This document shows, piece after piece, positions 1 through 64,000 of a stretch of DNA of 64,000 bases. The first letter of the stretch is position 1; each line of letters starts with the position of its first letter. The translations under genes and the position numbers were made by a program. Below the pieces are notes generated by a model. That model was not told the origin of the DNA, searched no databases, and was given only the letters and a program-made list of their open reading frames with translations. Source of the DNA: Mesorhizobium sp. AR02 (GTDB lineage: Bacteria; Pseudomonadota; Alphaproteobacteria; Rhizobiales; Rhizobiaceae); the NCBI RefSeq assembly GCF_024746835.1, contig NZ_CP080531.1, positions 6,034,001-6,098,000 of the forward strand, written 5' to 3'.

Positions 1-40
1 GCGCTAGAACCGATCGGCAGGCGCACCGATGGGGGACATC

Positions 41-679
41 ATGGCCGGACAACCGCTCAACCAGCCGGCTGAAATTCCGGCCGAGCTCGATCGCTGGAAC
101 TGGGGCGCCTTCTTCCTCAACTGGATCTGGGGCATAGGCAACAGCACCTTCATCGCGCTGTTGATGTTCGTCCCGCTGGTCAACATTGTTATGCTCTTCG
201 TGCTGGGCGCCAAGGGCAGCCGTTGGGCGTGGCAGAATGTTTCCTGGCGCGATGCCGAACATTTCCGCAGGGTCCAACGCAACTGGGCGATCGCCGGGTT
301 CATTGTCTTCGTGGTCGGGCTTGTCGGCATTGCCGCCGTGGTCGGCATCGTCCCTCGTCTGCTGAAGAGCAGCGACGCCTACCGGCTAACCATGGAGACG
401 GTGCGCGCCGATGACCGCGTCAAGACGGCCCTCGGTGACGATGTTGACGCCGGTTATTGGGTGCTTGGCAGCGTCCAGACCGGTTGGAACGGCTCGGGCG
501 ACGCCCAGCTCAGCATTCCCATCCATGGCAGCCACGGATGGGGTTGGGTGATGTCGCATGCCGTGCGCAGCGCAGGAAAATGGAACCTGCGCCTGCTTGT
601 CGTCATGGCGGGAGGGGCACCAATCGTGCTGGTCGATGAGGACCATTTCGCCAGTCCAGATGCGGTAACCAAAATATAA
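41..679 (+). CDS. Coa1-family (cytochrome c oxidase assembly factor-like) membrane protein
   Basis: Protein of 212 residues. The N-terminal third has two closely spaced hydrophobic segments (about residues 25-60, starting GAFFLNWIWG), a third spans about 90-113, and a soluble C-terminal domain follows. This layout and the C-terminal pattern match the Coa1/Tim21-type family, which many alphaproteobacteria carry outside cytochrome oxidase operons, so a role in oxidase assembly is inference. I chose the ATG at 41 over the in-frame ATG at 29 because GGGGGA lies just upstream of it. The gene stands alone; the next gene (mmsB) converges on it across a 280-nt gap holding hairpins. The family assignment is reasonably secure but the function is unproven. 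Confidence 0.7.
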   Translation: MAGQPLNQPAEIPAELDRWNWGAFFLNWIWGIGNSTFIALLMFVPLVNIVMLFVLGAKGSRWAWQNVSWRDAEHFRRVQRNWAIAGFIVFVVGLVGIAAVVGIVPRLLKSSDAYRLTMETVRADDRVKTALGDDVDAGYWVLGSVQTGWNGSGDAQLSIPIHGSHGWGWVMSHAVRSAGKWNLRLLVVMAGGAPIVLVDEDHFASPDAVTKI

Positions 680-711
680 TCGGACGACGCAGCAATAGTT
701 CCAGAAACGCA

Positions 712-738
712 AAAACCGCGCTCCATCGGGAACGCGGC
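712..738 (-). terminator. Hairpin with T-run, terminator for the mmsB transcript
   Basis: The stem CCGCG/CGCGG (716-720 with 733-737) extends three more pairs past one mismatch. Read on the minus strand it is followed by five T (711-715). It would end minus-strand transcription from mmsB and may also slow read-through from the Coa1-like gene. Confidence 0.5.
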
Positions 739-897
739 TTTGCCAGATACGCATGGCGTTTCGCTACGCAAACACTTGGCGAAACTTACGGGCTCCGGTA
801 CGCGAGACCTGATCCGGAGCGCCGGGCGGATGCGATATGTCCGCCTCGCAATCCGTTTTATAGGGACATCGTTACCGCAGAGTTATCGAGAGCTTAA

Positions 898-944
898 GCA
901 AATCTAAATTTGCGGCTTTTCGGCCGGACGGATCCGGAAAAGCC
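898..944 (-). terminator. Two adjacent hairpins just downstream of mmsB
   Basis: One perfect inverted repeat GCAAAT-CTAA-ATTTGC (898-913) is followed by GGCTTTTC (914-921) paired with GAAAAGCC (937-944). They start 16 nt past the mmsB stop. Neither has a clean T-tract, so mRNA 3'-end stabilisation is as likely as termination. Confidence 0.35.
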
Positions 945-959
945 CATTAAATCCGTCGG

Positions 960-1844
960 TTACGCTGGGTTACCCCTGAGAAAATTAATTATGCCGGAGA
1001 AATCGGCGCCGCCATGCCCCTGGGCGTTGAACAGGGCGTAGAGCTGCGCCGCCTCGGCGCCGAGTGGGGTCACCGCGCCCGCGCCAAGTGCTGCTTCCTG
1101 GGACAATTTCAGGTCTTTCAGCATAAGTGCCGCGGCAAAACCCGGTCTGTAATCCCTGTTGGCGGGCGAAGTGGGCACCGGGCCGGGCACCGGGCAATAG
1201 GTGGTCAAAGACCAGCACTGGCCTGACGAGGTCGAGGCGACATCGAACAGCGCCTGATGCGACAGGCCGAGCTTTTCCGCCAGCACGAAGGCTTCGGCGA
1301 CGCCGATCATCGAAATGCCGAGGATCATGTTGTTGCAGATCTTTGCCGCCTGGCCGGCACCGTCGCCGCCGCAATGGACGATGCGGCCGGCCATCGGCTT
1401 CAGGATCGGCTCGGCGACGGCGAAGGCATCGTCGGAGCCACCGGCCATGAAGGTCAGCGTTCCGGCCGCGGCACCGCCGGTGCCGCCGGAAACGGGTGCA
1501 TCAATCGATAACAGGCCGTGCTTTGCGGCTGTCGCATGCGCCTTGCGCGCTGATTCAACGTCAATGGTCGAAGAATCAATGAACAGCGCGCCCTTTTTTG
1601 CCTTGGGCGCGATGTCCTCATAGACCGACAGCACGTGCTTGCCCGCCGGCAGCATGGTGATCACCACATCCGCGTCTTTCACGGCGGCTGGCGCGTTGGC
1701 CATGACGACGATGCCGTGCTCGCGCGCGACCGTCAAATTCTCTGGCATCAAGTCGAAGCCATGCACCGTATGGCCTGATTTGACGAGGTTGGCTGCCATC
1801 GGATTGCCCATGTTGCCAAGGCCGATGAAGGCGATCGTCGTCAT
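960..1844 (-). CDS. mmsB: 3-hydroxyisobutyrate dehydrogenase
   Basis: Protein of 294 residues, the usual size. It oxidises 3-hydroxyisobutyrate to methylmalonate semialdehyde with NAD in valine catabolism. The N-terminus has the Rossmann motif GLGNMGNP. The substrate-binding stretch DAPVSGGTGGAAAGTL comes next, then GAGQAAKICNN, which carries the catalytic Lys of the beta-hydroxyacid dehydrogenase family. It lies 45 nt downstream of the isobutyryl-CoA dehydrogenase gene on the same strand, so the two are probably one valine-degradation unit. Family members also use other 3-hydroxyacids such as 3-hydroxypropionate, which matters because a DMSP-lyase-like gene diverges from this operon. Confidence 0.9.
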   Translation of the reverse strand: MTTIAFIGLGNMGNPMAANLVKSGHTVHGFDLMPENLTVAREHGIVVMANAPAAVKDADVVITMLPAGKHVLSVYEDIAPKAKKGALFIDSSTIDVESARKAHATAAKHGLLSIDAPVSGGTGGAAAGTLTFMAGGSDDAFAVAEPILKPMAGRIVHCGGDGAGQAAKICNNMILGISMIGVAEAFVLAEKLGLSHQALFDVASTSSGQCWSLTTYCPVPGPVPTSPANRDYRPGFAAALMLKDLKLSQEAALGAGAVTPLGAEAAQLYALFNAQGHGGADFSGIINFLRGNPA

Positions 1845-1889
1845 TGTCTCACTCCCAAGTTCTTGCTGACTCTCGACTTCTTGCTGGCT

Positions 1890-3056
1890 TCAGCGGCCGA
1901 TCAGGGCGCGGGCGATGATGACGCGCATGATCTCGTTGGTGCCTTCGAGGATCTGGTGGACGCGCAGGTCGCGCACCAGTTTCTCGATGCCGTAGTCATG
2001 CAGATAGCCGTAACCGCCCAGCAATTGCAGCGCGTCGTTGGCGACGTTGAAGCCGGTGTCGGTGACGAAGCGTTTGGCCATTGCTGACCATTTGCCGGCA
2101 TCCGGCGCCTTGCGGTCGAGTTTGGAGGCTGCCGCATAGAGGAAGATACGCGCCGCCTGCAGCTCGGTCTCCATGTCGGCCAGCCTGAACTGCAGCGCCT
2201 GGAACTGATTGATCTTGGAGCCGAAGGCCTTGCGTTCGGCCGTGTAGGACAGCGCCTTGTCGAGCGCCGACTGGGCGCCACCCAGCGAACAGGCGGCAAT
2301 GTTCAGCCGGCCGCCATCGAGGCCGGCCATGGCGATGCCGAAACCGGCGCCTTCACCCGACAAGAGGTTTTCCGCCGGCACCTTGCAGTCCTCGAAAATG
2401 ACCTGCCGGGTCGACTGCATATGCCAGCCCATCTTGTGCTCGTTGGCGCCAAAGGAGAGGCCGGGCGCATCTTTCGGCACGACGACGGTGGAAATGCCTT
2501 TCGGTCCATCTGCGCCGGTGCGCACCATGACGGCATAGATGTCGCTGTCGCCGGCGCCAGAAATGAACTGCTTGGTGCCGTTGAGGATATAGTCACCGCC
2601 GCTCTTCACCGCGCGCGTCTTGAGCGCCGCGGCATCCGAGCCGGAGCCCGGCTCGGTCAGGCAAAAGCTCGCCAGCCATTCCATAGAAGTCAGCTTCGGC
2701 AGGAAGCGCTGGCGCTGCTCCTCATTGCCGAAGCGGTCGATCATCGAGGCCACCATATTGTGGATCGAGATGAAGGACGAAAAGCCCGGATCGGCATGCG
2801 ACAGCGCCTCGAAGATCAGCACGGCGTCGAGGCGGCCGAGGGCGGAACCGCCGACGTCGTCCCTGACATAGATGCCGCCGAGGCCGAGCGGTCCGGTCTC
2901 GCGAATCACATCGGCGGGAAAGTGTTTCCGGCGATCCCAGTCGAGCGCATTCGGCGCGACGCGGTCGGCGGCGAAGGCCTGCGCCATCTTCTGGATGGCG
3001 CGCTGCTCCTCGTTGAGTTCGAACTGGCTGGTGCTCGCATCGACCGCGGCGTCCAT
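1890..3056 (-). CDS. Isobutyryl-CoA dehydrogenase (acyl-CoA dehydrogenase family)
   Basis: Protein of 388 residues with the full three-domain acyl-CoA dehydrogenase fold. Landmarks are the N-terminal helical domain starting ELNEEQRAIQ, FCLTEPGSGSDAAALKTRA in the middle beta domain, and the C-terminal LLGGYGYLHDYGIEKLVRD. The C-terminal ILEGTNEIMR motif is characteristic of the family. It oxidises a short branched acyl-CoA using FAD and passes electrons to ETF. Position directly upstream of mmsB supports isobutyryl-CoA (valine pathway) as substrate. The gene diverges from the DddQ-like lyase gene across about 140 nt, which probably holds both promoters. Confidence 0.87.
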   Translation of the reverse strand: MDAAVDASTSQFELNEEQRAIQKMAQAFAADRVAPNALDWDRRKHFPADVIRETGPLGLGGIYVRDDVGGSALGRLDAVLIFEALSHADPGFSSFISIHNMVASMIDRFGNEEQRQRFLPKLTSMEWLASFCLTEPGSGSDAAALKTRAVKSGGDYILNGTKQFISGAGDSDIYAVMVRTGADGPKGISTVVVPKDAPGLSFGANEHKMGWHMQSTRQVIFEDCKVPAENLLSGEGAGFGIAMAGLDGGRLNIAACSLGGAQSALDKALSYTAERKAFGSKINQFQALQFRLADMETELQAARIFLYAAASKLDRKAPDAGKWSAMAKRFVTDTGFNVANDALQLLGGYGYLHDYGIEKLVRDLRVHQILEGTNEIMRVIIARALIGR

Positions 3057-3197
3057 GGCGTTCTCTCCCTATGTGCCAGCTAGCCCGCTGGCCTGTCGTT
3101 TTTGGCTTTGCGCGGGCATCAATCTAGACCAATGATGCCGCCGCGCAACCCGATCCCTGCGGAGCAGTTGTGCGTCAATGCATGTCCGGAGCGAGAT

Positions 3198-3812
3198 GTG
3201 ACGACAAAATTCGATGAACTGTTGGGACGGCTCCACGCCTATCTCGCTTCTATAGACAATGCCCTGGTACGCGACGCCGTGGCGCGGATCGGTTGGGACA
3301 TGCCGGCCCGTGCGCTGGAGCCGCGTCCGCTCGGCTGCCTGCGTCATCTCGATCGTGCAGTAGACTTGGCGCCGACGGCTGCGAAACCGTTGGTGCAAGT
3401 GCTGGCGGAGCAGCGCAACGAATTGCACTGGGGGCAGACCTACACCGAGGCGGATTTCGGCAAAACCTTCATCGACAATTACGGCTGGCTGGAAGTGTTC
3501 GGAACGCGCGGCCATTTCGCCGATGACGCGGTGGCGGCCGGGCTGCTGATCCTTGGACCTGATATCGTTTATCCTGATCACCACCATGTCGCCGAGGAGA
3601 TCTACATTCCTTTGACCGGCGGCACCGAATGGCGCATGGGCGAGGGCGGTTTTCGCAAGCGGGAGGCCGGCGAGGTCGTGCACCACGCCTCGAATGTCAA
3701 CCACGCCATGCGAACGGCTAGGGAACCATTGCTGGCGCTCTACATCTGGCGCGGCGGGCCGCTGGCGCAGAAATCCACGATCACCGGAACCGCGACGCAG
3801 GGCCGGAACTGA
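3198..3812 (+). CDS. Dimethylsulfoniopropionate lyase-like cupin (DddQ/DddL family)
   Basis: Protein of 204 residues from the GTG at 3198, which has GGAGCGAG upstream; this matches the roughly 200-residue size of DddQ. In-frame TTG (3102) and ATG (3132, 3135) starts would add up to 32 unconserved residues. The C-terminal cupin carries metal ligands in the exact HxH-x3-E-x6-G pattern (H128, H130, E134, G141), with Tyr136 in the position of the family catalytic Tyr, and a second-motif His (H169). Family members cleave DMSP to dimethyl sulfide and acrylate, but soil homologues may use other substrates. Its stop overlaps the cobQ start (TGATG), so the two are co-translated. DMSP as substrate is inference. 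Confidence 0.75.
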   Translation: MTTKFDELLGRLHAYLASIDNALVRDAVARIGWDMPARALEPRPLGCLRHLDRAVDLAPTAAKPLVQVLAEQRNELHWGQTYTEADFGKTFIDNYGWLEVFGTRGHFADDAVAAGLLILGPDIVYPDHHHVAEEIYIPLTGGTEWRMGEGGFRKREAGEVVHHASNVNHAMRTAREPLLALYIWRGGPLAQKSTITGTATQGRN

Positions 3813-5287
3813 TGGCCAAGGCGATCATGCTGCAAGGCACGGGGTCGGATGTCGGCAAGACGGTGCTGGTCGCCGGCTTGTGCCGCGCCGCGAAAAAGCG
3901 CGGCCTGAAGGTGCGGCCGTTCAAACCGCAGAACATGTCGAACAATGCCGCGGTCGCCGACATTCCCGGCGACAACAACCATGGCGGCGGCGAGATCGGC
4001 CGCGCGCAATGGCTGCAGGCGATCGCTTGCGGCGTGGCGCCATCGGTCCACATGAACCCGGTGCTGCTCAAGCCGCAGACCGATGTCGGCGCGCAGGTCA
4101 TCGTCCAGGGCAAGGTGTTCGGCGAGGCGCGGGCGCGCGACTACCAGGCACTGAAGGGCCGGCTGATGGACGCCGTGCTGGACTCCTGGGCGAAGGTGGG
4201 CGAGGGCGCCGATCTGGTCATCGTCGAGGGGGCCGGCTCGCCGGCGGAAATCAACCTCAGAAACCGCGACATCGCCAATATGGGTTTTGCCACGCGCGCC
4301 AATGTGCCGGTGGTGCTGGTCGGCGATATCGATCGCGGCGGCGTCATCGCCTCGGTCGCCGGCACGCATCTGATCCTGCCGGAAGAAGACCGGCGCATGA
4401 TCGTCGGCTATCTCATCAACAAGTTTCGCGGCGATGTTTCGCTGTTCGATGACGGTTTGAAGGCGATCGAGAAATTCACCGGCTGGCGCTGTTTTGGCGT
4501 CGTGCCGTGGCTGAAGGCGGCGGCGCGGCTGCCCTCGGAGGATTCGGTGGTGCTGGAGCGGCTGGCGTCCGGTGAGGCGCGTGCGCTGAAGGTGGTGGTG
4601 CCGATGCTTGGCCGCATCGCCAATTTCGATGATCTCGATCCGCTCAAGGCCGAACCGCAGGTCGAAGTGGTGTTCGTGCCACCCGGCAAGCCGCTGCCGG
4701 CCGATGCCGGGCTGGTGGTCATTCCAGGCTCGAAGTCGACGATCGGCGATCTCATAAAGTTCCGCGAGAATGGCTGGGACCGGGATCTTGCCGCGCACCG
4801 CAAGCGCGGCGGCCATGTCGTCGGCATTTGTGGCGGCTATCAGATGCTTGGACGCACGGTGCGCGATCCCGACGGCATCGAAGGCAGCGTCACCGAAGCC
4901 GAAGGGCTTGGCCTGCTCGATATCGAAACGGTGATGGAGCCGGAGAAGATGGTGCGCAATGTGAGCGCCCGCTCGGTCCAATTCGACCTGCCGCTCGAAG
5001 GCTACGAAATCCATCTCGGCCGCACCACCGGCCCGGACACGATACGGCCGTCGGCGATCATCAATGGTGTCGCGGACGGCGCGATCTCGGCCGATGGCAA
5101 GGTGTCGGGCACCTATATGCATGGCCTGTTCGGCGCCGACGGCTTTCGCGGGAAATTTTTGGAAAGCCTTGGCATCAAGGGTGGCGGCATCAACTATCGC
5201 GCCGACGTCGAACAGGCGCTGGACGACGTCGCGGCCGAGCTGGAGAGCCACCTCGACTGCGACGCGATTTTTGGGCTGGCGCGGTGA
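3812..5287 (+). CDS. cobQ: Cobyric acid synthase
   Basis: Protein of 491 residues, full length for CobQ. It amidates four side chains of adenosylcobyrinic acid a,c-diamide using glutamine and ATP in vitamin B12 synthesis. The N-terminal P-loop-like GTGSDVGKT starts a BioD-like ATPase domain. The C-terminal glutamine amidotransferase domain has VVIPGSKSTIGD, the nucleophile motif GICGGYQMLG, and a terminal His in YMHGLFG. The ATG overlaps the upstream lyase stop by one base. No other cob gene is in the window, so it is detached from a B12 operon. No cobalamin riboswitch is visible upstream, where sequence is coding. Confidence 0.95.
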   Translation: MAKAIMLQGTGSDVGKTVLVAGLCRAAKKRGLKVRPFKPQNMSNNAAVADIPGDNNHGGGEIGRAQWLQAIACGVAPSVHMNPVLLKPQTDVGAQVIVQGKVFGEARARDYQALKGRLMDAVLDSWAKVGEGADLVIVEGAGSPAEINLRNRDIANMGFATRANVPVVLVGDIDRGGVIASVAGTHLILPEEDRRMIVGYLINKFRGDVSLFDDGLKAIEKFTGWRCFGVVPWLKAAARLPSEDSVVLERLASGEARALKVVVPMLGRIANFDDLDPLKAEPQVEVVFVPPGKPLPADAGLVVIPGSKSTIGDLIKFRENGWDRDLAAHRKRGGHVVGICGGYQMLGRTVRDPDGIEGSVTEAEGLGLLDIETVMEPEKMVRNVSARSVQFDLPLEGYEIHLGRTTGPDTIRPSAIINGVADGAISADGKVSGTYMHGLFGADGFRGKFLESLGIKGGGINYRADVEQALDDVAAELESHLDCDAIFGLAR

Positions 5288-5324
5288 TTTTACGGCGCTA
5301 GTGATTAGCAGGGAGCACCCATCG

Positions 5325-5512
5325 CTTCGTCATCCTATGGCGAAGCAAGGAGCGAAGCGACGCGGCGCAGACCATAGGATCCATGCCGCGACTTCGAAGC
5401 GTTGCTTCGGTGCAGAATTCTGCACCGCTGCACCCCACGACTGAGGTAGCGGCATGGATCCCAGGGTCTCCGCGACGCCGCTACGCGGCTGCTCCGCCCT
5501 AGGATGACGAAG
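5325..5512. repeat. Cloverleaf intergenic repeat, copy A
   Basis: Four stems abut with no unpaired bases between them. P1 CTTCGTC (5325-5331) pairs with GACGAAG (5506-5512). P2 ATCCTATGG (5332-5340) pairs with CCATAGGAT (5372-5380). P3 CCATGCCGC (5381-5389) pairs with GCGGCATGG (5449-5457). P4 ATCCCAGGG (5458-5466) pairs with CCCTAGGAT (5497-5505), with one mismatch. The P3 loop contains the perfect palindrome TGCAGAATTCTGCA (5411-5424). It lies between two convergent genes, cobQ and the VOC gene, and fills most of that gap. Confidence 0.9.
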
Positions 5513-5563
5513 TTGGGAGGCTTCGGCCAATCATCGATGAAGGTTCGCCGAAACGAATGATGT

Positions 5564-5983
5564 TCAGCCCTTGTCTCCCGCCTTCGGCCAGTAAGTGCCG
5601 AACGACCAGACGCTGCCTTCCGGATCGCGGCAGATGAATTCGCGGCTGCCATAGTCGCGGTTCGTCAATTCCTGGATGATGGTAGCGCCGGCTTTCCTGG
5701 CCTTGGCATAGGCGGCATCGGCATCGTCGACGGCGATATAGATCGACTTGCCGCCGCCTGTGCCGGGTTCGCCGACCATCTTGCCGTAGTCGTCATCGCG
5801 CGTGCTGCCCAGCATGATCATCGAGGCGCCGAAGACCAGTTCGGCATGGTGCACGACATCGCCTTCGCCGTAGCGGGCGCGGACGCTGAAGCCGAAGGCT
5901 TCGCAGAGCCAGTCGATCATTTTCGCCGCGTTTTTATAGCGCAGGGCAGGGTAGAGGCGGGGGGCTTCGTTGCTGGTGGTCAT
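5564..5983 (-). CDS. VOC (glyoxalase/bleomycin-resistance fold) protein
   Basis: Protein of 139 residues. I start at the ATG at 5983, which has AAGGAG seven bases upstream; the longer frame adds 12 residues without a ribosome site. The pattern is PhnB-like: LYPALRYKNAAKMIDWLCEAFGF at the start, VHHAELVFGASMIMLG, then a second beta-alpha-beta-beta-beta module ending GSREFICRDPEGSVWSFGTYWP. His and Glu candidates for the metal site are visible, but the substrate is unknown. An AraC regulator lies 72 nt upstream on the same strand, a common pairing for this family, which suggests that the two work together. Confidence 0.8.
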   Translation of the reverse strand: MTTSNEAPRLYPALRYKNAAKMIDWLCEAFGFSVRARYGEGDVVHHAELVFGASMIMLGSTRDDDYGKMVGEPGTGGGKSIYIAVDDADAAYAKARKAGATIIQELTNRDYGSREFICRDPEGSVWSFGTYWPKAGDKG

Positions 5984-6055
5984 GTTGATCTCCTTCAGTG
6001 GGGTTGGTCGATGCCCCAATCTGGGCGAAGGCCGTTCCAGCGTCTTGAAGAAATG

Positions 6056-6886
6056 TTACCTGCTGAGAAGTGCCGTTGGCGTCTCGCCGGCAAAGTCGCG
6101 GAACTCCCGCACCAGATGCGCCTGGTCGGCATAGCCGCAATCGGCGGCGATATCGGCCCAGTCGGCCGTCGGCTGCCGCGACAGGCCGAGCGCCCGGTTG
6201 AAGCGGACGATGCGCGACAGTGTTTTCGGGCCGATGCCGGTCGCGTCGGTGAATTTTTCGGCGAGGTGTTTGCGGCTCCAGCCCAGTCTTTCAGCGATCG
6301 ATGCAATCCGGGTCCGGCCACCTGATGTGATGATGCGGTCATAGGCCCAGGCGATTTCGAGCGGCGTTTCGGCGGTGCTCGCAAGCCGGGTGGTAACGAA
6401 GGCTTCGGCCAGATCGAAACGCGTCGTCCAGTCCGGCGCGTTGCCAAGCTGTTCGCGCAGTGCCATGCCCTCGGCGCCCAGCACGTCATCGAGGACGACC
6501 ATGCTGTCGGTCAGTTCGCTCATCGGCAGGCGGAAGAAACGGCGTGCCCCAAGCGGGGTGAAGTTGATCTGCACACAGCAGGCAGCGCCGAAGGATTCGA
6601 TCATCACCGGCCCTGCAAAAAGGCCGGCGGCGAAACTGGCGAAGCGGTCATTGTCGCCGGGCGCCTTGCCGAGGCCGATGGCGAAGGGCTCGGCGAAGCT
6701 GATCACCAGCGGCACCGTCAGCGAGGCGTATTCGACATTGCGGAAATGGCCGACCGCGATTTCACGATAGCCGCAAATGTCGGTGATGATGCCATCAAGC
6801 GCAGGATCGGGAAGGCGCCGGCGCATCTCGAAGCGCCCTGCGATGGAGCGATCCTGTTCCTTCCGGCGCTGCGTCTCGATCGGCAT
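6056..6886 (-). CDS. AraC-family transcriptional regulator
   Basis: Protein of 276 residues with a poorly conserved N-terminal sensing domain (about 1-170) and a C-terminal AraC double helix-turn-helix. The latter is marked by RIASIAERLGWSRKHLAEKFTDATGIGPKTLSRIVRFNRAL and IAADCGYADQAHLVREFRDFAGETP. AAGGA lies upstream of the ATG. It sits just upstream of the VOC gene on the same strand and may be transcribed with it. The ligand is unknown. Confidence 0.85.
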   Translation of the reverse strand: MPIETQRRKEQDRSIAGRFEMRRRLPDPALDGIITDICGYREIAVGHFRNVEYASLTVPLVISFAEPFAIGLGKAPGDNDRFASFAAGLFAGPVMIESFGAACCVQINFTPLGARRFFRLPMSELTDSMVVLDDVLGAEGMALREQLGNAPDWTTRFDLAEAFVTTRLASTAETPLEIAWAYDRIITSGGRTRIASIAERLGWSRKHLAEKFTDATGIGPKTLSRIVRFNRALGLSRQPTADWADIAADCGYADQAHLVREFRDFAGETPTALLSR

Positions 6887-6936
6887 TGGCCATCCTTCCG
6901 CCGAGATAAATCTATCAGCCGTCGGCCGGAATCAAA

Positions 6937-6963
6937 AGCGCCCGGCTTTTTTGGCCGGGCGCT
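6937..6963 (-). terminator. Strong 10-bp hairpin terminator
   Basis: AGCGCCCGGC (6937-6946) pairs perfectly with GCCGGGCGCT (6954-6963) around a 7-nt loop. On the minus strand it is followed by TTTT. It lies just after the small membrane protein gene, which ends at 6991, and insulates that gene from the AraC gene. Confidence 0.7.
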
Positions 6964-6990
6964 CTCTGTCCCCACTTCAAGGGAAACTTG

Positions 6991-7161
6991 TCAGGCGCCG
7001 CGCATCAGGCAGCCGGCGGCGAGCACGATGTAGGCAATGAGAACGATCCACACCGATGCGAGCGGGATAAATGCGAGAACGCCAAGCGCGGCGAGAATGC
7101 CGATAATGGCGATGACAAGGGAAATGATGAAAACAATCTGGGTAGGCGCACTGAGATTCAT
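6991..7161 (-). CDS. Small two-helix membrane protein, unknown function
   Basis: Protein of 56 residues, almost wholly hydrophobic with two predicted membrane helices (about 6-28 and 32-52). I start at the ATG at 7161 because GGAGGAG precedes it at ideal spacing; the longer frame starts six codons earlier without one. Followed by a strong terminator, which supports a real monocistronic gene. No domain was recognised. Confidence 0.6.
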   Translation of the reverse strand: MNLSAPTQIVFIISLVIAIIGILAALGVLAFIPLASVWIVLIAYIVLAAGCLMRGA

Positions 7162-7212
7162 GCGTGGCTCCTCCAACATGATTCGAACAGCGTCATTGTA
7201 ACAGGCGCGTGA

Positions 7213-7998
7213 TCACACACCAATCATGACACGCAGCGGGTTGGCCGGATCGGCCAGCAGTTTCACCGCCAGCGCCACGCAGACGATCACCAGCAGCGGC
7301 TTGATCAGTTTGGCGCCGATGCGCATGGCCAGGCTGGCGCCGACGCGGGCGCCGAGGAACTGGGCAACGCCCATCATCAGGCCGATCTTCCAGGAGATGA
7401 CGCCGACAGCGGCAAAGACGATGAAGCCGCCGATGTTGGAGGCGAAGTTGAGCAATTTGGTGTGCGCCGTCGCCTTGAGCACGCCGTGGCCGGCAAGGGC
7501 GACGAAGGCCAGCATATAGAAGGAGCCGGCGCCGGGGCCGAACAGGCCATCATAGAAGCCGATGGCCGGCACCAGGGTCAGCCCGAACAGGAATGGCGAC
7601 AGGCGCTCGGCTCGATCGACATCGTTCATGTTGGGCTTGAGCGCGAAATAGAGTGCAATGGCGATCAGCACCAAGGGCAGCAGGGCGCGCAGGAGATCGC
7701 CGGGCACGATCGTGGCCAGCAGCGCACCGATGGCACTCCCCACAAGTGCCAGCAGCGCCGAGGGCAATTGCCGGCGGAGATCGACATGGCCCTTGGAGGC
7801 ATAATGGATGGTCGCCGATCCGGAGCCGAACATGCCTTGCAGCTTGTTGGTTCCAAGCGCCGCGACCGGCGAGAAACCGGCAAGCAGCAGTGCGGGGATG
7901 GTGATCAGCCCGCCGCCGCCGGCGATCGAATCGACAAAGCCCGCGGCAAAGGCGGCGAAGGCGAGCATGGTGATTGTCTGGGTGGTGAGGGCGATCAT
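7213..7998 (-). CDS. TSUP-family (TauE/SafE) anion permease
   Basis: Protein of about 261 residues from the ATG at 7998. The longer frame adds 33 charged residues that look non-coding. It has about eight hydrophobic segments and the two TSUP signatures, DSIAGGGGLITIPALLLAGFSP near the N-terminus and a diverged copy around residues 130-160, LSPFLFGLTLVPAIGFYDGLFGPGAGSF. The family moves sulfite, sulfoacetate or related anions; the substrate here cannot be told. It stands alone between two small gene units. Confidence 0.85.
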   Translation of the reverse strand: MIALTTQTITMLAFAAFAAGFVDSIAGGGGLITIPALLLAGFSPVAALGTNKLQGMFGSGSATIHYASKGHVDLRRQLPSALLALVGSAIGALLATIVPGDLLRALLPLVLIAIALYFALKPNMNDVDRAERLSPFLFGLTLVPAIGFYDGLFGPGAGSFYMLAFVALAGHGVLKATAHTKLLNFASNIGGFIVFAAVGVISWKIGLMMGVAQFLGARVGASLAMRIGAKLIKPLLVIVCVALAVKLLADPANPLRVMIGV

Positions 7999-8145
7999 CT
8001 GATGTGCGGAGACGTCCGGTCGGCGGGATAACGGCGTTCGACCACGACCGCCCTGTTTGCGCAAGGCCGATTCCGCGCTACCTCTATCCAAGCGCATCGC
8101 GCTTGGATTTTCATTTGTGCGCAGTTAACCCGGAAAGAGACCCTG

Positions 8146-8577
8146 ATGGCATTCGCATTGCTGGACCAGATACGCTCGATCTTCGACGGCGACCCGGGCG
8201 TGCGCAAGGTTGCGGACGATCCAGTCCTGTCGGCGGAACTTCTGATGCTGTTCCGCATGATCCTGGCCGACGGGACGGTCAGCGAGAGCGAGATGGTTGC
8301 CTTCCGGCGCATCTGCAAGGACGCCTTCGGCATTCCGGAAACCAGCATCGACGCGGTCATCGAATATCTCAACGAGTTCGGCTACGAGACCAATGGCTCG
8401 CAGGCGATTGCGCTGTTTCGCGATCTCGACGTCGAACGCCGCAAGCAATTGGCCCAGCATATGGCGGAGATCGCCAAGGCGGATTCGCAATTGGCCGAGA
8501 GCGAGGTGCGCCTCTTGCGCCGCACGCTCGACCTGCTCGATATCAGTCCCGTCGATGTGGTGAAGCCGGAAAGCTGA
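8146..8577 (+). CDS. TerB-like tellurite-resistance domain protein
   Basis: Protein of 143 residues forming an all-helical TerB domain. The acidic helix FRMILADGTVSESEM and the later HMAEIAKADSQLAESE form the paired metal-binding-like segments of the family. It is a stand-alone housekeeping-type copy with no other ter genes nearby, so tellurite resistance itself is unlikely. AAAGAGA precedes the ATG. A NUDIX gene follows after 44 nt on the same strand and may be cotranscribed. Confidence 0.8.
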   Translation: MAFALLDQIRSIFDGDPGVRKVADDPVLSAELLMLFRMILADGTVSESEMVAFRRICKDAFGIPETSIDAVIEYLNEFGYETNGSQAIALFRDLDVERRKQLAQHMAEIAKADSQLAESEVRLLRRTLDLLDISPVDVVKPES

Positions 8578-8621
8578 GGCCTTGCGTGGATAGCGAATCG
8601 CCGAAGCTTGGGGGTATCTGA

Positions 8622-9107
8622 GTGAGCTTTGCCGACAGCTACCTAGGACAATTGCGGGCGTTGATCGGGGATCGCCTGGTGCTCATGCCTGGCGCGCGCA
8701 TCGTCATCGAGCGTGCCGACGGTTGCATCCTGTTGCAGAAGCGGACCGATTTTGGTTTGTGGGGCCTGCCCGGCGGCAATGCCGAGGAAGGCGAGGGGCT
8801 GGAAGCGGTGGTGATCAGGGAGGTCATCGAGGAGACCGGACTGGTCGTCAGCGACGTCGAGCCGTTCGGGTTCGGCTGCGACCCGGAATATGAAACCTTC
8901 CAATTTCCGAATGGTGACCGCACCCAGTTTTTCGCGCTGATGTTCTACGCGCGCTCGTTTGAAGGCGAGCCGGCCGTCACCGACGACGAGAGCAGCGCCG
9001 TCGGCTGGTTCGCTGTCGACGGCTTGCCCGAAATGCTGCCCAACATGGCGCGCAGCATCGAGGCCTATCTCCGGTTCAAGGCTACCGGAAAATTCCAGAT
9101 GATTTGA
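8622..9107 (+). CDS. NUDIX hydrolase
   Basis: Protein of 161 residues starting at GTG. The NUDIX box is intact: GGNAEEGEGLEAVVIREVIEETGL, with the REVIEE residues that bind the divalent metal. The preceding LLQKRTDFGLWGLPGG is the usual lead-in. These enzymes hydrolyse nucleoside diphosphates linked to another group. The substrate is undetermined. Confidence 0.87.
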   Translation: MSFADSYLGQLRALIGDRLVLMPGARIVIERADGCILLQKRTDFGLWGLPGGNAEEGEGLEAVVIREVIEETGLVVSDVEPFGFGCDPEYETFQFPNGDRTQFFALMFYARSFEGEPAVTDDESSAVGWFAVDGLPEMLPNMARSIEAYLRFKATGKFQMI

Positions 9108-9181
9108 CCTGCATTCTTCGACAGGATTGCTGGTGACGTCCAGGTGCTCCACGAACGTTCACGGCGGCGTTCACCCCTGTG

Positions 9182-10306
9182 TCACCCGCCCATCTTCGTC
9201 AGTTCGTCCTTCGCCTGCGCACTCCAGCGTGCGGCACGCTTCAAAAACGCGACCGCCTTGGCCTTGTCCGCTTCGTAGCCTCCTCGACCCTCCGCCATGT
9301 CATGGGCGAGGGCGACAACGGCGTCTTCGTTGCCTTGATCAGCCGCCAGCTTGTAAAGGCGTGCCGCCTCACGCGAATCTTGTGGCAACCCGCCTTTGCC
9401 GTCCTCGTAGAACCCGCCGAGGTCGTACAGCGCGTATTTGTTGCCAGCATCGCTGGCCTGCCTGAAGAGCCGGGCAGCCTGCTTGTCGTCCTTCGGCAGG
9501 CCGTAGCTGCCCCGCTCATAGGCCTTTGCCGCGAAGTCCCACGTCTGGGGATCGTCGCCGGCCGAGGCTTTCTGGATCAGTCGCAGCGCCTCTTCCGGGT
9601 TCGTCGACAGGCCGCCTTTGCCCCTGAAATACATCCTTGCGAGATCAAACGCTGCCTGGGCGCTGCCGAGCGCCGCCGCCTGGTGCCAGAGCTGGACGAC
9701 GTCTGCTTGCCTGTCTTCAGCCAGGCTCAACGGCAGGCCGAGCGCATGGAGTGCGTCCGCGTCGCCGGCGTCGGCTGCCTCCTTGATGAATTGGATCTGC
9801 GCTTCGCGGGGGTCGGTGGCGAAGGTCGTATCCGCGAACAGGTCGCGGCGCTGCGACTTGGCTTCCGTGGCGTCCGACGCCATCGCCTTTTCCAGAAGGA
9901 GGATGGCCTGCTTGCTGTCCTGTTGGAAACCATCGCTGCCGTGCCAATAGAAGGCGGCCAACGCGACCTGCGCCGCGGGATAGTTCTGGTCCGCGGCGCT
10001 CTTATGGCTTCGGCCGGCCAGTGCCATTTCATCGGCCGACGACGACCCGACACTCCCGCTCGCTTCATGCGCCCGGCCGAGGTTGAAAAGCAGGCGCGGA
10101 TTGTTCGGGTCGGCGGCCAGCGTCTTTTCGCAAGCCGCGATGGCGTCGACCGCTTCGATCCCGTAGAGGCCAATCCCCGTGCCGACCCGATTCGGATCGG
10201 TGGGCGAGCCCGCAAGACGGTCGCACTCAGTCGGTTGATCGGCAAAGGCCGCCCGCGCCATCAGCAATCCGAACACGCCGGCGACAATCATTCGACGCGA
10301 CCGCAT
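9182..10306 (-). CDS. Secreted Sel1-repeat protein
   Basis: Protein of 374 residues. I start at the ATG at 10306, which has AGGAGG upstream and begins a signal peptide (MRSRRMIVAGVFGLLMARAAFA); the open frame continues upstream but lacks these. The body is a TPR segment (PNNPRLLFNLGRAHEASG) followed by repeated Sel1-like modules of about 36 residues such as AQAAFDLARMYFRGKGGL and KYALYDLGGFYEDGKGGL. These solenoids scaffold protein interactions in the periplasm, often in envelope or signalling processes. No partner is evident nearby. Confidence 0.82.
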   Translation of the reverse strand: MRSRRMIVAGVFGLLMARAAFADQPTECDRLAGSPTDPNRVGTGIGLYGIEAVDAIAACEKTLAADPNNPRLLFNLGRAHEASGSVGSSSADEMALAGRSHKSAADQNYPAAQVALAAFYWHGSDGFQQDSKQAILLLEKAMASDATEAKSQRRDLFADTTFATDPREAQIQFIKEAADAGDADALHALGLPLSLAEDRQADVVQLWHQAAALGSAQAAFDLARMYFRGKGGLSTNPEEALRLIQKASAGDDPQTWDFAAKAYERGSYGLPKDDKQAARLFRQASDAGNKYALYDLGGFYEDGKGGLPQDSREAARLYKLAADQGNEDAVVALAHDMAEGRGGYEADKAKAVAFLKRAARWSAQAKDELTKMGG

Positions 10307-10391
10307 GGAGCCTCCTGCTTGTTTGGTTCTCCAAACCATATTTGGATTTTTGCGCTTGGTATATGCGTTGCGAGCGAGGTTTGTGGGGCCT

Positions 10392-12014
10392 TTACCCCTG
10401 TTCCTGCATCCGTTTCGCGATTGCCCTGTGCAGGTCCGGCGCGGCGGTAACCAGCGCCCTGGCGGCCTCGGACTGCGGATGGTCGAGCACCTCGTTCGTC
10501 TTGCCGCGCTCGACGATCTTGCCGTCATGCATGACCAGCACCTCGTCCGTGATGGCGCGGGCGACGGTCAGGTCGTGGGTGATGAAGAGATAGGCGATGC
10601 CGAGTTTCTGGTTGAGCTCGGCGAACAGATCGAGGATTTGCGCTCGGATCGAGACATCGAGCGCCGAGACCGGCTCGTCGGCGACGACCAGTTTCGGACG
10701 AGTGATGATGGCGCGGGCGATCGACAGGCGCTGGCGCTGGCCGCCGGAAAACTCGTGCGGATACTTGTCCATGTCGCGCTGGTCGAGGCCAACCTCATGC
10801 AGCGCCTGCGCCACCATCTCGCGGCGCTCGGCACGCGTCGGCTTGTTGTCGAGCACATGCAAGGGTTCGGCGACCAGTTTCTCGACCTTCTGGCGCGGAT
10901 CGAAGGAGCCATAGGGATCCTGGAAGACGACCTGCATGTCACGCCGGGCTGGCTTCAATTCGGCTTCGCTCTTGCCGGTGATGGTCTCGCCGCGAAAGCG
11001 GATCGTGCCCGAGCTTGGCCGGTCGAGCGCCAGGATCATGCGGGCAAGCGTTGACTTGCCGCAACCGGAGCGGCCGACCAGCGCTACCGACTGACCCGGC
11101 GCCATCGACAGAGAGACATCGTCGACGGCGCGGATCGGTGCGGCGCGTCTGAACAGAGAGGTGCGCCGGCCCGGATAATCGCGCGTCACGCCTTCGACCT
11201 CAAGCAGCGGCTTGGCCGATCCGGCGGCGTGAACCTTGGCACGTGCCGGCACATGCATCGAGGCCTGCGCCAGCTGGCGCGTATAGGGGTGGAGCTGTTC
11301 GGACAGTGTGCGCGCAGTATCGCCGGCCTCCATCACCTCGCCATGGCGCAGGATGGTGATGCGGTCGGCCATCTCGGTCACGACGGCGAGGTCGTGCGAG
11401 ATCAGCAGCAGGCCCATGCGGCTCTCCGCGACGAGGTCGCGCAAGAGGTCGAGGATCTGCGCCTGCAGCACCACGTCGAGCGCGGTCGTCGGTTCGTCGG
11501 CGATCAGGAGCTTCGGCTTCAGCGCACAGGCGATGGCGATGACGACGCGCTGGCGCTGGCCGCCGGAGAGTTCATGCGGATAGCGCGATAGCGGGAATTT
11601 TGCTTCGGGCAGGCCGACGCGGTCGAGCATTTTTCGCGCCCGCTCTTCAGCCGCCGCGCGCGTGGCCTTGGTGTGCCAGCGTATGCCTTCGGCGACCTGC
11701 TCACCGACGGTCTTGACCGGATTGAGCGCCGTCATCGGCTCCTGGAACACCATGCCGATGTCGTCGCCGCGCAGCGCGCACATCTGGTCCTCGGTTGCCG
11801 CGAGAATGTCGATGCCATCGAAGGTGACGCGACCGGTGGCGCGCGCGGCGTGCGGCAGGAGCTGCATCATTGTCAGTGCGGTCATCGACTTGCCGGAGCC
11901 GGATTCGCCGACCAGTCCCATCACCTCTCCGGGCTCGACGGAGAGTTCGATGCCTTTCAGGATCGGCGTGTCGCCGATCGCCAGCGACAGGTTCTCGATC
12001 TCCAGCAGGCTCAT
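10392..12014 (-). CDS. Peptide ABC transporter, fused dual ATPase
   Basis: Protein of 540 residues carrying two complete ABC ATPase domains (DppD-like then DppF-like). Walker A motifs are GESGSGKS and GRSGCGKS, signatures are LSGGQRQR and FSGGQRQR, and each is followed by a Walker B ending ADEP. It energises uptake through the two permeases encoded just upstream. I start at the ATG at 12014, which overlaps the permease stop as ATGA. The longer frame upstream reads through the permease gene and is not real. It is the last gene of the five-gene operon. Confidence 0.92.
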   Translation of the reverse strand: MSLLEIENLSLAIGDTPILKGIELSVEPGEVMGLVGESGSGKSMTALTMMQLLPHAARATGRVTFDGIDILAATEDQMCALRGDDIGMVFQEPMTALNPVKTVGEQVAEGIRWHTKATRAAAEERARKMLDRVGLPEAKFPLSRYPHELSGGQRQRVVIAIACALKPKLLIADEPTTALDVVLQAQILDLLRDLVAESRMGLLLISHDLAVVTEMADRITILRHGEVMEAGDTARTLSEQLHPYTRQLAQASMHVPARAKVHAAGSAKPLLEVEGVTRDYPGRRTSLFRRAAPIRAVDDVSLSMAPGQSVALVGRSGCGKSTLARMILALDRPSSGTIRFRGETITGKSEAELKPARRDMQVVFQDPYGSFDPRQKVEKLVAEPLHVLDNKPTRAERREMVAQALHEVGLDQRDMDKYPHEFSGGQRQRLSIARAIITRPKLVVADEPVSALDVSIRAQILDLFAELNQKLGIAYLFITHDLTVARAITDEVLVMHDGKIVERGKTNEVLDHPQSEAARALVTAAPDLHRAIAKRMQEQG

Positions 12015-12880
12015 CGCTGCCGCCGCGATTTCGGGTCGAGGATGTCGGCGATACCGTCGCCGAGGAGATTCAGGCCGAGCACGGTGATGACGATCGCCAT
12101 GCCGGGAAAGATCGCCATCCACGGCGCCACCACCATGCGCGTCTGCGCGTCGAACAGCATGCGGCCCCAGCTCGGCATTGGCGGCTGAGCGCCGAGGCCG
12201 AGATAGGAAAGCCCGGCCTCCGCCAGGATGCCCAGCGCGAACTGGATGGTGCCTTGCACCAGCAGCAGCGTAGCGATGTTGGGCAGCACATGTTCGATCG
12301 ATATCTGCGTGCTGCTTTTTCCCGCGGCGCGCGCGGCAAGGATGAACTCACGCGGCCAGATCGCCAACGCGCCGGCGCGGGCGACGCGGGCAAAGACCGG
12401 GATGTTGAAGATGCCGATGGCGATGATGGCGTTGACGGCGCCGGGTCCGAAAATGGCTGTTATCATGATCGCCGACAGCAGCGCGGGGAAGGCGAAGACG
12501 AGATCGTTGATGCGCATCAGCGCCTCGTCGACGAGGCCGCCGCGCGCCGCGGCGAAAGCGCCGAGCGGCACGCCGACTCCCATGCCGATGCCAACCGCGA
12601 CCAGCGCCACCGCGATCGAATTGCGGGCGCCGACCATGATCATCGACAGGATATCGCGGCCGAAATGGTCGGTGCCGAACCAGTGCGCCAGCGAGGGGCC
12701 TTGCGTCTTGTCCGCTATGACCAGCTTCGTCACGTCGTAAGGCGTCCAGATATAGGAGATGACAGCCATCGCCAGGATCAGCAAGGTGATGACGAAGCCG
12801 GTGACGAAAGCCGTGTTCCGGAACGCCTTGGCCAGGATGCCACTGAGCGTCTCCTCGGGGATGTCGATGTGCAGCGTCAT
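12011..12880 (-). CDS. Peptide ABC transporter permease (DppC/OppC type)
   Basis: Protein of 289 residues with an N-terminal helix (about 24-48) and five further membrane spans. It has the OppC-type lead-in HWFGTDHFGRDILS and the EAA-loop AARAAGKSSTQISIEHVLPN, which docks on the ATPase. The ATG at 12880 overlaps the upstream permease stop as ATGA, and its own stop overlaps the ATPase start the same way, so the three are translationally coupled. The open frame upstream of 12880 is a shadow of the first permease. Confidence 0.92.
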   Translation of the reverse strand: MTLHIDIPEETLSGILAKAFRNTAFVTGFVITLLILAMAVISYIWTPYDVTKLVIADKTQGPSLAHWFGTDHFGRDILSMIMVGARNSIAVALVAVGIGMGVGVPLGAFAAARGGLVDEALMRINDLVFAFPALLSAIMITAIFGPGAVNAIIAIGIFNIPVFARVARAGALAIWPREFILAARAAGKSSTQISIEHVLPNIATLLLVQGTIQFALGILAEAGLSYLGLGAQPPMPSWGRMLFDAQTRMVVAPWMAIFPGMAIVITVLGLNLLGDGIADILDPKSRRQR

Positions 12881-13824
12881 TGCCGGCTTCTCAGGCGCGG
12901 ATCGACGACCGCATAGGAAAGGTCGACGACCAGGTTGACGGCAATGACGGCGGCGACCAGCAGCATGACGACACTTTCGACGACGATCAGGTCGCGCTGG
13001 GTGATCGCCTGGAACACCAGCCGGCCGAGGCCGGGCAGATAGAAAACATTCTCGATGATGATGGTGCCGGCGAGCAGGAAGGCGAATTGCAGGCCGAGGA
13101 TGGTCAGCACCGGGATCATGGCGTTGCGCAGCGCATGCCGCCACAGGACAGTGCGGTAGGGCAGGCCCTTGGCGCGGGCGGTGCGGATATAGTCCTCGTT
13201 CAGCACCTCGATCAGCGCCGAGCGTGTGACGCGCGCCAGGATCGCCGCCTGCGGCAAGGCAAGCGCTACCGCCGGCAGCAGCAGCGATTTTAGCGCAGGC
13301 CAGATGCCAGCGCCCCAGCCGGGAAAGCCGCCGGCCGGGACCAGCCGCAGCCAGACGGCGAAGACATAGATCAGCATCAGCGCGAACCAGAAATTGGGCA
13401 CGGCGACGCCGAGCTGTGCCGCGCCCATGGAAATCGTGTCGCCGGCCCGGCCGCGCCGGCTGGCGGAAAACAGGCCGACGGGAATCGCGATGAGGGTGGA
13501 GAGCGCAAGCGCGATCAGTGCCAGCGGCAGAGACACGGCAAGCCGTTCGCGCACGAGGTCGATGACCGGTACCGAATAGGTGTAGGAGCGGCCGAAATCG
13601 AGGCTGAGCAGGCCGCCGGCCCAGTGCAGATAGCGCAGGGCAAGCGGCGCGTTGAGACCCATCTGGTCGCGCAGGAGTTCCACCTGGTCGGCGCTGGCAT
13701 TCATGCCCAGCATCAGCCGCGCCGGGTCGCCGGGGAGGATTTCGAGCACGGCGAACACCACGATGGAAGCCAAGACCAGCGTGGCGAGGGAGATGGCCAG
13801 GCGCTTGAGGAGATAGGCGGTCAT
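12877..13824 (-). CDS. Peptide ABC transporter permease (DppB/OppB type)
   Basis: Protein of 315 residues, starting MTAYLLKRLAISLATLVLASIVVFAVLEILPGDPA, the classic OppB N-terminus, with six membrane spans. The EAA loop is EDYIRTARAKGLPYRTVLWRHALRN. It forms the channel with the downstream DppC-type protein. A cloverleaf repeat (copy B) separates it from the substrate-binding protein gene upstream, so expression of the permeases may be set apart from that of the binding protein. Confidence 0.92.
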   Translation of the reverse strand: MTAYLLKRLAISLATLVLASIVVFAVLEILPGDPARLMLGMNASADQVELLRDQMGLNAPLALRYLHWAGGLLSLDFGRSYTYSVPVIDLVRERLAVSLPLALIALALSTLIAIPVGLFSASRRGRAGDTISMGAAQLGVAVPNFWFALMLIYVFAVWLRLVPAGGFPGWGAGIWPALKSLLLPAVALALPQAAILARVTRSALIEVLNEDYIRTARAKGLPYRTVLWRHALRNAMIPVLTILGLQFAFLLAGTIIIENVFYLPGLGRLVFQAITQRDLIVVESVVMLLVAAVIAVNLVVDLSYAVVDPRLRSRQ

Positions 13825-13845
13825 GGACGCCCGACGCTGGTCGCG

Positions 13846-14068
13846 TCGTCATCCTGGGGCGAAGCAGGAGCGAAGCTCCGTCGCGGAGACCCTGGGATGC
13901 ATGCCGTGAGGGAGTTCGAAGAGTGCGACGGTCCAGAACCAGCGTCGCCTCTTTCTGTCTTCACTGCGAAGTCTCCCAAATTCAGCACCGCAGGGGCGCT
14001 CATAAGTCACGGAATGGATCCTAGGGTCTGCGCAGTCGCTGCGCGCCTGCTTCGCCCTAGGATGACGA
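13846..14068. repeat. Cloverleaf intergenic repeat, copy B (inside an operon)
   Basis: P1 TCGTC (13846-13850) pairs with GACGA (14064-14068). P2 ATCCTGGGG (13851-13859) pairs with CCCTGGGAT (13890-13898), with two G-T pairs that are allowed only in RNA. P3 GCATGCCGTGA (13899-13909) pairs with TCACGGAATGG (14007-14017), with two mismatches. P4 ATCCTAGGG (14018-14026) pairs perfectly with CCCTAGGAT (14055-14063). It lies between the binding-protein and permease genes of one operon. Confidence 0.85.
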
Positions 14069-14076
14069 AACGAACC

Positions 14077-15555
14077 TCACTCGCTCCACTTCACCTTGGT
14101 CAGGTCGTTGGCGGGGATCGGCGCGTTTTCCCACAACCCTTGCAGCTTGGCGTCCCAGACCCCGACCTTGGGCAGTTCGTAGAGGAAGCCGACCACGGCA
14201 TCGTCGGCCAGGATCTTTTGCGCCTGGGCATACAATTCCTTGCGTTTGGCCTCGTCGGACGTCAGTTCCAGATCGGCGATGACCTTGTTGAAGGCAGGGT
14301 TGTCGTAATTGAAGTAGTAGTCCTTGCGCGCGTAGATATCGATGTCGTTCGGCTCGGTATGGGAGACGATGGTCAGGTCGTAGTCCTTCTTGGTGAATAC
14401 CTGGTCCAGCCACTGCGCCCACTCGACGGGGATAATCTCGAGGTTGATGCCGACGTCGCGGAGCTCCGAGGCGATGATCTCGCCGCCGAGCCGCGCATAG
14501 GACGTCGGCGGCAGCTTCAACGTGGCCTTGAAGCCGTTCTCCAGTCCTGCCTCCTTCAGCAGTTCCTTGGCCTTGGCCACGTCGTGCGGATAGCGGCCGG
14601 TGAGGTCGACATAATATTTATTGGCCGGCGACATATGTGAGCCGATCGGCAGGCCGAGCCCAGCCGAGGCGCCGTCGATAATCGCCTTGCGGTCGAGCGC
14701 ATAGGAGATCGCCTGCCTCACCTGCAGCTTGTCGAAGGGTGGCTTCTTGTTGTTGATGGACAGGATGGTCTCGCCTTCGGTCGCGCCGACCACGACCTTG
14801 AAGCGCGGATCATCCTTGACCTGAGAGACGCTGTCGGGATCGAAGAAGGGGAAAGCCTGTATATCGCCGGAAAGCAGCGCCGGCACCGCCGCTGCGGCAT
14901 CGGGAACGATACGGAACTCGACCTTTTCGAGGAAAGCAGGAGCGCCCCAGTAATGATCTGATTTCACCAGGGTGATCGATGAACCCTTGGCCCAGCTTTC
15001 GAACTTGAAGGGGCCGGTGCCAACAGGCTTTTCCTTGTTGGTGTCGGCGGATTTCGGCGACACAATCACCGCGTCGCCCCAGCCCATATTGTAGAGGAAC
15101 GAGCCCTGCGGATGGGTGAGCGTCACCTTCACGGTGGCAGGGTCGACCACTTCGACCTTGTCGATGGCGGCAAACAGCTGTTTTTGCGCGTTGATTGAGT
15201 TTTCCGCGCGGGCACGGTCGAGCGAGAACTTCACGTCGTCGGCGCTGAAATCGGTGCCGTCGTGGAATTTCACGCCGGTGTGCAGCTTGAAGGTGTAGAC
15301 CTTGCCGTCATCGGAAACGGTCCAGCTCTCAGCCAGATCCGGCAGGACTTCGCTGTTCGGGCCGATTCGGGTCAGGCCCTCGAACACATTGGCGTAGGTG
15401 ACCTCCCTGATTGCCGCGGCCGCTCCCGCCGTCGGGTCGAGATGCGGAGGTTCAAGCGGGATGCCGATGACAAGATCGGTCCGGGCGGCAAACGCCGAGG
15501 TGGCGGTTGCGAACGCCAGCACGGCAGCGGCCAGAAGGGTCTTCCAAAGTTTCAT
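14077..15555 (-). CDS. Peptide ABC transporter substrate-binding protein
   Basis: Protein of 492 residues, family 5 extracellular solute-binding type. The signal peptide MKLWKTLLAAAVLAFATATSAFA is at the N-terminus. Family landmarks include VTYANVFEGLTRIG, LAESWTVSDDGKVYTFKLHTGVKFHDG, GTGPFKFESW and QAISYALDRKAI. I start at the ATG at 15555, which follows GGGGAG; the longer frame adds five residues. It follows the M20 amidohydrolase gene by about 125 nt. The ligand is probably a peptide or N-acylated amino compound, given that neighbour, but this is inference. Confidence 0.92.
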   Translation of the reverse strand: MKLWKTLLAAAVLAFATATSAFAARTDLVIGIPLEPPHLDPTAGAAAAIREVTYANVFEGLTRIGPNSEVLPDLAESWTVSDDGKVYTFKLHTGVKFHDGTDFSADDVKFSLDRARAENSINAQKQLFAAIDKVEVVDPATVKVTLTHPQGSFLYNMGWGDAVIVSPKSADTNKEKPVGTGPFKFESWAKGSSITLVKSDHYWGAPAFLEKVEFRIVPDAAAAVPALLSGDIQAFPFFDPDSVSQVKDDPRFKVVVGATEGETILSINNKKPPFDKLQVRQAISYALDRKAIIDGASAGLGLPIGSHMSPANKYYVDLTGRYPHDVAKAKELLKEAGLENGFKATLKLPPTSYARLGGEIIASELRDVGINLEIIPVEWAQWLDQVFTKKDYDLTIVSHTEPNDIDIYARKDYYFNYDNPAFNKVIADLELTSDEAKRKELYAQAQKILADDAVVGFLYELPKVGVWDAKLQGLWENAPIPANDLTKVKWSE

Positions 15556-15679
15556 CGCTGAACTCCCCATGTGCTCAAATGCTTAAGCCGGCGGATAGAA
15601 GCGTGATTTCGCGCGGGAGTAAATTGCGTTTCGTGCTGTCGCGCCGCGCCAGGAGAAATGTTTTTGCGCCGCAGGCCGC

Positions 15680-16957
15680 TCATCCAGTTGTGCCGCGCAG
15701 CAGCACGTTGAGGCCGATCGCCATCACCTTGGCCGATTCCACCATGTCCTCTATGCCGACCCACTCGTCCGGCCGGTGGGCGAGGTCGAGAATGCCGGGT
15801 CCATAGGCGATGCAGTCGTAGATATGGCCGATGCGGGCTATGTGCTTCTGGTCATAGGTGCCGGGCGAGATGACGTAGTCGGGCTCGCGGTCGAAGATCG
15901 CATGAATGCCTTGCGCCACCGCCTTGACCACCGGCGCATCGCGCTCGGTCATCAGCGGCAGCACTTCCATCAGGTCGCGGATCTCGTAATCGAATTTTTT
16001 GCGCTCGCGCTTCAGCCGCTCGAGAATACCGGTCACTTCGCCTTTGACCGTGGCGAGATCTTCCTCGAGCAGGAAGCGGCGGTCGATGGTCAGCCGGCAG
16101 GAATCGGGCACGTTGGGCGAGGGCAGGCCGGGCCGGAAATCCTCTGTCTGGCCGCCATGGATGGAATTGATGTTCATGGTCGAGCGTTTTGCGCCTTCGG
16201 GCACGACCGGCATGCGCGTCATCTTGCGGTCGAGCGCCGGGAACAGTTCGTCCTCGAAGGCCTGCAACACGGCACCCATATGGCGCACCGCATTGTCGCC
16301 GAGAAACGGCATCGAACCGTGCGCGATCTCGCCCTTGGTCTCGATCTCCGCCCACCAGACGCCGCGATGGCCAAGGCAGATGCGGTCCTTGTTCAGCGGC
16401 TCGGGGATGATGACGTGGTCGACCCTGGGTTTGGAGAAATAGCCGAGCCTGGCCAGATGGGCGACGCCGCCGAAACCGCCCGATTCTTCATCGACCGTGC
16501 CGGATATTTCGATGGCGCCGGGAAAGTCGGGATAGACGTCCATGAAGGCTTCGGCCGCGATGATCGAGGAAGCCAGGCCACCCTTCATGTCGCAGGCGCC
16601 GCGGCCATAGACCCTGCCGTCTTTGACGACACCGGCAAAGGGATCGACGGTCCAGCCGTCACCGGCCTCGACCACGTCGATATGCGAATTGAAGTGGACG
16701 CAGGCGCCGGGTGACCGGCCGTCGAAACGGGCCACGACATTGACGCGCGGGTAGCGATCGGTGTCGCCGGGCGTGCCTTCGGCGCGGATGAATTCGATCT
16801 CAAAACCACGCTTCTTCAGCCGCGCGCCGATAAATTCCGCACATGGCCGGTAGGCTTCGCCGGGTGGATTGATGGTCGGGAACCGGATGAGGTCGGTGGT
16901 GAGCGCGACGACATCGTCGCGCCTATCATCGATTGCTTTCAGGAGTCTCTCGTTCAT
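15680..16957 (-). CDS. M20-family deacylase/peptidase (ArgE/DapE-like)
   Basis: Protein of about 425 residues from the ATG at 16957 (MNERLLKAIDDRRDD); the ribosome site is weak and an in-frame start 16 codons upstream cannot be excluded. Metal-site motifs of the M20 family are visible: VHFNSHIDVVEAGDGWTVDPF, GRGACDMKGGLA, GTVDEESGGFGG, and the late SPGTYDQKHIA. It belongs to the acetylornithine deacetylase/succinyl-diaminopimelate desuccinylase group, which hydrolyses N-acyl bonds. As first gene of the transporter operon it probably processes the imported compound. Confidence 0.85.
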   Translation of the reverse strand: MNERLLKAIDDRRDDVVALTTDLIRFPTINPPGEAYRPCAEFIGARLKKRGFEIEFIRAEGTPGDTDRYPRVNVVARFDGRSPGACVHFNSHIDVVEAGDGWTVDPFAGVVKDGRVYGRGACDMKGGLASSIIAAEAFMDVYPDFPGAIEISGTVDEESGGFGGVAHLARLGYFSKPRVDHVIIPEPLNKDRICLGHRGVWWAEIETKGEIAHGSMPFLGDNAVRHMGAVLQAFEDELFPALDRKMTRMPVVPEGAKRSTMNINSIHGGQTEDFRPGLPSPNVPDSCRLTIDRRFLLEEDLATVKGEVTGILERLKRERKKFDYEIRDLMEVLPLMTERDAPVVKAVAQGIHAIFDREPDYVISPGTYDQKHIARIGHIYDCIAYGPGILDLAHRPDEWVGIEDMVESAKVMAIGLNVLLRGTTG

Positions 16958-17177
16958 CGGGAGAGTTGAGCAGCGATCGACGTTGCATTGCAAGCCCACC
17001 GGCAATCAAGTCCCTGCGACGTGTCGTTACGGCAACTATCGCGGGAAATCGTTCAAATTCGCTGCTTTGGATTGGCGAATTGATCAAGGAGTGTGTGCTA
17101 TTTGTTCACTGCCATTAAAAAGGTGAAAAACAACGTGATGGCAAGCAGGCAAGGGGCAATCAAAGGGGTTTGATCGC

Positions 17178-17609
17178 ATGAAGAAGTTCTTTCTCGTGGC
17201 AGCGGCGATGTTGGCAACCGCGCTGTTTGGTACGCCGTCCGCAAGTTACGCGGCGATGTTGGAAGCGAATATCGACGTGTCGTCGCAGACGATGACGGTG
17301 CGGTACGGGTCGGAGGTTTATCGCTGGGTCGTGTCGACCGCGCGTCCGGGCTATTTCACGCCGCGTGGCACTTACCGACCGCAGCGGACCGCGCGGATGT
17401 GGTATTCGCGCAAATACGACATGTCGCCGATGCCCTATTCCGTGTTCTTCCATGGCGGCTACGCCATCCACGGGACGGGCGCCGTCAGGCAGCTCGGCCG
17501 TCCGGCCTCGCATGGCTGCGTGCGGTTGCACACCGCCGATGCCGCGACCTTCTATTCGATGGTGCGGGAAGTGGGCTTCGGCAACACGCGCATTGTCGTC
17601 ACCAACTAG
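17178..17609 (+). CDS. L,D-transpeptidase (YkuD domain)
   Basis: Protein of 143 residues with a signal peptide (about 1-26) and a single YkuD domain. The catalytic signature is HGTGAVRQLGRPASHGCVRL, giving His98, His112 and nucleophile Cys114. These enzymes make 3-3 cross-links in peptidoglycan or attach outer-membrane proteins to it. It is short for the family, with no peptidoglycan-binding domain, which is typical of the many rhizobial paralogues. A 7-bp GC hairpin (17630-17647) lies shortly after the stop. Confidence 0.9.
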   Translation: MKKFFLVAAAMLATALFGTPSASYAAMLEANIDVSSQTMTVRYGSEVYRWVVSTARPGYFTPRGTYRPQRTARMWYSRKYDMSPMPYSVFFHGGYAIHGTGAVRQLGRPASHGCVRLHTADAATFYSMVREVGFGNTRIVVTN

Positions 17610-17629
17610 TTTCCGCGCGAATTCTCGTT

Positions 17630-17647
17630 GCCGGGCCCGAGCCCGGC
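17630..17647 (+). terminator. GC hairpin after the L,D-transpeptidase gene
   Basis: GCCGGGC (17630-17636) pairs with GCCCGGC (17641-17647) across CCGA. There is no T-tract, so it is at best a weak or Rho-assisted terminator. The rest of the 260-nt gap to 17870 shows nothing recognisable. Confidence 0.35.
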
Positions 17648-17870
17648 GCGAGACTTTCTACTGGCGGCTACAACAATCGGCCAGGTTCTACCTGTTCCGA
17701 TACAGACGGCTATTGCCGAGGGATAAGCGGTGTGCTTTCCATGCCATTGCCTGACTGAGGACAATCAGCAGTACCGGGCTTTGAATTATTAGGGTTCGCT
17801 TAAATATTGCAGGCGGTCAATCGGTTCGCCGGGAAACTTGCCATTGCGTGCCGTTTGCCGGAATTGACAG

Positions 17871-19079
17871 ATGCATCCCCAGCCAGAGATGGACGATCGT
17901 CTTCCCAGTCGGCCCGCCGGGGTGCTCATTCTCGGTGGGGCGCACGGTACTCTAGCGCTAGCCAGGAGCTTCGGCGTTCAGAAAGTGCCTGTCTGGCTGG
18001 TGAGCAACGACACCCCGTTGCCCAGCTTTTCGCGATATGCCCACCGGACAATGACGTGGCCCGGTCCCGATGACAGTGATGCCGTTGCCTTCCTGCTCGA
18101 TCTGGCCAAGGTTCAGCGGCTTGACGGCTTTCTGCTGATCGCCGGCGGAGACCCGGAAGTTCGTTTCGTATCGCAGTCGATCGATCGGCTGTCCGCCGTA
18201 TTCGACGTGGTGCTGCCGCCATGGCAGCAGCTGAAATGGGTTTGTGAAAAGCCGCTTCTCTACCGCCGGGCGCGCGAACTGGGGCTTGCCGTTCCACTGA
18301 CCTATGAGATCACGTCGCTCGAGCAGGCAACGGCAGCCGAACTTCGCTTTCCCGTGATCCTGAAGCCGCACATGGGCGGGCGCAGCCGTTTTGCGCGCGC
18401 CAAGGCCGTTCTCACCAATGACAAGGCATCGTTTTTGACAGCCTACAGATGGGCTGCTGAAGAGATCGGCAGCGAGAATGTCGTGGTTCAGGAAATGATA
18501 CCGGGCGGAGGAGAGAGCCAGTTCTCCTACGCGGCGCTCTGGGACAAGGGCGCGCCGGTGGCGGAATTCACCGCCCGTCGCACGCGCCAATATCCGGTCG
18601 ATTTCGGCTATACCAGCACCTTCGTGGAGGTCGTTGACGAACCGCAACTGATCGAGGCCGCACGCCGGCTGCTTGGGTCGATCGCGCATCATGGACTGGT
18701 CGAGGTCGAATTCAAGCGCGACGCGCGCGATGGCTCGATGAAGGTGCTCGACGTCAATCCGCGGCCCTGGACATGGTTTGGGCTGGGCGCGGCCGCCGGC
18801 GTCGATCTCGGCGCCATGCTTTGGGCGATCAAATCGGGGCAAACGGTAAAGACGGCCGCAGCGCGGCCCACTACGTCCTGGATGTATCTGGTTCGGGATA
18901 TTGTGGCGGCCGGCAAGCTGATCTCGAGCGGCCGGCTGACGAAGCGAGCCTATTTCAGCTCATTTGCCAAAGTGCGGGCATGGGCGACATTCCAGGCAAA
19001 GGACCCGATGCCGGGCCTGATCGACGTGCCCTTGACGGCCTGGAGAGTGCTGACGCGGCGGATACTTCGGCTCTTGTGA
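17871..19079 (+). CDS. ATP-grasp ligase of unknown substrate
   Basis: Protein of 402 residues. The N-terminal Rossmann-like part starts VLILGGAHGTLALARSFG. The ATP-grasp core runs from about 115 to 310, with FPVILKPHMGGRSRFARAKAV (ATP-binding Lys and flexible loop), VVVQEMIPGGGESQFSYAAL, and the metal-binding HHGLVEVEFKRDARDGSMKVLDVNPRPW. Such proteins join a carboxylate to an amine or other nucleophile through an acyl-phosphate. The start may be at 17871 or the ATG at 17889. A flavin oxidoreductase gene follows on the same strand after 141 nt. The substrate is not identifiable. Confidence 0.75.
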   Translation: MHPQPEMDDRLPSRPAGVLILGGAHGTLALARSFGVQKVPVWLVSNDTPLPSFSRYAHRTMTWPGPDDSDAVAFLLDLAKVQRLDGFLLIAGGDPEVRFVSQSIDRLSAVFDVVLPPWQQLKWVCEKPLLYRRARELGLAVPLTYEITSLEQATAAELRFPVILKPHMGGRSRFARAKAVLTNDKASFLTAYRWAAEEIGSENVVVQEMIPGGGESQFSYAALWDKGAPVAEFTARRTRQYPVDFGYTSTFVEVVDEPQLIEAARRLLGSIAHHGLVEVEFKRDARDGSMKVLDVNPRPWTWFGLGAAAGVDLGAMLWAIKSGQTVKTAAARPTTSWMYLVRDIVAAGKLISSGRLTKRAYFSSFAKVRAWATFQAKDPMPGLIDVPLTAWRVLTRRILRLL

Positions 19080-19220
19080 GACACCAGCCTGGGCGGCTGC
19101 CGGCCCGGCGAAGACAGCCTCCATTTCCGCAATCTTAACCGGGGAATGTTTAGGACGGCGGCGTGACTGAGTTCCCCGCTGCGATCCGGCTTACAGAAAC
19201 AGACACGCGAGACCGCTGAG

Positions 19221-20438
19221 ATGACCGCTTCCATGCCCAGGACCGACTGCGAGGTGGCTGTGATCGGTGCCGGTCCTTTTGGGCTGGCCGTTGCTTCTTC
19301 CCTTAAAGGGGCAGGCGTCGATACGCTCACACTCGGCGGAGCGATGTCGTTCTGGCGCGATCACATGCCGAGAGGCATGAGGCTGCGCTCGCCCTGGCAT
19401 GCGACCTATATCGGCCACACCAAAGGTCCGCTCTCGCTCGATTCCTACGCCAAAGTCCTCGGAATCTCGCCGAGTGAGCCGCTGCGACTCGAAAACTTCG
19501 TCGACTATGGATTGTGGATTCAGGCCCAGGCGGTTCCGGATCTGGATACGCGCAGGGTCGGCCGCGTTGAGAAGGCGAACGGCGGATTTCGTCTGGCACT
19601 GGCCGATGGCGATGCCGTCAAGGCGCGCCGCGTCGTCGTTGCCACCGGCCTGATGAACCAGCAGCTGATCCCCGCCGCCTTCGACGGAATCCCGCGCGAA
19701 CTGGTCAGTCATGCCAGTGAGCATACTGGTTATGAGGCCTTTCGTGGCAAGCGCGTCGCCGTCATCGGGCGCGGGCAAAGCGCTTGCGAATCCGCCGCGC
19801 TGCTCAAACGCAGCGGGGCCGATGTCGAGCTCATCTGCCATGGCGACATCCATTGGCTGGGGTACCGGGCGCTCTCGGGAAAGCAGAGCTGGAGCTTGCG
19901 CGACTTCCTGTCGGAGCGGCTTGCATCGCCATCCAGGGTTGGCCCGTTTCCGATTTCCTGGCTGGTCGAAGTCCCAGGCTTCGTGCACCGGTTCCCGGAA
20001 GCAGCCCGGGTGGGGCTCAACAGGCGCAGCCTCGGCGCCGGCGCGACGGGCTGGCTGAAGCCGGACTTCGACGGGATAAAGGTCAATGCCGGCAGCAGGA
20101 TCGTCAGTGCGTCCGCCAAGAGCAATGCCATTGAACTGCGGTTCGAGAAAGGTGCCGCCACCTTCGACCACGTCCTGCTCGGCACGGGCTACCGGATCGA
20201 TATCGCCAAGCTCGGTTTGTTCGCACCCGACATGCTTGCCGCGATTGCACGCCGGGAGGGATTGCCCCTGCTTTCCGCGGGGTTCGAATCCAGTATCCCC
20301 GGCCTGCATTTCGTCGGCGCGAGCGCGGTCGGCAGTTTCGGCCCGCTGATGCGGTTCACCGCCGGCACGCCGTTTGCCGCGCGCATGGTCGCCCGTTTCA
20401 TTCAAGGAGCCAAAGACAGAAGCTACACTGCTGCCTGA
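19221..20438 (+). CDS. FAD/NAD(P)-dependent oxidoreductase (flavin monooxygenase-like)
   Basis: Protein of 405 residues. The FAD-binding Rossmann motif CEVAVIGAGPFGLAVASSL is at the N-terminus, and a second dinucleotide motif, KRVAVIGRGQSACESAALL, lies near residue 175. The closing segment IPGLHFVGASAVGSFGPLMRF completes the FAD site. The layout resembles SidA/IucD-type N-hydroxylases and flavin monooxygenases. It follows the ATP-grasp gene and its last 16 bases overlap the end of the convergent methyltransferase gene. The substrate is unknown. Confidence 0.78.
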   Translation: MTASMPRTDCEVAVIGAGPFGLAVASSLKGAGVDTLTLGGAMSFWRDHMPRGMRLRSPWHATYIGHTKGPLSLDSYAKVLGISPSEPLRLENFVDYGLWIQAQAVPDLDTRRVGRVEKANGGFRLALADGDAVKARRVVVATGLMNQQLIPAAFDGIPRELVSHASEHTGYEAFRGKRVAVIGRGQSACESAALLKRSGADVELICHGDIHWLGYRALSGKQSWSLRDFLSERLASPSRVGPFPISWLVEVPGFVHRFPEAARVGLNRRSLGAGATGWLKPDFDGIKVNAGSRIVSASAKSNAIELRFEKGAATFDHVLLGTGYRIDIAKLGLFAPDMLAAIARREGLPLLSAGFESSIPGLHFVGASAVGSFGPLMRFTAGTPFAARMVARFIQGAKDRSYTAA

Positions 20439-21256
20439 ACCTGAAAGACCGCATAGTCGATAGGACGGATCGCATCGAGGAAGCCGGGCATCGCCGGCAC
20501 GGGCAGTTCCCTGAAAATACCGGTCTCGCGGATAGCGGGCCGCGCCCAATCGATGGCGCGGTGGCTTGAGCTTCCGTAGACGATGAGACAATCCCGCGGG
20601 TGGCGTTCGAGCGACGATACGAGATTTTTCAGGACGATATCGAAAACGTCCTTTGAAAAGGGGTTGTAGAAATAGACCACCAGCGGCGCTTCGGGAAAAT
20701 CGTAAGCCGCCGCATCCGCCTCGACGACGCTGAGTGCCCGGCATTTCTGCGACGGGTCCCTGAAACGCTCGATGTTGCTTCGGGCGATGTCCACCAGTTC
20801 CCGTGCGAACTCCACGCCGATGACCTCGGCGAACGGATATCGCGACGCCAGCAACAGCGTTCGTGATTTTCCGGAGCCGATGTCGATGAATGTATGTTTG
20901 TGGAGATCGCGGGGCAGCGACTTCATGATGAAGTCGAAGGTTCTCGGCGACGTGCAGACGGCTTCATTGCCCATGGCGCGGTGCGGGCCGACGACATTAA
21001 GGGCGCCGAGCTGGATCGAGCCCGCCGTATCGACGCCGTGCCGGCGATCCCATTTCCGGGCGAGACGGTCCGCGAACATATGCCTGATGTTGCGCCGGAC
21101 AAAACCAAGGCTTGCGCCGAGGCCATGCCGATGGACAAGCCTTACCGGCTCCAGCAGGCCATGCTGACGGAGATGGGACCATGCCCGGCCAAAACGGCCG
21201 AACGAACGATCCTCGAGGCCATCCCGATCCTGGCGTGGCATCTCGATATTCGTCAT
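20423..21256 (-). CDS. Class I SAM-dependent methyltransferase
   Basis: Protein of 277 residues from the ATG at 21256, which is preceded by GGGAG; the longer frame adds 16 residues. The SAM-binding motif I is HTFIDIGSGKSRTLLLASRYPF, followed by acidic EVIGVEFARELVDIARSNI and the later VVEADAAAYDFPEAPLVVYFYNPF. The YFYNPF motif corresponds to the DPPF/NPPF-like post-motif that positions the substrate. It converges on the FAD oxidoreductase with a 16-bp tail overlap. The substrate is unknown. Confidence 0.75.
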   Translation of the reverse strand: MTNIEMPRQDRDGLEDRSFGRFGRAWSHLRQHGLLEPVRLVHRHGLGASLGFVRRNIRHMFADRLARKWDRRHGVDTAGSIQLGALNVVGPHRAMGNEAVCTSPRTFDFIMKSLPRDLHKHTFIDIGSGKSRTLLLASRYPFAEVIGVEFARELVDIARSNIERFRDPSQKCRALSVVEADAAAYDFPEAPLVVYFYNPFSKDVFDIVLKNLVSSLERHPRDCLIVYGSSSHRAIDWARPAIRETGIFRELPVPAMPGFLDAIRPIDYAVFQVQAAV

Positions 21257-21388
21257 GCCACGGGCTCCATCCCAGTCGATGAACATCTTCTGGGGTATCT
21301 GCACCGCGCGCGTTTAAGATTCCCTAACCAGTAAAGTTACGAATGTCTGGATCACGAGCTTCGCGAGGGACCGTGTTGGACGGACGGG

Positions 21389-22147
21389 CTACTGAGCCGA
21401 GGCCTTTGCCGCCCGTTCGATCAAACGCGCCACTTCCTCCGGCTTGGAAAGGTAGACCGCGTGGCTGCCGGAAACCTCGATCGTTTCGCTGCCGGCCCGC
21501 TTGGCCATGCTGCGTTCGAGATCGGGGTTGATGTTGTGGTCTTTGCTCGCGACCAGCGCCCAGCTCTTCTTCTGGTGCCAGGCAGCCGCCGTCACCGGCG
21601 CGCCGGCGGCGGCCTTGGCCAGCATCGGTTGGGACCGTGCCATGAACTTCGCCTCGGCAGCCGGGACGTCGGCAGCGAAATCGGCGGGGAAGGCGGCCGG
21701 GTCAAGGTACAGGAAATCGTCCCTGGTGGCGCGCAAGTCATTGTTGGCGGCAGGAGCCTGCGAGAGCAGGGCGACTGCGCTATCGCCTTTGTCGGGGATG
21801 AAAGCGGCGATGTAGACGAGGCCGACGACGTCAGGCGCATCGCCTGCTTCGGTGATGACCACGCCGCCATAGCTGTGGCCGACCAGAATTGTGGGGCCTT
21901 GTTGCAGATCCAGCACCCGTTTGGTCGCGGCGACGTCGTCGGCGAGTGACGTCAGCGGCTCCTGCACCACGCTGACCGCATAGCCGTCCTTGCCAAGAAT
22001 GTTGGTGACGCGCTGCCATCCGGAGCCATCGGCGAAGGCCCCATGGACGATGACGACGTTCTTGACCGGCGCGGCCCGCGCCGGGGCGACGGCAGCGGAC
22101 AGAAGTGCGGCCGCCGCGGCCGCAGCGACAATGAATTTGTTTAGCAT
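21389..22147 (-). CDS. Secreted alpha/beta-fold hydrolase
   Basis: Protein of 252 residues with a signal peptide (MLNKFIVAAAAAAALLSAAVAPARA). I start at the ATG at 22147 because AAGGAGA precedes it. The catalytic Ser is in ILVGHSYGGVVI, and the oxyanion loop is VIVHGAFADGSGW. The late Asp/His are likely in ASKDHNINPD and VSGSHAVYLSKPEEV. It resembles plant methylesterase-like/salicylate-esterase family hydrolases. It is divergently transcribed from an ArsR regulator, with two identical-arm operators over its promoter, so it is probably the regulator's main target. Confidence 0.85.
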   Translation of the reverse strand: MLNKFIVAAAAAAALLSAAVAPARAAPVKNVVIVHGAFADGSGWQRVTNILGKDGYAVSVVQEPLTSLADDVAATKRVLDLQQGPTILVGHSYGGVVITEAGDAPDVVGLVYIAAFIPDKGDSAVALLSQAPAANNDLRATRDDFLYLDPAAFPADFAADVPAAEAKFMARSQPMLAKAAAGAPVTAAAWHQKKSWALVASKDHNINPDLERSMAKRAGSETIEVSGSHAVYLSKPEEVARLIERAAKASAQ

Positions 22148-22175
22148 CGAGCTCTCCTTCGCTGTCAAAATTTGC

Positions 22176-22191
22176 TCAACCATTTGGTTGA
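22176..22191. promoter_or_regulatory. ArsR-type operator 1, TCAACC-N4-GGTTGA
   Basis: Perfect palindrome TCAACCATTTGGTTGA. It abuts the TTTATT -10 (22191-22196) of the minus-strand hydrolase promoter, whose -35 TTGACA lies at 22214-22219 with a 17-bp spacer, so it covers the expected start point. The same arms recur 40 bp away. Confidence 0.75.
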
Positions 22192-22204
22192 ATAAAGCGT
22201 CAGC

Positions 22205-22231
22205 TTGACAGATTGTCAACCTTTTGGTTGA
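22205..22231. promoter_or_regulatory. ArsR-type operator 2 and back-to-back TTGACA boxes
   Basis: TTGACA-N3-TGTCAA (22205-22219) gives a -35 hexamer for each strand. The perfect palindrome TCAACCTTTTGGTTGA (22216-22231) overlaps the minus-strand -35 and follows the plus-strand one. Occupancy would silence both the hydrolase and arsR promoters. Confidence 0.72.
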
Positions 22232-22268
22232 GTATTTTTAGAGCGAAGAATCGAGCGGGCAGATCGCC

Positions 22269-22649
22269 GTGATTGAGATCGAAGCGTCGAAGGAAGCCGC
22301 GTCGCGCACCGCGCGCCTCGACGCGGTATTCGCCGCGTTAGCTGATCCGACGCGGCGGGCGATTATCGAACGGCTCTCGGGCGGCGAGGCGCGCGTGACT
22401 GAGGTTGCCGAACGCTTTCCGATGTCCTTGAACGCGGTGTCGAAACACATCCGCGTGCTGGAAGCGAGCGGCGTGGTCGAGCGGCAGAGGAAAGGGCGCG
22501 ACCACATTCTCTCCATCAATAAAAGTTCGCTGGACGAGGTCGATGGCTGGATCGACAGGACGCGCCGCTATTGGGAGAAGCGGCTGGACGCCATGGAGCA
22601 CCTGCTGGGCGAGCTCAACAAGGACCGTGTGAGGCCAAAGGATCGCTAG
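22269..22649 (+). CDS. ArsR-family transcriptional regulator
   Basis: Protein of 126 residues starting at GTG. It has the winged helix-turn-helix of the ArsR group: VFAALADPTRRAIIERLSGGEARVTEVAERFPMSLNAVSKHIRVLEASGVVERQRKGRDHILSI. No Cys metal ligands are present, so it senses something other than a metal through thiols. It is followed one base later by an AHSA1/SRPBCC gene, a very common pairing. Twin palindromes upstream are its likely operators, giving autoregulation and control of the divergent hydrolase. Confidence 0.9.
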   Translation: MIEIEASKEAASRTARLDAVFAALADPTRRAIIERLSGGEARVTEVAERFPMSLNAVSKHIRVLEASGVVERQRKGRDHILSINKSSLDEVDGWIDRTRRYWEKRLDAMEHLLGELNKDRVRPKDR

Positions 22650-22650
22650 C

Positions 22651-23100
22651 ATGGCTCACGGTGATATGACGGCTCCGGCCGTGCAGTTACGCCGGCGCGT
22701 GAGCTCCACAGCCGAGCAGATCTTCGACCTGTGGACCCAACCCGAGTTGATGGTTCGCTGGATGAGCCCCTTTTCGGGCGCGGTCGATTGCAAGGCAAGC
22801 TGTGACCTTCGCCCCGGCGGAGCCTTCAGCCTTTTCATGTCATCGCAGGACGCAAGCCGTGAGGTATCCGGCACCTATGTGCTGATCGACCGGCCGCGCA
22901 AGCTTGTCTTCACCTGGGTTGGTCCGTTGACGAACAATGTGACCACGCTGGTAACCGTCGAACTCGATCCGCGCGGCGATGAAACCGACCTCGTGCTGAC
23001 CCACGAGCGTCTGCCGACGCAGGCAATTGTCGAAGGCCATACCAGGGGCTGGGGAAATATACTGGACCATCTGGCGGACACGGTTTCAAACGGCTTTTAA
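22651..23100 (+). CDS. SRPBCC (AHSA1-like) domain protein
   Basis: Protein of 149 residues with a START/Bet v1-like fold. It begins VQLRRRVSSTAEQIFDLWTQPELMVRWM, and continues with DLRPGGAFSLFM, VSGTYVLIDRPRKLVFTW and the C-terminal helix GHTRGWGNILDHLADTV. These proteins bind hydrophobic ligands; paired with an ArsR regulator it may be the ligand-handling partner. The gene starts one base after the arsR stop. A terminator follows. Confidence 0.87.
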   Translation: MAHGDMTAPAVQLRRRVSSTAEQIFDLWTQPELMVRWMSPFSGAVDCKASCDLRPGGAFSLFMSSQDASREVSGTYVLIDRPRKLVFTWVGPLTNNVTTLVTVELDPRGDETDLVLTHERLPTQAIVEGHTRGWGNILDHLADTVSNGF

Positions 23101-23127
23101 GCGAAATCCGTGTCGCGAAGTCCCGGG

Positions 23128-24120
23128 TTAGGTGCCCGGGACGGGAGCCGGCTTCGCCGGCTTTTTGCGCCGCCAGTTGGTGATCTCCCACCTTTTGTGG
23201 AACCACATCCACTGGCCGGGATCCTCGCGCACCCAGCGTTCGACCACGTCGTTCAGCATCTGGGTGGTGGCGTGGACGTCGACGCTGCCGTCAGCGGTGC
23301 GCGGCAAGATCAGCTTGTCCTCGATCTCGAGCCGGAAGCGGTTGCCCGGCAATCTGATGCAGCGCGCCGGATAGACGTCGCAGTCATAGTGGCGGGCAAG
23401 GGTGCCGAGAACGCGGTTGCTCTGGCAGGGGCGGCCGAAGAAGGTCGTATCGAGACCGTTGGAGAATTTCTGGTCGACGAGGACGCCGATGTTGCCGCCG
23501 TTTTCCAGGACGCCTGCCAATGCGAACGAGGCACCGGCCATGGACGGCAGCAGCGATCCCATGGTCGAGCGGCGTGTCGAAAGGATGTAGTCGGCGAGGT
23601 AGGGATTGTTGGGCGGGCGAAACAGCGCCGTGATGTTCATGCCGAAGGTGGCGGCCGCCACCGGCAGCAGCTCGAAATTGCCGAGATGGCCGGTGAAGAC
23701 GATGTGCGGCTGCTTTTCGGCCGCGATCTCGACGAAATGCTCTGTTCCCTTGACCTCGACGCGGCCGGGTTTGGTTGCCGCGGGGTCATAGTCGAACAGG
23801 GCGTCGAGGAAAATGTACTCGGCTGCGAGGCGAGCCATGTTGCCCCACATATCGGAGGCGATGGCCTGGATTTCGTCTTGGCTCTTTTCCGGATAGGCCT
23901 TGCGCAGATTGTCGATGGCGACCTGATGACGCCCGACCCTGGGGCCAATAAGGCGCGCCACGCGGTCGGCGAAATTCAGAGCACTGTCGGCCGGCAGCAG
24001 GCGCAGCACCGAAATGATGATCATCGCCGCGCGGGCAACCAGCCAGTAGTTCAGCTGGCGCAACTGCCTGCCATAGCGAAATCTGAGATCGCGGCGAAAC
24101 TTCTTGAGCACCGAAGTCAA
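23128..24120 (-). CDS. lpxXL: Lipid A very-long-chain acyltransferase
   Basis: Protein of 330 residues in the LpxL/HtrB lysophospholipid acyltransferase family. The catalytic H-x4-E motif is in IVFTGHLGNFELLP. It would transfer the 27-hydroxyoctacosanoate-type chain from AcpXL to lipid A at the inner membrane; this specific role rests on its place at the end of the acpXL cluster. The predicted start is TTG at 24120, four bases after the dehydrogenase stop; an in-frame GTG at 24111 is an alternative with better ribosome-site spacing. Confidence 0.87.
   Translation of the reverse strand: MTSVLKKFRRDLRFRYGRQLRQLNYWLVARAAMIIISVLRLLPADSALNFADRVARLIGPRVGRHQVAIDNLRKAYPEKSQDEIQAIASDMWGNMARLAAEYIFLDALFDYDPAATKPGRVEVKGTEHFVEIAAEKQPHIVFTGHLGNFELLPVAAATFGMNITALFRPPNNPYLADYILSTRRSTMGSLLPSMAGASFALAGVLENGGNIGVLVDQKFSNGLDTTFFGRPCQSNRVLGTLARHYDCDVYPARCIRLPGNRFRLEIEDKLILPRTADGSVDVHATTQMLNDVVERWVREDPGQWMWFHKRWEITNWRRKKPAKPAPVPGT
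23146..23166 (+). terminator. Rho-independent terminator for the arsR-SRPBCC operon
   Basis: AGCCGGC (23146-23152) and GCCGGCT (23156-23162) form a 7-bp stem with a TTC loop, followed by TTTT. It lies inside the coding sequence for the last residues of the convergent lpxXL gene (the KKPAKPAPVPGT tail). Confidence 0.75.
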
Positions 24121-24124
24121 GGCC

Positions 24125-25153
24125 TTAGGCGACGCGCAGGATGATCTTGCCGAAGACGTCGCGACCTTCCATGCGCTTCAGCGCGGCGTCGATATCGTCG
24201 AAGCCGACTTCCGTGTCGATGACCGGCGCGACCTGTCCCGCCGCCATCTTCTGCATGGCATTCGCCATATTCTCCATGCGGCAGCCGAAGGATCCCAGCA
24301 GCTTCAATTGCTGCTGGAAGAGCTGCATCAAGTTGATCTGCGTCGACACGCCCGAGGTCGAGCCGCAGGTCACCAGGCGGCCGCCGCGCTTCAGGCACAG
24401 CATCGAGCCGGCAAAGGTGTCGGCGCCGACATGTTCGAACACGACATCGACGCCCTTCTTCTTGGTCAGCTTGCGCACGACGCCTTCGAAACGGTCTTCG
24501 CGGTAGTTGATGACATGGTCGGCGCCCAGCGCCTTGGCCTTGTCGATCTTGTCGTTCGAGCCGACCGTGGTGATGATGGTGCAGCCCATCCGCTTCGCCA
24601 GCTGGATGGCGGCCGAGCCGATGCCGGAGCCGCCGGCATGGACGAGGATGGTTTCGCCGGGCTGAAGCCTGGCATTGTCGAACAGCATGTGCTCGACGGT
24701 GCCGAAGGTGACAGGCGCCACCGCGGCGCCAATGTCGGTCACGCCGGGCGGGGCGGGGACCAGCAGGCGCGCTGGCAGATTGATCTTCTCCTGCGCGAAG
24801 CCGTCGAGATGGAAGCCGTGAACGCCGGAAACATGTTCGCAGAGATTGTCGCGGCCTTCGCGGCAGGCGCGGCAAAGGCCGCAGGTGCGCGCGCCATAGA
24901 TCGACACCAATTGTCCGGGCAGCAGGCTGGAAACGCCGGGACCGACCGTCTCGACCTCGCCGGAGGCCTCGGCACCGACGACCAGCGGCAGTTTGCGCTT
25001 GGCAAAGGCCATGCCGCGCCAGCCCCAGACGTCGATATGGTTCAGCGCCACCGCCTTGATGCGCAGCGTGACTTCGCCGAGTGCGGGTGGCGGCGGGGGC
25101 GGCAGGTCCACCGTTTCAAGACGGCGGTCCTCGATAAGTTGCAGTGCGCGCAT
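24125..25153 (-). CDS. Zinc-type alcohol dehydrogenase of the lipid A VLCFA cluster
   Basis: Protein of 342 residues from the ATG at 25153 (MRALQLIEDRR); the open frame upstream is not coding. It has the MDR fold with a GroES-like N-terminal domain, structural-zinc cysteines in CGLCRACREGRDNLCEHV, and the cofactor motif HAGGSGIGSAAIQLAKRMG. The position matches adh2XL of the rhizobial acpXL cluster, where it is thought to act in making or modifying the very long acyl chain. It sits 37 nt after fabF1 and four bases before lpxXL. Confidence 0.87.
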   Translation of the reverse strand: MRALQLIEDRRLETVDLPPPPPPALGEVTLRIKAVALNHIDVWGWRGMAFAKRKLPLVVGAEASGEVETVGPGVSSLLPGQLVSIYGARTCGLCRACREGRDNLCEHVSGVHGFHLDGFAQEKINLPARLLVPAPPGVTDIGAAVAPVTFGTVEHMLFDNARLQPGETILVHAGGSGIGSAAIQLAKRMGCTIITTVGSNDKIDKAKALGADHVINYREDRFEGVVRKLTKKKGVDVVFEHVGADTFAGSMLCLKRGGRLVTCGSTSGVSTQINLMQLFQQQLKLLGSFGCRMENMANAMQKMAAGQVAPVIDTEVGFDDIDAALKRMEGRDVFGKIILRVA

Positions 25154-25190
25154 AAGGCCTGTCGGTTCTGTTCGAGAGGAAGTGGCTCGC

Positions 25191-26462
25191 TTAGACCGGT
25201 TCCCGCGCCATGACAAGGCAAGTGTTCTGGCCGCCAAAGCCGAAGGAGTTCGACAGAACGCTGCGAACCTCGGCGTTGCGCTTCTTGTTCGGCACCACGT
25301 CGAGCACGATCGCCGGGTCGGGATTGTCGTAGTTGATGGTCGGCGGAATGACGCTTTCACGCATTGTCATCAGTGAGAACGCCGCCTCGACGGCGCCCGC
25401 CGCCGACAGCGTGTGGCCGATCATCGACTTGTTCGACGAGACCGGCATCGAGCCGATCCGCTCGCCAAACACCGTCGACAGCGACAGATGCTCCATCTTG
25501 TCGTTTTCCGGCGTCGAGGTGCCATGGGCATTGACGTAGTCGATCTCGTCCTTGCTCAGGCCGGCGTCGGCAAGGGCGGCGCGAACCGCCGCGATAGCCG
25601 GCGAACCGTCAGGCTTGGAGCGGGTGCGATGGAAATCGTCGGCCTTTTCGCCGCAGCCGCGCAGGATGCCGAGCACGCTGGCACCGCGGGCGAGCGCCGC
25701 TTCCAGCGATTCGAGCACCAGCGCACCGGAGCCCTCCGCCAACACGAAGCCGTCGCGGTCCTTGGAAAAGGGTTTTGATGCCTTTTCCGGGATGTCATTG
25801 TGGGTCGACAGCGCCGACAGCAGCGAGAAGCGGATCAGCGCCTCGGCGGTCGCCGAACCGTCGGCGCCGATCGACAGCGCCCGGTCGCATTCGCCACGGC
25901 GGATTGCCTCGACACCGAGCTGGATGGCGGTGGCACCCGAAGCACAGGCGGTCGACAGCGTGATCGGCAGGCCGCGCGTGCCGAAACGGTCGGCGAGCCG
26001 GTCGGCGATCGAACCGAACTGGGTGGTCTCGAAAATGTCGAGTTCCTTCAATCCGCGCGCCACCCGCAGCAACCTCTCGGCGCCAGCGTCCTCACTGTCG
26101 GAATTGTAGAGCGAGAAGCGTTCGTGCCAGTCGAGCTCGACCGGGGGCGAGGCGAGGAAGAGCGGACCGCCGAAATCGCTGGAATCGAGGCCGGATTCGG
26201 CCACGGCCTCACGCGCGGCGGTTTCGGCCAGCTCGTAGGTGAGGGGGCTGGCGCCCTTCGAACTTGAATCCAGGAAGTCGACCATGCCGGAAATGCGGGT
26301 GTTGAGGTGATCGACCGGAAAGCGGGTGATCGGGTGGATGCCCGACTTGCCGGAGGTCAGCGCCGCCCAATTGTCTGATTTGCCGACACCAAGCGAGGTC
26401 ACCACACCGATGCCGGTGACGGCGACGATCGGCCTGCCCATGTGATCTCTGAATTTGGTCAT
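25191..26462 (-). CDS. Beta-ketoacyl-ACP synthase, catalytic (FabF1XL type)
   Basis: Protein of 423 residues, the usual KAS II length. The Cys-His-His triad is intact: Cys173 in LSTACASG, His313 in NAHGTSTPEND, and His350 in NKSMIGHTLSAAG. It would elongate the very-long-chain fatty acid on AcpXL. The gene lies 48 nt downstream of a second KAS that lacks the catalytic Cys, so the two probably form a working heterodimer. Confidence 0.92.
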   Translation of the reverse strand: MTKFRDHMGRPIVAVTGIGVVTSLGVGKSDNWAALTSGKSGIHPITRFPVDHLNTRISGMVDFLDSSSKGASPLTYELAETAAREAVAESGLDSSDFGGPLFLASPPVELDWHERFSLYNSDSEDAGAERLLRVARGLKELDIFETTQFGSIADRLADRFGTRGLPITLSTACASGATAIQLGVEAIRRGECDRALSIGADGSATAEALIRFSLLSALSTHNDIPEKASKPFSKDRDGFVLAEGSGALVLESLEAALARGASVLGILRGCGEKADDFHRTRSKPDGSPAIAAVRAALADAGLSKDEIDYVNAHGTSTPENDKMEHLSLSTVFGERIGSMPVSSNKSMIGHTLSAAGAVEAAFSLMTMRESVIPPTINYDNPDPAIVLDVVPNKKRNAEVRSVLSNSFGFGGQNTCLVMAREPV

Positions 26463-26510
26463 CGGGAAACCCTCGGGCGGTTTATCTCTAACGACATGGC
26501 GGGTGCCGCC

Positions 26511-27701
26511 TTACGCTGACTTGACCAGCGCCATGCCCTCGAATTGGTGATAGCCGATCGCCGTTGCAAGGACGCTGCCGGGAACGCCGTCAAACGGCTT
26601 CTCGGCTGCGGCATCAAAGACGGGGTAGGCGGCCTTGCGGTCGACGGCGAGTGCCGCCAGCGCCACGGCGAACGGAAACTGCGCTTCTTTCATATGTCCG
26701 GTCAGCGTCGAGAAGCCGCGTACTGATATCGTCGGATTGGCATCGAGCGCTGTTTTCTCGGCAGTGGTCGCCGTATGCGCGCCCGAAGCGCCTGAAAGTG
26801 CCAGGAGCTTGCCGTTCGGCAACGCAGCTTGGCCGAGCAGTGCGGCTATTTCGGCGTCGAGTTCTCCACGCGACCGCCTGGCGCGGCCGGAAACGACCGG
26901 TCCGAGCTCGGCATAGATCTTGCGCCCGCGACTCATTGCGTGTTCGCGCTGTTCCAGCACCAGGAAGGCTCCGCCGGAGCCGGAGACCACGCCACCGCCT
27001 TCGGCACCCTGCCTTTGCCAGACGGGTTTCCACGGGCCGCGATGCAAATAACCAGCCAGTTCGTAGCCGAGCAGCATGTCGGAATGTTCGGTCTGGAAGG
27101 CGCCGCCGACCAGGACGTGCGTCGACTGCCCAGAGCGGATGCGGGCAGTGGCCGTCTCGACGGCGGAGACGCCAGCACCTTCCTCGCCCATGAAGGTGCG
27201 CGACGAGCCCGTCACCTTGTGGACGATGGAGATGTTGCCGGCAAGCAGGTTGGAAAGCTGCGCCAGGAACAAGGTCGGCCGCAGTTCGGTGGTCAGCTTC
27301 TCGTTGAGCAGCACGTCGCGGTCGTTGCGGCTTTCCGAAGCGGCGAGAATGGCGGCATCGACAGCCTCGTCGCGCTCGCCGCCGCCGGCGGCGACAACCA
27401 TGTCCATGGTCGTGCAGAGCTCGTCATTGCCCTTGATGCCGGCGTCGTCCAGGGCAAGGCCGGCGGCATAGGTGCCGAGCCGCTGCCAGGTTTCCATCTG
27501 CCGCTGGTCGCCGCGCTTGGCGATCTGCAGGTTCCAGTCGATCTCCGGCAGCGGGTGGACGGTGTAGGGCGCAAAGCGCGCGGCTTCGAGCACCGGCTGC
27601 AGGCCTGGTTGCGCCAGCTTCTGCCAGTGGGCGTCAGGGCCTTCTCCCAGCGAGGAGACAAGGCCGATACCAGTGATGACGACGTCGCGGGGGCTGCTCA
27701 T
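26511..27701 (-). CDS. Beta-ketoacyl-ACP synthase-like subunit without active-site Cys (FabF2XL type)
   Basis: Protein of 396 residues with a thiolase/KAS fold beginning DVVITGIGLVSSLGEG. Its only Cys (C96) is far from the active site. Ungapped alignment with FabF1 puts Phe170 (in SSRTFMGEEG) at the nucleophile position. Equivalents of both His remain (H311 in GAHTATTAEK, H338 in TGHMKEA). This pattern resembles the chain-length-factor subunit of type II polyketide synthases, so it likely partners FabF1 and sets chain length rather than condensing by itself. It follows acpXL by 56 nt. Confidence 0.87.
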   Translation of the reverse strand: MSSPRDVVITGIGLVSSLGEGPDAHWQKLAQPGLQPVLEAARFAPYTVHPLPEIDWNLQIAKRGDQRQMETWQRLGTYAAGLALDDAGIKGNDELCTTMDMVVAAGGGERDEAVDAAILAASESRNDRDVLLNEKLTTELRPTLFLAQLSNLLAGNISIVHKVTGSSRTFMGEEGAGVSAVETATARIRSGQSTHVLVGGAFQTEHSDMLLGYELAGYLHRGPWKPVWQRQGAEGGGVVSGSGGAFLVLEQREHAMSRGRKIYAELGPVVSGRARRSRGELDAEIAALLGQAALPNGKLLALSGASGAHTATTAEKTALDANPTISVRGFSTLTGHMKEAQFPFAVALAALAVDRKAAYPVFDAAAEKPFDGVPGSVLATAIGYHQFEGMALVKSA

Positions 27702-27757
27702 GAGCGGCTTTGTGTGTCAGGCGGTGGAGCGCGTCAAGGTCGCGCGCTCAACTGACG

Positions 27758-28039
27758 TCAGGCGGTCTTGGCCGCAACCAGCGCGTCGATCTTGGCGCAC
27801 AGGTTCTTCATGACGAAGTAATCGTCGGTCGAAGCCTTGCCGTCATTGACTTCCTGGGTCCACTTTTCCAGCGGCACCTTGATGCCGAATTCCTTGTCAA
27901 TGGCAAAGACGATGTCGAGGAAGTCGAGGCTGTCGATGCCGAGATCGTCGATCGTGTGGCTCTCAGGCGTGATGGTGTCGATATCGATCTCGCTGGTGTC
28001 GGCAATGATCTTGGCGACTTTGTCGAACGTGGTGGACAA
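27758..28039 (-). CDS. acpXL: Specialised acyl carrier protein AcpXL
   Basis: Protein of 93 residues. The start is a TTG at 28039 preceded by AAGGA, matching the start of rhizobial AcpXL ([18 protein letters not shown]). The phosphopantetheine Ser37 is in [11 protein letters not shown]. AcpXL carries the C28-type hydroxylated acyl chain destined for lipid A in Rhizobiales. It opens the operon acpXL-fabF2-fabF1-adh-lpxXL. The fabZXL gene found at this point in Rhizobium clusters is absent. Confidence 0.95.
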
Positions 28040-28166
28040 GGGCTTTTCCTTCTTTGCGGGCGGAATCTGTCCGCATCTTGTTTGGGCGCTGTCTAATCGG
28101 TTTTTCCCGGCAGGAAAAGGCCTGATAAGCCGGGCGCAGATGGGTAGCGTGCCCAAGAAACGCAAG

Positions 28167-28195
28167 AAGGGCCGCCGGTCAACCCGGCGGCCCTT
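28167..28195 (-). terminator. 12-bp hairpin downstream of the slipin gene
   Basis: AAGGGCCGCCGG (28167-28178) pairs perfectly with CCGGCGGCCCTT (28184-28195) around TCAAC. On the minus strand it is followed by CTTGCG rather than a pure T-run. It lies between the slipin stop and acpXL and would separate the two units. Confidence 0.6.
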
Positions 28196-28270
28196 CCCAT
28201 TACGTCACGTTAGTCTTTGTTTCGATGCATGTCGTTTTCCCAAACCAGAACCACTTCTGGGCGACATGCA

Positions 28271-29413
28271 TCAGCTGTCACGGAGCTTGACCAGATCGTT
28301 CAGCAGTCCGCTCGTTCCGTTGTGGACGGTCAGCCGCTCGACCTTGCCGGCGATGGTTTCCAGAGCCTCGAGCTCCTTCAGCCGCAGCATCACCGGGTTC
28401 TCCGCCATCACCCTGGCCGTGTTGAGCAGGGAACGCGTGGCGTTCGTCTCCTCGCGGCGGCGGATGACATTGGCCTCGGCCTGCTTTTCGGCCGACACCA
28501 CTTGGTTGAGGATCTCGCGCATCTCGCCCGGCAGGATGACATCCTTGAGCGTGATGTCGCTGACCTCCACCCCGATCTCGGCCATGTCGGCGCGGACCTT
28601 GGCCGCGGCTTCCTCATCGACCGTCACCTTCTTCTCAAGGATCTGGTCGAGCGTCAGCCCGCCAAGCGTCTTGCGGAAGGCATATTGCAGGGCACGGTAG
28701 AGGGCCTCGGAGAAGTCCTTCACAGCGCTCACCGCCTTGACCGCGTCGACGACCCGGTATTCGGCGGCAATGTTGACGCGGATCGTTACGCGATCCTTGG
28801 TCAGCACTTCCTGCCCGGCGACGTCGAGCGACTGGCGCTTGAGGTCGACGACCTTGACCTGCACCATGCGGCCGACGCTCCAGAAGGCGTGCACGCCCGC
28901 CGTGAGCGTCCGCACAAGGACACCATCGACGAACAGCAGCCCGGCCTGACCATCGACGACCGGATGGACGGACATCAACTCCGCCTTCCGGGCCTGGCCG
29001 AGACGGCGCATGACCGCGGGATCGATGGCGAGGTCGGCCGACGTGTCGACCATCGTCACCTTCCACGGACCGGCATCCGTCCACAGCACCAGCTTGCGGT
29101 CCGGCGCCAGCACGGCATGCAGGTTTCCGTCACGCTCGATGATGGCGACATCCGTGCGCCCGGTGCGAACGACGGTGAGATGACGCGCGGCCACATCCGG
29201 GATCTTGTCGAACAACGCCTTCTCGTATGCCGAAACGAATTCCGGGTTCTTCAGATCGTGCCGGGATACTTCCAGGCTTCCGCGCCGGTTGGCGAGCGAG
29301 TGCTCGCCCGGCAGCAGGACAGCCTTGATCTCCCCCTTGTAAAGGGTGAGGGCACGTTCGTTTTCCCTAACGAGGACGCGCTCGCGTCCAAGAACCTTGT
29401 CGAGAACAGTCAT
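28271..29413 (-). CDS. Slipin/stomatin (SPFH/Band 7) family protein
   Basis: Protein of 380 residues. I start at the ATG at 29413, which follows AGGAG; the longer frame adds seven residues. The SPFH domain covers roughly residues 130-310: VDGVLVRTLTAGVHAFWSVGRMVQVKVVDLKRQSLDVAGQEVLTKDRVTIRVNIAAEYRV, then a coiled-coil-prone segment EILNQVVSAEKQAEANVIRRREETNATRSLLNTARVM. Unusually, no N-terminal membrane hairpin is visible; the first 120 residues look soluble. Upstream on the same strand are two tRNA-like genes and a possible sigma-54 promoter, an arrangement seen with slipin genes of RNA-repair loci. Confidence 0.85.
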   Translation of the reverse strand: MTVLDKVLGRERVLVRENERALTLYKGEIKAVLLPGEHSLANRRGSLEVSRHDLKNPEFVSAYEKALFDKIPDVAARHLTVVRTGRTDVAIIERDGNLHAVLAPDRKLVLWTDAGPWKVTMVDTSADLAIDPAVMRRLGQARKAELMSVHPVVDGQAGLLFVDGVLVRTLTAGVHAFWSVGRMVQVKVVDLKRQSLDVAGQEVLTKDRVTIRVNIAAEYRVVDAVKAVSAVKDFSEALYRALQYAFRKTLGGLTLDQILEKKVTVDEEAAAKVRADMAEIGVEVSDITLKDVILPGEMREILNQVVSAEKQAEANVIRRREETNATRSLLNTARVMAENPVMLRLKELEALETIAGKVERLTVHNGTSGLLNDLVKLRDS

Positions 29414-29768
29414 TGTCTTACTCCTGTCGGGCATGGCCCCATGCGAGGCGTCAACTCATGCGTCGATCTTCCCTTCGTTTCTCGTTTCGTCATGGTCCGG
29501 GCACGAATGATCCGGGGACCGGTGGCATCAATCCGTGGCGGGCCTTCGGGAGCGGATCGCGGGGCAGTGAAGCGGGCGCCGGAAGCCGTGGCCTCCCTTG
29601 CCGGCGACACTGCGCCTTGATCATCACCGCGGGCCTGGCCGCGAACCGATGGCGTCGGACCTTTCGAAACGAACTCGGCCCGAAGGCTTCGGCCATCCGT
29701 CAGGTCTTCAGCATTCCATTCCCCGGACCGTTTTCAGATAACACCTGGCAGGGTGCTGGCTTATCAGG
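29414..29768. other. 355-nt spacer between tRNA-Asn-like gene and slipin
   Basis: No convincing protein: short open frames on both strands are proline/arginine-rich and lack ribosome sites. One imperfect hairpin (GGCC-CGAAG-GCTTCG-GCC, 29676-29693) is present. The stretch could be the 5' leader of slipin mRNA if tRNAs and slipin are one transcript. Confidence 0.5.
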
Positions 29769-29843
29769 CCAATGGAGAAGGAATCGAACCTTCGACAGTC
29801 AGATTAACAATCTGATGCTCTAACCAAACTGAGCTATCCGTGG
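29769..29843 (-). tRNA. tRNA-Asn(GTT)-like gene with imperfect acceptor stem
   Basis: Read on the minus strand: D arm GCTC/GAGC, anticodon stem TCAGA/TCTGA with loop TTGTTAA (anticodon GTT at 29806-29808), and T arm GAAGG-TTCGAAT-CCTTC. The 7-bp acceptor stem (29837-29843 with 29770-29776) has two mismatches, C-T and C-A. CCA is not encoded; the 3' end reads GCCT. Its first three bases coincide with the CCA of the upstream tRNA-Pro-like gene. It could be a tRNA-like regulatory or decoy RNA rather than a translating tRNA. Confidence 0.65.
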
Positions 29844-29914
29844 TGCAGAAGGCAGGATTCGAACCTGCGACCTCCGGACCCAAATCCGGCGCTCTCCCCC
29901 TGAGCTACATCCGC
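29841..29914 (-). tRNA. tRNA-Pro(TGG)-like gene with abnormal anticodon loop
   Basis: Read on the minus strand, 74 nt including encoded ACCA. D arm GCTC-AGGGGGA-GAGC and T arm GCAGG-TTCGAAT-CCTGC are sound. The acceptor stem GCGGATG/CTTCTGC has one T-T mismatch and one G-T pair. The anticodon arm CCGGA-TTTGGG-TCCGG closes a 6-nt loop (or 8 nt if the last A-T pair opens), not 7; the TGG triplet still reads as Pro. The aberrant loop suggests either a pseudogene or a specialised tRNA-like RNA. Confidence 0.6.
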
Positions 29915-30103
29915 GATCCCAATCCCCAAAGCGGCGCCGTATACAGGGCGGCAAGGCCGCCTGCACGGGCGGAGACGAAAGCTCCAACCGTTGTGCTCAC
30001 TTCGGTTCTCGTGACCGGGAGCGCGCCTATAGCCCCTGCGACGGGTTGTCGCAAGCGGCATTGTCGCGGCGAATTTGCGGCTTCTTTCGGCGGTGGCATT
30101 TCG

Positions 30104-30118
30104 GCAACACTGCGTCCA
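30104..30118 (-). promoter_or_regulatory. Candidate sigma-54 promoter upstream of the tRNA-like pair
   Basis: The minus strand reads TGGACGCAGTGTTGC, keeping the essential TGG and TTGC with the exact GG-N10-GC spacing of sigma-54 promoters, though the -24 box departs from consensus after TGG. It lies about 190 nt upstream of the tRNA-Pro-like gene and just past the phosphatase stop. The other notable item in the 229-nt gap 29915-30143 is the inverted repeat TGCGAC-GGGTT-GTCGCA (30037-30053). Confidence 0.35.
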
Positions 30119-30143
30119 GCGCCAGCGACCAAAATATCGGGTG

Positions 30144-30692
30144 TCAAAAGGTGACGCGGCCGAGTACGCGCAGGCCGTCGCCCTGCGGCTCGACCACCAC
30201 GGCCTCACCCTCGCGCGGCGAGATGCCGGTGAGCGCGACGATGTCTTCCAGATGGGTGACCATGACCAGATTGTCGGAGCCGGAATAGGCGTGGATTTCC
30301 TTCATGATGGCGGCGATCTGCGCCGCCTTCTGCACATCGTCGCCCTTCAAGAGATCGAGCGGCGCAAAAAGCTCCGGCTCGGCCTCGAAGGCGATGCGCG
30401 CGGTGTCGAGGCAGCGGCAATAGCGGCTGGACAGCACGCGCTCGATCGGGGCGGCGCGAGCGGCAAACAAGGCGCCGATCTTGCTCGCCTGCTGCTTGCC
30501 GCGCGCCGACAGGTTCATCTGGGTGGCACAGCTGTCGATGTCGAAATTGGCCGGATCGGTGGTGCCGGTGACCATGGCATGGCGCAGCAGCACCACATGG
30601 CCGCCATCGCGCAGCAACGCCCAGCCAGCATCCGTGGCATGGGCCGTGACGGGAACAACGAGCAGGAACAAGGCCAGGGCAAATCGGATCAT
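30144..30692 (-). CDS. Secreted histidine phosphatase (phosphoglycerate-mutase fold)
   Basis: Protein of 182 residues with a signal peptide (MIRFALALFLLVVPVTAHA). I start at the ATG at 30692 because AAGGA precedes it; the longer frame has no such signal. The catalytic motif is VVLLRHAMVTGT, with the family Arg-His. LSARGKQQASKIGALF and VLSSRYCRCLDTARIAF supply further conserved Arg. The late His is in VMVTHLEDIVALTG. Periplasmic phosphatase is the safe call; the substrate is unknown. Confidence 0.85.
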   Translation of the reverse strand: MIRFALALFLLVVPVTAHATDAGWALLRDGGHVVLLRHAMVTGTTDPANFDIDSCATQMNLSARGKQQASKIGALFAARAAPIERVLSSRYCRCLDTARIAFEAEPELFAPLDLLKGDDVQKAAQIAAIMKEIHAYSGSDNLVMVTHLEDIVALTGISPREGEAVVVEPQGDGLRVLGRVTF

Positions 30693-30791
30693 CGCGGTCC
30701 TTCCAGGAGCCCGACGTCGGGTTCCGGTCTTTCGCATATAGGGATCGGAAGGCTGGCACAAAGACAAGCTAGGCCCGCGGCCCCGGCAACC

Positions 30792-33700
30792 TCATTTTTT
30801 GGCAAGCTGCTGTTTCACCAGATCGATCTTCTGGTCAGTGAGGGGGATGGGGATAGTGTAGCCGGCTTCGGTGAAACCCAGCTTGGCGTTCTCGAAGAAC
30901 TCGATGGCTTTCAGATATTCCGGCTTGCCGCCGCCATAGCTGGCGCGGTTCCAGTGGATGTCGCCAAGATTGTTCTGTTCGAAGGCCCACTGCATGGGCT
31001 GGTTTTCCCTGGTGAACACTTTCAGCGTCGCGGTGAAAGCAGCCTCCGCCTCGTCGAGATATTTGCCGGTCCGTTCGATGTTGCCGAGGTTGAGCAGGCT
31101 CATGCCGATGCCGTTCTGGGCGTTGGCCCAGTCGACCGGTGCCGTCTCGATGGTCAGCACTTCCAGTGCCGCCCGACGGGCTGCGATCGAATCCCGCAGG
31201 GTTTTGGGATCGGCATTGCTCATACTCAACCAGTGCAGCGTCGAGCCGAGACCTGCCTGGGCCAGCGCCCATTGCCGCGGATTTGTCTCGCGCTTGTACT
31301 CGCGCAGCGCATTGCCGTAGGCGTCGACCGCCTCGCTGTAGTGCTCGGGCTTGTCCGTCACACCGCCAAGCAACTGCAGCGTGTTGCCGAGATTGTAGTA
31401 GCTCATGGCCCAATCCTGCGGGAATTTTCGCCTGACATAGACCTGCCGGGCTGCCTGGAAGGCTGCTGCCGACTGCTCCAGCTTTGTCGCGTCACGAGTG
31501 CGCTGGCCAAGCGTCTGGTAGATCGAGCCGAGATTGTTCTGCGCCGACGCCCAATCCATCGGGAAGCGCTGCCGGGTAAACACCGTCAGCGCGTCGTCAT
31601 AGGCCGCGGCGGCCTCTTCGAGCGTGGTTGTGCCCATGTCGAAACGAGCAACGCCACTCAGCGCGTTGCCGAGGTTGAGCCGGCTGGTCGCCCAGGAGAC
31701 CGGGAAGGTCTCGCGGGTTCGTACCTTCAGCGCGGCGCGGAAGGCATCGGCCGCCTCGTTGATCTTGGTCTTGTCGTTGAGCTGGATGCCAAGCGTCACC
31801 AGCGTGTTGCCGAGATTGTTCTCGACCATTGCCCATTCCACGGGGGCTTTCTCGCGCGTGTATTCCTCGAGCGCCAGCCGGTAGGCGGCTTCCGCGTCCT
31901 TCAGATGCTCGCCGGCGGGTTCACGCTCGGAGAGCGCGTAGAGCGCCAGGCCGAGATTGTTCTGCGAAGCGGCCCAGTCGAGCGGCAGCTTGTCGCGCGG
32001 GCGCTTTTCCAAGGTGGCGCGCATCGCCGCCACGGCTTCATTGAGGCGCTTCGGATCGCTCTCGCGTTCGCCGATCTTCAACAGCACATTGGCGAGGTTA
32101 TTCTGCGCGGCCGCCCAGTTGGGGTCGTCCTTCTCGCGCTCGAAGACGACGAGCGAATCGCGGAAGATCTGCGCTGCTTCTTCGAGATGCGTGGTTTCGG
32201 TCTCGCGCTCGCCGATGGTCTGCAGCACAACCGCCATGTTGTTGCGGGTGATTGCCCAGTCACTGTTCTGCTCGCCATCGGGAATGAAATTCAGGATGAC
32301 GTGATAGGCCTCGATTGCATGCCGCAACGCATCGAGATCGCCGGTGGCGTAACCGTAAGAGTTGAGTGCCTCGGCTTCCTGGTTCTTGTAATTCCAGCGC
32401 AGCTTGTCGTCCCATTTCTCGACCAGCGAGAAGGCCTTGGCATAGTCGTTGGCGGCGGATTTGTAGTCGAAGACCAGTGCGGCGGCGTCGGCGCGTTTGG
32501 CATAGATGGCAGCGTCGGCGACGCGTTTCTGCCTGACCAGTTCCTCGGCCTCGTCGACCGCACCGCTGTTCTGCTCGACCCTGCCGACCGCGTCATCGAG
32601 GAATTTGCGCGCCGTCACCATGGCGCCCTGGCCGATGGCCTTGTCTGCGGAGGCGACCAGCCGCTTGATCTCCGGATCGTCGGTGCGCAGTGCGGCTCGC
32701 TCGGACATCATCTTCTTCAGGCGCTCGGCCTGGGCGTCGAGCACCTTCTGCAGGTCGGTCGGATCTTCGGGGATCTTGTCCGTGCCGAGGGCCCTCAGCA
32801 CGCCATAAAGCGCGTCGAGCGGCACGCCGTCCTGCAGTGAGGCCAGTTCCACCTGCGCCCGCTTCGGGTCGGGCAGGTCGGAAATGGTCAAGAGCAGCTG
32901 CCGCCTTTCACCGGTGATCAGCCCGTCATCGCCGGTCGGTTCCGGTGGCACGACGCCGAAATAGAGCAGACGGCGCAGGCTTTCGTTGACCCAAGGGCGC
33001 TGCTTTGCCTTGGTGTCGAGATAGACTTCCTCGGTCACCATGCGCATGACCGAGCCAAATTCCGTGCCTTTCATCGCCGCGAGATGGCGCAGCAGCGCGG
33101 CCGCATAGGGGCTGTTTTCGCCGGCCGCACCGTCCAGCGCCGGGCGGCCCGGCTCGGCGGCGAAGCCGACCACGGTGCCCAGGCTTTCGTCCGCCGCCGG
33201 TGTGTTGCCGAGCGCCTTGGCGCCACGCACCGGCTCCAGTCCGCCAGTGCCAATCGGCTCGGCGGAGGCGGTCGGCGCGCGCCGGACCACCGCGTCTGAC
33301 GGAAACGGATTGGTGCGGCAGGCATCGAGCAGCACGATCGTCACCGGCACGGTCTTCTTCAACGCATCCATGACGGCGGAAATCGGCACCAGCGCATTGT
33401 CTGCGTCTTTCAGAGACGAGACGTCGGCATCGACCGGAACCAGATAATTCTCGCCACCGGCTTCGATGCCGTGGCCGGAGTAATAGATGAAGGCGACGTC
33501 GGCCCCCTCTGCATCCTCGACGAAGCGTTCGAGGTCGCGCTTCAGCTTGGCGGCATCGCGGTCGGTGACGTTGCGGGCGTCGAAGCCGAGGTCGGTCAGC
33601 ATCTTGGCCATGTCGCGGGCGTCGTTGGCCGGGTTGGGCAGGGCGGCGATGTGCAGGTAATTCGACTGGCCGATGATCAGCGCCACGCCCTTGAGGCTTT

Positions 33701-33812
33701 TCGTCTCGGCAGACGCAAACGCCGTCGCGGCAAGACAAAACAGTGCGGCGACGAAAGCCGTCAGCCACATCCGCGCAAAAAGATTGCGTCCTGAGGTTTC
33801 GACAAAGGTCAT
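30792..33812 (-). CDS. Secreted caspase-like (peptidase C14) protein with long TPR array
   Basis: Protein of about 1006 residues from the ATG at 33812. A signal peptide (about 15-35) precedes a caspase p20-like domain with catalytic His114 in FIYYSGHGIEAGGENYLVP and Cys165 in IVLLDACRTNPFP. A linker and helical region (about 290-440) follow, then about ten degenerate TPR units of 50-60 residues, each containing a W-A-x-x-x-N-N-L-G core such as DWAASQNNLGLAL. The arrangement suggests an extracytoplasmic orthocaspase whose repeats recruit targets. The ribosome site is weak and the start is uncertain. Confidence 0.85.
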   Translation of the reverse strand: MTFVETSGRNLFARMWLTAFVAALFCLAATAFASAETKSLKGVALIIGQSNYLHIAALPNPANDARDMAKMLTDLGFDARNVTDRDAAKLKRDLERFVEDAEGADVAFIYYSGHGIEAGGENYLVPVDADVSSLKDADNALVPISAVMDALKKTVPVTIVLLDACRTNPFPSDAVVRRAPTASAEPIGTGGLEPVRGAKALGNTPAADESLGTVVGFAAEPGRPALDGAAGENSPYAAALLRHLAAMKGTEFGSVMRMVTEEVYLDTKAKQRPWVNESLRRLLYFGVVPPEPTGDDGLITGERRQLLLTISDLPDPKRAQVELASLQDGVPLDALYGVLRALGTDKIPEDPTDLQKVLDAQAERLKKMMSERAALRTDDPEIKRLVASADKAIGQGAMVTARKFLDDAVGRVEQNSGAVDEAEELVRQKRVADAAIYAKRADAAALVFDYKSAANDYAKAFSLVEKWDDKLRWNYKNQEAEALNSYGYATGDLDALRHAIEAYHVILNFIPDGEQNSDWAITRNNMAVVLQTIGERETETTHLEEAAQIFRDSLVVFEREKDDPNWAAAQNNLANVLLKIGERESDPKRLNEAVAAMRATLEKRPRDKLPLDWAASQNNLGLALYALSEREPAGEHLKDAEAAYRLALEEYTREKAPVEWAMVENNLGNTLVTLGIQLNDKTKINEAADAFRAALKVRTRETFPVSWATSRLNLGNALSGVARFDMGTTTLEEAAAAYDDALTVFTRQRFPMDWASAQNNLGSIYQTLGQRTRDATKLEQSAAAFQAARQVYVRRKFPQDWAMSYYNLGNTLQLLGGVTDKPEHYSEAVDAYGNALREYKRETNPRQWALAQAGLGSTLHWLSMSNADPKTLRDSIAARRAALEVLTIETAPVDWANAQNGIGMSLLNLGNIERTGKYLDEAEAAFTATLKVFTRENQPMQWAFEQNNLGDIHWNRASYGGGKPEYLKAIEFFENAKLGFTEAGYTIPIPLTDQKIDLVKQQLAKK

Positions 33813-33867
33813 TTGTCGTTCGTGTCCGCCCTGATACTCCAAGCCCTCTATAACGCTGCCAGTCTAC

Positions 33868-33931
33868 CATGATCAAATTTGGGCATGATCAAATTCGGGC
33901 ATGATCAAAACCGGGCATGATCAAAACCGGG
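33868..33931. repeat. Four tandem 16-bp repeats, CATGATCAAAWYYGGG
   Basis: Units begin at 33868, 33884, 33900 and 33916, and differ only in the AT/CC-rich middle. Each holds a TGATCA palindrome. They lie in the gap between the divergent caspase-like and AEC transporter genes, 40 bp upstream of the transporter start. Confidence 0.85.
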
Positions 33932-33971
33932 CGCGATTGCGCCGCGGGCGTGGCTCGCCTATCCCTGAAAA

Positions 33972-34922
33972 ATGTCTCCACTCACAGAAACCGTGCTTTT
34001 TGTCTTCAGCCTCGTAGCGCTCGGCTATCTCGCCGGGCTCACCGGCTATCTCAGACCGGCGAGCGGCGAGGGGATATCGGACTTCGCGGTCTCGGTGGCG
34101 ATGCCGCTGCTTCTGTTCCAGACGATGGTGAATGCCGATTTTCACGGCGTCGCACCATGGCCGCTATGGGGGGCTTATTTCACGGCGGTGGCGATCACCT
34201 GGGCCGCCGGCCATCTCGTCACCACGCGGATATTCGGGCGCGACGCGCGCGCCGGTGTCGTCGGGGGCGTGTCGTCGGCCTATTCCAATGTGGTGCTGCT
34301 GGGCGCCCCGTTCATTCTTGGCATATTCGGCCCGAGCGGCTTCGAGGTGCTGTCGCTGCTGGTTTCCGTGCACCTGCCGGTCATGATGATGGCTTCGATC
34401 GTGCTGTTCGAGATGTTCGGCCGCGGCAGCGACGAGCATGTCCATCCGCTGCGGGTGCTGCGCAGTTTCCTGCGGCGGCTGTTCATCAACCCGCTGATCA
34501 TCGGCATCCTGCTCGGGCTGGCGTGGCGGCTCAGCGGCGTGCCGCTGCCGGACCTCGTCATGCGGCTGGTCGATGCGCTTGCCGACACGGCAGGGCCGGT
34601 GGCGCTGTTTGCCATGGGGCTCAGCCTGCGTCGCTTCGGCGTTTCCGGCAATGTGCGGCCGGCACTGGCGCTTTCGGTGCTGAAACTGTTCCTGATGCCG
34701 GCGCTGGTTCTCGCCTTCGTCTGGCTGCTTGGCCTGCCGCCCTTGACGGCCAAGGTAGCGGTGGTGGTCGCGGCGCTGCCATCCGGTATCAATTCCTACC
34801 TTATCGCCGTGCAGTTCAACACCGGCCAGGCGCTGGCGTCGAACCAGATGACCATCGCCACCGCCTGCGCCGCCGTCACCACGGCCTTCTGGCTGACGAT
34901 TGTGTTGCATGTCTTTGGGTAG
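33972..34922 (+). CDS. AEC-family (auxin efflux carrier-type) transporter
   Basis: Protein of 316 residues with about ten membrane spans in two five-helix halves. Typical features are VALGYLAGLTGYL at the N-terminus, AYSNVVLLGAPFI in helix 4, PLIIGILLGLAWRL, and ALPSGINSYLIAVQFNTGQALASNQMTIATA near the C-terminus. The family exports organic anions such as malonate or malate; auxin is unlikely to be the real substrate. Monocistronic, with four tandem 16-bp repeats immediately upstream. Confidence 0.87.
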   Translation: MSPLTETVLFVFSLVALGYLAGLTGYLRPASGEGISDFAVSVAMPLLLFQTMVNADFHGVAPWPLWGAYFTAVAITWAAGHLVTTRIFGRDARAGVVGGVSSAYSNVVLLGAPFILGIFGPSGFEVLSLLVSVHLPVMMMASIVLFEMFGRGSDEHVHPLRVLRSFLRRLFINPLIIGILLGLAWRLSGVPLPDLVMRLVDALADTAGPVALFAMGLSLRRFGVSGNVRPALALSVLKLFLMPALVLAFVWLLGLPPLTAKVAVVVAALPSGINSYLIAVQFNTGQALASNQMTIATACAAVTTAFWLTIVLHVFG

Positions 34923-35124
34923 GCCGTGCGCAAATCCAGGCGAGGCGGTACAGTCCGCTCTCGCCTTAGGCTGGCCCAACCCCTATATGCCATCTTGCGA
35001 TTGCTTGCGGGCCTTGCCCTAGGTAAAGAGCACTGGCTCCAGCGTGCCGGCTTCAGCCCACTGCGCACGCCCACCGAAGAATTCACAGACCGGCCCGTCA
35101 GGGCATCGAAACGGAGGATAGACC

Positions 35125-36582
35125 ATGCTTCAGAAAACCAGCCATTTCATGCGGCAGGCCAATCTCATCAACGGCGAATGGGTGCAGGCCGACAGCGGCC
35201 AGACGGTCGACGTCAACAACCCGGCCACCGGCCTCAAGATCGGCACGGTGCCGAAGTCGGGCAAGGCGGAGACCCGCCGTGCCATCGAGGCCGCGGACGC
35301 CGCCTTCAAGACCTGGCGCAAGACGACCGCGCTCGAGCGCTCGAAGCTGCTGCGCAAGCTGCATGACGCGATGATGGACAATCAGGACGTGCTGGCCGAA
35401 CTCTTGACCATCGAGCAGGGCAAGTCGCTGTTTGAATCGAAGGGCGAGATCGGCTCTGCCGCGGCCTACATTCTGTGGTTCGCCGAGGAAGGCCGCCGCA
35501 CCTATGGCGACGTCGTGCCGTCGCCATGGGCGGACCGCCGCATCCTGGTGACGAAGGAGCCGGTCGGCGTCATCGCCGCCATCACGCCGTGGAATTTCCC
35601 GTCCTCGATGCTGGCCCGCAAGCTCGGCCCGGCTCTCGCCGCCGGCTGCACCGCCGTGGTCAAGCCCGCCTCGCAGACGCCGTACTCGGGTCTCGCCTGG
35701 GGCGCGCTTGCCGAGGAAGTCGGCTTCCCCAAGGGCGTCGTCAACATCCTGACCGGTTCGGCCAGCGAGATCGGCGACGAGATCTGCGCCAACCCGCTGG
35801 TGTCGAAGATCACCTTCACCGGATCGACCGAGGTCGGCAAGCTGCTGATCCAGAAGTCGTCGGTGACCGTCAAGAAAGTGTCGATGGAGCTCGGCGGCAA
35901 CGCGCCGTTCATCGTCTTCGACGACGCCGACATCGAGCGCGCGGTCGCCGGCGCGATCACCGCCAAGTACCGCAATTCCGGCCAGACCTGCGTCTGCACC
36001 AACCGCTTTCTCGTTCAGGCCGGTGTCTACGACAAGTTCGTCGAGAAACTGGCCGCCGCCAGCAATGGGCTGAAGGTTGGCTCCGGCCTCGAAGACGGCG
36101 TGCAGCAAGGACCGCTGATCGACGAAAAGGCGGTCGAGAAGGTCGAGGAACTGATTGCCGATGCCACCTCAAAGGGCGGCAAGATCGTCGCCGGCGGCAA
36201 GCGCCATGCGCTGGGCGGTTCGTTCTTCCAGCCGACGGTCATCGCCAACGCCACGCCCAAGATGCGCTTCATGAAGGAAGAGATCTTCGGCCCGGTCGCT
36301 CCGGTGTTCAAGTTCGAGACGGAAGCGGAAGCAATCGCGCTCGCCAACGATACCGAATTCGGCCTCGCCTGTTATTTCTACACCGGCGATCTCGGCCGCG
36401 CCTTCCGCGTCATGGAAGGGCTGAAATACGGCATGGTCGGCGTCAATGAAGGCCTCATCACCACGCCGGAGGCGCCGTTCGGCGGCGTCAAGGAATCGGG
36501 CCTTGGCAAGGAAGGCGGACATCAGGGCATCGAAGACTATCTCGATACCAAATATGTGTGCATCGGCGGCCTCGGCCTCTGA
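35125..36582 (+). CDS. gabD: Succinate-semialdehyde dehydrogenase
   Basis: Protein of 485 residues, full length for GabD. It oxidises succinate semialdehyde to succinate, the last step of GABA use. Aldehyde dehydrogenase landmarks are present: ITPWNFPSSMLARK, FTGSTEVGKLL, the general-base MELGGNAPFIVF and catalytic Cys in RNSGQTCVCTNR. The CVC sequence beside the nucleophile is typical of this subgroup. GGAGG precedes the ATG. The 202-nt gap upstream shows nothing recognisable. Confidence 0.9.
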   Translation: MLQKTSHFMRQANLINGEWVQADSGQTVDVNNPATGLKIGTVPKSGKAETRRAIEAADAAFKTWRKTTALERSKLLRKLHDAMMDNQDVLAELLTIEQGKSLFESKGEIGSAAAYILWFAEEGRRTYGDVVPSPWADRRILVTKEPVGVIAAITPWNFPSSMLARKLGPALAAGCTAVVKPASQTPYSGLAWGALAEEVGFPKGVVNILTGSASEIGDEICANPLVSKITFTGSTEVGKLLIQKSSVTVKKVSMELGGNAPFIVFDDADIERAVAGAITAKYRNSGQTCVCTNRFLVQAGVYDKFVEKLAAASNGLKVGSGLEDGVQQGPLIDEKAVEKVEELIADATSKGGKIVAGGKRHALGGSFFQPTVIANATPKMRFMKEEIFGPVAPVFKFETEAEAIALANDTEFGLACYFYTGDLGRAFRVMEGLKYGMVGVNEGLITTPEAPFGGVKESGLGKEGGHQGIEDYLDTKYVCIGGLGL

Positions 36583-36674
36583 TAGACTGCTCCTGAGATG
36601 GGGAGGCCAATCGCCTGCCCATCTCTTATGGGAAAACCAGCCGAAGTCCTCTGGATCTACTGGCATTTGCGGGC

Positions 36675-37697
36675 ATGGCGATGAAGGACGGCGAGGTTTT
36701 CGGCACGACGCAGGCGGGCGAGGCGGTGCGCCGTTTCACCATCAGGGGCGGCGGTATAACCGCCAACATCATCGGACTCGGCGCCATTATCCAGGATTTG
36801 CGCCTGACCGGGCACGATGCACCGCTGGTGCTCGGCTACAACACTTTGCAAGCCTACGAAGCCGACAACGCCTTCTTCGGCGCGGTGGTCGGCCGCTATG
36901 CCAACCGCATTCGCGATGGCCGCTTCACCATTGGTGGCAGCCGCTACCAGACTGAGCAAAATTTCCTCGGCAAGCACACGCTGCATGGCGGCTCGCAAGG
37001 CTATTCGCACCGGCCATGGACGGTTTCGCTGCACGGCCGGGATTTCGTCACGCTGACGCTGCATGATCCCGACGGCACGATGGGCTTTCCCGGCGCGCTC
37101 GACGTCACATGCACCTACCGGCTGAAGATTCCCGGCACACTCAGCGTCGAACTGACGGCGACCTGCGAGGAGCCGACGCTGTGCAATCTCACCCAGCACT
37201 CCTATTTCAACCTCGATGATGGCGGCGCCGGCGACATTCTCGACCACAGAATGATGTTGAATGCCGGCGCCTATCTGCCTGTCGACAGCGACATGATCCC
37301 GACCGGCGTGGTCAAGCCGGTCGACGGCACGCCCTTCGATTTTCGCCAGGCGCGGCCGCTGCGCATGGAAACCGAGGGCGAACAGCTGCCCTATGACCAG
37401 AATTTCTGCCTTGCTTCGACGCGCGGGCCGCTGCGGCAAGCGGCATGGGCGCAAGGGGCCAGTTCCGGCGTCGAGATGGAGGTCTGGACCACGGAGCCCG
37501 GTGTCCAGCTCTACACCGGCCAGTATGTGACGCCGCGCAAAGGGCTGGAAGGGCGGGACTACAAGGCTTTTTCCGGTTTCTGCCTGGAGCCGCAAATATG
37601 GCCGGATGCACCGAACCGGCCCTATTTCCCGCAAGCAACGCTGTGGCCGGGCGCGATCTACCATCATGTGACGGAATACCGCTTCCGTCTGCCTTGA
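36675..37697 (+). CDS. Aldose 1-epimerase
   Basis: Protein of 340 residues with the galactose mutarotase fold. Signature elements include VVGRYANRIRDGRFTIGG, HTLHGGSQGYSHRPW (catalytic His), LTQHSYFNLDDGGAGDILDHR (second His), and EVWTTEPGVQLYTGQYV with the catalytic Glu region. It interconverts sugar anomers in the cytoplasm. It ends two bases before the end of the convergent kdgK gene, so the two share a terminator region. The ATG at 36681 is an alternative start. Confidence 0.87.
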   Translation: MAMKDGEVFGTTQAGEAVRRFTIRGGGITANIIGLGAIIQDLRLTGHDAPLVLGYNTLQAYEADNAFFGAVVGRYANRIRDGRFTIGGSRYQTEQNFLGKHTLHGGSQGYSHRPWTVSLHGRDFVTLTLHDPDGTMGFPGALDVTCTYRLKIPGTLSVELTATCEEPTLCNLTQHSYFNLDDGGAGDILDHRMMLNAGAYLPVDSDMIPTGVVKPVDGTPFDFRQARPLRMETEGEQLPYDQNFCLASTRGPLRQAAWAQGASSGVEMEVWTTEPGVQLYTGQYVTPRKGLEGRDYKAFSGFCLEPQIWPDAPNRPYFPQATLWPGAIYHHVTEYRFRLP

Positions 37698-37699
37698 TC

Positions 37700-38620
37700 T
37701 TATCCCGCGAACGCCGCCCGTAGCGTTTCGAACGGCGCCAGCGCGCCGCGAACCTGGACCACGGCGGCGGCGACGCGATGGGCTCGGCGGACAGCTTCCT
37801 GCGGGCCATGGCCGGCGAGGCGCGCCGCGAGGTAGCCGCCATTGAAGGAATCGCCGGCGCCGGTGGTGTCTACGGGGGCCGCGACATGGATCGCCGGCAC
37901 GTTGTGCAGTGTCCCGCTTTCGGCAATCAGCGCCGGCTGCTCGCCGTTCTTGACGACGACCTCGCCGACCCATTGCTGGAGCCGCTCGGCCGTCGCCTGC
38001 GGCGTTGCATCCTCAAACAGCATCTGCTCGTCGGGGAAGGTCGGCAATGCGATGTCCGTGACACCTAGCGCTTCGACGATGGCCGCTTGCGCGTTCTCGC
38101 GGTTGCGCCAGAGCCGTGGCCGGTAGTTGGGGTCGAAGGCGATCAGCGAGCCCGCTGCGCGGGCTCTGGCCACGGCGGCCAGCAGTGTTTTGCGCGCAGC
38201 ATCGTCCAGAATTGCCAAAGTGATTCCGGAAAAGTACACAAGTGCCTGATTTTCAAGGCTTTTCGAAAGTGCTTCGGGATCCGAAGCAAGCTGCCGGGCC
38301 GCAGCGTCGCCGCGCCAGTAGGTGAAGGAGCGTTCGGCGCCGGTCAGCGTGATCGCATAGAGGCCGGGCCGCGCGCCAGCTATCACCGGGCTGGAACCGA
38401 TGCCGATGCCGTTTTCGGCGAAGAAGCCGATCTGGCCTTGCGAGAAGGGGTCGTCGCCGAAGGCCGAGACATAGGTCGCCGGCCGGTCTTCGCTCAACGC
38501 ATGCAGCGCCCACAGCGTGTTGAACGTGTCGCCGGCAAAACCCATGCGCCAGTTCGGGCCGGTCTGACCCGACAGTTCGAGCATGCATTCGCCGATCGAG
38601 GCGACGCCGTTTCCCGCCAT
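37700..38620 (-). CDS. kdgK: 2-dehydro-3-deoxygluconokinase (PfkB family)
   Basis: Protein of 306 residues from the ATG at 38620, which follows GGAGG. The PfkB fold is shown by ASIGECMLELSG at the N-terminus, RSFTYWRGDAAAR, and the C-terminal VDTTGAGDSFNGGYLAARL carrying the catalytic Asp. The N-terminal GECMLELS is typical of KDG kinases, which phosphorylate 2-keto-3-deoxygluconate. It is monocistronic here, with no uronate catabolic genes nearby, so the exact sugar is probable rather than certain. Confidence 0.82.
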   Translation of the reverse strand: MAGNGVASIGECMLELSGQTGPNWRMGFAGDTFNTLWALHALSEDRPATYVSAFGDDPFSQGQIGFFAENGIGIGSSPVIAGARPGLYAITLTGAERSFTYWRGDAAARQLASDPEALSKSLENQALVYFSGITLAILDDAARKTLLAAVARARAAGSLIAFDPNYRPRLWRNRENAQAAIVEALGVTDIALPTFPDEQMLFEDATPQATAERLQQWVGEVVVKNGEQPALIAESGTLHNVPAIHVAAPVDTTGAGDSFNGGYLAARLAGHGPQEAVRRAHRVAAAVVQVRGALAPFETLRAAFAG

Positions 38621-38726
38621 CTGCAATCCTCCAGTGATTTCGGTGCTGTAGCTTTTTGCCGGCGGCGGCGCCATGCTTGGCAAGCAGGCATTTTTGCGCC
38701 ACAGCGTTTTCCCACAGGCTGGCGGG

Positions 38727-39221
38727 ATGCGATCCACCCGGCAGAGCGTTATCCGCAGAAGAGGAACCGGTTTGGCATCGTTATGGCGTTATCTCTTGGC
38801 GGGTCTTGGTCTGGCTGCTCTGCTCGTCGGCATCCTCGCGGTCGTCTATCTGACCGCGCCGCAATCGGCGCAGCCAGTCGGCCCGGATGTCTCGCGCACG
38901 AAGAACACGGACAACGGGCTGTTCGTGGCAAGTTTTTCGCCAGAGCGGGGTGTCGTGCGGTTGGGCGAGCTGGAATCCTGGCTGCTGACCTTGAAGACAA
39001 AGGCCGGCGCGCCGGTGGAGGGGGCAGCGATCGCGGTCTCCGGCGGCATGCCGCAGCACAATCACGGCCTGCCGACCAGTCCGCAGGCGACCGACTATCT
39101 CGGCGATGGACGCTACCGGATCGAAGGGATCAAGTTCACGATGAGCGGCTGGTGGCAGCTGCATTTCGCCATCTCTGCCTCCGCCGGCTCCGACACGGTG
39201 CTGTTCAACGTGGTGCTGTGA
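38727..39221 (+). CDS. FixH/YtkA-like membrane-anchored protein
   Basis: Protein of 164 residues from the ATG at 38727. One N-terminal membrane span (about 20-42) precedes a periplasmic beta-sandwich with the YtkA/FixH pattern LGELESWLLTLKTKAGAPVEGAAIAVSGGMPQHNHGLPTSPQ. The HNHG region may bind copper. It lies seven bases upstream of a di-heme peroxidase gene and the pair is probably one unit; a chaperone-like or metal-supply role is inference. Confidence 0.75.
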   Translation: MRSTRQSVIRRRGTGLASLWRYLLAGLGLAALLVGILAVVYLTAPQSAQPVGPDVSRTKNTDNGLFVASFSPERGVVRLGELESWLLTLKTKAGAPVEGAAIAVSGGMPQHNHGLPTSPQATDYLGDGRYRIEGIKFTMSGWWQLHFAISASAGSDTVLFNVVL

Positions 39222-39228
39222 GCGGCCG

Positions 39229-40428
39229 ATGAAGCGCCTTGTCTGCATTCTGGCGCTGATGGTAGCCGTTGTCCTTGGCGGTTGCGGCAAGCCGGATTTT
39301 TCCGACACCGAGAAGAAGACCATCGCTTCGCTGATGCTGTCGGCGCTGCCGTCGCTGAAGCCGGACACCACCAATCGCTTCGCCGATGTGCCGGCCGCCG
39401 CGGCCCTTGGCTCGACGCTTTTCTTCGATCTGGGCATGAGCCGCGACGGCACGGTGTCCTGCTCGACCTGTCACAAGATCGACCGCCAGTTCCAGGACGA
39501 CCTGCCGCAAGCGGTGGGCGTCGGCCGCACCAACCGCCGCACAATGGCATTGGCGGGCGTGGCGCGTGACCCCTGGTTCTTCTGGGACGGCCGCCGCGAC
39601 AGCCTGTGGGCGCAAGCGCTGACGCCTTTGGAAAACCCGCTGGAGCAGGCGGGAAACCGCGCTGCCTACGCGCATTACATTAAGGCGCGCTTCGGCGAGC
39701 GCTATGAGCGCATTTTCGGACCGCTGCCTGATTTTTCCGGCATTCCGTTGAATGCCAGCCCGCTGGGAACCGATGCCGAGAAGGCTGCCTGGAACACGAT
39801 GAGCGATGCGCAGCGCGATGCCATCAACCGCGTCTATGCCAATATCGGCAAGGCGATCGCCGCCTTCGAACGCTCGATCGAGCCGTCGCAGACGCGCTTC
39901 GACCGCTTTGCCCTGGACCTCGTCACCGGCGCCGAGCCGAAGGGCGATGCGGTCTTTACGCGGGAAGAAATCCTTGGGCTGAAACTGTTCATCGGCAAGG
40001 CCAATTGCGTGACCTGCCACAATGGCCCGCGCTTCACCGACAACGGCTTTCACAACACCGGCGTGCCGCCTGTTGCGGACTTGCCGCCGGATCGCGGGCG
40101 CGTCGACGCGGTGAGCCAGGTCGAGGCCGACCCGTTCAACTGCTTCGGCGCTTATCGCGATGGCGACGTCAGTGCCTGCGGCGAACTGCGTTTCATGGTC
40201 AAGGATGCGCCGCAACTGATCCGCGCCTACAAGACACCCTCACTGCGCGGAGCCGCCACGCGACCGCCCTATATGCATGCTGGGCAGTTTTCGTCGCTCG
40301 ACGAGGTGGTGGCACACTACGCCAAGGCTGCGCCCAGTGCGGAAGGGGTATCCGAGATTCACCCGCTGGAACTGTCGGACCGCGAGCGCGCCGCGCTGGT
40401 GGCGTTTTTGAAGACGCTGGCGGAGTAA
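39229..40428 (+). CDS. Di-heme cytochrome c peroxidase/MauG-like lipoprotein
   Basis: Protein of 399 residues. The lipobox is in ALMVAVVLGGC (Cys19). Two heme c motifs are visible, CSTCH near residue 80 and CVTCH near residue 261, the spacing expected of the CcpA/MauG family. The N-terminal region has LGSTLFFDLGMSRDGTVSC and the C-terminal one YKTPSLRGAATRPPYMHAGQF. It would act in the periplasm, reducing peroxide or oxidising a protein partner. It follows the YtkA-like gene directly. Confidence 0.9.
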   Translation: MKRLVCILALMVAVVLGGCGKPDFSDTEKKTIASLMLSALPSLKPDTTNRFADVPAAAALGSTLFFDLGMSRDGTVSCSTCHKIDRQFQDDLPQAVGVGRTNRRTMALAGVARDPWFFWDGRRDSLWAQALTPLENPLEQAGNRAAYAHYIKARFGERYERIFGPLPDFSGIPLNASPLGTDAEKAAWNTMSDAQRDAINRVYANIGKAIAAFERSIEPSQTRFDRFALDLVTGAEPKGDAVFTREEILGLKLFIGKANCVTCHNGPRFTDNGFHNTGVPPVADLPPDRGRVDAVSQVEADPFNCFGAYRDGDVSACGELRFMVKDAPQLIRAYKTPSLRGAATRPPYMHAGQFSSLDEVVAHYAKAAPSAEGVSEIHPLELSDRERAALVAFLKTLAE

Positions 40429-40503
40429 AGCCGTCGACGAAAAGATGGTTGAAGGCGCGAAGCTAGGTGAGGTGGTGCTTCGGCGATTGGCAAACATCCA
40501 TCG

Positions 40504-40692
40504 CTTCGTCATCCTGGGGCGAAGCAAGGAGCGAAGCGACGCGGCGCAGACCCCAGGATCCATGCCGGGACTCGGAAGCGCTGCTACGGTGCAGAATTCT
40601 GTCCCCGCTGCACTCCACGGCTAAGGTCGCGGCATGGATCCTCGGGTCTCCGCGACGGAGCTTCGCTCTTGCTCCGCCCGTGGATGACGAAG
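40504..40692. repeat. Cloverleaf intergenic repeat, copy C
   Basis: P1 CTTCGTC (40504-40510) pairs with GACGAAG (40686-40692). P2 ATCCTGGGG (40511-40519) pairs perfectly with CCCCAGGAT (40551-40559). P3 CCATGCCG (40560-40567) pairs with CGGCATGG (40630-40637). P4 ATCCTCGGG (40638-40646) pairs with CCCGTGGAT (40677-40685), with one mismatch. It lies between the convergent peroxidase and putR genes. Confidence 0.9.
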
Positions 40693-40722
40693 GTGGAGGG
40701 GGCTTCGGCTGATCCCGAGGTT

Positions 40723-41175
40723 CTATCGATCCTTCACCGTCTCCATCGCCACGAAGGTCGAGGTCTGGGCGACATGGGGGAGGGCCGAGATGCGCTCGCC
40801 CAGAACGCGGCGGTAGGCGGCGATATCCCGGGTGCGGACCTTCAGCAGATAGTCGAAGCTCGATGCCATCATATGGCACTGCTCGATCTCCGGCACACTC
40901 TGCACGGACCGATTGAAAGCGTCGAGTGCGGCGGAACGGGTATCGGACAGTTTCACCTGGACGAAGGCGACGTGGCCTTCGCCCATGCGCTCGCGATCGA
41001 TGATCGCCTGGTAGCCCCTGATATAGCCGTCCTTCTCCAGCCGCTTCACCCGCGCCTGCACCGGTGTCTTCGACAGACCGACCTTTGCAGCGAGTTCCGA
41101 CATCGAAAGCCGCCCGTCGCTTGCCAGCGCCGCCAGGATATTTCTATCGATGCGGTCCAATTGGTCTTCTGTCAT
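40723..41175 (-). CDS. putR: Lrp/AsnC-family regulator of proline catabolism
   Basis: Protein of 150 residues. The N-terminal helix-turn-helix reads LDRIDRNILAALASDGRLSMSELAAKVGLSKTPVQARVKRLEKDGYI, and the RAM ligand-binding domain follows. Divergence from putA, 164 nt away, is the standard arrangement for alphaproteobacterial PutR, which activates putA in response to proline. The putA product here lacks an N-terminal ribbon-helix-helix, so regulation must come from a separate protein such as this one. Confidence 0.87.
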   Translation of the reverse strand: MTEDQLDRIDRNILAALASDGRLSMSELAAKVGLSKTPVQARVKRLEKDGYIRGYQAIIDRERMGEGHVAFVQVKLSDTRSAALDAFNRSVQSVPEIEQCHMMASSFDYLLKVRTRDIAAYRRVLGERISALPHVAQTSTFVAMETVKDR

Positions 41176-41339
41176 CGAAAGTGCAGTCCATATTTTGACA
41201 TTTCAGGCGCCACGATAGATTGATTGACCTATGATGTCGATTTCTTTGGACCGACTGAAATCTGCGCCTATGCTAGCTTGCGCCATTCGGTCCGGTGACC
41301 GCCGGCCCGCTCGTTGATGTTCGCTCCACAGGACCCGCC

Positions 41340-44300
41340 ATGCCGCTCGATACCATCCGCCAGCAGATCCGTGCCAACTATTTGCCTGACGAAGACGAGG
41401 CCGTGAAGCGGCTGGCCGAAGCGACAGGGCTTTCGGCCGGGGATCGCGATGCGATCTCGGCGCGGGCCGCCGATCTGGTGCGGGCGGTGCGCGGCTCGTC
41501 CGATCCCCGACTGATGGAAGTCTTCCTCTCCGCCTATGGCCTTTCCACAAAGGAAGGCGTGGCGCTGATGTGCCTGGCCGAAGCGCTGCTGCGCGTGCCT
41601 GACACTGAGACGATGGACGATCTCATCGCCGACAAGATCGCGCCGCATGACTGGTCGGCGCATTCCGGCGGTTCAAGCTCGATCTTCGTCAACGCCTCGA
41701 CCTGGGCGCTGATGCTGACCGGCCGTGTGCTGGACGAGGGTGAGGGCGGCATCGAAGGCACGTTGCGCTCGATGGTGCGGCGGCTGGGCGAGCCAGTCAT
41801 CCGCAAGGCGGTGGCAGCGGCGATGCGCGAAATGGGCGAGCAGTTCGTGCTCGGCCGCACCATTGCGGAAGCCGTCAAGCGCGGCCGGCCGATGACGCAG
41901 AAGGGCTATCTCTATTCCTTCGACATGCTGGGCGAGGCGGCCCGCACCGAGGCCGACGCGCTGCGCTACCACAAGGCCTATGCCGACGCGATTTCTTCGC
42001 TCGACGCCGGCTCCAACGGTCCTGACATCCGACAAAACCACGGCATTTCGGTGAAGCTTTCGGCGCTGCATCCGCGCTACGAGGTGGCGCAGAAGGAAGA
42101 GATGCTGCCTGTGATGGCCGAGCGGCTGTTGTCGCTGGCGCTGGCAGCCAGGCATTCGCGCATGGGCCTCAACATCGACGCCGAAGAAGCCGACCGTCTC
42201 GATCTGTCGCTCGACGTCATCGAGCGCGTGCTGGCCGAGCCGGAGCTCGCCGGCTGGAACGGTTTTGGTGTCGTCGTCCAGGCCTATGGTCCGCGCGCCG
42301 CCTTTGCCATCGACTGGCTCTATGCGCTGGCGAAGAAGTACGACCGCACCATCATGGTGCGGCTGGTCAAGGGTGCCTATTGGGACACCGAGATCAAGCG
42401 GGCGCAGACGCTCGGACTATCCGGCTATCCCGTCTTTACCCGCAAGGCCAACACCGACGTCTCCTACATGGCTTGCGCGAAGAAACTGCTTGGCATGACC
42501 GACCGCATCTATCCGCAATTCGCCACCCACAACGCCCACACGGTCGCGGCCATCCTGTCGATGGCGGGAAATCGTGACTCCTTCGAGTTCCAGCGCCTGC
42601 ATGGCATGGGCGAGGCGCTGCATGAGACCGTGCGCCAGGCCGAAGGCACGCGTTGCCGCATCTATGCGCCGGTCGGCGCGCATTCCGACCTGCTTGCCTA
42701 TCTGGTCCGTCGGCTGTTGGAGAACGGCGCCAACTCCTCCTTCGTGCACCAGCTGACCGACGAGGATGTCGAGCCGGAAGACATCGCGCGCGATCCGCTG
42801 GAGACAGTCGAGGACCAGGGCCCTGCTGCCAATCCGGCGATCGCCCGGCCGTCGCAGATTTTTGGCGCAGGCCGCCGCAATTCGAAAGGCTTTGACATCA
42901 CCGATACGGTGACGCTGGCGGCGATCGACAAGGCCAGGGCGGCGTTCGCCGGGCCGGATCGCTGGCATGCCAAGCCGATCACGCGCGCCGCCGGCTACGG
43001 CAAGCAGCGCCCAATCGTCAATCCGGCCAAGCCTGATGAAGTGGTCGGCACGGTTCACGAGGCGGCCGCCAAGCAGGTCACGATCGCCGTGCGCATCGCA
43101 GTGGAAGCGCAGCCGGCCTGGGCAAAACGGCCGGTCGCGGAGCGCGCCGCCATCCTCAACCGCGCCGCCGACCTCTATGAGGCCAATGCGGTCGAGTTCT
43201 TCGCGCTCGCCACCCGCGAGGCCGGCAAATCGCTGGCCGACGGCGTTGCCGAGGTGCGCGAAGCCGTCGACTTCCTGCGTTACTACGCCGCCGAGGCGGC
43301 CAACGCCGAGGCAGGCACGCAAGCCCGCGGCGCCATCGTCTGCATCTCGCCATGGAATTTCCCGCTCGCCATCTTCACCGGCCAAATCGCGGCGGCACTG
43401 GTCACCGGCAATTCGGTGATCGCCAAGCCGGCCGAGCAGACGCCGCTGATCGCCTTCCGCGCTGTCGAACTGCTGCGAGAGGCCGGTGTGCCGGAAGACG
43501 TCATCCAGTTGCTGCCCGGCGACGGCCCATCGGTCGGCGCGCCGCTGACAGCCGACCCGCGTATCGCCGGCGTCTGCTTTACCGGCTCGACCGAGGTCGC
43601 CAAGCTGATCGAGAAGCAGCTGGCGGAGACCGCGGCACCCGACGCCATGCTGATTGCCGAGACCGGCGGCCTCAACGCCATGATCGTCGATTCCACCGCG
43701 CTGCCCGAGCAGGCGGTGCGCGATATCCTGGCCTCGGCCTTCCAGAGTGCCGGTCAGCGCTGCTCGGCGCTGCGCGTGCTCTACGTCCAGAAGGACGTCG
43801 AGAAAAAGATGCTGGAGATGCTGAAGGGTGCCATGGAAGCGCTCAACATCGGTGATCCCTGGCAGATTTCGACCGATGTCGGTCCGGTCATCGACGATGA
43901 GGCGCAGGCCTCGATCCGCGACTATTGCACGAAGAAGGGCCTCGAGGGCCGGCTGATCGCCAAGCTCGAAGCGCCGAAAGACGGCCGCTTCGTCGCGCCG
44001 CATGTCTTCAGGGTCAAGGGCATCGAGGAGATGGAGCGCGAAGTGTTCGGGCCGGTGCTGCATGTCGCCACCTTCGACGCCGATGAGATCGACGCGGTCA
44101 TCGCCGCGATCAACCGCAAGGGCTATGGCCTGACCTTCGGCCTGCACACCCGCATCGAGGGCCGCGTCCAGCATTTCGTCGACGGCATCCATGCCGGCAA
44201 TATCTATGTCAACCGCAACCAGATCGGTGCTGTCGTCGGTTCGCAACCCTTTGGCGGCGAGGGGCTGTCGGGCACTGGTCCAAAGGCTGGTGGGCCGCAC

Positions 44301-44948
44301 TATCTCAGGCGTTTCCGCAAGGGGCCGGAGGCGGGCACCCATTTGCAGGATGGCCACAAGGTGACGGCGACCAAACTGGCCGACAATCTGCCCGATCCGG
44401 CACTTGGCGGCTGGTCGACGCGTCCGGACCGGATCGCCATTCTGAGGAAGCATCTGCGCGGCAAGGGGGCCGCCGCCATTGGCGCCGCCGCTGCGATCGA
44501 TTTCGGCCAGGTCGACCTGCCCGGGCCGACCGGCGAAGCCAACACGCTGTCGTTGTCGCCGCGCGGCCGCGTGCTGTGCCTGGGGCCGGATGCCGACACG
44601 CTGCTTGCCCAGACGATCCAGGCGCTTGCCGCAGGCAATGCGGTGCTGGCTGTGGCCCCGGGCGCACCGGCCGCACTCTCCGCATTGACCGGCAAGGGCT
44701 TGCCTTTGGCCGCTATTGATGGCCGGCCTGATCCGGTCGAGGCCCGCTCGCTGCGCGTCGATGTCGTCGCTTTTTCGGGCACACCGGAAGCTGCGCGCAT
44801 CGTGCGCAAGGTCATCGCCGAGAGGACTGGACCGATCGTGCCGCTGGTCAGCGAGGTGCTCAACCCGGCCGCCTATGCGCATGAGCGGGCCGTCTGCGTC
44901 GACACGACCGCCGCGGGGGGCAATGCCAGCCTGCTCGCTGCGGCATAA
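41340..44948 (+). CDS. putA: Bifunctional proline dehydrogenase/P5C dehydrogenase
   Basis: Protein of 1202 residues from the ATG at 41340 (MPLDTIRQQIRANY); an in-frame GTG lies 15 codons earlier. The FAD-dependent proline dehydrogenase barrel covers roughly 150-470 (GRPMTQKGYLYSFDMLGEAA, MVRLVKGAYWDTEIKRAQ, FATHNAHTVAAI). The aldehyde dehydrogenase domain covers about 540-1000 (ISPWNFPLAIFTGQ, CFTGSTEVAKLI, catalytic Cys in SAGQRCSALRVL). A degenerate C-terminal ALDH-like domain makes up the last 180 residues, typical of the long alphaproteobacterial type. No DNA-binding N-terminus is present. It converts proline to glutamate at the membrane. Confidence 0.95.
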   Translation: MPLDTIRQQIRANYLPDEDEAVKRLAEATGLSAGDRDAISARAADLVRAVRGSSDPRLMEVFLSAYGLSTKEGVALMCLAEALLRVPDTETMDDLIADKIAPHDWSAHSGGSSSIFVNASTWALMLTGRVLDEGEGGIEGTLRSMVRRLGEPVIRKAVAAAMREMGEQFVLGRTIAEAVKRGRPMTQKGYLYSFDMLGEAARTEADALRYHKAYADAISSLDAGSNGPDIRQNHGISVKLSALHPRYEVAQKEEMLPVMAERLLSLALAARHSRMGLNIDAEEADRLDLSLDVIERVLAEPELAGWNGFGVVVQAYGPRAAFAIDWLYALAKKYDRTIMVRLVKGAYWDTEIKRAQTLGLSGYPVFTRKANTDVSYMACAKKLLGMTDRIYPQFATHNAHTVAAILSMAGNRDSFEFQRLHGMGEALHETVRQAEGTRCRIYAPVGAHSDLLAYLVRRLLENGANSSFVHQLTDEDVEPEDIARDPLETVEDQGPAANPAIARPSQIFGAGRRNSKGFDITDTVTLAAIDKARAAFAGPDRWHAKPITRAAGYGKQRPIVNPAKPDEVVGTVHEAAAKQVTIAVRIAVEAQPAWAKRPVAERAAILNRAADLYEANAVEFFALATREAGKSLADGVAEVREAVDFLRYYAAEAANAEAGTQARGAIVCISPWNFPLAIFTGQIAAALVTGNSVIAKPAEQTPLIAFRAVELLREAGVPEDVIQLLPGDGPSVGAPLTADPRIAGVCFTGSTEVAKLIEKQLAETAAPDAMLIAETGGLNAMIVDSTALPEQAVRDILASAFQSAGQRCSALRVLYVQKDVEKKMLEMLKGAMEALNIGDPWQISTDVGPVIDDEAQASIRDYCTKKGLEGRLIAKLEAPKDGRFVAPHVFRVKGIEEMEREVFGPVLHVATFDADEIDAVIAAINRKGYGLTFGLHTRIEGRVQHFVDGIHAGNIYVNRNQIGAVVGSQPFGGEGLSGTGPKAGGPHYLRRFRKGPEAGTHLQDGHKVTATKLADNLPDPALGGWSTRPDRIAILRKHLRGKGAAAIGAAAAIDFGQVDLPGPTGEANTLSLSPRGRVLCLGPDADTLLAQTIQALAAGNAVLAVAPGAPAALSALTGKGLPLAAIDGRPDPVEARSLRVDVVAFSGTPEAARIVRKVIAERTGPIVPLVSEVLNPAAYAHERAVCVDTTAAGGNASLLAAA

Positions 44949-44996
44949 AGACTATTCACGCCTCGCTTGCCTTGTGTCGAGTTGCCGGGGATAAGC

Positions 44997-46092
44997 ATGG
45001 GCGGCAATTCGAGCGGGGCGACCGATCAGATGGAAGACAAGTCCCCACCGTTTGAGCTGCCGCGCGTGGCGGTGGTCATCACCTGCTACAATTACCGGCC
45101 CTACGTCGAACAGGCGATCCGCTCGGTGTTGGCGCAGACCTACCGGAACTGGGACTGCGTCATTGTCGACGACGCCTCGACCGACGGCTCGGCCGACCAT
45201 ATCCGCCAGCTTCTGGCAGCCATAGACGATCCGCGCCTGCGCCTGCTGGCGCGCTCCCAAAATGGGCGGGCAGATCGCGGGATTCCGCGATGGCTTTGCC
45301 GCGACCGACGCGCCTTTCGTGGTATTTCTCGATGCCGACGATGCTTGGCTGCCGGATTTTCTCCTGGCGCATCTGTCCGCCCACCTCAACGCGACACATT
45401 CGGCCGCGCTATCGAGCTCCGATGTGTTCCTGGTCGATGGCAGCGGCACCTTGCTCAGCGGCACTTTCCTTCCCTTGCGCAAACCGCGCTCCGGGCCAGA
45501 TAGTAATGGCGTCGCCATCGCGCCGGGTGGCCAGCTTGCCGGCATAGCGTCCGGGATTGCCTACGCATCGGAGCATCCGGTGACCTATTTCGCGCCTGCG
45601 ACAACCGGCTGGCTATGGTCACCATGCTCGGCGATCATGTACCGGCGTGGCGCGTTGGAACCGATCTTGTCCTTCCCGTTCAAGGCCAAGGTGGGGACGG
45701 ATTATCTGACGGCCACATGCGCGCATCTGGCCGGCGGCAGCCTCATCCTTTCCGAAGGGCTTGGCCTCTATCGCCTGCACGGGTCGAACCAGTCCTCCAC
45801 CGGCAGTGGCTTTGCCGGCGGCCATGTGCGGCAAACACCTGCCTACCGGGCCTACAGGAGCACATTGGCGGCGGATGTCGTCGACTATGTGCTGGAGAAT
45901 TCAGCCTGGCTCAGTGATGTCAACGGGCGCAATTTCATACCCGCATTCCTGACGCAGCATGTGCGTCAGTTCAGGGAGCTGGCCGACGATCCGCGGCTGA
46001 TGCGACACCTGATCCGGGGGCGGCCCTGGCAATGGCTGCGCATGCATGTTGGCCAGTGGCTGCGTCGGCTGGGTGGGCGCGGTTCCACGTGA
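44997..46092 (+). pseudogene. Family 2 glycosyltransferase broken by a one-base frameshift
   Basis: The first frame (from the ATG at 44997) gives a normal GT-A start, VAVVITCYNYRPYVEQAIRSVLAQTYRNWDCVIVDDASTDGSADHI, up to RLLARSQNG. It then turns to low-quality sequence. The next frame continues exactly where the fold should, GGQIAGFRDGFAATDAPFVVFLDADDAWLPDFLL, with the DAD metal motif, to residue about 365 of the joined protein. Removing one G from GGG at 45264-45266 restores one open frame. Without the repair the first product lacks the DxD motif and the second lacks the nucleotide site. It is either a recent pseudogene or a sequencing error. Confidence 0.85.
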
Positions 46093-46141
46093 TCATGACA
46101 AGGGTGCCGGAGGTTCTCGTATTTGCTCGGGCAAAGCCAGG

Positions 46142-46456
46142 TCAGGCGCCTTCGACGACCGAAAAACCTTCGAACTGCGGGTGGCCGAGATAGTGGACCT
46201 TCGTCGTGCCGACATTCCTGTGCGCGGCGCGGAAGTTTTCCGATTTGGTCCAGGCGACGAAATCATCCTGGCTCGCCCACACCGTGTGCGAGGCAAACAG
46301 CGTGTAGCCTTCGGTCTCGTTGACCGGGCCGCGCAGCAGATGGAATTCCCGAAAACCCTTCATCTCGGCAAGGCTGGAATCGCGGTTCTTCCACACGGCC
46401 TCGAAATCGGCCTCCGAGCCGTTCTGCACCTTGAAGCGGTTCATGGCGATGTACAT
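46142..46456 (-). CDS. Heme-degrading/antibiotic-biosynthesis monooxygenase (HmuQ/IsdG-like)
   Basis: Protein of 104 residues from the ATG at 46456, preceded by AAGGA. It has the ABM dimeric ferredoxin-like fold: MYIAMNRFKVQNGSEADFEAVWKNRDSSL, then FREFHLLRGPVNETEGYTLFASHTVWASQDDFVAWTKSENFRAAHRN. The Asn7, a Trp and the late His match the IsdG-type catalytic set. As the last gene of the hmuR-hypothetical-tonB unit, it most likely opens the heme ring to release iron, like the HmuQ/HmuD enzymes of Bradyrhizobium. Confidence 0.82.
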   Translation of the reverse strand: MYIAMNRFKVQNGSEADFEAVWKNRDSSLAEMKGFREFHLLRGPVNETEGYTLFASHTVWASQDDFVAWTKSENFRAAHRNVGTTKVHYLGHPQFEGFSVVEGA

Positions 46457-46509
46457 GGAGTTCCTTTCGGCTATTCGCGAGCGTTGATGTTGGGTAGTTG
46501 CTTGAGCGG

Positions 46510-47469
46510 TCAAGGCGAGAAGGGGCCGATTGGCGCTTTGAACCGCCAATTCATCAGCCCGGTCTCGGGAGGAATCGGCGGGAACGGTGCCTGCTTTCGC
46601 ACCAGCTCCAAAGCGAACTGATCGAGTTCGGGCGAGCCTGAGCTTTTGGCAAGCTGCAGGTCGACAATGTTTCCATTGGCCAGCACGACAAATGCCACCA
46701 ACGCGTTGTTGCGGGCTGTCGTTTGTGCGGATTTCGATACGCGGCGATTGGCGCGAGCCAACTTGCTGGCTACCTCGCCGCTGTAGCGGGACGCCGCCGC
46801 GTTCCCGGTATCGGCTTGCTTTCGGCCCTTGCTCGCAATTGCCGCCTTGATTTCGTTGCCGTCCGCTGTGCCGCGGTCCTCATATGCTTCGCTTGCAGTT
46901 GCCGGGACGGCTGTCGGAGTTGGCCTTGCACTGGGGATCGGCGGCCGCTCGGGAATGGCGACAGGCATTACGCTGCTCTCGGCCTGGACGCTCGGCTGTG
47001 TCGGTGTTTCGGTCTTGGCAGCCACACTCTGGTTATCGGGGCGCGGGGTTGTCGCCATCAGTATGTCCGGCGTAGCCGCTGGCTGTTTGACAGCTTCCGG
47101 CAAAGGCTTGGCTGCTTCCTGGGTGGGTTCGGCAGCTTGCTTCACAGCTTGCCGCTCAGGCTGCGAAGGTTTTGTCGGCGGCCGCGGTTTCGGCTCCAGC
47201 GTGACATTGATTGCCGCCGGATCCTTGTCCAACGCGCTGCCAGCCACCTTGTCTCCGGTCTGATCGCTGCCTTCCGATTGCACCGAATCCCTGGGATTGA
47301 ATGGGCTGGAAGGTGAGATCAGAAAGAATGCCGCCGCTGCGCCATGGAGCAGGCCGGAGACGACAATAGCAATGGGCCATCGGGCCGCGGGCCGCACGAG
47401 TGCAAGCGGCTCGGCCGGCGCTATCGCCAGCTCGCTGCCAGCGTCGGGGAGGGGACTGATTTCCTGCAT
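46510..47469 (-). CDS. tonB: TonB-family energy transducer
   Basis: Protein of about 319 residues from the ATG at 47469; the ribosome site is weak and the start could be slightly upstream. A membrane anchor (WPIAIVVSGLLHGAAAAFFLI) is followed by a Pro/Lys/Glu-rich spacer (about 85-215, LEPKPRPPTKPSQPERQAVKQ) and the C-terminal TonB domain with NNALVAFVVLANGNIVDLQLAKSSGSPELDQFALELVRKQAPFPPIP. It couples inner-membrane proton force to the heme receptor. Its placement in the hmuR operon suggests a dedicated transducer. No exbB or exbD is nearby. Confidence 0.85.
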   Translation of the reverse strand: MQEISPLPDAGSELAIAPAEPLALVRPAARWPIAIVVSGLLHGAAAAFFLISPSSPFNPRDSVQSEGSDQTGDKVAGSALDKDPAAINVTLEPKPRPPTKPSQPERQAVKQAAEPTQEAAKPLPEAVKQPAATPDILMATTPRPDNQSVAAKTETPTQPSVQAESSVMPVAIPERPPIPSARPTPTAVPATASEAYEDRGTADGNEIKAAIASKGRKQADTGNAAASRYSGEVASKLARANRRVSKSAQTTARNNALVAFVVLANGNIVDLQLAKSSGSPELDQFALELVRKQAPFPPIPPETGLMNWRFKAPIGPFSP

Positions 47470-47609
47470 GTCGCGGGCTGGAAATTGCAGCGACCAGCGG
47501 GCAAAAGTCAAATCAAGATCGTTCGCCCCTGGTATCAGCGAACCGTGGCCGGCCAGCGGCCAGGCCACGGTCTTTCGCGTGAATGCGGGATGCAGTCCCA
47601 ACGCCGTTC

Positions 47610-48053
47610 TCAGACGCCGAAAGCGATGCCGGTCTTGGTGTCCGTCTTCAGCTTGCGCATGCAGGCGTTCGGTTCGACGCCGGTGCCGGCGCATTCCGTC
47701 GCGCTGTTGATCAGCACGCGGCTGATCTTGGCGCAATCGGTGCCGGCGAGATCAAAGCGTGTCACCTTGGTCTTGCCTGCCGGCAGGTCCTTGAAGTCGA
47801 GCACGGTCAGCCGGTCGACGACGCCGGCCTCGTTGAACAGGGCGATCTCGAACGCCGCCTTGGAGAGGTCGGCGCCGAGATTGTTGTTGACCACGAAGGT
47901 CAGCCGGCAGCCCTTGTCGGAAGGTTGCGCGGCATTGAGCTCCAGCGTGAGCGCGGGGACCGGCGCGGACCCTTCAGCCCACGCCGGAACCATCGCAAGC
48001 GACATCGCCAGCGTCGAGGTCAGCAGACGAAGAGATGTCGTCAAGCTCTTCAT
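47610..48053 (-). CDS. Small secreted protein of the heme operon, unknown function
   Basis: Protein of 147 residues from the ATG at 48053, nine bases after GGAGG; an ATG two codons upstream overlaps the hmuR stop but is too close to that site. A signal peptide (MKSLTTSLRLLTSTLAMSLAMVPAWA) precedes a mature domain of about 120 residues with four Cys (CRLTFVVNN, DCAKISR, ECAG, ACMRK), suggesting two disulfides. It sits between hmuR and tonB in the same transcript, so a periplasmic role in heme capture is plausible. I recognise no domain. Confidence 0.7.
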   Translation of the reverse strand: MKSLTTSLRLLTSTLAMSLAMVPAWAEGSAPVPALTLELNAAQPSDKGCRLTFVVNNNLGADLSKAAFEIALFNEAGVVDRLTVLDFKDLPAGKTKVTRFDLAGTDCAKISRVLINSATECAGTGVEPNACMRKLKTDTKTGIAFGV

Positions 48054-48058
48054 AATCA

Positions 48059-50341
48059 TCAGCCTCCAAATCGCATTGTTGCCGCCAGCTTCAGCGTGAT
48101 GCCCGGCTCATAGACCGCGACTGTCGTGGTGCCGTTCAGCGGGTTGGCGTATTTGACATCGAACAGATTGTCGGCGCGGAAATCGACCTTCACATTGTCC
48201 GTCGCCTGATAACTGGCGAAGGCATTGACCAGTGTGTAGTCCTCGGCCACCGCATTGCCCTTCGGCTTGCCGTTGTATTGCACCTCGCCGCCGACGGTCA
48301 GCTTGTCCTCGAGGAAGCGCAGGCCGAGCTGGGCGGTGACCTGCGAAGAGGGGATTGTGGCGAGATCGGCTTCCACACCCTTGTAGGAAATGGTGTGGCC
48401 ATTCGTGATCGATGCCGAAAGCCCGGCATAGCCCCACCCGGCGTCGTAGACGCTTTCAAACTCAAAGCCGTGGATCTTGGCCTTGGCGAAATTCTGGTAC
48501 TGGTAGCAGATCGGAATGCCCGGGCCGAACGGGCAACCACTGCCTGGGGCGAACGGCGACAATGTCACGCCTTCGATATAGTCGTCGACGTCATTGTTGA
48601 AATATGCCGCCTTGATGCGGACGGCGTCGCCAGCCTCCAATATATCGTTCTGCTTGTAGTTGATGCCGAATTCGGTCGTCTTGCCGGTCTCAGGTCGCAG
48701 GTTCGGATTGGGCAGGAACGGGAAGGTGACACCTGCCGGATGGTTGCCGCTGATCAGAGTCTCCGTGAGGGAAGGCGAACGGTAGCCTTCGGCATAAGTG
48801 CCATAGAATTGCAGGCCGGCAAGGCTGGCGTTGTCGAAGGGCGAGACGCCGACGGTGATGCGCGGCGACAGCCGGTCGCCCGATGTATCGTGGGTGTCAT
48901 CCTTGAGGCTGTAGCTGTCGTAACGCAGCCCGGCGATCACCTCGAGCCAGTCCCAGGTGAGCTTGTCCTGGACATAGGCGCCGGACACATTCCGCTTGCC
49001 CGACGGCGTGTAGAAACTGTCGCCACCGGCGGTGCCGCCAGTCTTGACGTCGTCATTCACCCAGTCGCCGCCATAGGTCAATTCGTGCGCAACGCCACCG
49101 GTCTCGAATCGTGAGGTGTTCCAGATGTCGATTGCGGCCGTGCCGACATCGAAAGTCGACGTCGAGCCTGCTGGCAGCACCACCGGAAGACCTGTGACCG
49201 GATCGAAGCGGTTTTGCGGAACAAGGCTGGTCAGGTCGAGATTGGTCTTGTTGTAGGAGGTGTTGATGTGGAGATCGAGCCAGCTCTTGTCTTCGTCCGT
49301 GATGTTGTAGCGGGCCGTGAAGGTGTTCGACTTCAGGTCGACATCATTCACCGGCACGCCGCCGCTGGTTTCGTCCCAGCTGTCGCTTGAGCCGACCCAG
49401 CCGAGCTTCAGCTCGCTGTTGTCGGTCGGGCGGATGGTGGTCTTGAGCAGGCCGCTCAACACGTCGAAGCCGGTGCCGTTGACGGTGTCGCCGCCGCCAT
49501 CCTTGTAGTTGTCATAGTTGCGGTAGACGATGTTGCCGAGCGCGTCCCAGTTCTCATTGAAACGGTAGGCGCCGGTGGCGCTGGTGGTCCAGCCCTTGCC
49601 GTTGCTCTCATAGCGTCCGGTTACCGAAGCGCCCCATGTTTCCTCCGGCTTGAGGAAGTCCGCGGCGTCCTTGGTGTCGAAGAAGACGACGCCGCCAATG
49701 GCGCCCGAACCATAGGTGTTGGCGACAGGACCGCGGATCACATCGACGGATTTGACGAGCTCGGGGTCGATGTAGAAGGTCGACTGCGTGCCATGGTCTG
49801 AACGCTGGAAATCCTGGCGTGCGCCGTCGACGATGACCGCGACGCGGCCGAAATCCTGCAGGCCGCGGATGTTGATGCTGGTGCTGACGCGTCTGGCGTC
49901 GGCCTGTGTCGTGACACCGGGCACACCCAGCAGCATCTCGTTCGGTGTCGTCGCCATGCGGCGGTCGAGCTGTTCCTGATCGAGATGGCTGGCCGAGGCC
50001 AGTGATTCGATCGCCGTCTCGCCGGTGCGGCTGAGCACCAGGATCTTGTCGAGCAGCGTCGCGCCTGCGGGGGCTGCCTTCTCCTGGTCAGTCTTCTTCG
50101 ATTGGTCCGTCTGCTCGCCCGCCGGCTGCGTTGCCTGTTGGGCATGCGCCGATGGCGCGGACAGGGCGATCGCCGCCACGCTTGCCAACAAAGCCGCCAC
50201 ACCGTTCGCCGCCGACCGGCCGCGCCATTCCCAGTTCACCAACAACCCCATGCCCCAACTCCAGATTCCAGGTTTCGTGCTGGCTGGCCCGTGGCTCGCC
50301 GGCATTTTTGATCGTGTCCGGCGTGTTAAATGTTGACTCAT
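48059..50341 (-). CDS. hmuR: TonB-dependent heme/hemoglobin receptor
   Basis: Protein of up to 760 residues. After an N-terminal stretch and signal (AANGVAALLASVAAIALSAPSAHA) come the plug domain (about 95-215, with TQADARRVSTSINIRGLQDFGRVAVIVDGARQDFQRSDHG and SVDVIRGPVANTYGSGAIGGVV) and a 22-strand barrel ending KLAATMRFGG. YAEGYRSPSLTETLISG and NLRPETGKTTEFGINYK are typical of heme receptors. The ATG at 50341 is annotated; one at 50251 would shorten an unusually long leader. It heads the minus-strand heme operon and diverges from hmuP. Confidence 0.92.
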   Translation of the reverse strand: MSQHLTRRTRSKMPASHGPASTKPGIWSWGMGLLVNWEWRGRSAANGVAALLASVAAIALSAPSAHAQQATQPAGEQTDQSKKTDQEKAAPAGATLLDKILVLSRTGETAIESLASASHLDQEQLDRRMATTPNEMLLGVPGVTTQADARRVSTSINIRGLQDFGRVAVIVDGARQDFQRSDHGTQSTFYIDPELVKSVDVIRGPVANTYGSGAIGGVVFFDTKDAADFLKPEETWGASVTGRYESNGKGWTTSATGAYRFNENWDALGNIVYRNYDNYKDGGGDTVNGTGFDVLSGLLKTTIRPTDNSELKLGWVGSSDSWDETSGGVPVNDVDLKSNTFTARYNITDEDKSWLDLHINTSYNKTNLDLTSLVPQNRFDPVTGLPVVLPAGSTSTFDVGTAAIDIWNTSRFETGGVAHELTYGGDWVNDDVKTGGTAGGDSFYTPSGKRNVSGAYVQDKLTWDWLEVIAGLRYDSYSLKDDTHDTSGDRLSPRITVGVSPFDNASLAGLQFYGTYAEGYRSPSLTETLISGNHPAGVTFPFLPNPNLRPETGKTTEFGINYKQNDILEAGDAVRIKAAYFNNDVDDYIEGVTLSPFAPGSGCPFGPGIPICYQYQNFAKAKIHGFEFESVYDAGWGYAGLSASITNGHTISYKGVEADLATIPSSQVTAQLGLRFLEDKLTVGGEVQYNGKPKGNAVAEDYTLVNAFASYQATDNVKVDFRADNLFDVKYANPLNGTTTVAVYEPGITLKLAATMRFGG

Positions 50342-50450
50342 TTAATCCGGTATTGCACTGACTAATAAACATGATTATTCAAGTCAAGAAATGAATCGGA
50401 TCTTCGCAACGCCTAGCTAGACGCCCGGCACAGGAAAGGGATCGACCCGG
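50342..50450. promoter_or_regulatory. Divergent hmuR/hmuP control region with IRO-type box
   Basis: TGATTATTCAAGTCA (50372-50386) matches the RirA operator pattern TGA-N9-TCA. A plus-strand promoter TTGCAC-N17-TATTCA (50353-50358, 50376-50381) has its -10 inside the box. On the minus strand a TTGACT -35 (50382-50387) also overlaps it. One operator could therefore shut off both heme operons. A 23-bp imperfect palindrome (50359-50381) overlaps the left half. Confidence 0.7.
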
Positions 50451-50660
50451 ATGAACACGCACAATCCCAATGACTTTCGCTACCGCGTCCGCCGTTCCGA
50501 CGAGGCCCCCGTCACCCGTTTCGATCGGGTTCCGCTGGCGGTCAGAACATTGTCCAGCAACACGCTGTTCCAGGGCGAGCACGAGATCGGCATCGAGCAT
50601 CATGGCGCGCTCTACCGGCTGAAGATCACCCGGCAGGGCAAGCTCATTCTCAACAAGTAA
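50451..50660 (+). CDS. hmuP: Hemin uptake protein HmuP
   Basis: Protein of 69 residues. The conserved core [36 protein letters not shown] identifies the family. In rhizobia HmuP is needed for expression of the outer-membrane heme receptor and acts with Irr in Bradyrhizobium. It starts the plus-strand operon hmuPSTUV and diverges from hmuR, the gene it is expected to activate. Confidence 0.93.
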
Positions 50661-50682
50661 GGCAAGGCAGTAGGGACGAGAC

Positions 50683-51744
50683 ATGGACCAGCGCGTAAAA
50701 CCCGCCCCGCATGAAATCCGGTGGGCACGGACGGAAAATCCGAAAACGCGCGAGCGTGACCTTGCCGCCCAACTCGGCATTTCGGAAGCCGAGTTGGTCG
50801 CCGCGCATTGCGGCGACGGCGTCGTCCGCGTCGAGCCGCGCGTCAACGACCTCTTGACCGGTCTCGAGGCCGTCGGTGAGGTGATGGCGCTGACCCGCAA
50901 TGAGAGCGCCGTGCACGAAAAGATCGGCGTTTATGACAAGGTCGTCACCGGCAACCACAATGCCATGGTGCTTGGCGAGAACATCGACCTGCGCATCTTC
51001 CCGAAAGTCTGGGCGTACGGTTTTGCCGTGGAGAAGCGCGACGGCGACGACATCCGCCGCAGCCTGCAGTTCTTCGACGCGGCGGGCGAGGCAGTGCACA
51101 AGGTGCATTTGCGTCCGGCCTCCAGTCTCTATGCCTACCAGAAGCTGGTCGCCTCGCTGGAATCGTCCAACCAGGAACCGACGGTCGCCATCTCAAGACA
51201 AGCCCCCGACGATGAGGGCGAGGCCATTGCGACGACCGCCAACCTTGACGATCTGCGAGACCGCTGGAGCCGGCTGACCGACGTGCACCAGTTCTTCGGC
51301 ATGCTGAAAACGCTGAAGCTCAGCCGCCGCCAGGCGGTGCGCATGGTTGGAACGGACTATGCCTGGCTGCTCGACAATGACGCGGTTCGCGCCATGTTCC
51401 ACCATGCCGCCGAAGGCGAGATGCCGATCATGTGCTTCGTCGGCAACCGCGGCTGCATCCAGATCCATTCCGGACCGGTCAAGTCGATCAAGCCGATGGG
51501 GCCGTGGATCAATGTGCTGGACGAGACCTTCCATCTGCACCTGCGCACCGACCACATCCACGAGGTCTGGGCGGTGCGCAAGCCGACCAAGGACGGCCAT
51601 GTCACATCGCTCGAGGTCTACGCCGCCGACGGCAACATGATCATCCAGTTCTTCGGCAAGCGCCACGAAGGCGAAAGCGAGCGCGACGACTGGCGCTTCC
51701 TGGCCGAGAATCTGCCGCGCATTCCAAGCCCGACGGCAGCCTGA
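50683..51744 (+). CDS. hmuS: Hemin-degrading factor/heme-transfer protein
   Basis: Protein of 353 residues, the standard HemS/ChuS/HmuS size. It comprises two similar halves: the first has ENPKTRERDLAAQLGISEAELVAA and VMALTRNESAVHEKIGVYDKV, and the second FFGMLKTLKLSRRQAVRMVGTDYAWLLDNDAV and MCFVGNRGCIQIHSGPVKSIKPMGPWINVLDETFHLHLRTDHI. It handles heme in the cytoplasm after import. It follows hmuP by 22 nt and precedes hmuT by 12 nt. Confidence 0.93.
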   Translation: MDQRVKPAPHEIRWARTENPKTRERDLAAQLGISEAELVAAHCGDGVVRVEPRVNDLLTGLEAVGEVMALTRNESAVHEKIGVYDKVVTGNHNAMVLGENIDLRIFPKVWAYGFAVEKRDGDDIRRSLQFFDAAGEAVHKVHLRPASSLYAYQKLVASLESSNQEPTVAISRQAPDDEGEAIATTANLDDLRDRWSRLTDVHQFFGMLKTLKLSRRQAVRMVGTDYAWLLDNDAVRAMFHHAAEGEMPIMCFVGNRGCIQIHSGPVKSIKPMGPWINVLDETFHLHLRTDHIHEVWAVRKPTKDGHVTSLEVYAADGNMIIQFFGKRHEGESERDDWRFLAENLPRIPSPTAA

Positions 51745-51756
51745 GGAGAAACGACA

Positions 51757-52647
51757 ATGGGCTGTTTTTCCAAGATCATCGCCGGTCCGATGGTTGGCCT
51801 CGCTTTGGCCTTCACAGCGCTGCAGCCGGCTGCCGCCACCGAGGGCGTCTCGGTCTTCTCCGATCCGTCCAAGATCGCCGCCATAGGCGGATCGATCACC
51901 GAAATCGTCTATGCGCTTGGCGAGGAGAAACATCTGGTGGCGCGCGATTCCACCAGCAATTATCCGAAAGCGGCGCTCGACCTGCCCGATGTCGGCTATA
52001 TGCGCGCGCTGTCGCCGGAAGGTGTGCTGTCGGTCAATCCGACCGGCATCCTGGCGCTGCAGGGCAGCGGTCCCAAGGAGGCCGTCGATGTGCTGAAGAA
52101 GACCAGCATTCCGTTCATCGAGGTGCCCGAGCACTATAGCCGCGAAGGCATCCTCGAAAAGGTTCGCATCGTCGGCAAGGCGCTGGGCGTCGACGCCAAG
52201 GCCGATGTATTGGCCAAGGAGCTCGATGCCAAGCTCACCGCCGCAGAAAAACAGACGGCCTCGATCAAGGAGCGCAAGCGTGTCCTGTTCGTGCTGTCGA
52301 TACAGGGCGGCAAGATCTTGGCGGCCGGCAGCGAAACCGCTGCCGACGGCATGGTCAAGCTGGCGGGCGGGGTCAACGCCGTCGAAGGCTTCTCCGGCTA
52401 CAAGCAAATGTCCGACGAGGCTGTTATCACCGCCAGGCCTGACGTCATCCTGATGATGACCAATGCCGGACCGCCGGTGTCGGACGACGAATTGTTCGGC
52501 AATCCGTCTGTTGCCTCGACGCCGGCCGGAACCGCGCGCAAGCTGATCCGCATCGATGGCGGCTATCTGCTCGGCTTCGGGCCGCGCACGGCTGAAGCCA
52601 TCCACGACCTCGCCGTCTCGCTCTATGGCGCTGAAGTCACGGACTGA
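51757..52647 (+). CDS. hmuT: Periplasmic heme-binding protein
   Basis: Protein of 296 residues with a signal sequence (about 1-30) and the class III binding-protein fold: IAAIGGSITEIVYALGEEKHLVARDSTSNYP, then DVGYMRALSPEGVLSVNPTGILA. The tyrosine in GYM is the usual heme ligand of ShuT/HmuT. The C-lobe has MVKLAGGVNAVEGFSGYKQMSDEAVITARPDVILMM. It delivers heme to HmuUV. Confidence 0.92.
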   Translation: MGCFSKIIAGPMVGLALAFTALQPAAATEGVSVFSDPSKIAAIGGSITEIVYALGEEKHLVARDSTSNYPKAALDLPDVGYMRALSPEGVLSVNPTGILALQGSGPKEAVDVLKKTSIPFIEVPEHYSREGILEKVRIVGKALGVDAKADVLAKELDAKLTAAEKQTASIKERKRVLFVLSIQGGKILAAGSETAADGMVKLAGGVNAVEGFSGYKQMSDEAVITARPDVILMMTNAGPPVSDDELFGNPSVASTPAGTARKLIRIDGGYLLGFGPRTAEAIHDLAVSLYGAEVTD

Positions 52648-52658
52648 GCAGGCAGATC

Positions 52659-53762
52659 ATGGTCGATCAATCGATCGCCGGCCCGGTGAAGGCGATGGCG
52701 AGTGCATCCGAAGGCGACCGTTCGGGTCGCGCCCGCATCGTCATCCTGCTGCTGTGCATCGGGCTCGCGGCCGCCGCGCTTTTGTCGCTGACATCAGGGG
52801 CATCGGATGCTTCGGCCGTCAATCTCCTCAGGGACTGGCTGCTTGGCGCTGTCCCGGGTGATGCAGTGCTGAGCGCCCGTGACAGCCTGATCGTCTACGA
52901 CATCCGCTTGCCGCGCATCATCCTCGGCATGCTGGTCGGCGCAGCACTGGCGGTCTCGGGCGCCGTCATGCAGGGGCTGTTCCGCAATCCGCTGGCCGAT
53001 CCTGGCTTGATCGGCGTTTCCGCCGGCTCCAGCCTCGGCGCCGTCGCCGTCATCGTGCTTGGCACCACGGTGCTGGCGCCGGTGACAGCCTTGTTCGGCA
53101 CGCTCGCGCTGCCGCTGGCCGCCTTCTTCGGTGGCCTCGCCACGACACTGGTGCTCTATCAGGTCGCCACGCGACGCGGGCAAACCTCGGTTGCCACCAT
53201 GCTGCTGGCCGGCATCGCGCTGGCAGCGCTCGCCATGGCACTGACCGGCATCCTCATCTTCATGGCTGACGATCGCCAGCTGCGCGACCTGACCTTCTGG
53301 CAACTCGGATCGCTCGGTGGCGCAACCTGGCAGAAGATCGGTTCCGTCGGGCCGATCATCATACTGGCACTGGCGGCGATGCCGTTCCTGGCGCGCGGCC
53401 TCAACGCGCTGGCGCTCGGCGAGGCGACCGCCGGCCATCTCGGCATTCCGGTGCAGCGGCTGAAATACACGGCCATCATCGGTGTTTCGGCGGCGGTCGG
53501 TGCGTCTGTCGCCGTCAGCGGCGGCATCGGCTTCGTCGGCATCGTCGTGCCGCACCTGCTGCGCCTGCTGATCGGTCCGGACAATCGCTATCTCTTGCCG
53601 GCTTCGGCGCTGCTCGGTGCCTCGCTGCTGCTCCTGGCGGATGCTGTCGCCCGCACCATCGTGGCGCCGGCCGAATTGCCGATCGGCATCGTCACCGCGA
53701 TAGCAGGCGCGCCGTTCTTCCTGTGGATACTGCTGCGCAAGCGCGGCGTCGTTGACTTGTGA
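52659..53762 (+). CDS. hmuU: Heme ABC transporter permease
   Basis: Protein of 367 residues of the FecCD/BtuC type with about ten membrane helices. Key motifs are IRLPRIILGMLVGAALAVSGAVMQGLFRNPLADPGLIGVSAGSSLGAV and GGIGFVGIVVPHLLRLLIGPDNRYLLPASALLGA, which includes the loop contacting the ATPase. It starts 11 nt after hmuT. Confidence 0.93.
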   Translation: MVDQSIAGPVKAMASASEGDRSGRARIVILLLCIGLAAAALLSLTSGASDASAVNLLRDWLLGAVPGDAVLSARDSLIVYDIRLPRIILGMLVGAALAVSGAVMQGLFRNPLADPGLIGVSAGSSLGAVAVIVLGTTVLAPVTALFGTLALPLAAFFGGLATTLVLYQVATRRGQTSVATMLLAGIALAALAMALTGILIFMADDRQLRDLTFWQLGSLGGATWQKIGSVGPIIILALAAMPFLARGLNALALGEATAGHLGIPVQRLKYTAIIGVSAAVGASVAVSGGIGFVGIVVPHLLRLLIGPDNRYLLPASALLGASLLLLADAVARTIVAPAELPIGIVTAIAGAPFFLWILLRKRGVVDL

Positions 53763-53785
53763 GACACGGGATTTGTGAGGCTGAG

Positions 53786-54574
53786 ATGATCGAGGCAAGG
53801 GACGTGTCCGTTGATATTGCCGGCAAGCGCATCGTCGGCGGGGTCGATTTCGATGCACGGCCCGGCGAGATCGCGGCAATCGTCGGCCCCAACGGCTCCG
53901 GCAAGACGACCTTCCTGAAAGCGTTGTCGGGTGAACTCGCCTATACCGGGCGCGTCACCCTCAACGGCCGCGATCTCTCGGCGATGAAGCCGGTCGAGAT
54001 TGCCGTGCATCGCGCGGTGCTGCCGCAGGCGACGACGCTGTCCTTCCCGTTCACGGTGCGCGAGGTGGTCAAGCTCGGCCTTGTCGGCGGTCGCTCGGGA
54101 GTCTTGTCGGGCGAGGATGCGCGACTGCCGGAGCGGGCACTGGCGCGTGTCGACCTCGACGGTTTTGCCGGACGTCTCTACCAGGAGCTTTCGGGCGGCG
54201 AGCAGCAGCGTGTCCAGCTTGCGCGCGTGCTGTGCCAGGTCTGGGCGCCGGTGCTCGACGGCAAGCCGCGCTATCTGTTCCTCGACGAGCCGGTTTCGAG
54301 CCTCGACATCAAGCACCAGCTGATCATCATGAACATCGCCCGCGATTTCGCCAGAAGGGGCGGCGGCGTGGTCGCCATCCTGCACGACCTCAATCTGACT
54401 TCCATGTATGCCGACCGCATCTTCGTCATGCATCGCGGCCGGCTGGCCGCGACAGGCTCGCCGCAAGACGTGCTGAGCGATGATCTGATCGAGAAGGTTT
54501 TCGACTGCCGGCTCAGGGTCGGCGTGCTGCCGGCCGGCAATGTGCCGTTCGTGCTGCCGCAATCCGCAGCTTAG
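53786..54574 (+). CDS. hmuV: Heme ABC transporter ATPase
   Basis: Protein of 262 residues from the ATG at 53786 (MIEARDVSVDIAGKRIV), preceded by GAGG; a TTG nine codons upstream is less likely. Walker A is GPNGSGKTT, the signature is LSGGEQQRVQLAR and Walker B is YLFLDEPVSSLD. It powers HmuU and closes the hmuPSTUV operon. A cloverleaf repeat follows 22 nt after the stop. Confidence 0.93.
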   Translation: MIEARDVSVDIAGKRIVGGVDFDARPGEIAAIVGPNGSGKTTFLKALSGELAYTGRVTLNGRDLSAMKPVEIAVHRAVLPQATTLSFPFTVREVVKLGLVGGRSGVLSGEDARLPERALARVDLDGFAGRLYQELSGGEQQRVQLARVLCQVWAPVLDGKPRYLFLDEPVSSLDIKHQLIIMNIARDFARRGGGVVAILHDLNLTSMYADRIFVMHRGRLAATGSPQDVLSDDLIEKVFDCRLRVGVLPAGNVPFVLPQSAA

Positions 54575-54596
54575 GGTTGGCGGCAGCCTTCCCCAA

Positions 54597-54805
54597 CTTC
54601 GTCATCCACGGGCGGAGCGGGAGCGAAGCGGACGCGCAGACCCGAGGATCCATTCCGTTACATCAACCGAAGGATGCGGCGATGCAGAAGAGGCGCTGGC
54701 GTTGCCGCCACTCGTTCTGCATAGCTGCGGTGCTCGAACGTCACGGAATGGATTCTAGGGTCTGCGCTGCGTCGCTTCGCTCCTTGCTCCGCCCTAGAAT
54801 GACGA
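54597..54805. repeat. Cloverleaf intergenic repeat, copy D
   Basis: P1 TCGTC (54599-54603) pairs with GACGA (54801-54805). P2 ATCCACGGG (54604-54612) pairs with CCCGAGGAT (54641-54649), with one mismatch. P3 CCATTCCGT (54650-54658) pairs with ACGGAATGG (54743-54751). P4 ATTCTAGGG (54752-54760) pairs perfectly with CCCTAGAAT (54792-54800), where both arms changed together relative to copy B. It lies between the convergent hmuV and rirA genes. Confidence 0.9.
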
Positions 54806-54867
54806 CCTCATGGGCGGCGTCGCGCGCAAGGCATCAATAGAATCAAACCGCTAAGCCGCGTCGTGGA

Positions 54868-55329
54868 CTACGCCGCTGGCGCGCGGCGCTCCAGCATGTC
54901 GATGCCAAGCAGGTTGCGCACATTCGGCCTTGCCGCCACCATATCGGCGACCGTGTAGCGGGCGAGCACGGCGAAGAAGGCGTTGAGAGCCTCGCGCAGC
55001 GCCGAATTCAGCGCGCAGCTGTCGACCAGCGGGCATTCGGTCGCATCGTTCTCGAAGCATTCGGCCATGGCGAAGCTTTCTTCCGTCACGCGCACGACGT
55101 CGAACAGGCTGATCGCCTCCGCGGCACGGCCAAGCCGGACGCCGCCATTGCGGCCCCGCACCGTCTCCACCAGGCCATGCTCGACCAGCGGCTGCAGGAT
55201 CTTGAACAGGAACAATTCCGACACCGAATAGGCGGCCGCGATTTCAGGAATGCGGCTCAACCGGTCATTGTTGGCGGCACAATACATCAGGATGCGCATG
55301 GCATAATTGGTCTGGCGTGTAAGCCGCAT
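54868..55329 (-). CDS. rirA: Rrf2-family iron regulator RirA
   Basis: Protein of 153 residues from the ATG at 55329, which follows GAGGA; the longer frame adds 12 residues. The start MRLTRQTNYAMRILMYCAANNDRLSRIPEIAAAYSVSELFLFKILQPLVEHGLVETVRGRNGGVRL is diagnostic of RirA. Cluster-binding cysteines C91, C99 and C105 are present. RirA uses a labile 4Fe-4S cluster to sense iron and represses uptake genes through IRO boxes. It converges on hmuV, and its own promoter carries a matching box. Confidence 0.95.
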   Translation of the reverse strand: MRLTRQTNYAMRILMYCAANNDRLSRIPEIAAAYSVSELFLFKILQPLVEHGLVETVRGRNGGVRLGRAAEAISLFDVVRVTEESFAMAECFENDATECPLVDSCALNSALREALNAFFAVLARYTVADMVAARPNVRNLLGIDMLERRAPAA

Positions 55330-55639
55330 TTTTGTCCTCACTAGGCGCCGGCGCGGTGCAACCACGCCGAATTCCAGAACTTCGCTGGCGCGGCTCCGAT
55401 CCGGAATTTCGGATTCTCCGCACTGGCCTCGATCGAATATGGCCTATACCTTGGAATAATTCCAGACTAGCCTCGCATTATAGATGAATATTCTCGTCAA
55501 CTTTATGTGCGCAACCCGGCAAATCGCTGAGGAAAATCGGCCGTCACGGGCATTTCGGCGGCCCAAGCACTAGATAGGCTCGAGATCGACCCAGAGATCG
55601 ACCAGAGGTCGACCAGAGATCGACGAGGAGCGTTCATCC
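55330..55639. promoter_or_regulatory. rirA promoter region with IRO-type box and Irr-like palindrome
   Basis: The minus strand has TATAAT (plus coordinates 55477-55482). Just upstream of it lies TGA-N9-TCA (TGAATATTCTCGTCA, 55485-55499), where RirA would block polymerase. Just downstream lies the perfect 6-1-6 inverted repeat TGGAATAATTCCA (55452-55464), similar in outline to the Irr-bound ICE. The remaining DNA up to the DUF445 gene holds only short direct repeats near 55582-55627. Confidence 0.65.
55582..55627. repeat. Short direct repeats (GAGATCGACCA) before the DUF445 gene
   Basis: Four near-identical units of 11-12 bp, at 55582, 55594, 55605 and 55616, run up to the ribosome site of the next gene. 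The third unit has GAGGTC. The purpose is unknown; they may be replication slippage products. Confidence 0.7.
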
Positions 55640-56935
55640 ATGTCACAATCGGCTCCGTCCCTGGCGCCTGTCCGTTTCGATGCCGATGCGTCCGCCAAGC
55701 TATCCGCGCTACGGCGCACCAAATTCATCGCCACGGCCGCGCTCGCGCTTTGCGTGCTGGTGTTCGCCCTGGCCAAGTCGTTCCAAGGCACCTATCCGTG
55801 GCTGGGCTTCGTTGCTGCCTTCGCCGAGGCGGCGACCATCGGCGGGCTGGCCGACTGGTACGCGGTGGTAGCGCTGTTCAGGCGCCCGCTCGGGCTGCCG
55901 ATCCCGCACACCGCCATCATCCCCGAAAACCAGAACCGCATCGCCGACAATCTCGGCCGCTTCATCGAGGCCAATTTCCTGGCGCCGGAGCCGGTGCGGG
56001 AAAAACTCGCCGAGGTCGATTTTGCAGCACTCGTCGCCGATTGGCTGACCGACGCCGAACGCGCCGCCGGCCTGTCGCGTTTCGTCGTGCGGCTGGTGCC
56101 GCAGACGCTTGCCGCTGTCGAGCAGTCCGGCCTGCGTGGCTTCGTCACCAGCCGCATGCTGGAGCAGATCGAGAAAGTTCCGCTGGCGCCGCTGGCGGCG
56201 GAGCTGCTGTCTGCGCTCACCGACGACCGCCGCCACCAGAAGCTGTTCGACGAGTTCATCAAGGTGATCGGCCGCTTCCTGAACGACGAACAGGCACTGG
56301 CGACAATGCGCGAAAAAATCCGCGAGGAGCTTCCGTCGCTGTTCAACCTGTTCAGAGCCGACGCCTATCTCCTGAAGAAGATCGTCGCCTCGGCGGGTTC
56401 CTTGCTCGACGAGGTGCGGGCTGATCCCGACCATCCGATGCGCGCCGAGTTCGACCGTTTCGCTCAAGGCTTCATCGAAAAACTCAGGACATCGAAGCAG
56501 TATGCCAAACGCGCCGAGCAGATGAAGCGCGATTTTCTGGCTCGGCAGGAGGTCAAGGGATTGGCCGGCGACATGTGGGAGAGCCTCAGCCTGTTCATCG
56601 CGCAGGACGCCAAGGCGCCGAATTCGGTGATCCGCGCGCATCTCGCCAACATGTTCGTCGAGGTCGGCCGTCATCTCGCCGGCGATGCGCAGATCCGGGC
56701 CGACATGAACCAGGGATTCGTGGTGGCGCTGGCCTCCTTCGTCGAGAGCCAGAAGAGCGGCGTGTCGAAATTCATCGCCGACCAGGTCAAGCGTTGGGAC
56801 CTTGCGCAACTGACGCGGCTGATCGAGATGAACATCGGCAGGGACCTGCAATACATCCGCTTCAACGGCATGATCATCGGCGGGCTGGCGGGTATCGTGC
56901 TCTATACGATCGAGTTGCTGCTCCCGGTCAATTGA
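55640..56935 (+). CDS. DUF445 (YjiN-like) membrane protein
   Basis: Protein of 431 residues. An N-terminal hydrophobic pair (about 33-75, ALCVLVFALAKSFQGTYPWLGFVAAFAEAATIGGLADWYAVVALFRRPLGLPIPHTAIIPENQNRIADNLGRFIEANFL) and a C-terminal membrane anchor (IIGGLAGIVLYTIELLLPV) flank a long helical region. The motif GGLADWYAVVALF is the family hallmark. The function of the family is not established; a role at the inner membrane is all that can be said. GAGGAG precedes the ATG. Confidence 0.85.
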   Translation: MSQSAPSLAPVRFDADASAKLSALRRTKFIATAALALCVLVFALAKSFQGTYPWLGFVAAFAEAATIGGLADWYAVVALFRRPLGLPIPHTAIIPENQNRIADNLGRFIEANFLAPEPVREKLAEVDFAALVADWLTDAERAAGLSRFVVRLVPQTLAAVEQSGLRGFVTSRMLEQIEKVPLAPLAAELLSALTDDRRHQKLFDEFIKVIGRFLNDEQALATMREKIREELPSLFNLFRADAYLLKKIVASAGSLLDEVRADPDHPMRAEFDRFAQGFIEKLRTSKQYAKRAEQMKRDFLARQEVKGLAGDMWESLSLFIAQDAKAPNSVIRAHLANMFVEVGRHLAGDAQIRADMNQGFVVALASFVESQKSGVSKFIADQVKRWDLAQLTRLIEMNIGRDLQYIRFNGMIIGGLAGIVLYTIELLLPVN

Positions 56936-57038
56936 TGCCCATCGATCGCCAGGCCGGTGTTCGAAATGGACATACGGCACCCGAGTGCTATCCTTGCCGT
57001 GAGGGCACCCGCATCCGCGGCAAAGGGGAGAAGACATC

Positions 57039-57467
57039 ATGGCCAAACAACCGGAATCCGATTCCTTCATGGACATGTTCGGCAGGTTCGGCCGCGACCT
57101 GAAGGTGCCCAATGTCGATGTCGAGGCGATCCTTGCGCATCATCGCAAGAACCTCGAAGCCTTGGAGAAATCGGCGCGAGCCGGTGCTGCCGGTGCAACC
57201 TCGCTGTTGTCAAGGCAACGCGAGATGCTGCAGGACACGCTGCGCGAAATTGCCGACATGGCGCAGAGCTACCGGGCGCCGGGCAATCCGCAGGAGTTGA
57301 TGGCCAAACAGACGGAGTTCGCCCGCAAATCCTTCGAGGCTGCGCTGAAGAATGCCGGCGAGGTGGCCGAACTGGCCCGGAAATCCGGCACCGAATCGAT
57401 CGAAATCCTGCGCGCGCGCATCAAGGAGGCGATGGAGGAAATCCGTGCCGGCTACGGGCAGAAGTAG
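57039..57467 (+). CDS. Phasin-family protein
   Basis: Protein of 142 residues, amphipathic and wholly helical. The pattern FGRFGRDLKVPNVDVEAILAHHRKNLEALEKSARAGAAGATSLLSRQREMLQDTLREI and later KQTEFARKSFEAALKNAGEVAELARKSGTESIEILRARIKEAMEEI match Phasin_2 proteins, which coat polyhydroxyalkanoate granules. GGGGAG precedes the ATG. The MaoC hydratase gene downstream fits a PHA context. The 258-nt gap between them shows only a small TGCC/GGCA hairpin. Confidence 0.82.
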   Translation: MAKQPESDSFMDMFGRFGRDLKVPNVDVEAILAHHRKNLEALEKSARAGAAGATSLLSRQREMLQDTLREIADMAQSYRAPGNPQELMAKQTEFARKSFEAALKNAGEVAELARKSGTESIEILRARIKEAMEEIRAGYGQK

Positions 57468-57725
57468 ATCCCCGTGGCCTGCCGTTACGCCTCCGGTAGG
57501 GCATGCCGGTTTGCAATTCCGCACCCTCGCGCATAGTTGCATCCGCGCCACGCTATAAGCTCCCGGCAGCGCTGGAAGGTTCGAAATCCGAATTCGGCCT
57601 GCCATTGCATGGCAAGGCATGGCACGATTCAGCCGGAATACGGCGGAACGGATTCGCGCAAGGCGAATTGACAGGGGCCGTCCGTTCGTGGTCCGGAGGC
57701 GCGGTAAGTTATCGGGAAAGCAGGA

Positions 57726-58223
57726 ATGACAGAAGTACGGCCTAAAACGCCGCCGACCTACGAGCAGTTGAGGACGATGTCCGGGCAGGAACTGGGCGTC
57801 TCGGAATGGACCACGGTCGACCAGGACCGTATCAACCAGTTCGCCGAATGCACCGGCGACCATCAATGGATCCATGTCGACCCCGAGCGGGCGCGGCGGC
57901 AAAGCCCGTTCCGCACGACGATCGCGCATGGCTATCTGACATTGTCGATCATTGGCGCGCTGGCGCTCGGCATGGGCATCGTGCCGGAAAACACCCAGGC
58001 CGCCTTCAACTATGGCTTCGACAAGGTGCGTTTCCTGGCGCCGGTCAAGGTCGGTGCGCGCATCAGGCTTCGCACGGTCCTGCTTTCCATGGAGGACAGA
58101 GGGCCGGGGCAGTATCTGATGAAGGCAGCCAATACGGTCGAGATCGAAGGCGAGGAAAAGCCGGCACTGACGGCGGAAACGCTGGTCATGCTGTATGAGC
58201 GCCGCAAGCGAGCAGGGGCCTGA
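57726..58223 (+). CDS. MaoC-like (R)-specific enoyl-CoA hydratase
   Basis: Protein of 165 residues with a single hot-dog fold. The catalytic pair is in INQFAECTGDHQWIHVDPERA (Asp45, His50), and TIAHGYLTLSIIGALALGMG is typical of the R-hydratase/NodN group. It hydrates enoyl-CoA to (R)-3-hydroxyacyl-CoA and may feed PHA synthesis, consistent with the phasin gene upstream. NodN-like proteins share this sequence pattern, so the physiological substrate is open. Confidence 0.85.
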   Translation: MTEVRPKTPPTYEQLRTMSGQELGVSEWTTVDQDRINQFAECTGDHQWIHVDPERARRQSPFRTTIAHGYLTLSIIGALALGMGIVPENTQAAFNYGFDKVRFLAPVKVGARIRLRTVLLSMEDRGPGQYLMKAANTVEIEGEEKPALTAETLVMLYERRKRAGA

Positions 58224-58246
58224 GCGCCCGCCCAAGCCCCGCACTG

Positions 58247-59716
58247 TCAGGAATTTCGCGTTGATTGCCCCAATTGTTCACGCTTGATCGCATTGCGGGC
58301 TGATAACAGCGCGAGCAGCAGCGCAACCAGTGCCAGGGCCGTTGCCGTCTCAAAGGTGATCTGCATGCCCCGGGCTGCGGAGGCGGAACTGAGAGCACCT
58401 GTTCCTTGCGAAGTGCTGGCCGATGCAACCGCGAATATGGCGCCCATCAAGGATGCGCCGGTGATGAGGCCGAGATTGCGCGACAGGTTGAGCAGGCCCG
58501 ATATGACGCCGCGTTCGCCGGCAGCGACACCGCTCATGACGGCCGCATTGTTGGAGGTCTGGAACAGGGCGTAGCCGAAGCAGGTGACGGCAATGGGAAC
58601 GACATAGCTGGCGATGCCGAGCTTCGTCATGGCGAGCGACAGAAGAAATGTGCCTGTTGCAAGGCTGAGGAGGCCGACGACCATCATCCTGTGGGCTCCG
58701 AAGCGATCGGCAAGCCGGCCGGCCAGCAGCGCCGACAAGGTCGAGACAAGCGGCCCGGCCGAAAGCACCACGCCGACCATAGCGGCATCGAGTCCCAGCC
58801 CCCGCGACAGATAGAACGGGGCGACCACCAGGGTCGCCATCATCACCGTGGCGACGATGAGGCTCATGGCCAGACTGGCACCGAGCCGCGGATCCCTGAA
58901 GCTGGCGAGTTGGACCAGAGGGTTCTTCACGCTTCTCTGGGCGACGGCGAACAGAGTGACGCCAATGCCAGTCGCAGCCAGCAGACCAATGTTGAGCGCG
59001 CCGAATTGGCCTTGGCCAAGCGTCATGGCCAATGCATAGGCGGCCAACGTCATGGCCAGCAATAGGGTGCCCATCCCGTCGAACTTGCCTTGGGCGGCCT
59101 GCGCGCTCTTGTTGCCGGCAGGCAAGGCGCGCCAGGCGAGGGCGAAGGTCAGGACGCCCAGCGGCACATTGACGAGAAAGATCGCCCGCCAGCCGAGGCC
59201 GGCGATCAGCAGGCCGCCGAGCGAAGGGCCGAGTGTCGTACCGATCGCCGACATGGCGCCGAGCAGGCCCATGGCGCTGCCGGTCCGGTCCTTGCTCACC
59301 GTCTCCGCGGCAAAGGCAAGCGTCAGCGCCATCATCAGCGCCGCGCCAAGCCCCTGCACGGCACGCGCGGCGATCAGCAGCCAGAGTGTCGGCGCCAGGC
59401 CGCAGAGCACCGATGCCGATGTGAACAGCGCGATGCCGCCGAGCAGCAAGGGGCGGCGCCCGAACATGTCGGCCAGCCGCCCGGCGCTGACGATCAGCGT
59501 GGTGATTGCAAGGAGATAGGCCAGAACCACCCATTGCACGGCCTGGAACGTCGCCCCGAACGCCTGCATCAGCGAGGGCAGCCCGACGCTGGCTATGCTG
59601 GTTCCGAGCGACGACAGCAGCGTGGCGAGCGACAGGCTTGCCAGCGCCCAGCCGACCGATTGGTTCTGCTGCGGGGCTGATATCAGCCCATCGCGATTTT
59701 GCGCGGCGACTGCCAT
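58247..59716 (-). CDS. MFS multidrug exporter (DHA2/EmrB type, 14 spans)
   Basis: Protein of 489 residues from the ATG at 59716, which follows AAGGAGA. It has about 14 membrane segments. Motif A is GRLADMFGRRPLLLGG, motif C-like sequence is LLGAMSAIGTTLGPSLGGLL, and the second half has GRLADRFGAHRMMVVG. It expels hydrophobic drugs using proton force. It diverges from a LysR regulator across 128 nt that holds a long perfect inverted repeat. Confidence 0.87.
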   Translation of the reverse strand: MAVAAQNRDGLISAPQQNQSVGWALASLSLATLLSSLGTSIASVGLPSLMQAFGATFQAVQWVVLAYLLAITTLIVSAGRLADMFGRRPLLLGGIALFTSASVLCGLAPTLWLLIAARAVQGLGAALMMALTLAFAAETVSKDRTGSAMGLLGAMSAIGTTLGPSLGGLLIAGLGWRAIFLVNVPLGVLTFALAWRALPAGNKSAQAAQGKFDGMGTLLLAMTLAAYALAMTLGQGQFGALNIGLLAATGIGVTLFAVAQRSVKNPLVQLASFRDPRLGASLAMSLIVATVMMATLVVAPFYLSRGLGLDAAMVGVVLSAGPLVSTLSALLAGRLADRFGAHRMMVVGLLSLATGTFLLSLAMTKLGIASYVVPIAVTCFGYALFQTSNNAAVMSGVAAGERGVISGLLNLSRNLGLITGASLMGAIFAVASASTSQGTGALSSASAARGMQITFETATALALVALLLALLSARNAIKREQLGQSTRNS

Positions 59717-59773
59717 GGCGATCTCCTTCCATTCGCTCCGGAACTGGAGCTGTCGGAGATCTAGTCCTGTGCT

Positions 59774-59829
59774 TGATATGGCGAAAGGCGCAGCATTTGC
59801 ATCATATTCATGCACCAGACGCCATATCA
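59774..59829. promoter_or_regulatory. LysR-type operator region between MFS and LysR genes
   Basis: TGATATGGCG (59774-59783) and CGCCATATCA (59820-59829) are perfect 10-bp inverted arms about 46 bp apart centre to centre. Between them lies TGCAT-N7-ATGCA (59798-59814), a typical T-N11-A LysR site. The layout fits a LysR tetramer controlling both divergent genes. Confidence 0.65.
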
Positions 59830-59844
59830 TGCTACGATCCGCGG

Positions 59845-60735
59845 ATGACGTTCCCTGATCTCAATCTGCTTTTCGCGCTCGACGTTCTGCTGGAGGAAGG
59901 CAGCGTCGCCCGCGCGGCGCGCCGTCTGCGGCTCAGCCCCTCGGCGATGAGTCGGACGCTGGCGCGGCTGCGCGACGTGACGGGCGATCCTCTGCTGGTC
60001 CGCGCCGGGCGCGGCCTGGTGGCGACGCCGCGCGCGGAGGAATTGCGCCGGCAGGTCGGCCCTGTTGTCCAGGACGCGGAGGCGCTGCTGCGCCCTGTCG
60101 AGTTGCTTGATCCCTCAAGCCTGGACAAGGTCTTCACGCTGCGCACCAATGAGGGCTTCGTCGAGGAGTTCGGGCCTCGTCTCGTCGCCCGCATCGAGAC
60201 CGAAGCGCCAGGGGTGCGGCTGCGTTTCGCGCCCAAGTCCGACAAGGATGTGATGTCGCTGCGCGACGCGGCGATCGACCTGGAAATCGGCGTTGCCGGC
60301 GAAACCGGACCGGAAGTGCGCATCCAGGCGCTGTTTCGCGACCGTTTTATCGGCGCCGTTCGATCAGGCCATCCCTTAAGCGAGGGCATTGTGACGCCCG
60401 AGCGCTATGCGGCGGGCCGGCACATCAGTGTTTCACGGCGTGGCCGCGAGAAAGGACCGATCGACGAGATTTTGGGCGGGCTCGGCTTGCAGCGGACGGT
60501 CGTGTGCATGGTCTCGGGTTTCTCGGCCGCGCTCGCCATGGCGCGCGCCTCGGACCTGATCGCCAGCGTGCCGGAGCGGCATACGGCCGGCGCGCGCACA
60601 GGCATGCACAGTTTTCCGCTGCCGGTCGCCACGGTGGAGGTCACTATCTCCATGCTCTGGCATCCGCGCCTCGATGCCGACCCGGCGCAACGCTGGTTGC
60701 GCGACTGCGTGCGGGAGGTCTGTGCGAGCCGCTGA
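59845..60735 (+). CDS. LysR-family transcriptional regulator
   Basis: Protein of 296 residues from the ATG at 59845 (MTFPDLNLLFALDVLLEEGSVARAARRLRLSPSAMSRTLARLRDVTGDPLLVRAGRGLVATPRA), which is the normal LysR start; the much longer open frame upstream is antisense to the MFS gene. A periplasmic-binding-protein-like ligand domain makes up the rest. It most likely controls the divergent MFS pump. The effector is unknown. Confidence 0.9.
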   Translation: MTFPDLNLLFALDVLLEEGSVARAARRLRLSPSAMSRTLARLRDVTGDPLLVRAGRGLVATPRAEELRRQVGPVVQDAEALLRPVELLDPSSLDKVFTLRTNEGFVEEFGPRLVARIETEAPGVRLRFAPKSDKDVMSLRDAAIDLEIGVAGETGPEVRIQALFRDRFIGAVRSGHPLSEGIVTPERYAAGRHISVSRRGREKGPIDEILGGLGLQRTVVCMVSGFSAALAMARASDLIASVPERHTAGARTGMHSFPLPVATVEVTISMLWHPRLDADPAQRWLRDCVREVCASR

Positions 60736-60752
60736 TTGAAAGCGACGTGCGA

Positions 60753-62171
60753 TCACCGCTTCATCGCGGTTTCCAGCACTTTGAAAATCCGCTCGTCTTC
60801 GCATTGGGCGACGTTGAAGCGCAGGAAACGGCTGGCCGTTCCGGACAGGCTGAACGCATTGCCGGGCGCCAGCACGACGTTGCCGGTGAGCGCCCGGCGT
60901 GCGACGTCGGCCGCGTCCACGCCATCGGGCAGGCTGCACCAGAGGAACAGGCCGGCCGGCTGGTCGATCCATGGCGTGATGCCGATCGCCTTCAGCCGGG
61001 TGCTGGTCTCGACCATGGCGCGCGCCAGCTTGGCGCGCAGCAAATCCATATGCTTGCGGTAACTGCCGTCCTTCAGCAGCGTCATCACCAGTTCGGCTGC
61101 CAGCCGCCCGCCGCCAAAAGTGGTGGCGATCTTGAGGTCGGTCAGGCCCTCGATCCAGTCGCGAGGCGCGGCGATGAAACCGCAGCGGATCGATGCCGAC
61201 AGCGTCTTGGAGAAGCTGCCGATCTGGACAACGCGGCTGAGGCCATCGAAGGCCGCGAGCCTCGGGGCAGGGGCATGTTCGAAATCGGCGAAGATGTCGT
61301 CCTCGACGATGGTCAGGTCCGATTGGTCGGCGAGCTTGAGCAGACGGTGGGCCGTCACCGGCGACAGGATCGCGCCGGTCGGGTTGTGGATGGCGGAATT
61401 GGTGATGTAGAGGCGCGGCCGGTGCTCAGTAAGCGCCTGCGCGAACAACTCGATATCCGGTCCCGACGGCGTGTAGGGAACGCTGACGACCTTGGCGCGG
61501 TGGGCGCGCAGCAGAGCGTGGAAATTGAAATAGCAGGGATCGTCGACCAGCACGGTGTCGCCGGGTTCGATCAGGAACCGGCACAACAGGTCGATGGCCT
61601 GCGTGCCCGATTCCGTCAGCATGATCTGTTCGGGCGAGACTTCGATACCGTGCCCGGCCATGCGCCGCGCTAAGAGTTGTCGCAGCGGCGGCAGGCCGAG
61701 CGGGGTGCCGTAATCGGCCAGCGCGACATCGTCGGCGCGCGCCACCGTGCGCAGTGCCCGGCGCAGCCCGGCCTGCGGCATCCAGGAGGCCGGCAGCCAG
61801 CCACAGCCGGGTTTCAGGGTCTCGTCGCCGGCATCCAGCGACTGGCGCGAGACCCAGAGCGGATCGACGGCGCGGTCGAGCCGGGGGCCGATCTCGGCCA
61901 GCGACAGCGGCGCCAGCGAGCCGGCGGCATAGAAACCGGACCCCGGCCGGGAGCGGATCGTGCCTTCGGCGGCGAGCCGTTCATAGGCTTCGACTACGGT
62001 GGATTTCGACACCTGCATGGATTGGGCGAAGGCGCGGATGGAGGGCAATCGCGCTCCCGGTGTCAGGCTGCGCGCGGCGATCCGCTGGCGGATGGTCGCC
62101 ATGACGCTTTCGACGAGGGTAGGGGCGGCCAGGGTTCGTGCGCCGTCAGTTTCCAAGGCGAAGTCCGTCAT
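60753..62171 (-). CDS. MocR-type regulator (GntR domain fused to aminotransferase)
   Basis: Protein of 472 residues. The N-terminal winged helix spans about 18-85 (IRQRIAARSLTPGARLPSIRAFAQSMQVSKSTVVEAYERLAAEGTIRSRPGSGFYA). A fold type I aminotransferase-like domain follows, with the PLP-binding Lys in QIGSFSKTLSASIRCGF and YFNFHALLRAHRA, HNPTGAIL earlier. MocR proteins sense PLP or amino compounds and act on neighbours. Here it diverges from an EamA transporter 93 nt away, which is the likely target. Confidence 0.9.
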   Translation of the reverse strand: MTDFALETDGARTLAAPTLVESVMATIRQRIAARSLTPGARLPSIRAFAQSMQVSKSTVVEAYERLAAEGTIRSRPGSGFYAAGSLAPLSLAEIGPRLDRAVDPLWVSRQSLDAGDETLKPGCGWLPASWMPQAGLRRALRTVARADDVALADYGTPLGLPPLRQLLARRMAGHGIEVSPEQIMLTESGTQAIDLLCRFLIEPGDTVLVDDPCYFNFHALLRAHRAKVVSVPYTPSGPDIELFAQALTEHRPRLYITNSAIHNPTGAILSPVTAHRLLKLADQSDLTIVEDDIFADFEHAPAPRLAAFDGLSRVVQIGSFSKTLSASIRCGFIAAPRDWIEGLTDLKIATTFGGGRLAAELVMTLLKDGSYRKHMDLLRAKLARAMVETSTRLKAIGITPWIDQPAGLFLWCSLPDGVDAADVARRALTGNVVLAPGNAFSLSGTASRFLRFNVAQCEDERIFKVLETAMKR

Positions 62172-62264
62172 CCGTACTGCTCATTTGGCCATTACAGTTT
62201 CGCTGAATTGTACCCCATTGTCTCTGGCTGCGCCATGGCATCTGCCCGATAGGGGGCGAAAGAC

Positions 62265-63140
62265 ATGGAGCCTGGAATGGACAAGACCGCGAGCGGCTGG
62301 CTGAACGGATTTATCGGCGTGTTGATCTTCTCAGGCTCGCTGCCGGCGACGCGCGTGGCCGTGATGGACTTCGATCCGACATTCGTGACATCGGCCCGCG
62401 CCGCGATTGCCGGGCTGCTTGGCCTCGCAATGCTGCTCTTGTTCCGGCAGAAGCGCCCGGAGCGGGGCGATCTGCTGTCGCTGGTGATCGTGGCGCTGGG
62501 CGTGGTGGTCGGCTTTCCCTTGCTGACCGCGCTGGCGCTGAAGCACGTCACCTCCGCCCACTCGATCATCTTCGTCGGCCTGCTGCCGCTGGCAACCGCG
62601 ATCTTCGGCGTGCTGCGCGGCGGTGAGCGTCCACGGCCGGCGTTCTGGCTGTTCTCCTGCATAGGCAGTGCGCTGGTCGCGGGCTTCGCGCTGATGCAAG
62701 GCGTGACGGCCTCGCCGGTCGGCGATGGCTTGATGCTCGCCGCCATCGTCGTCTGCGGCCTGGGCTACGCCGAGGGCGCCGCGCTGTCGCGCAAGCTCGG
62801 TGGCTGGCAAGTGATCTGCTGGGCGCTGACGCTGTCGCTGCCGATCATGCTGGTGCTGACTGTTGCGACACTGCCGGTATCCTTTGCCGCCGTCGGCTCC
62901 CACGCCTGGATTGGTCTCGCTTATGTCTCGCTGTTCAGCATGCTGATCGGCTTCATCTTCTGGTATCGCGGCCTGGCGCAGGGCGGCATTGCGGCAGTCG
63001 GCCAGTTGCAGTTGCTGCAGCCCTTCTTCGGCCTGGCGCTCGCGGCGACACTGCTGCACGAGCAGGTCAGCCCGCTGATGGTGCTGGTTACGCTCGGCGT
63101 GGTGGCGTGTGTGTTCGGGGCGAAGAAGTTTGCGCGATAG
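62265..63140 (+). CDS. EamA/DMT-family transporter
   Basis: Protein of 291 residues with ten membrane helices in two EamA repeats. The first holds GVLIFSGSLPATRVAVMDFDPTFVTSARAAIAGLLGLAML; the second ends SLFSMLIGFIFWYRGLAQGGIAAVGQLQLLQPFFGLALAATLLHEQVS. Such carriers export amino acids or related metabolites. Divergence from a MocR regulator suggests PLP- or amine-linked control. An ATG five codons downstream (MDKTASG) is an alternative start. Confidence 0.87.
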   Translation: MEPGMDKTASGWLNGFIGVLIFSGSLPATRVAVMDFDPTFVTSARAAIAGLLGLAMLLLFRQKRPERGDLLSLVIVALGVVVGFPLLTALALKHVTSAHSIIFVGLLPLATAIFGVLRGGERPRPAFWLFSCIGSALVAGFALMQGVTASPVGDGLMLAAIVVCGLGYAEGAALSRKLGGWQVICWALTLSLPIMLVLTVATLPVSFAAVGSHAWIGLAYVSLFSMLIGFIFWYRGLAQGGIAAVGQLQLLQPFFGLALAATLLHEQVSPLMVLVTLGVVACVFGAKKFAR

Positions 63141-63149
63141 ACGCCCGCC

Positions 63150-64000
63150 CTAAAACTTCGTCACCACTCCGATCCCGATACCCTCGAAGCCGCCCATCGC
63201 CATCAGCGCCGCGGGCGCTTCGTCGAGGCTGATCTTCTTGCCAACCAGAAGCTCGGGCTTGAGTTTGCCATGGCGGATCATCTCCATCATCGCGGGGTAG
63301 CGATAGGCCTGCATACCGTGGCTGCCGAGGATTTCGAGTTCGAAGGCGATGACCTTGTCCATCGGCACCTGCGGGCGGGCGTGTTCGCCCAGCATCAGGC
63401 CGACCTGCACATGGCGGCCGCGCCGGCGCAGATTGGCGATCGAGTTGAACGAGGTGGTGGGGTGGCCGAGCGCGTCCATCGACATATGCGCGCCGCCATT
63501 GGTGATCTGCTTGACGGCCTTGACCACATTCGGCGTCGTCGACGCGTTGATGGTCGCCACGGCGCCGATCTTTTTGGCGAAGTCCAGCTTCTCGTCGGTG
63601 AGGTCGATGGCAATGACATTGGCGCCCATCGAACTTGCGATCATGATCGCCGACAGGCCGACGCCGCCACAGCCATGCACCGCCACCCATTCGCCGGGCT
63701 TGACCCGCCCCTGGTCGACGATGGCGCGAAACGAGGTGACGAAGCGGCAGCCGAGGCTGGCGGCTGTGGCGTATTCCATCTCCTCGGGCAGGCGCACCAG
63801 GTTGGTGTCGGCATGCTCGATGCCGACATATTCGGCGAACGAGCCCCAGCCGGTGAAGCCGGGCTGCGTCTGGTGTTCGCAGACCTGGTGGTTGCCCGAA
63901 GTGCATTCGAAGCAGCGGCCGCAGCCGACGGCAAACGGCACCGTCACGCGGTCGCCAGCCTTCCAGCGGCTGACCTGCTTGCCGGCGGCGACGACGACGC
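63150..64000 (-). CDS. Zinc-dependent alcohol dehydrogenase, 5' end outside the window
   Basis: The last 283 or so codons of an MDR-family dehydrogenase; the gene continues past the window end. Visible parts are [39 protein letters not shown] with structural-zinc cysteines, and the cofactor motif [32 protein letters not shown], whose Asp after the glycine motif favours NAD. The N-terminal catalytic-zinc Cys lies outside. It ends nine bases after the convergent EamA stop. The substrate is unknown. Confidence 0.87.

Follow-up and report, generated by a model that had tools for sequence, protein, structure and literature searches.

Tandem tRNA-like elements upstream of a slipin gene in Mesorhizobium: candidate decoys for anticodon nucleases

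On the minus strand of the window, the 64,000-nucleotide stretch of Mesorhizobium sp. AR02 DNA that was analysed, two tRNA-like genes lie upstream of a gene for a slipin, with a structured RNA domain and a two-codon mini-ORF in between (Table 1). A preliminary description, made from the sequence alone, had reported the two tRNA-like genes, their overlap by three bases and the slipin, and all of these were recovered with ARAGORN, the Rfam tRNA model and Pfam Band_7. The RNA and its structure were conserved in Mesorhizobium, and the locus is probably transcribed as one unit.

Table 1. Features of the slipin locus, with positions numbered within the window
Feature	Position	Strand	Remarks
TGG-N8-TTGC sequence	30104..30118	minus	outside the conserved unit
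Sigma70-like promoter, TTGCGA...CTATAG	30027..30054	minus	putative promoter, judged by its sequence
GC-rich discriminator	30015-30026	minus	directly after the sigma70-like promoter
Transcript leader, promoter to tRNA-like 1	29915..30026	minus	most columns at least 90% identical in 58 Mesorhizobium loci
tRNA-like 1	29841..29914	minus	ARAGORN; Rfam tRNA, 61.8 bits
Anticodon loop of tRNA-like 1	29879-29884	minus	6 nt, TTTGGG
Encoded CCA of tRNA-like 1	29841-29843	minus
tRNA-like 2	29767..29843	minus	ARAGORN; Rfam tRNA, 59.0 bits
Anticodon loop of tRNA-like 2	29804-29810	minus	7 nt, TTGTTAA (GTT)
Hairpin TGGC-CTGATAA-GCCA	29757..29771	minus	follows tRNA-like 2 and shares bases with its 3' end
Structured RNA domain	29509..29729	minus	closing 14-bp long-range helix pairs 29716-29729 with 29509-29522
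Two-codon mini-ORF, ATG AGT TGA	29451..29459	minus	own Shine-Dalgarno AAGGGAAG at 29468-29475
Slipin (SPFH/Band 7 protein)	28271..29413	minus	proposed start 29413; listed ORF 28271-29434

ARAGORN called tRNA-like 1 as a tRNA with the anticodon 'tg' and tRNA-like 2 as tRNA-Asn(GTT), and both exceeded the gathering score of the Rfam tRNA model (29). This was the only Rfam family to reach its gathering score; YrlA (RF02553) gave a weak match of 29.2 bits versus a gathering score of 69. The two genes have the bases at 29841-29843 in common, such that the CCA of tRNA-like 1 forms the first bases of tRNA-like 2. The abnormal features noted in the preliminary description proved to be real: the anticodon loop of tRNA-like 1 is one of 6 nt, alignment indicated one non-standard acceptor pair in tRNA-like 1 and two in tRNA-like 2, and the 3' end of tRNA-like 2 lacks a CCA in its sequence. 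A CCA-ending tRNA was present at 45 of the 46 other tRNA loci read in the window genome, the exception (L214) being a partial copy, and the same genome holds separate Asn(GTT) and Pro(TGG, CGG and GGG) tRNA genes. For the window sequence, energy minimization of the pair in isolation gave a fold other than two cloverleaves. Hairpin-like stretches resembling TGGC-CTGATAA-GCCA trail tRNA-like 2 in several relatives.

The TGG-N8-TTGC sequence had been proposed as a sigma54-like site. The sequence is present in the window, but the pattern occurred in the leaders of 2 of 58 Mesorhizobium loci, whereas a pattern scan found the sigma70-like TTGC-N18-22-CTATA in 57 of 58, and a sigma54 promoter at this position was therefore rejected. 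CTATA with a CGCGC discriminator was likewise found in 57 of 58 loci. Beyond Mesorhizobium, the sigma70-like pattern matched only some alphaproteobacterial loci. Among 22 other loci scanned, 7 had a TGGCAC-type sigma54 site, and a divergent RtcR was present in 6 of these 7. A leader fold predicted from 13 deduplicated leaders contained 29 pairs, 15 of them with at least two Watson-Crick types.

For an alignment of 22 sequences of the RNA domain (A2), 60 pairs were predicted, and compensatory double changes occurred in 33 of them. On a count of 53 pairs, 94.3% of cells were paired, compared to 82.3% when shuffled and 28 to 48% when slid; covariation was 0.406 versus 0.184 for shuffled alignments, and 0 of 500 shuffles reached the observed value. 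With a Shine-Dalgarno of AGG?GA, widened because the stricter AGGA missed the window locus, the mini-ORF pattern occurred at 87 of 106 alphaproteobacterial loci, compared to 1.7 predicted by mononucleotide shuffles; with AGGA, the count was 57 of 106, the window locus not among them. The layout of the mini-ORF was constant while its codons varied, with a start of ATG, GTG or TTG, a sense codon of ACG, ACT, AGT, CCT or others and a stop of TGA or TAG. The pattern was missing in 19 of the 106 alphaproteobacterial loci and was found in 0 of 19 loci from outside this class.

The slipin matched Pfam Band_7 with an E value of 2.3e-30. Its true start is more likely to be 29413 than 29434, as suggested by a Shine-Dalgarno sequence (AGGAG) at 29421-29425. 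An AlphaFold model had a mean pLDDT of 82.0 and a pTM of 0.58, and the best solved match to this model in Foldseek was human stomatin (9oh9; E, 2.8e-13). Approximately 150 residues precede the SPFH domain and were modelled as beta-rich. A phage origin was rejected, the slipin having no match in the phage collection searched.

The association between the RNA and slipin was examined in 123 loci, which do not represent 123 independent cases since they were drawn from two genome collections that may hold one species twice (L109 and L113 share the mini-ORF region). In 122 of these loci, the 700 nt preceding the full-length slipin gene contained a tRNA T-arm, and in 108 a tandem pair of T-arms, versus 4 and 0 of 790 control windows, all downstream of slipin and from one set of loci only. 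Loci with too little upstream sequence (L082, L121 and L182) and repeats (L111, L175, L177, L179 and L181) were excluded. On these counts, a chance tRNA neighbour of slipin was rejected. Rfam tRNA matches were detected upstream of slipin in 33 of 35 selected loci. Thus, orthologous slipin genes are preceded by conserved tRNA-like genes, an outcome that favours the preliminary description, which had named their absence as a refutation. Within Mesorhizobium (119 genomes), the RNA was present, as a DNA match with an E value of 1e-40 or lower, in 70 of 70 genomes with slipin and in 1 of 49 others, a co-occurrence for which the Fisher tests ignore relatedness. In the single RNA-bearing genome without slipin, the contig stops right after the RNA.

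The T-arm was the most constant element across lineages and was kept even without an anticodon arm, as in the E. coli and Citrobacter version, where only the T-arm is retained. The E. coli version, consisting of slipin and RlaP behind a T-arm RNA, was found with at least 80% query coverage in 1617 of 5426 genomes. Degenerate arms were present in several lineages, two Burkholderia loci (L173 and L198) had tetraloop-like caps instead of an anticodon loop and L104 had GAAA in tRNA-like 1. The caps, the GAAA and the T-arm-only version indicate that anticodon bait is not the function in every lineage.

Outside the Alphaproteobacteria, RtcB or RlaP was located beside slipin in 19 of 20 loci, in agreement with the earlier suggestion that this slipin belongs to a family found in RNA-repair loci. 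RtcB was directly downstream of slipin in 15 of the 20 and upstream in 1, RlaP adjoined slipin in 5, including 3 that had no RtcB, and 9 of the 20 had a divergent RtcR; these family assignments were confirmed by Pfam on examples. The RtcB-linked loci have the same slipin profile and tandem T-arms as the window locus, and the RNA-repair link of the slipin locus holds by descent. The preliminary description had envisaged a minimal or split version of such a locus, with rtcB and rtcR to be sought in the rest of the genome. Neither was found: the RtcB profile (PF01139), positive as a control in 9 of 14 genomes, and the RtcR profile (PF06956), positive as a control in E. coli, each gave 0 matches in the window genome. 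A complete rtc locus elsewhere in this genome was therefore rejected, and the window locus is not a working rtc locus; it represents an RtcB/RtcR-less version. One RlaP (G000:C2:2994396-2995046) lies approximately 3 Mb away, unlinked to the locus. The window genome also contains 14 PIN-domain matches (VapC fold).

The idea that the tRNA-like RNAs serve as bait for anticodon nucleases gains real support from the swapping of their anticodon loops. In tRNA-like 2, 19 anticodon loops were present in 55 Mesorhizobium loci while the body was kept. Parsimony on a tree of these loci, from which L058, L061 and L079 were omitted, gave 18, 17 and 7 steps for the first, second and third anticodon positions and no change at any of the 10 anticodon-stem sites; 100 four-fold sites of slipin had a mean of 4.39 steps, and 1 of the 100 reached 17. 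Other unpaired sites were also fast, the D loop reaching 17 steps and the T loop 15, so that a high mutation rate combined with weak constraint could be part of the cause. The number of loop changes on the tree was 26, versus a mean of 34.1 and a minimum of 29 for shuffled labels, indicating that loops are inherited for a while. For pairs of loci with a slipin divergence of 6% or less, the loop differed in 106 of 156 (mean, 3.35 of 7 bases), with a body divergence of 4.75%. Seven-nucleotide loops accounted for 110 of the 119 loops with a stem of at least 4 pairs, in a parsing that was wrong for some loci without an anticodon arm (e.g., L171, L172 and L176). These 110 loops had Y32 in 108, U33 in 91 (absent from 19) and R37 in 106, displayed 24 anticodons and in 43 cases were identical to a tRNA loop of the window genome (43 loops compared). 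The loops of tRNA-like 1 were short, with 6 nt in 57 of 86 and 5 nt in 15 of 86.

Given the tie to slipin, the swapping loop and the RtcB/RlaP/RtcR neighbourhood elsewhere, our best reading, which is tentative and has a damage sensor as a close rival, is that the mimics are decoys for anticodon nucleases and that slipin is a co-expressed partner. The sigma70-like promoter would produce a single RNA carrying two tRNA mimics, the folded domain, the two-codon ORF and the slipin gene. The mimics would retain the D arm, the T arm and the stems, which are the parts gripped by tRNA-binding enzymes, while the displayed anticodon loop would be exchanged between lineages, and anticodon nucleases would be spent on a dispensable RNA. 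Candidate nucleases are the toxins of rivals, phage-induced nucleases and the cell's own VapC-type toxins. Slipin, a membrane ring protein, would perhaps tether the RNA or the response to the membrane. Many Beta- and Gammaproteobacteria have the module under the control of RtcR and combined with RtcB and RlaP, enzymes that would reseal and rebuild cut tRNAs. Cleavage of the mimics, protection and the role of slipin are what we infer from this arrangement. It is also possible, and is advanced with more reserve, that tandem mimics tied to slipin, and often to RtcB, RlaP or RtcR, constitute a widespread family of RNA decoys with loops under diversifying selection from nucleases.

The rival sensor would act in cis: when a mimic is cleaved or its processing fails, the 53-pair domain would refold and, by way of the two-codon ORF, switch slipin translation on, with the anticodon loop setting which nuclease gets reported. 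The RNA is directly upstream of slipin, strongly structured and closed by a long-range helix, and it ends in most alphaproteobacterial loci with a conserved minimal ORF that has its own Shine-Dalgarno and varies in codons but not in layout, all of which would fit a sensor. However, the mini-ORF was not found in the 19 loci from outside the Alphaproteobacteria and was missing from some loci within them, so the device is not general, and RtcR is already the sensor in many other loci; we consider this explanation rather unlikely. A scaffold or ligand role, with slipin (or RtcB or RtcR, in loci that have them) binding the elbow and T-arm and the exposed anticodon loop mutating fast as an unconstrained part, would account for the constancy of the T-arm, its survival of anticodon-arm loss and the fast D-loop and T-loop sites. 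Drift is not expected, however, to hold the loop at 7 nt, with ordinary anticodons flanked by an almost invariant Y32 and R37, or to bring two anticodon positions above 99 of 100 four-fold sites, and such a role seems improbable.

The high tRNA-model scores of both elements and a promoter resembling that of a stable RNA might suggest odd tRNAs that work in translation, e.g., under stress. This is very doubtful: the anticodon changes among close relatives on one body, the 6-nt loop, the shared CCA bases and the missing CCA of tRNA-like 2 are atypical, and the genome has its own Asn and Pro genes for these anticodons. Decayed tRNA genes retained by chance next to slipin could likewise explain the odd loops, missing CCA and degenerate arms of several lineages, but such relics are strongly disfavoured by the conserved promoter, the unchanged stems, the compensatory pairs downstream and the presence of the RNA in every slipin genome of the genus.

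Several known systems resemble the slipin locus in part. The first are the rtc RNA-repair loci under RtcR/sigma54 control (rtcBA of E. coli, rsr-yrlBA-rtcBA of Salmonella and rtc of P. aeruginosa). In other Proteobacteria, a slipin of this family, preceded by a tRNA-like RNA, adjoins RtcB, RlaP and RtcR, and one report places the SPFH protein PaFlo8 within the P. aeruginosa rtc locus (PMC13086221). Unlike rtc loci, the window genome is without detectable RtcB or RtcR, and the promoter is sigma70-like. YrlA, a Salmonella Y RNA with a tRNA-like domain, is likewise a tRNA-mimicking RNA beside RNA-repair genes, and its authors suggest that this domain may competitively inhibit an anticodon nuclease (PMC7790460). 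Unlike YrlA, the window carries a tandem pair of cloverleaves beside slipin, and their anticodon loops are real and change. The Band_7 domain and the fold of human stomatin are shared with stomatin/slipin (SPFH) proteins, whereas the beta-rich modelled region before the SPFH domain and the tie to RNA set the window slipin apart from stomatin. In Anabaena, according to the accessible part of PMC10272220, one repressor, TrcR, controls a gene of the slipin family together with rtcB and a tRNA array and yields to translation stress. Slipin and RtcB are derepressed together in this regulon, which includes a silent tRNA operon; adjacency of the genes is not shown in that part, which, unlike the window locus, has no mention of a tRNA mimic upstream of slipin. 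Neither stomatin nor band 7 is mentioned in the available portion of PMC4012209. The open-licence PMC literature yielded no paper on a tRNA-like RNA upstream of slipin; the review of Burroughs and Aravind (2016), which PMC6514570 cites, may cover parts.

Since tRNA finders report the mimics as ordinary or unassignable tRNA genes, many genomes have tRNA counts and lists of 'anticodons' that include mimics. The E. coli version opens testing in a standard laboratory species. RNA-repair operons were already known, and a tRNA-imitating RNA that varies only the part cut by toxins would constitute a new layer of defence, a decoy before repair. If the decoy reading is true, a genome would reveal simply which anticodons were attacked; if diversifying selection is true, each lineage would show the bait cut by its present attackers, in an arms race over the anticodon at the level of RNA.

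The slipin locus of Mesorhizobium sp. AR02, whose genome comprises 8.9 Mb in four contigs, contained the following elements in order of transcription.

Elements of the slipin locus (window positions)
Element	Position	Strand	Remarks
sigma70-like promoter	30027-30054	minus	first element, followed by a leader and then tRNA-like 1
tRNA-like 1	29841-29914	minus	6-nt anticodon loop
tRNA-like 2	29767-29843	minus	7-nt Asn-type anticodon loop
structured stretch	29509-29729	minus	between tRNA-like 2 and the two-codon ORF
two-codon ORF	29451-29459	minus	upstream of slipin, with its own Shine-Dalgarno (ORF plus Shine-Dalgarno, 29451-29475)
slipin	28271-29413 or 28271-29434	minus	last element

The CCA of tRNA-like 1 doubled as the first bases of tRNA-like 2, which had two non-standard acceptor pairs and lacked a CCA. 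The model of the slipin showed an SPFH protein carrying an additional N-terminal region, and the nearest named slipins, 97% identical, came from Mesorhizobium. Chains of the human vault cage (9mxv_A, E = 3.3e-9) were also among the Foldseek matches of the AlphaFold model (mdd8525287d04); the vault is likewise an SPFH-like cage associated with small RNAs. An open frame of 1016 aa (30792-33842, minus strand) was read by eye from its translation as a putative caspase-type peptidase followed by repeats.

When the 80 slipin loci closest to this one in the collection of named genomes were analysed with ARAGORN, at least one upstream tRNA, frequently with an unassignable anticodon, was detected at all loci except L106 and L082, the latter being cut by a contig end. 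A pattern scan of four locus sets found at least one T-arm within 700 nt upstream of slipin in 79/79, 19/20, 19/19 and 5/5 loci and tandem T-arms in 76, 11, 18 and 3 of them, compared to 4/790 and 0/790, respectively, for control windows downstream of slipin. The Rfam tRNA model matched at least one upstream tRNA in 15/15 and 18/20 hand-picked loci, the scores of the other two (L198 and L199) being under the cut-off; three loci with a single T-arm in the pattern scan (L089, L091 and L097) had two Rfam matches. Within Mesorhizobium, slipin was present in 70 of 119 genomes, and a DNA match to the upstream RNA (E ≤ 1e-40) was detected in those same 70 and in G588, where the contig stops directly after the RNA. 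Contig breaks directly after tRNA-like 2 were observed in two genomes (L216 in G588:C171; L217 and L218 in G646) and may reflect an inserted repeated element or an accident of assembly. In four further genomes (G610, G641, G643 and G673), the slipin frame had a stop or was split in two and the RNA was still present.

A profile search of the phylum detected slipin in 23 of 398 genomes (E ≤ 1e-40). Twenty loci outside Alphaproteobacteria were examined, 14 from this search and six from plasmid records (including one from Bacillota and two from E. coli), with family identities checked by Pfam on example loci. The ligase RtcB was directly downstream of slipin in 15 of the 20 and upstream in one, the nucleotidyltransferase RlaP was found at five (three without RtcB), and the activator RtcR was divergent at nine; L190 had none of the three within 1.5 kb. 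A TGGCAC-type sigma54 site preceded the mimics at 7 of 22 loci scanned, six of them with divergent RtcR, while the pattern was not matched at three RtcR-containing loci (L174, L192 and L195). Ignoring kinship, slipin genomes were enriched for RtcR over the cut-off (9/23 versus 26/398 overall; Fisher, 2.3e-6) and, within the order, for RtcB (12/22 versus 38/199; 7.5e-5) and RlaP (8/22 versus 20/199; 3.3e-4). None of these proteins was found within the 4-kb or 1.5-kb flanks of the alphaproteobacterial loci of the set. In the window's genome, RtcB and RtcR were not found, 14 PIN-domain matches were detected, and an RlaP gene was present unlinked to slipin (G000:C2:2994396-2995046; L219, 5834-6646, plus strand), adjoining a DUF480 gene and an AraC-type regulator. 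In E. coli (L220 and L221), a slipin-RlaP pair was situated between yjbD and lysC, a putative exchange site, and was adjoined by phage tail genes in one strain and a zeta-toxin-family gene in another.

Between tRNA-like 2 and slipin, 60 predicted pairs were common to 22 Rhizobiales sequences, 33 of them with compensatory double changes. For a core of 53 pairs, 94.3% of cells were paired versus 82.3% in shuffles, double changes occurred in 31 versus 19.6, and the covariation score was 0.406 versus 0.184; none of 500 shuffles reached any of these values, and slid versions of the core were only 28 to 48% paired. Just upstream of slipin, a Shine-Dalgarno followed by a minimal frame (start, single sense codon, stop) was present at 87 of 106 alphaproteobacterial loci (1.7 predicted by shuffles); the sense codon was not fixed and could specify, for example, Thr, Ser, Pro or Arg. 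The stricter pattern (Shine-Dalgarno AGGA) matched 0 of 19 non-alphaproteobacterial loci. Minimal ORFs of this two-codon type could act as reporters of translation or peptidyl-tRNA release.

Across 55 Mesorhizobium loci, one tRNA body carried 19 different anticodon loops. Parsimony on the slipin gene tree required 18, 17 and 7 steps at the three anticodon positions and 0 steps at each of the ten anticodon stem sites, compared to a mean of 4.39 for 100 four-fold sites of slipin, of which one reached 17. Loop type changed 26 times, below the shuffled range (mean, 34.1; minimum, 29), and therefore the loops were inherited but often replaced. Among 156 locus pairs with ≤6% slipin divergence, 106 differed in loop, with mean differences of 3.35 of 7 bases in the loop and 4.75% in the body. 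The grammar of tRNAs was retained in 110 seven-nt loops (Y32 in 108, U33 in 91 and R37 in 106), which contained 24 anticodons, most commonly GTT (26), CAT (25) and TAG (13); 43 were identical to a loop of the window genome's own tRNAs. However, several findings ran against a simple story: D-loop and T-loop sites had up to 17 and 15 steps, loops of tRNA-like 1 were mostly 5 to 6 nt, some lineages had a tetraloop-like cap instead of the anticodon loop, and the E. coli and Citrobacter version was reduced to a T-arm. Capped mimics were observed in L173 (5676-5740), L198 and L104; a decoy of this form would escape cleavage at the anticodon. The minimum-energy fold of the window's isolated pair was not two cloverleaves, and those of L174, L191, L193 and L195 gave a cloverleaf for at least one or both mimics.

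RNA-repair loci with tRNA-like RNA and SPFH genes within rtc loci are already described in PMC7790460 and PMC13086221, respectively; no report of slipin-tied tandem tRNA mimics with swapping anticodons was found in the open-licence literature. The locus is an RtcB/RtcR-less relative of a slipin RNA-repair module that is constantly accompanied by a tRNA-mimicking RNA. Judged from sequence, the frozen stems and the replaced, well-formed anticodon loop would be best fitted by decoys for anticodon nucleases, for which the YrlA tRNA-like domain, proposed in a section of PMC7790460 to inhibit an anticodon nuclease, is a precedent. The leader position of the RNA, the folded domain and the mini-ORF would fit a cis-acting sensor of the same nuclease damage. 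The decoy and the cis-sensor readings are compatible with each other.
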